Source: Cytophagaceae bacterium
GTDB taxonomy: Bacteria; Bacteroidota; Bacteroidia; Cytophagales; Spirosomataceae
Length of the DNA: 10,182 nucleotides
Direction of reading: 5' to 3'
Assembly: GCA_027485075.1 (NCBI GenBank)
Contig: JAIXRT010000285.1
Span: 1-10,182 of the forward strand
Shown in pieces: positions 1 to 10,182 of this stretch (position 1 is its first letter; the number at the start of each line of letters is the position of its first letter). Under the pieces are notes generated by a model. The model made no database searches. It saw only the letters and a program-made list of their open reading frames with translations, and was not told the DNA's origin. Both the position numbers and the translations under genes were made by a program.

Positions 1-1279
1 ATACTGTGCATCTTGTCACGGTGAAAAGGTTGAAGCCTTCGTTGACCGCCAATGGAAACATGGCAATACTAAAGCGCAAATTCTAGCCAGTATATCAAAT
101 GGTTACCCCGACTTAGGGATGCCTACCTGGAAAGAGACCATTTCAGCCAAAGAAATTGAGAAGTTAGCGGATCTAATTGTTGAGAATTTGGCTGGAGTTG
201 AGCAATATAAATTTGCCAACAAGCCTACCTCGAATGTATTTCAATCCGAGGGGATGCGCGTGGAATTGGATACGATTGCCACCGGATTTGATAGTCCTTG
301 GGGTTTTGCTCAACTACCAAATCTTGAGTATTTAATTTCGGATCGTTCAGGAAAACTATATTTGGTAGATCAAAAGAAAAATAAAACGCTTGTTGCCGGA
401 ACGCCTCAAGTAATGTCCAAAAGTCAAGGTGGATTATTGGATGTTGTTTTGCACCCACAATATGCTAAGAACGGTTGGGTCTATATGTCGTATTCCAAAT
501 TTAAAATAGAAGGTGGCAAAACCTTAACTTCAACAGCAATAGTCCGTGGAAAAATCAAAAATAATTCGTGGGTAGAATCGCAAGAGATTTTTGAAGCCTT
601 GCCGTATACGCAGACGTTATATCATTATGGATCACGTTTGGCATTCGACAAAAAAGGCATGTTATTTTTCAGTGTAGGTGAGCGTGGCATGGAAAAAGTA
701 TTTCCACAGGCATTAGATAATGACAATGGTAAAATTCACCGGATGTATGATGATGGTCGAATTCCGGCCGATAACCCATTCGCAAAATCTGCGCATCCAA
801 GTGTTTACTCGTACGGTCAGCGTAATCCGCAGGGATTGACGCTGAATCCAACAACCGGTGCGATTTGGGAAACAGAACACGGCCCACGTGGTGGTGATGA
901 AATTAATATCATTCAGGCAGGCAAAAATTACGGTTGGCCTACCATCACCTACGGCATCAACTACGACGGAAAACCAATCTCTGCCATATCGAAAAAAGAA
1001 GGCATGGAGCAACCCATTTCGTATTGGATTCCTTCGATTGCTCCTTCGGGATTAGCCTTTATTGACAGTGATAAATATCCAGCTTGGAAGGGTAATTTGA
1101 TGGTTGGTTCGTTACGTTTCAACTACCTGAACCGATGTGTGATAAAAAATAATAAAGTTGTTAAGCAGGAAAAGGTTCTTGTCAATCTAGGTAGAATGCG
1201 GAATGTCAAAATGGGTGTCGATGGATACTTGTATGTTGGCACAGAAAACCCAGGTATGGTTTTTCGGGTTCGACCATAA
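1..1279 (+). CDS. Cytochrome c / PQQ-dependent sugar dehydrogenase fusion (5' truncated by the window)
   Basis: The gene is open from the window's left edge (first full codon at base 2) to TAA at 1277-1279, with 425 residues visible. Residues 2-6 are a haem c site, CASCH. The ATG at 119-121 is not a start: its Met (visible residue 40, in DLGMPTW) fits the distal haem ligand. From about residue 85 there is a GSDH/Asd-type six-bladed propeller. Marker motifs are GGLLDVVLHP (143-152), HYGSRL, whose His (208) matches the catalytic base of soluble glucose dehydrogenase, QRNPQG (Arg274), then EHGPRGGDEIN and KNYGWP. Family knowledge predicts PQQ-dependent oxidation of an aldose or similar sugar outside the cytoplasm; the fused cytochrome would accept the electrons. 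The export signal lies outside the window. The fusion is clear, but the substrate cannot be told. A terminator follows directly, so this is the last gene of its transcript. Confidence 0.93.
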   Translation, partial: YCASCHGEKVEAFVDRQWKHGNTKAQILASISNGYPDLGMPTWKETISAKEIEKLADLIVENLAGVEQYKFANKPTSNVFQSEGMRVELDTIATGFDSPWGFAQLPNLEYLISDRSGKLYLVDQKKNKTLVAGTPQVMSKSQGGLLDVVLHPQYAKNGWVYMSYSKFKIEGGKTLTSTAIVRGKIKNNSWVESQEIFEALPYTQTLYHYGSRLAFDKKGMLFFSVGERGMEKVFPQALDNDNGKIHRMYDDGRIPADNPFAKSAHPSVYSYGQRNPQGLTLNPTTGAIWETEHGPRGGDEINIIQAGKNYGWPTITYGINYDGKPISAISKKEGMEQPISYWIPSIAPSGLAFIDSDKYPAWKGNLMVGSLRFNYLNRCVIKNNKVVKQEKVLVNLGRMRNVKMGVDGYLYVGTENPGMVFRVRP

Positions 1280-1301
1280 TTTATTTACTTCATATAATTT
1301 A

Positions 1302-1345
1302 AAACGCTGCTTCGAAACCTAGGATTGGGGCAGCGTTTCTTTTTT
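1302..1345 (+). terminator. Intrinsic terminator after the sugar dehydrogenase
   Basis: A perfect 9-bp stem pairs AAACGCTGC (1302-1310) with GCAGCGTTT (1330-1338) around a 19-nt loop. It is followed by CTTTTTT (1339-1345). It starts 22 nt after the dehydrogenase stop and separates that gene from the Rieske operon. Confidence 0.85.
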
Positions 1346-1464
1346 CAAAAATAGGCATGTAACTAGGTATAAGCGATTTTTCAATCATGACAAAAATCAG
1401 AAAATCAGACATACTACTTGCGTCAAAAATGCGTTAAATTGCCACCATATTAACCCAATCATAC

Positions 1465-1893
1465 ATGTCTACTAAAATACAACGCCACGAATTCTTGAAA
1501 TCTTTGGGATTTAAAGGAGCCTCCTTACTAGCTGTTTATTGCGGTGCCGCCAGCTTAAGCGCATGTCAAAACGAATCTGTAGGTCCTGCATCAGCCATTG
1601 ACTTTACTCTTGATTTATCAAATGCAGCTTATTCGGCATTAAATACCGTGGGTAAATATGTGATTTACAATCAAGTCGTTGTTGCGCGTGTATCATCAAC
1701 AAGCTTTGCTGCGGTGACACAAATCTGCTCGCATGAAGGCCGAGCACAAGTCATTTACAATGGCACTAACTTTTATTGCTCAGCACATGGTGCCACATTT
1801 AGTACGACGGGTACGGCATTATCAGTAACTAATAAAGCTATAGCTTCTTATAAAACGGCTCTTTCGGGCACAACTTTACGTGTATATGCATAG
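1465..1893 (+). CDS. Rieske [2Fe-2S] lipoprotein
   Basis: A 142-residue Rieske domain protein. The cluster ligands are visible as CSH (Cys88, His90) and CSAH (Cys105, His108), in the CxH-x14-CxxH pattern. The second box reads YCSAHGATF. The extra disulfide cysteines of bc1/b6f Rieske proteins are absent, as in many small high- or mid-potential ferredoxin-like Rieske proteins. The N-terminus has a hydrophobic signal and lipobox LSAC (lipidated Cys34). RHEFLKSLG resembles a Tat motif but has Arg-His instead of Arg-Arg, so the Tat route is uncertain, although prefolded Rieske proteins commonly use it. It is the first gene of a four-gene operon, and its 3' end overlaps the next gene by 8 bp. Its likely role is one-electron transfer in the periplasm or at a membrane face; the partner is unknown. 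A non-catalytic, ferredoxin-like role is inferred because no catalytic domain is attached. Confidence 0.9.
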   Translation: MSTKIQRHEFLKSLGFKGASLLAVYCGAASLSACQNESVGPASAIDFTLDLSNAAYSALNTVGKYVIYNQVVVARVSSTSFAAVTQICSHEGRAQVIYNGTNFYCSAHGATFSTTGTALSVTNKAIASYKTALSGTTLRVYA

Positions 1894-2806
1894 GTTATTA
1901 TTGATTTGCGGACTTCTGAGTTCGTTCCAACTAGCTGCGCAAGATGACTTGTTGGCGATGCTCGAGAAAGAAGATGCCAAAAAGCCAACGTACACCTTAG
2001 CCACATTTAAGGCTTCCCGATTGATTAATGGGCAATCGGTTGAAACGATCGCAAAGCAGCATGTGAATTTTTGGATTTCGCATCGGTTTGGGGCGATTAA
2101 TTCTGGATTTATAGATAATTTTTTTGGTCTGGATGAGGCCCGTATCCGCTTGGGTTTTGAATATGGGATTACAGACAATTTACTGGTGGGTGCTGGTCGG
2201 TCTACCATTGAAAAAACGTATGACACCTATGCCAAATACAAGGTGCTGAGGCAATCGAATAAGATGCCGGTGACGGTGACAGCATTTGGTAGTGTGGCAA
2301 GTAATACCATGAAAACGGGATATACGATGGAATCAGGAACGGTGATGCGATTTTACAATAATCTGCAACGCCAAAGCTACCTCGGTCAGGTATTGATGGC
2401 CCGAAAGTTTTCGGATAAGTTATCCTTGCAAGTGATGCCAACGATTTTACATACTAATTTAGCGGAGAGTGTATATATGGAAAATACGCAGGCGGCGATG
2501 GGATTTGGGGGACGCTATAAACTGAACAATCGCTTGAGTGTGTCAGCTGAATATTTTTATAATCTAGTTGAAAAGGATGAATATGAAGAATCCGCTGGAC
2601 AAAAATACCCGTATCATAATTCATTGGCCATCGGCTTTGACATTGAAACGGGTGGTCACGTATTTCAATTGCACGTGAGTAATTCGCGCGGTATGATTGA
2701 AAAACATTTTATAGGTCAAACGATAGGATCCTGGGAAAATGGGGACATTTTTTATGGCTTCAATATTGCCCGAACATTTAGTTTCGAACCAAAAATTAAG
2801 AAATAA
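1886..2806 (+). CDS. DUF5777-type outer-membrane beta-barrel protein
   Basis: The ATG at 1886 gives 306 residues and a clean signal peptide, MHRLLLICGLLSSFQLAA, cut before Gln19. A GTG six bases upstream would add two residues and is less likely. The 8-bp overlap with the Rieske gene suggests translational coupling. The mature N-terminus is a short acidic segment, followed by alternating, aromatic-rich strands typical of a bacterial beta-barrel. Examples are HVNFWISHRFG (59-69), ARIRLGFEYGITDNLLVGAG (85-104) and the C-terminal strand ending ARTFSF. The ISHRFG and EYGITDNL pieces match my memory of the Bacteroidota DUF5777 family, which has no settled biochemical function. Being sandwiched between Rieske and YceI genes suggests it houses or anchors redox partners in the outer membrane. 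That role is inference. Confidence 0.82.
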   Translation: MHRLLLICGLLSSFQLAAQDDLLAMLEKEDAKKPTYTLATFKASRLINGQSVETIAKQHVNFWISHRFGAINSGFIDNFFGLDEARIRLGFEYGITDNLLVGAGRSTIEKTYDTYAKYKVLRQSNKMPVTVTAFGSVASNTMKTGYTMESGTVMRFYNNLQRQSYLGQVLMARKFSDKLSLQVMPTILHTNLAESVYMENTQAAMGFGGRYKLNNRLSVSAEYFYNLVEKDEYEESAGQKYPYHNSLAIGFDIETGGHVFQLHVSNSRGMIEKHFIGQTIGSWENGDIFYGFNIARTFSFEPKIKK

Positions 2807-3342
2807 TGAAATACCTAATCACGCTTGCTTTCATTTGCCTAGTTTGGTCCGCAAATGCCCAATTATTCACTACGCAGACAGGTGAAATTTCGTTTTTCTC
2901 AAAAACTCCGATGGAGGATATTGACGCGGTTAACAAGCAAGTGGGTAGTATCATAAATTCAGCGACCAATGAAGTGGCTGTTCAGATGCGCGTAACCAAT
3001 TTTATATTTCCGAATAAGTTGATGCAAGAGCATTTCAACGAAAATTACTTGGAGACAGACAAATACCCGAACGCAACATTTAAAGGTAAAATCAAGGAAA
3101 CTGTTGATTTGAAGGTTGCGGGAACGTATGCTGTCACAGCATCAGGTACTGCTACAATTCATGGCGTATCACGGCCTGTGGAATTAAAAGGCACCTTGGT
3201 TTCAACGGGTAAAACATTAGCATTAACATGCATATTTGATATTCAATTGGATGAATACAAAATCGATATTCCTAAAATCGTATTCAAAAAAATAGCAGAG
3301 GTCATCAAAGTGAAGGGGAGTATCTCGTATACATTACGTTAA
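2806..3342 (+). CDS. YceI-like periplasmic lipid/quinone-binding protein
   Basis: 178 residues, starting at an ATG that shares one base with the upstream stop (TAATG), a termination-reinitiation arrangement. The signal peptide ends SANA before Gln19. The YceI lipocalin-like barrel is recognisable from the paired motifs HFNENYLETDKYPNATFKG (77-94) and GTATIHGVSRPVELKG (114-129). Length is normal for an exported YceI protein. Members of the family bind long isoprenoid chains such as polyprenyl phosphates or quinones in a hydrophobic channel, and several sit beside respiratory genes. Here the neighbours are a Rieske protein and a multihaem cytochrome, so carrying or presenting a quinone is a reasonable inference. 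The start is well fixed by the coupling to the barrel gene and by the signal peptide. Confidence 0.9.
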   Translation: MKYLITLAFICLVWSANAQLFTTQTGEISFFSKTPMEDIDAVNKQVGSIINSATNEVAVQMRVTNFIFPNKLMQEHFNENYLETDKYPNATFKGKIKETVDLKVAGTYAVTASGTATIHGVSRPVELKGTLVSTGKTLALTCIFDIQLDEYKIDIPKIVFKKIAEVIKVKGSISYTLR

Positions 3343-3343
3343 G

Positions 3344-4408
3344 ATGAAAAACCTGCTACTTTTAGTTGTTGCGCTATGCTTTTGTGCATGCCTACAAGAT
3401 AAAAATTTGCCTGTTCAGCCTTCGGGAGGCGGAGTCATTATTGACACACCCATCAAAGAAATTCCTGGCACCAATGCATCGTGTGATACGATGCTTATTT
3501 CCTTTGACAAATCGGTTTGGCCGATCTTACAGGCCAATTGCATCGCATGTCACTCGGCGAATATGGCGAGTGGGGGCGTAGATCTTTCTAGCTATGCCAA
3601 AATCACTCCGTATGTTAAGACCGGAAAACTGTATGGCTCGATAACGCATGCAAGTGGGTACAGTCCGATGCCTTCGTCAACAATGAAGTTAAACGTGTGT
3701 GATATTACGATCATTCGTAAATGGATTCGGGCTTCATCGCCATCTGGAAGTATTTTAGTTGACTTAAATCCGATCAATCCAGTGGACCCTGTGATAAATA
3801 TCCCATCAGTTCAGCCACCATCTTTGGTGACTTGCAGCCCAGATACCGTCTATTTCAAACAAAAAATTCTACCCTTAATCGTATCTAATTGTGCGATGAG
3901 TGGATGTCACGATGCTATTTCGAAAAAAGATGGCGTAATTCTGACGGATTATACGAACATCCTGCGTGAGGTACGGGTAAATAATCCTGTTAGCAGTGAT
4001 TTATATAGGTCTTTAATCGCCACAGGAGAAGATCGTATGCCTCCAGCAGGATCATTGCCAGCGGATCAAATTAATTCCGTGTTAACTTGGATCAAACAAG
4101 GGGCTAAAAATAATTCATGCGATGCATCTGCTACGAATTGTGTGACGACTAATATTAGCTTCAAATCTACGGTCCAACCGATTTTAAAGACTAATTGTGT
4201 CGGTTGTCATAGTGGTACAAAGCCGTCGGGAAACATTGATTTGACAACCTATACGCAAGTTCAAAAATATGCGGTCAACGGTAAACTTTATGGATCCATT
4301 GCACATCAAACTGGCTTCATACCGATGCCCTCTGCAACAAGTACCTTAAGTACATGCGAGGTCAGTCAAATAAAGTCCTGGATTAATTCCGGATCTATCA
4401 ACAATTAA
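3344..4408 (+). CDS. Three-haem c-type cytochrome lipoprotein with one CX4CH site
   Basis: 354 residues, starting 1 nt after the YceI stop. It has a short lipoprotein signal (MKNLLLLVVALCFCAC, probably lipidated at Cys16) and a flexible Pro/Gly-rich linker. Three cytochrome domains follow. Domain 1 has CIACH (66-70) with Met109 in SPMPSS. Domain 2 has CAMSGCH (183-189), a CX4CH motif, with Met232 in DRMPPAG. Domain 3 has CVGCH (285-289) with Met328 in IPMPSA. Domains 1 and 3 are clearly duplicates, with shared GKLYGSI-H-(S/T)G-PMPS motifs and a Cys before the last helix. This class of short domains is common in Bacteroidota envelope cytochromes. It is probably anchored in the outer membrane and serves as the terminal or surface electron carrier of the operon. 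No catalytic domain is attached, so its partner is unknown. Confidence 0.9.
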   Translation: MKNLLLLVVALCFCACLQDKNLPVQPSGGGVIIDTPIKEIPGTNASCDTMLISFDKSVWPILQANCIACHSANMASGGVDLSSYAKITPYVKTGKLYGSITHASGYSPMPSSTMKLNVCDITIIRKWIRASSPSGSILVDLNPINPVDPVINIPSVQPPSLVTCSPDTVYFKQKILPLIVSNCAMSGCHDAISKKDGVILTDYTNILREVRVNNPVSSDLYRSLIATGEDRMPPAGSLPADQINSVLTWIKQGAKNNSCDASATNCVTTNISFKSTVQPILKTNCVGCHSGTKPSGNIDLTTYTQVQKYAVNGKLYGSIAHQTGFIPMPSATSTLSTCEVSQIKSWINSGSINN

Positions 4409-4478
4409 GGTTGATTAGTTATTTCCGGCACAGATTGTCGGAAAGGCCGTTTGCCTGCTAACGTTAAATCCAACCTTA
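4406..4478 (+). other. Nested inverted repeats at the operon's 3' end
   Basis: The outer arms are TAAGGTTG (4406-4413, containing the cytochrome stop codon) and CAACCTTA (4471-4478), a perfect 8-bp pair. Inside are a 9-bp stem with one G-U pair, TTTCCGGCA (4422-4430) with TGTCGGAAA (4436-4444), and a small AGGC/GCCT stem (4444-4456). No T-tract follows, so it is not a classical terminator. It could be a 3'-end stabilising structure, a Rho-type end or a REP-like palindrome. The pairing is visible; the function is unknown. Confidence 0.45.
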
Positions 4479-4528
4479 GCACAATACTCAGCAATTAAAT
4501 CAAGAAATGATGGACGAAGACAATTATT

Positions 4529-4560
4529 CATGCTGCCGCGATTAAGACCCCAGCAGCATG
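4529..4560. terminator. Possible bidirectional hairpin between convergent genes
   Basis: A perfect 8-bp inverted repeat, CATGCTGC (4529-4536) and GCAGCATG (4553-4560), with a 16-nt loop. It lies 7 nt past the Dabb stop and between the convergent cytochrome and Dabb genes. Neither side has a strong T-run, so termination is inferred from placement only. Confidence 0.35.
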
Positions 4561-4567
4561 TATCCAT

Positions 4568-4951
4568 CTATACGTCTATGGAATCGTATACGATTACTTT
4601 TTGCCACAAGTGACTGTAGTTTTTGACAAAATCGACGTGGATGGGATGGTCTTGATAAATTTTTTGTCCAGCCTCATCATGAAAATACATGAGTTCGGAA
4701 ACGTCCCAAGAGGTATCAACTACCTCACGTTTTTCCGTCGAGGCCAGTACGCCAATATGCATTTTTTGTATGCTTGGAATACCTGAAAGAGACTTTAATC
4801 CTTTAATTAGTTGGGCCCGATCAGCGGCATTGCCCGGATTTTTCACCCAAAAAAATACGTGGTGTAATAATTTTGGTTCGGCAGCTGTGTTTTGAGAGGG
4901 TAAAGCGGCTCCAATGAGTGGTGTAGCAGCCAAAAATGTTCTTCGTTTCAT
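4568..4951 (-). CDS. Tat-exported Dabb (stress-responsive A/B barrel) domain protein
   Basis: 127 residues. The N-terminus MKRRTFLAATPLIGAAL has twin arginines (3-4) and a short hydrophobic stretch, a convincing Tat signal. The rest is a single ferredoxin-like Dabb domain. It begins LLHHVFFWVK (28-37) and has an NPGNAADRAQLIKGLKSL helix. It ends with the family's HPIHVDFVKNY (102-112) and W-KV-VYD pattern. Dabb domains dimerise into an alpha/beta barrel. Some members are stress-induced and others catalyse cyclisations, but most bacterial ones have no assigned substrate. Tat export implies folding in the cytoplasm before secretion, perhaps with a cofactor or as a dimer. It stands alone, divergent from the thioesterase with 49 nt between start codons. 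Confidence 0.85.
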   Translation of the reverse strand: MKRRTFLAATPLIGAALPSQNTAAEPKLLHHVFFWVKNPGNAADRAQLIKGLKSLSGIPSIQKMHIGVLASTEKREVVDTSWDVSELMYFHDEAGQKIYQDHPIHVDFVKNYSHLWQKVIVYDSIDV

Positions 4952-5000
4952 AGGTTATTTATTTGATTTAAAGTTAGGCAAAAATTGAATAGATTTGGGA

Positions 5001-5543
5001 ATGCAATATAAAGAAGTCCGCGATTCAGAAACAACCTATACGGAATTAATGATCCCATCGTATGCCAATTTTGGTGGCAAGGTCCATGGGGGAATCATTT
5101 TATCATTACTTGACAAAGTAGCTTACATCTGTGCTTCTAAGCATAGTCAACATTATTGTGTGACGGTCGCGGTGGAAGGTGTCGAATTCAAAAGTCCCGT
5201 CGAAGTGGGTGATCTTGTAGAGATTAAAGCATCGGTCAATTATGTAGGCCGGACAACCATGATTGTGGGGATGCGGGTGGAATGTTTCAAGCCTCAAAAT
5301 GGCATTGTACGCCATACGAATTCATGTTATTTCACCATGGCTGCCAAAGATGATTTGGAAAATTTAGTGGAAGTTCCAGGACTCATCTTATCCAATGATA
5401 CCGAATTAAGGCGATTTTGTGAAGGTAAGTTCATTCGAAAAATATCACAGGAAAAGCGTGAGATTCTTAAATCAAATTTGACAAATATTACACGGAAGGA
5501 AATGGAGGCGGATTGTAAGGAAGAAAGGTGTCAAATTAAGTAA
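5001..5543 (+). CDS. Hotdog-fold acyl-CoA thioesterase (YciA/ACOT type)
   Basis: 180 residues from ATG 5001; an in-frame TTG at 4995 would add two residues and is less likely. No signal peptide is seen, so it is cytoplasmic. The hotdog helix and its active-site region are clear: NFGGKVHGGIILSLLDKVAY (23-42), including the Asn23 and Asp38 positions used by this family. These are followed by VTVAVEGVEFKSPVEVGDLV (54-73) and YVGRTTMIVGMRVE (81-94). Family members hydrolyse acyl-CoA thioesters; chain length cannot be read from sequence. The last 50 or so residues form a charged, probably helical tail. TAGATTTG (4990-4997) matches a Bacteroidota -7 element, but the nearest upstream TTTG is 24 nt away, so a leaderless promoter there is only a possibility. 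It converges on the caspase gene with one base between stop codons. Confidence 0.88.
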   Translation: MQYKEVRDSETTYTELMIPSYANFGGKVHGGIILSLLDKVAYICASKHSQHYCVTVAVEGVEFKSPVEVGDLVEIKASVNYVGRTTMIVGMRVECFKPQNGIVRHTNSCYFTMAAKDDLENLVEVPGLILSNDTELRRFCEGKFIRKISQEKREILKSNLTNITRKEMEADCKEERCQIK

Positions 5544-5544
5544 C

Positions 5545-6522
5545 TTAGTTTACTCCGATAACGAGCTGTTTATTCCCAATAACTTGAACCTCTTGCTGTC
5601 GCTGAAATTGCCGATTTGCAATATAAGGAACACCTTCATTGGGATCATTCAAAAATTGTTCCATTTCAGATAAAGTTATTGAACCATCTGAATTTAAATC
5701 AGCAATACCCTGCAATCCTTTTAAAAAGAAATACGTAAACAAACTGTGTTGTTTTTCTGGGTACCAATTTGATACTTGGTCTGCTTTAGATGACATCAAA
5801 ATCATACTATTTGCATCATTGAATAAATCAATTTTGGGCTTTAGTGTTAAAGGACTAGCATTATTAATAATGGAATTCCCATCTCCGGTCTGTCCTGAAA
5901 AGCATGCATCTAATAAAACCATTTTTTTACTTGCTGGTAATGCGGCAATATCTGCAAAAAATTCATTTACCGCATAGGCATTCATATCAGTTAAATAGTT
6001 TGGATCTGCGTCATATGGCACAAGATAAGCACTGTTTTGATTTACCATACTTGGGGCTCCGTGTCCGACGTAGTAAACAAATAGTTCAGATTTACCGTCA
6101 GGCCTTAAAATACGTTTTAACCGATCCTTCAAAAAAGTTTTTATATACCCCGCAGTTGGCAAATCATCCATTGATTTTGGAAAAATATTGTTGGGATCAT
6201 AACCTAGACGTTTAATTAAATATTCCCGCATTAAACTTGCATCACGTTTTGCAAATTTTACTTTTGGAATACTTGCGTTCTGGTATTCTCCTACAGCTAT
6301 AATTAATGCAATCGCATTCGGATTCTTTATTTTAGTTTGAACGATATTATTTTCTATGTCTACCAAACGGGGATCTTCTCCTTTTTTGCGTTTGGGAAAA
6401 ACAGCGATTACTTGTTTTTTTGATGAAATTCGAAATGTATTACTTTGGGGCAAAGTTTGAGACTGAGCATTTCCCGAATGCAGGCAAGTAAGAAATAAAA
6501 TAACACAGAACGTTAAGCGCAT
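5545..6522 (-). CDS. Secreted caspase-like (peptidase C14) protein with an EF-hand loop
   Basis: 325 residues. The signal peptide ends HSGNA before Gln20. The caspase p20 fold runs from about residue 70 (NAIALIIAVGEYQ). The catalytic His is in VYYVGHGAP (His154) and the Cys in LLDACFSGQ (Cys207), the normal His-Cys dyad. MILMSSKADQVSNWY (240-254) resembles the region after the Cys that helps form the S1 pocket. Near the C-terminus, DLNSDGSITLSE (275-286) is a textbook 12-residue EF-hand loop with D-N-D at positions 1, 3, 5, Gly at 6, Ile at 8 and Glu at 12. Metacaspase-like enzymes cut after Arg/Lys and many need calcium, so calcium control is a fair inference, as is an envelope or extracellular site. 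It is the last gene of a five-gene operon, 8 nt after copy A. Targets are unknown. Confidence 0.92.
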   Translation of the reverse strand: MRLTFCVILFLTCLHSGNAQSQTLPQSNTFRISSKKQVIAVFPKRKKGEDPRLVDIENNIVQTKIKNPNAIALIIAVGEYQNASIPKVKFAKRDASLMREYLIKRLGYDPNNIFPKSMDDLPTAGYIKTFLKDRLKRILRPDGKSELFVYYVGHGAPSMVNQNSAYLVPYDADPNYLTDMNAYAVNEFFADIAALPASKKMVLLDACFSGQTGDGNSIINNASPLTLKPKIDLFNDANSMILMSSKADQVSNWYPEKQHSLFTYFFLKGLQGIADLNSDGSITLSEMEQFLNDPNEGVPYIANRQFQRQQEVQVIGNKQLVIGVN

Positions 6523-6530
6523 AATTTGAG

Positions 6531-7271
6531 CTATTTTTTTATACTAAATGTACCACTTGTACCATCTGCAAAGTTATTAATTGTTCCACGCTGAAAATTC
6601 TCTGGATTCAAAAATTTTGTATATCTTTTTCTTACATCGTCAGTCTCAAGTTGTAACTCTGCTTTTGCCTCGTCAATCAATTGTTTTTTTACTAAATCAT
6701 AATTGTAACCCAATAATACCTGAACTTCGGTATTCCCAGATGGTTTAATTGGACGAATCACCTTAAACAAAGGTTGAACACGTCCCAGTCTTTTTGATAC
6801 ACGATTAGCTGAAACTTCAATAGTTTTTGTCAAAGATACAGCATCCTGTGCAGATAATTGATTATTGGAAACATCAGATTCGATTACTGATCTCATGTTT
6901 GTCTCAACTAATCCAACTAATCTGTTTTTTGCCAACTCAGTAGCTTGCATTTCGGCCGCAGATTGAGTTTGTGCAATCGAAGAACCATTCGCAATAATCC
7001 ATTGAGGAAAACCATCCTGATCAACTTCAGTTTGACGACGATATGCTAAATCTAATTGAAAGTTTATAGGAGGGTTTCCGGGAAATACACTCCAGCCTTC
7101 TGCCAAATAGCGCTTCGCTTCTTTTTTTACATCGCGCGATACCTTCACGAAGGTAAATTTCTTTTTTGAAGCAACTACTTTGGGATTCACTACCTTCTTT
7201 TGAGAAATTTTACATTCAAAATTCACAAAGGAAAAAAGAAGCATAATTGAAAAATATTTTAACTTATACAT
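6531..7271 (-). CDS. LPP20-like exported protein, copy A
   Basis: 246 residues with a hydrophobic N-terminus (FSIMLLFSFVNFEC). If lipidated at Cys20, the lipobox is poor, with Glu at -1. After a basic segment comes a conserved core: FVKVSRDVKKEAKRY (41-55), GFPQWIIANGS (87-97), ELAKNRLVGLVETNMR (112-127) and a long helical tail. The GFPQWIIANG plus alternating A-x-x-x-A helix resembles the LPP20/FlgT-N group of envelope proteins, whose roles are structural or unknown. That assignment is from memory and only moderate. By hand count it shares about 80% identity with copy B (8210-8935) over residues 28-234. It lies between the DUF4384 and caspase genes with gaps of 16 and 8 nt, so all are probably co-transcribed. 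No catalytic residues are apparent. Confidence 0.8.
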   Translation of the reverse strand: MYKLKYFSIMLLFSFVNFECKISQKKVVNPKVVASKKKFTFVKVSRDVKKEAKRYLAEGWSVFPGNPPINFQLDLAYRRQTEVDQDGFPQWIIANGSSIAQTQSAAEMQATELAKNRLVGLVETNMRSVIESDVSNNQLSAQDAVSLTKTIEVSANRVSKRLGRVQPLFKVIRPIKPSGNTEVQVLLGYNYDLVKKQLIDEAKAELQLETDDVRKRYTKFLNPENFQRGTINNFADGTSGTFSIKK

Positions 7272-7287
7272 AGTAATATTTAGTTTT

Positions 7288-8223
7288 CTAATTTGAGAGA
7301 TTTAAATACCTGTAATCAACTTGAAGTTTACGTTTATTAATTCGCACTTTTTGTAGCCACTCTTGAAATTTGGCACTTGGCATACTTTTAGGCAACAAAA
7401 TTCCACGATTAAGCATTGATCTATCTAAGAATAAATGTGATTTATCTTCTACCAATGGAGTAGAAAATGAATCAGGAGAGAAAAGGATAAATAATTTATA
7501 CTGTTCAGAATCAACTCCACGGGGAAGTTTAAAATTTAATTCATCCACTGCACCTATTTCACTTAATTGATCATTCTTTTTGGAAAAAAATATATACTCT
7601 TTATTCCTTTGGATAGGTACAGAGCCCTGATATAGTCTAGTATCTTGATAAGGCAATATTCTAGAGGTTTCACCTAAATTTGGATCATCTAAATAGAGTG
7701 CTAAATAACCATTTTCTGGTGATTTAAATTGGACAAAAAAATCTTGATCATTTCTGAAAATTTCAGTGACGCACGTCGCCTTTTCACAATTCAATGTGTT
7801 CAACTTAAAAGTTATGGGGCCAGATTCTATTTCACGAACAATTCCAGCCACTTTAACTTTTAACCATTGTTCACCATTTAAGGTTTGAAAAGTAAAAATG
7901 GGTTCGCTTGTGTTGCGAACCCATTCTCCTTTTACAAAAGAATCTGAAAAAAAAGCAAATGATGATTTAGTTTCAATCGACTTATTTAATGATTTATTTT
8001 GTAAGTAGGTTGAATTACCATTAATAATTACACGACCAAATACACGTTCGATACCATCAATTTTAGCTTGTTGCAAGGCAATTTCTTGCGCTTTGAGCAT
8101 TGTTTGATTTTTTTCAATCCGCATTAAATTCTCTCCTACCGTAGCAATTTCCTTTTGCGAAAATCCGCTGTATGCTACGAATGAAAAGAGCAATCCTAGT
8201 AAAATACCATTAGTTTTTATCAC
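7288..8223 (-). CDS. DUF4384 domain secreted protein
   Basis: 311 residues from GTG 8223, which gives the signal peptide MIKTNGILLGLLFSFVAYSGFS before Gln. A TTG at 8241 would add six residues. No ATG is available nearby. It overlaps copy B by 14 bp, consistent with coupling. The N-terminal half (about 25-130) has ENLMRIEKNQTMLKAQEIAL and other alternating helical segments, resembling the FlgT-N/LPP20 fold. The second half carries DUF4384: FFVQFKSPENGYLALYLDD (162-180), then RILPYQ and an NKEYIFF strand, ending in a WL-K-R helix. DUF4384 is often found in or beside caspase-like and kinase-like proteins and is thought to bind partners in the envelope. Here it sits two genes upstream of a caspase-like protease, supporting a joint role. 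No catalytic site is visible. Confidence 0.82.
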   Translation of the reverse strand: MIKTNGILLGLLFSFVAYSGFSQKEIATVGENLMRIEKNQTMLKAQEIALQQAKIDGIERVFGRVIINGNSTYLQNKSLNKSIETKSSFAFFSDSFVKGEWVRNTSEPIFTFQTLNGEQWLKVKVAGIVREIESGPITFKLNTLNCEKATCVTEIFRNDQDFFVQFKSPENGYLALYLDDPNLGETSRILPYQDTRLYQGSVPIQRNKEYIFFSKKNDQLSEIGAVDELNFKLPRGVDSEQYKLFILFSPDSFSTPLVEDKSHLFLDRSMLNRGILLPKSMPSAKFQEWLQKVRINKRKLQVDYRYLNLSN

Positions 8224-8935
8224 CTTGAGTTTGGTCGTCAATGAAATTCTTAATAGTTCCTCTTTTTAAATTTTCAGGATTAAGAAACTTCTCATACCGT
8301 TTACGCACATCATCTGTTTCTAATTGCAACTCAGCTTTTGCCTCATCTAATAATTGCTTTTTCACTAAGTCATAGTTATATCCTAACAATACCTGAACCT
8401 CCAGATTACCTGATGCAATTACAGGTCTCTTTACTTGAAAAAGAGGCTGTACTCTGCCTAATTTCTTTGCAACTCTATTCGCAGAAACCTCAATTGTCTT
8501 GGTTAAAGAAACAGCATCTTGCGCAGATAATTGATTGTTAGCAACATCTGACTCAATGACAGCACGCATGTTTGTCTCAACCAAACCAACTAGTCTGTTT
8601 TTTGCTAATTCAATTGCTTGCATTGTTGCGGCCATTTCAGTTTGACCTACAGCTGATCCATTAGCAATTATCCATTGAGGAAAACCTTCATTATCCACTT
8701 CTGTTTGCCGACGAAACGCTAAGTCAAGTTGCTGTGCCATCGGTGGATTTGCCGTAAAGATATTCCAACCGTCTTTAGTATAACGTTTTGCTTCTTTTTT
8801 CACATCGCGCGAAACTTTTACAAAATTAAACTTCTTCTTCATGGCAATCACTTTAGGATTGACATTCTTATTTGATTTACATTGCCAAGCAAACGCTGCA
8901 ACGCAAAGAATTAATAATACTTTTAAACTTTTCAT
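8210..8935 (-). CDS. LPP20-like putative lipoprotein, copy B
   Basis: 241 residues from ATG 8935. An in-frame TTG at 8944 would add three residues and is rejected because the ATG gives a better signal, MKSLKVLLILCVAAFAWQC (lipidation possible at Cys19, though Gln at -1 is unusual). After the signal the sequence parallels copy A. It has FVKVSRDVKKEAKRY, GFPQWIIANGS, a perfectly shared 23-residue stretch around SAQDAVSLTKTIEVSANR, and EVQVLLGYNYDLVKKQL. Copies A and B differ mostly in the signal peptide, the GNPP/ANPP region and the C-terminal tail. The coding DNA also differs at many synonymous sites, so the duplication is old and kept by selection on protein. It precedes the DUF4384 gene with a 14-bp overlap. 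A paired role, such as forming a hetero-oligomer, is inference. Confidence 0.82.
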   Translation of the reverse strand: MKSLKVLLILCVAAFAWQCKSNKNVNPKVIAMKKKFNFVKVSRDVKKEAKRYTKDGWNIFTANPPMAQQLDLAFRRQTEVDNEGFPQWIIANGSAVGQTEMAATMQAIELAKNRLVGLVETNMRAVIESDVANNQLSAQDAVSLTKTIEVSANRVAKKLGRVQPLFQVKRPVIASGNLEVQVLLGYNYDLVKKQLLDEAKAELQLETDDVRKRYEKFLNPENLKRGTIKNFIDDQTQGDKN

Positions 8936-8966
8936 ACGAGTCAATTTGTTTTAGTTAAATATTAAG

Positions 8967-9779
8967 TTAGTTATGAATTGCAATAAGATTAAAAACATAG
9001 TTTTTGAAACTAGTTTCACGTAAAATTTTTGAAGACGGATTGCGATCTAAAACACGTTCACAACTAATACATCCATCCTTCTCGGGTCCAAAATACAAGC
9101 CTAGTTTAATATATCCTGTCTCATTCTCTACAAAATCGCATGAAAATGTTTGAGTAGCTAAATTCAACCGGATGTTTACGGGCTGTAAATTTCCAGCTTG
9201 CATAAAGTCTTCTGAACGTTGCTTTATTTGATTCCCTAAATCTGCCCAACTAGCACCAGAAACGGAAAAACCACGAATATATTTACCATAAGCTTTTGCT
9301 TTAGGCACGGCTTCAGCTGAGGCGATAGCAGCTGGAGCTGGCGTTTCCGTTATTGGGGTATTTTTTGGCTGAGCAGATTCTTCCACGTGAGTTAGTGAAG
9401 TTGCTGGCTTGGGCTCCTCAACTGGCTTGGGTTTAGCAATAGGTGTAGCATTAATTACCGCTAAAAATTCACCTTCAAGACTTAATCCATCCAACCCAAT
9501 TTCAAACTTTTTGCGCGTGCCTGGGTAGACTAATTCGAGTGATGGGGAAATATTGTCAACAGGAATTTCAACAAGTACATCATCTGCCAATTGTTTTAAC
9601 TTTACAGATAAAGAGAATCCTTGATAAGTCTGACCATCTAAATCATATGAAATTTCAATAACTCCCTTTTCTACATTGAAGCCTGCCACTATATTTGAGA
9701 CTGTTTGAGCATTGGAAAGTTCGCTTGAGCCAACAATCAAAAAGAGTGCATATAAAACACTATTAATTAAATTTTTCAT
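8967..9779 (-). CDS. Secreted protein with Ig-like N-domain and Pro/Ala-rich linker; first gene of the caspase operon
   Basis: 270 residues. The signal peptide ends SSELSNA before Gln25. An N-terminal domain (about 27-112) has VSNI-GVIEISYDLDG (27-49) and a PGTRKKFEIGLDGLSLEGEF segment (86-105). It resembles the beta-sandwich module found in many Bacteroidota exported proteins (recalled pattern: VSNV...ITYDL...PG..K.I.W). A low-complexity Pro/Ala/Glu linker follows (about 113-160: KPKPVEEPKPATS, TPAPAAIASAEAVPKAK). The C-domain (165-270) has SWADLGNQIKQRSEDFM, TGYIKLGLYFGPEKDGC and a possible Cys237/Cys240 pair (CISC), with Cys214 nearby. Nothing identifies an enzyme. It is the promoter-proximal gene of the five-gene operon, 31 nt upstream of copy B. 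I do not recognise a named family for the C-domain. Confidence 0.78.
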   Translation of the reverse strand: MKNLINSVLYALFLIVGSSELSNAQTVSNIVAGFNVEKGVIEISYDLDGQTYQGFSLSVKLKQLADDVLVEIPVDNISPSLELVYPGTRKKFEIGLDGLSLEGEFLAVINATPIAKPKPVEEPKPATSLTHVEESAQPKNTPITETPAPAAIASAEAVPKAKAYGKYIRGFSVSGASWADLGNQIKQRSEDFMQAGNLQPVNIRLNLATQTFSCDFVENETGYIKLGLYFGPEKDGCISCERVLDRNPSSKILRETSFKNYVFNLIAIHN

Positions 9780-9803
9780 CTAATATATATATAGTTATAA
9801 CCC

Positions 9804-9836
9804 CAATTTTACAAAAAAATAATTAACTACGACAAA
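9804..9836 (-). promoter_or_regulatory. Putative Bacteroidota-type promoter of the caspase operon
   Basis: On the minus strand, TTTG (9836-9833) is separated by 21 nt from TAAAATTG (9811-9804). The Bacteroidota consensus is TTTG-N19 to 21-TAnnTTTG, so there is one mismatch in the -7 box. The start codon follows 24 nt downstream of the -7 box, with an AT-rich leader of TATATA repeats. The spacing is right, but the region is so AT-rich that a chance match is possible. Confidence 0.45.
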
Positions 9837-9965
9837 AAATAAGGCCAAACTTATTAAGTGGTACCTGATTCATTAACCTTTAAATAACTAATATTTTGAA
9901 ATTTAAATAAAACCTAGTTTTTTTAGGATTCTAATTTTTAACAACAAAACTCAAACTAAACTAAA

Positions 9966-10182
9966 ATGAAATCACTGAAACTTGGCATTTCTATAGTTGG
10001 CGTAATAATGCTACTTGCATCGTGTTCAATAACTTTACCAATATCGGCTTCATCGAATCCATTAGGAACAAAAAGAGGCCAATCGACAGGAACTTGCTAT
10101 TTAGGAGCTTTATGTTTTGATGTAGACGCATCTATCCAGACAGCTGCAAAAAATGCAGGGATTTCTAAGATTTCAACCGTAG
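9966..10182 (+). CDS. TRL-like lipoprotein (3' truncated by the window)
   Basis: The first 72 codons are visible, starting at ATG 9966, and no stop is reached. The signal is MKSLKLGISIVGVIMLLASC with lipobox LASC (lipidated Cys20). The mature part has SSNPLGTKRGQSTGTCYLGALC and DASIQTAAKNAGISKIST. The NP-G-K-G start and the AAKN-GI-KI-TV pattern are typical of the TRL-like family of small bacterial lipoproteins. Family function is not established. An extra Cys pair (TCYLGALC) lies where many members have a glycine-rich piece. The leader from 9929 to the start contains no G and is rich in A and C, as expected for Bacteroidota translation starts without a Shine-Dalgarno site. It is divergent from the caspase operon, so the 186-nt gap serves both. 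No clear TAnnTTTG box was found on the plus strand. Confidence 0.85.
   Translation, partial: MKSLKLGISIVGVIMLLASCSITLPISASSNPLGTKRGQSTGTCYLGALCFDVDASIQTAAKNAGISKISTV

Follow-up and report, generated by a model that had tools for sequence, protein, structure and literature searches.

What a caspase-like protease might do outside the cytoplasm is the question raised by a 10,182-nt stretch of DNA from a Cytophagaceae bacterium (contig JAIXRT010000285.1; this whole stretch is referred to below as the window). Most discussion of bacterial caspases treats them as enzymes of cell death or defence that act in the cytoplasm. Here, five co-directional ORFs fill the minus strand from 9779 to 5545. Gene A (8967-9779, 270 aa) comes first in the operon and encodes an exported-type protein without a domain match, followed by gene B (8210-8935, 241 aa from an ATG at 8935), a putative lipoprotein; gene C (7288-8223, 311 aa from a GTG at 8223), an exported-type protein; gene D (6531-7271, 246 aa), a putative lipoprotein and old paralogue of B; and gene E (5545-6522, 325 aa), an exported-type caspase with a Peptidase_C14 domain at residues 71-274. 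The coordinates and spacings originally predicted were borne out: read off the sequence, the genes are 31 nt (A-B), -14 nt (B-C, a 14-nt overlap), 16 nt (C-D) and 8 nt (D-E) apart. We take all five to be real genes because A, B and C have database relatives (20, 89 and 22 proteins, respectively, at E≤1e-3, with the window's own cluster among them in each case), D shares 73% of its amino acids with B (72% of nucleotides over 620 bases), and E scores above its Pfam cut-off.

As had been proposed, each of the five proteins begins with what looks like an export signal. On a simple hydropathy scale, which is not a trained signal-peptide predictor, the N-terminal hydrophobic segments scored 2.5 to 3.3, while the internal maximum over 993 windows of the same proteins was 2.3. 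Judged by eye, B and D also carry a cysteine at a lipobox-like place, Cys19 in B (AWQ-C19, codon 8881-8879, minus strand) and Cys20 in D (NFE-C20, codon 7214-7212, minus strand), although both boxes are atypical.

We then considered the caspase itself. E matched Pfam Peptidase_C14 with 50.8 bits (cut-off 21.4), the match stopping at profile position 195 of 233, and no other Pfam domain exceeded its cut-off. The intact His-Cys dyad that had been predicted is present: His154 (codon 6061-6063, minus strand) and Cys207 (codon 5902-5904, minus strand) are both kept in 33 of 34 relatives. E is apparently catalytic. Two acidic residues are conserved as well, D94 in 34/34 relatives and D205 in 33/34. 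In its C14 domain, its dyad and these two pocket residues, assigned by motif, E resembles orthocaspases and bacterial metacaspases (a p10 domain is found in metacaspases and not in orthocaspases), but it is of exported type and minimal. Gingipains (C25) and clostripains (C11) are, like E, clan CD enzymes and are exported by Bacteroidota, but the profile match of E is to C14, and gingipains bear prodomains and further domains. Cleavage by gingipains follows Arg or Lys residues (PMC4357240). By motif, rather than by alignment with TbMCA2, D94 and D205 fit the pair of aspartates with which that enzyme binds basic residues (PMC6426788, PMC4357240).

The twin proteins B and D had been named LPP20-like, and the resemblance lies in fold rather than in sequence. 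Neither protein had a Pfam match of any kind, neither matched the LPP20 models of Pfam and NCBIfam at E≤1, and for 26 members of the B family LPP20 was missing among the 25 of 29 families listed. The predicted model of B, however, contains a core (residues 88-187; 8375-8674, minus strand) made of a strand (88-97), a long helix (100-132), a helical insert (138-158) and two further strands (163-171 and 178-187). Against the PDB, the top matches of this model were proteins of Lpp20 type: the first four from Foldseek were FTT1539c, Lpp20 (two chains) and HP1454, and the first seven from VIA-align comprised Lpp20, Tip-alpha, HP1454 and the H. pylori entry 3guq. B is therefore predicted to have an Lpp20-type (SHS2-like) fold, and D by homology. 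The predicted strand, long helix and two strands are what B shares with Lpp20, FlgP, FlgT and Tip-alpha, from which it differs in having no sequence-model match. This fold is described as common to FlgP, Lpp20, FlgT and dodecin (PMC12222027). In FlgP, a ring-forming beta-hairpin follows the long helix and precedes the second strand (PMC12222027), whereas the model of B has the helix 138-158 at that place and lacks the hairpin insert of a FlgP-type ring-former.

Protein C, predicted to be a DUF4384 protein, consists of an N-terminal domain of no known family and a C-terminal DUF4384-like domain (approximately residues 155-250; 7474-7761, minus strand), delimited by alignment with its homologue at locus L179. 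The window's own C gave no match to the DUF4384 model. The L179 homologue, which matches profiles of C at 1e-8 (profile A2) and 2e-10 to 2e-11 (A4), passes the Pfam DUF4384 cut-off at residues 144-226 (41.5 vs 27 bits), and 13 of 24 C homologues matched DUF4384 at E≤0.5 (best 3e-4). Comparison through homologues, including the L179 bridge, thus supports a relationship of C to DUF4384, and it is only through them that the name holds. DUF4384 is an accessory domain known in orthocaspases (PMC7475262), and in an alphaproteobacterial pseudo-orthocaspase clade it lies at the C-terminus (PMC6426788); the DUF4384-like part of the present system, by contrast, is a separate exported-type protein. Close homologues of A are confined to a narrow clade: in the order and genus samples A was found in its own genome only, besides weak partial matches in four genomes of the genus. 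Some metagenome contigs also seem to carry A, B and C. A gene at locus L177 that looks A-like by eye (signal peptide and Ig-like start) gave a BLASTP E-value of 0.94, and we claim no relation.

Among 148 genomes of the order, E had a match in 71, B in 20, C in 20 and A in its own genome only. The five-gene set is therefore not conserved widely as a unit, and a caspase mostly found apart from A to D is the outcome that had been set as counting against the proposal. The complete set was not found in any other genome searched, and, with A restricted as described above, we ruled out a conserved five-gene operon. What does recur of the predicted gene order is a smaller core, the caspase with B-type and/or C-type genes: besides this genome, three more of the order carry it, as do a named MAG and two genomes that fall outside the order. 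The caspase directly adjoins B and/or C in the window, in G049, in G036, on the contig of the named MAG (L001) and in G417 (locus L179). In G026 it is one gene away from C, the intervening gene being B-like by place only, and in G518 (L177) it is one gene away from a fusion of B and DUF4384, a single lipoprotein within the caspase gene string. The predicted partnership of an exported caspase with LPP20-like and DUF4384-like proteins is thus seen again in distant genomes, and this recurrence suggests that the caspase works in the cell envelope. The L177 string also encodes a zf-HC2 protein and a protein that is sigma-like, though below cut-offs. At L086 the gene immediately upstream is CsgG/LpoB-like, and in G131 OmpA-PD40 and TPR-caspase genes share one string near B.

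The best explanation, which we hold tentatively and with slightly less than even confidence, is that the operon encodes an envelope-located, outer-membrane-anchored caspase complex. The lipoproteins B and D would be located at the outer membrane, on its periplasmic side; together with C, and in this clade also A, they would form an oligomeric scaffold that holds E. A change in scaffold or cargo, for example under envelope stress, would lead E to cleave after Arg or Lys, and the outcome would be limited proteolysis of envelope proteins. Alternatively, B and C could work as an independent, general envelope pair, which the caspase, as one of many exported proteins, joins loosely or by chance. Of the 19 genomes of the order with both types, 15 have B directly beside C, which is far commoner than a caspase beside them (4 of 21 B/C genomes, G026 counted); 13 of the 21 have no caspase nearby, and seven g37 genomes carry adjacent, divergently oriented B and C genes with no caspase next door. 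Against this, the caspase link recurs across separate lineages, including outside the order (L177 and L179), and within the order an E-like caspase is present in 19/19 genomes with B and in 3/128 others (uncorrected for phylogeny). We consider a loose association of this kind unlikely.

E could also be a secreted or surface degradative protease that feeds on algal or detrital protein, with A to D aiding its display. Metacaspases of Baltic Bacteroidetes have been speculated to degrade phytoplankton polymers (PMC4933709), and the export signals on five of five proteins would suit such a role. However, Pfam shows no domain for adhesion or binding in E, which ends soon after the caspase fold, a type IX sorting domain is not obvious (by eye), and the operon has no transporter or utilisation gene, which together make a feeding protease rather improbable.

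Another possibility is an envelope death or anti-phage effector, in which the partners keep the caspase inactive until a signal such as phage attack leads to killing of the cell. The operon is patchy and probably acquired, E has a weak match to a PADLOC caspase model (29.4 bits), and B and the caspase of G036 adjoin a TPR-CHAT protein whose N-terminus is signal-like. Yet the five proteins include no known defence partner and no NTPase or nuclease domain, and all five products are apparently exported. The sole non-caspase match in PADLOC at E≤0.01 was DpdE, with 14.1 bits for B over 44 of 1037 positions. Apart from the caspase and a YceI/outer-membrane pair, no family recurs beside B/C genes in at least three genera, and we judge a defence role to be quite improbable.

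E had further been predicted to carry a textbook calcium loop, from which it could be a calcium-gated envelope protease with this EF-hand loop as its sensor. The loop (residues 275-286, DLNSDGSITLSE; 5665-5700, minus strand) does hold acidic or polar residues at the canonical ligand places, and many metacaspases are activated by calcium (PMC4357240). It is, however, single and unpaired, and all Pfam EF-hand models fell below their cut-offs on E (EF-hand_5 at 16.6 vs 25.9 bits; EF-hand_1 and EF-hand_6 likewise). Since 26 of 34 relatives keep a loose form of it and 10 of 34 the strict pattern, the loop is a feature common to much of the caspase family, and we ruled it out as a distinguishing mark of E; as it ends the conserved caspase region, it may be structural. 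We hold a calcium gate to be very doubtful.

We also asked how the operon came to be in this genome. Collinearity with genome G149 ends at 5550, and the AT-richer segment from 5551 to 10182, which runs on past the end of the contig, is missing at this place from the closest genome in the comparison. GC content is 0.32-0.38 in windows over 5001-10000, against 0.39-0.43 over 1-5500, and the segment with the operon interrupts a pair of genes that stand side by side in 5 of the 8 stretches compared from the genus. The operon probably reached the genome within a horizontally acquired insert. That the contig is instead a chimera of two organisms, with an operon foreign to this genome, is highly improbable: the shift in collinearity and GC at ~5550 and the draft state of the source genome (286 contigs, 3.27% contamination) would allow it, but another contig, C9, breaks off from the same synteny within that very intergenic gap (43 bp in G149), next to the pair's other gene. 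The phosphodiester glycosidase and its neighbours on C9 have no relatives in B/C loci and were set aside as parts of the system. We likewise set aside carriage by plasmid, D having no match in plasmids, and by phage; the one phage record matched by D, MT839828.1, is more likely a bacterial fragment because it holds a C-like gene and, by eye, an ORF resembling phosphate acetyltransferase.

An exported caspase with dedicated lipoprotein partners had been called little described; exported C14 proteases as such have some precedent. A 2012 survey counted N-terminal helices, possibly signal peptides, and described surface-linked operons, with OmpA in 14 and cell-surface functions in 16 (n=217) (PMC3501461), and a secreted caspase-YARHG protein has been mentioned (PMC3355149). 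The surveyed operons resemble ours in that exported or envelope partners adjoin the caspase; the difference is that the passages on them name neither LPP20 nor DUF4384, and searching the survey's main text for words that start with DUF gave none (PMC3501461). In the open-access papers searched we found no paper pairing LPP20 with DUF4384 and none combining at least three of caspase, the LPP20 family, murein transglycosylase, CsgG and DUF4384. Among the papers listed there for pairs of caspase, DUF4384 and LPP20, those on LPP20 concerned, by their titles, Helicobacter, Legionella or unrelated themes.

In its broadest form, which seems to us unlikely but worth stating, the complex would be an outer-membrane caspase machine of Bacteroidota, in which Lpp20-fold proteins held by lipid anchors assemble with a DUF4384 partner into a ring or lattice to which an exported caspase is recruited. 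In some lineages it would include CHAT or transglutaminase-like proteins and answer to sigma/anti-sigma control. It would act as an extracytoplasmic executor in envelope stress or cell fate. If true, it would be a counterpart, outside the cytoplasm, of caspase activation on a scaffold. Were an envelope caspase with lipoprotein and DUF4384 partners of its own to prove recurrent, DUF4384 would gain a testable role as a scaffold for caspases, and what exported C14 proteases do could be studied with simple bench tests.

The original prediction of a five-gene string with short spacing was borne out: genes A to E are tightly packed on the minus strand (9779-5545), with gaps of 31, -14, 16 and 8 nt. 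All five products have a hydrophobic N-terminal core with a Kyte-Doolittle score of 2.5 to 3.3, compared with a maximum of 2.3 among 993 internal windows of the same proteins. B and D, the putative lipoproteins, are paralogues (73% identity) with Cys at the lipobox-like position. By eye, this Cys was found in all 16 nearest database homologues (P0001-P0016, where P0001 is the window's own protein) and not in P0017 or P0019-P0030; the B proteins of stretches L001 and L177 have it too. In a FastTree tree with 36 database homologues, B and D grouped with different sets of homologues in separate clades (local supports 0.92 and 0.94), and the duplication therefore predates the window genome.

The caspase, E (325 residues), combines an export-type N-terminus with a C14 domain at residues 71-274, beyond which no Pfam domain reaches the cut-off. 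H154 and C207 are retained in 33 of the 34 relatives gathered, D94 in all 34 and D205 in 33. These two Asp residues match by motif the TbMCA2 residues that two papers report to accept basic substrates (PMC6426788, PMC4357240). An EF-hand-like loop is present in strict form in 10/34 relatives and in loose form in 26/34, and 16 of the 21 with a complete ORF have an export-type N-terminus (hydropathy score, threshold 2.3), which makes export and the loop common traits of this caspase group.

Within the order, B-type and C-type genes each occur in 20 of 148 genomes, own genome included. They occur together in 19 genomes and as direct neighbours in 15 of these, on the same strand in 8 and divergently in 7, all seven from a single genus (g37). 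In several cases the A, B/D and C homologues share the length of the longest contig (63444, 77238, 15574), as do A and C homologues in others (10020, 11473, 3341, 467530, 30660), and one source numbers its A homologue RJA76_1064 and its C homologue RJA76_1066. These matches and this numbering suggest, without proving it, that A-B-C gene order is conserved in the window's clade.

With the own genome excluded, an E-like caspase (≤1e-20) was found in 19/19 B genomes and 3/128 others (Fisher 4e-21) and, by genus, in 12/12 with B and 1/66 others (3e-13), p-values that are too strong because the limit was picked after the list was inspected and shared descent is uncorrected. At a limit of 1e-30 the counts were 18/19 and 3/128. 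Seventeen of the 19 B genomes come from families f14 and f18; one internal contrast is provided by two genomes of the same genus, G036 with both B and an E-like caspase and G020 with neither.

Physical linkage of the caspase is less frequent. It adjoins B and/or C in 4 of the 21 order genomes with B or C (the own genome, G049, G036 and G026), where G026 counts provided that the gene separating the caspase from C is taken as B, an assignment made from its place and lipoprotein-like N-terminus alone, since the B profile missed it. The caspase-B spacing is 209 nt on the same strand in G049 and 12 nt in G036. In four more genomes (G034, G063, G090, G131) a caspase lies within about 8 kb of B/C, and in 13/21 no caspase was found within the fetched stretch. 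Beyond these 148 genomes, the MAG contig L001 carries a WD40-CARDB-caspase gene (1668 codons), followed after 20 nt by B and after another 7 nt by C, and in L002 a CARDB-caspase lies 4.4 kb past B and C. In G036, B and the caspase have a TPR-CHAT neighbour (L084:6579-9413) whose N-terminus resembles a signal peptide, which gives this locus two apparently exported proteins of clan-CD type. Near B in G131 (L099:8857-18001) is a string of proteins, mostly with signal-like N-termini by eye: a weak DUF4384 protein, an OmpA-PD40 protein, a 773-residue unknown, a TPR-caspase and a WD40 protein.

Outside the order, six of eight inspected stretches lacked a caspase; L177 (genome G518) and L179 (G417) had one. 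In L179 the caspase, with a CARDB match, and the C gene overlap by 4 nt. In L177 an unknown exported gene, a sigma-like gene, zf-HC2, a B-DUF4384 lipoprotein, a 447-residue protein and the caspase follow one another with overlaps or short gaps throughout. In this lipoprotein, B and DUF4384 (36.0 bits, cut-off 27) form one chain. L176 has B and C as separate genes, and its C-like protein shares 35% identity with the DUF4384 half of the fusion; the same C-like protein has a weak match to the C profile in its N-terminal part (2e-6) and matches the L179 protein at 2e-8. No other single observation points as strongly to joint action of the B and C products as this fusion, which lies within a caspase gene string. 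The sigma-like gene (match under cut-offs) and zf-HC2 gene at L177:8295-9870 sit inside the string as if the G518 module carried its own sigma/anti-sigma switch.

L176 (MT839828.1) is a 4 kb unverified record from a human faecal sample, labelled bacteriophage, whose positions 720-3583 hold a B-type ORF, the C-like gene and a gene for an exported protein of 515 residues; its last ORF resembles phosphate acetyltransferase by eye, so the record is probably a bacterial chromosome fragment. L177:5979-7322 and L176:2036-3583 encode members of one exported family beside B/C (25% identity, E 2e-54) that had no Pfam match and in which a C-terminal stretch around DCED looks, by eye, similar to a transglutaminase-like core.

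Window positions 1-5550 are collinear (89% identity) with contig 125 of a genus relative, G149, in which thioesterase and oxidoreductase genes lie 43 bp apart. The thioesterase was matched in 15 genus relatives; among eight stretches fetched, it adjoins the oxidoreductase in five (L132-L136), and no adjoining oxidoreductase was found in L137-L139. In the own genome it is the operon that comes after the thioesterase; the oxidoreductase is on contig C9, which departs from the shared gene order at 1707. That two own-genome contigs break at one site favours insertion over a chimera. At the junction GC drops from 0.39-0.43 to 0.32-0.38. A search of 38 genus genomes gave B-type genes for the own genome alone, E-like genes for it and one weaker case (G183, 31% identity), and A for it and four weak partial cases. 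Beyond the break, three genes follow on C9 (L153:1778-4264), one for a phosphodiester glycosidase (NAGPA, 81 bits) and two that match no Pfam model; they may represent the other end of the insert.

Elsewhere in the own genome, contig C105 encodes another protein (L105:3545-4105) that shares 32% identity (E 6e-14) with the C-terminal half of A and, by eye, has a membrane helix at its N-terminus. Most of the 80 own-genome matches to one 9 kb query trace to a repeat of some 40 bases (probes L132:1104-1144 and 4415-4460), which often matches in both orientations and lies on many contigs. A YceI gene adjoining the same outer-membrane-type gene recurs close to C or B in three genera (window 1880-3342; L081:892-2282; L084:13765-15304), which could reflect chance or a preferred site; in the window's genus, G149 has this pair without the operon.

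A link between DUF4384 and orthocaspases is already described (PMC6426788, PMC7475262), and a 2012 survey of prokaryotic metacaspase operons gives OmpA in 14/217 and surface functions in 16/217 (PMC3501461). Among the papers listed in our open-access searches, no caspase with LPP20-like partners was met; what we take to be new here is thus an exported C14 caspase with a set of separate LPP20-fold and DUF4384 partners. The genes, their families, the predicted fold and the linkage are observed; the complex itself, together with its location, trigger and substrates, is a proposal. In the likeliest reading, B and D would be anchored in the outer membrane, C would attach to them via the portion fused to B in G518, and this scaffold would hold E in the periplasm. 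Envelope stress is a weak candidate for the trigger, hinted at in L177 by the sigma-like gene and zf-HC2 and in stretch L086 by a CsgG/LpoB-like neighbour; once triggered, E would cut after basic residues.
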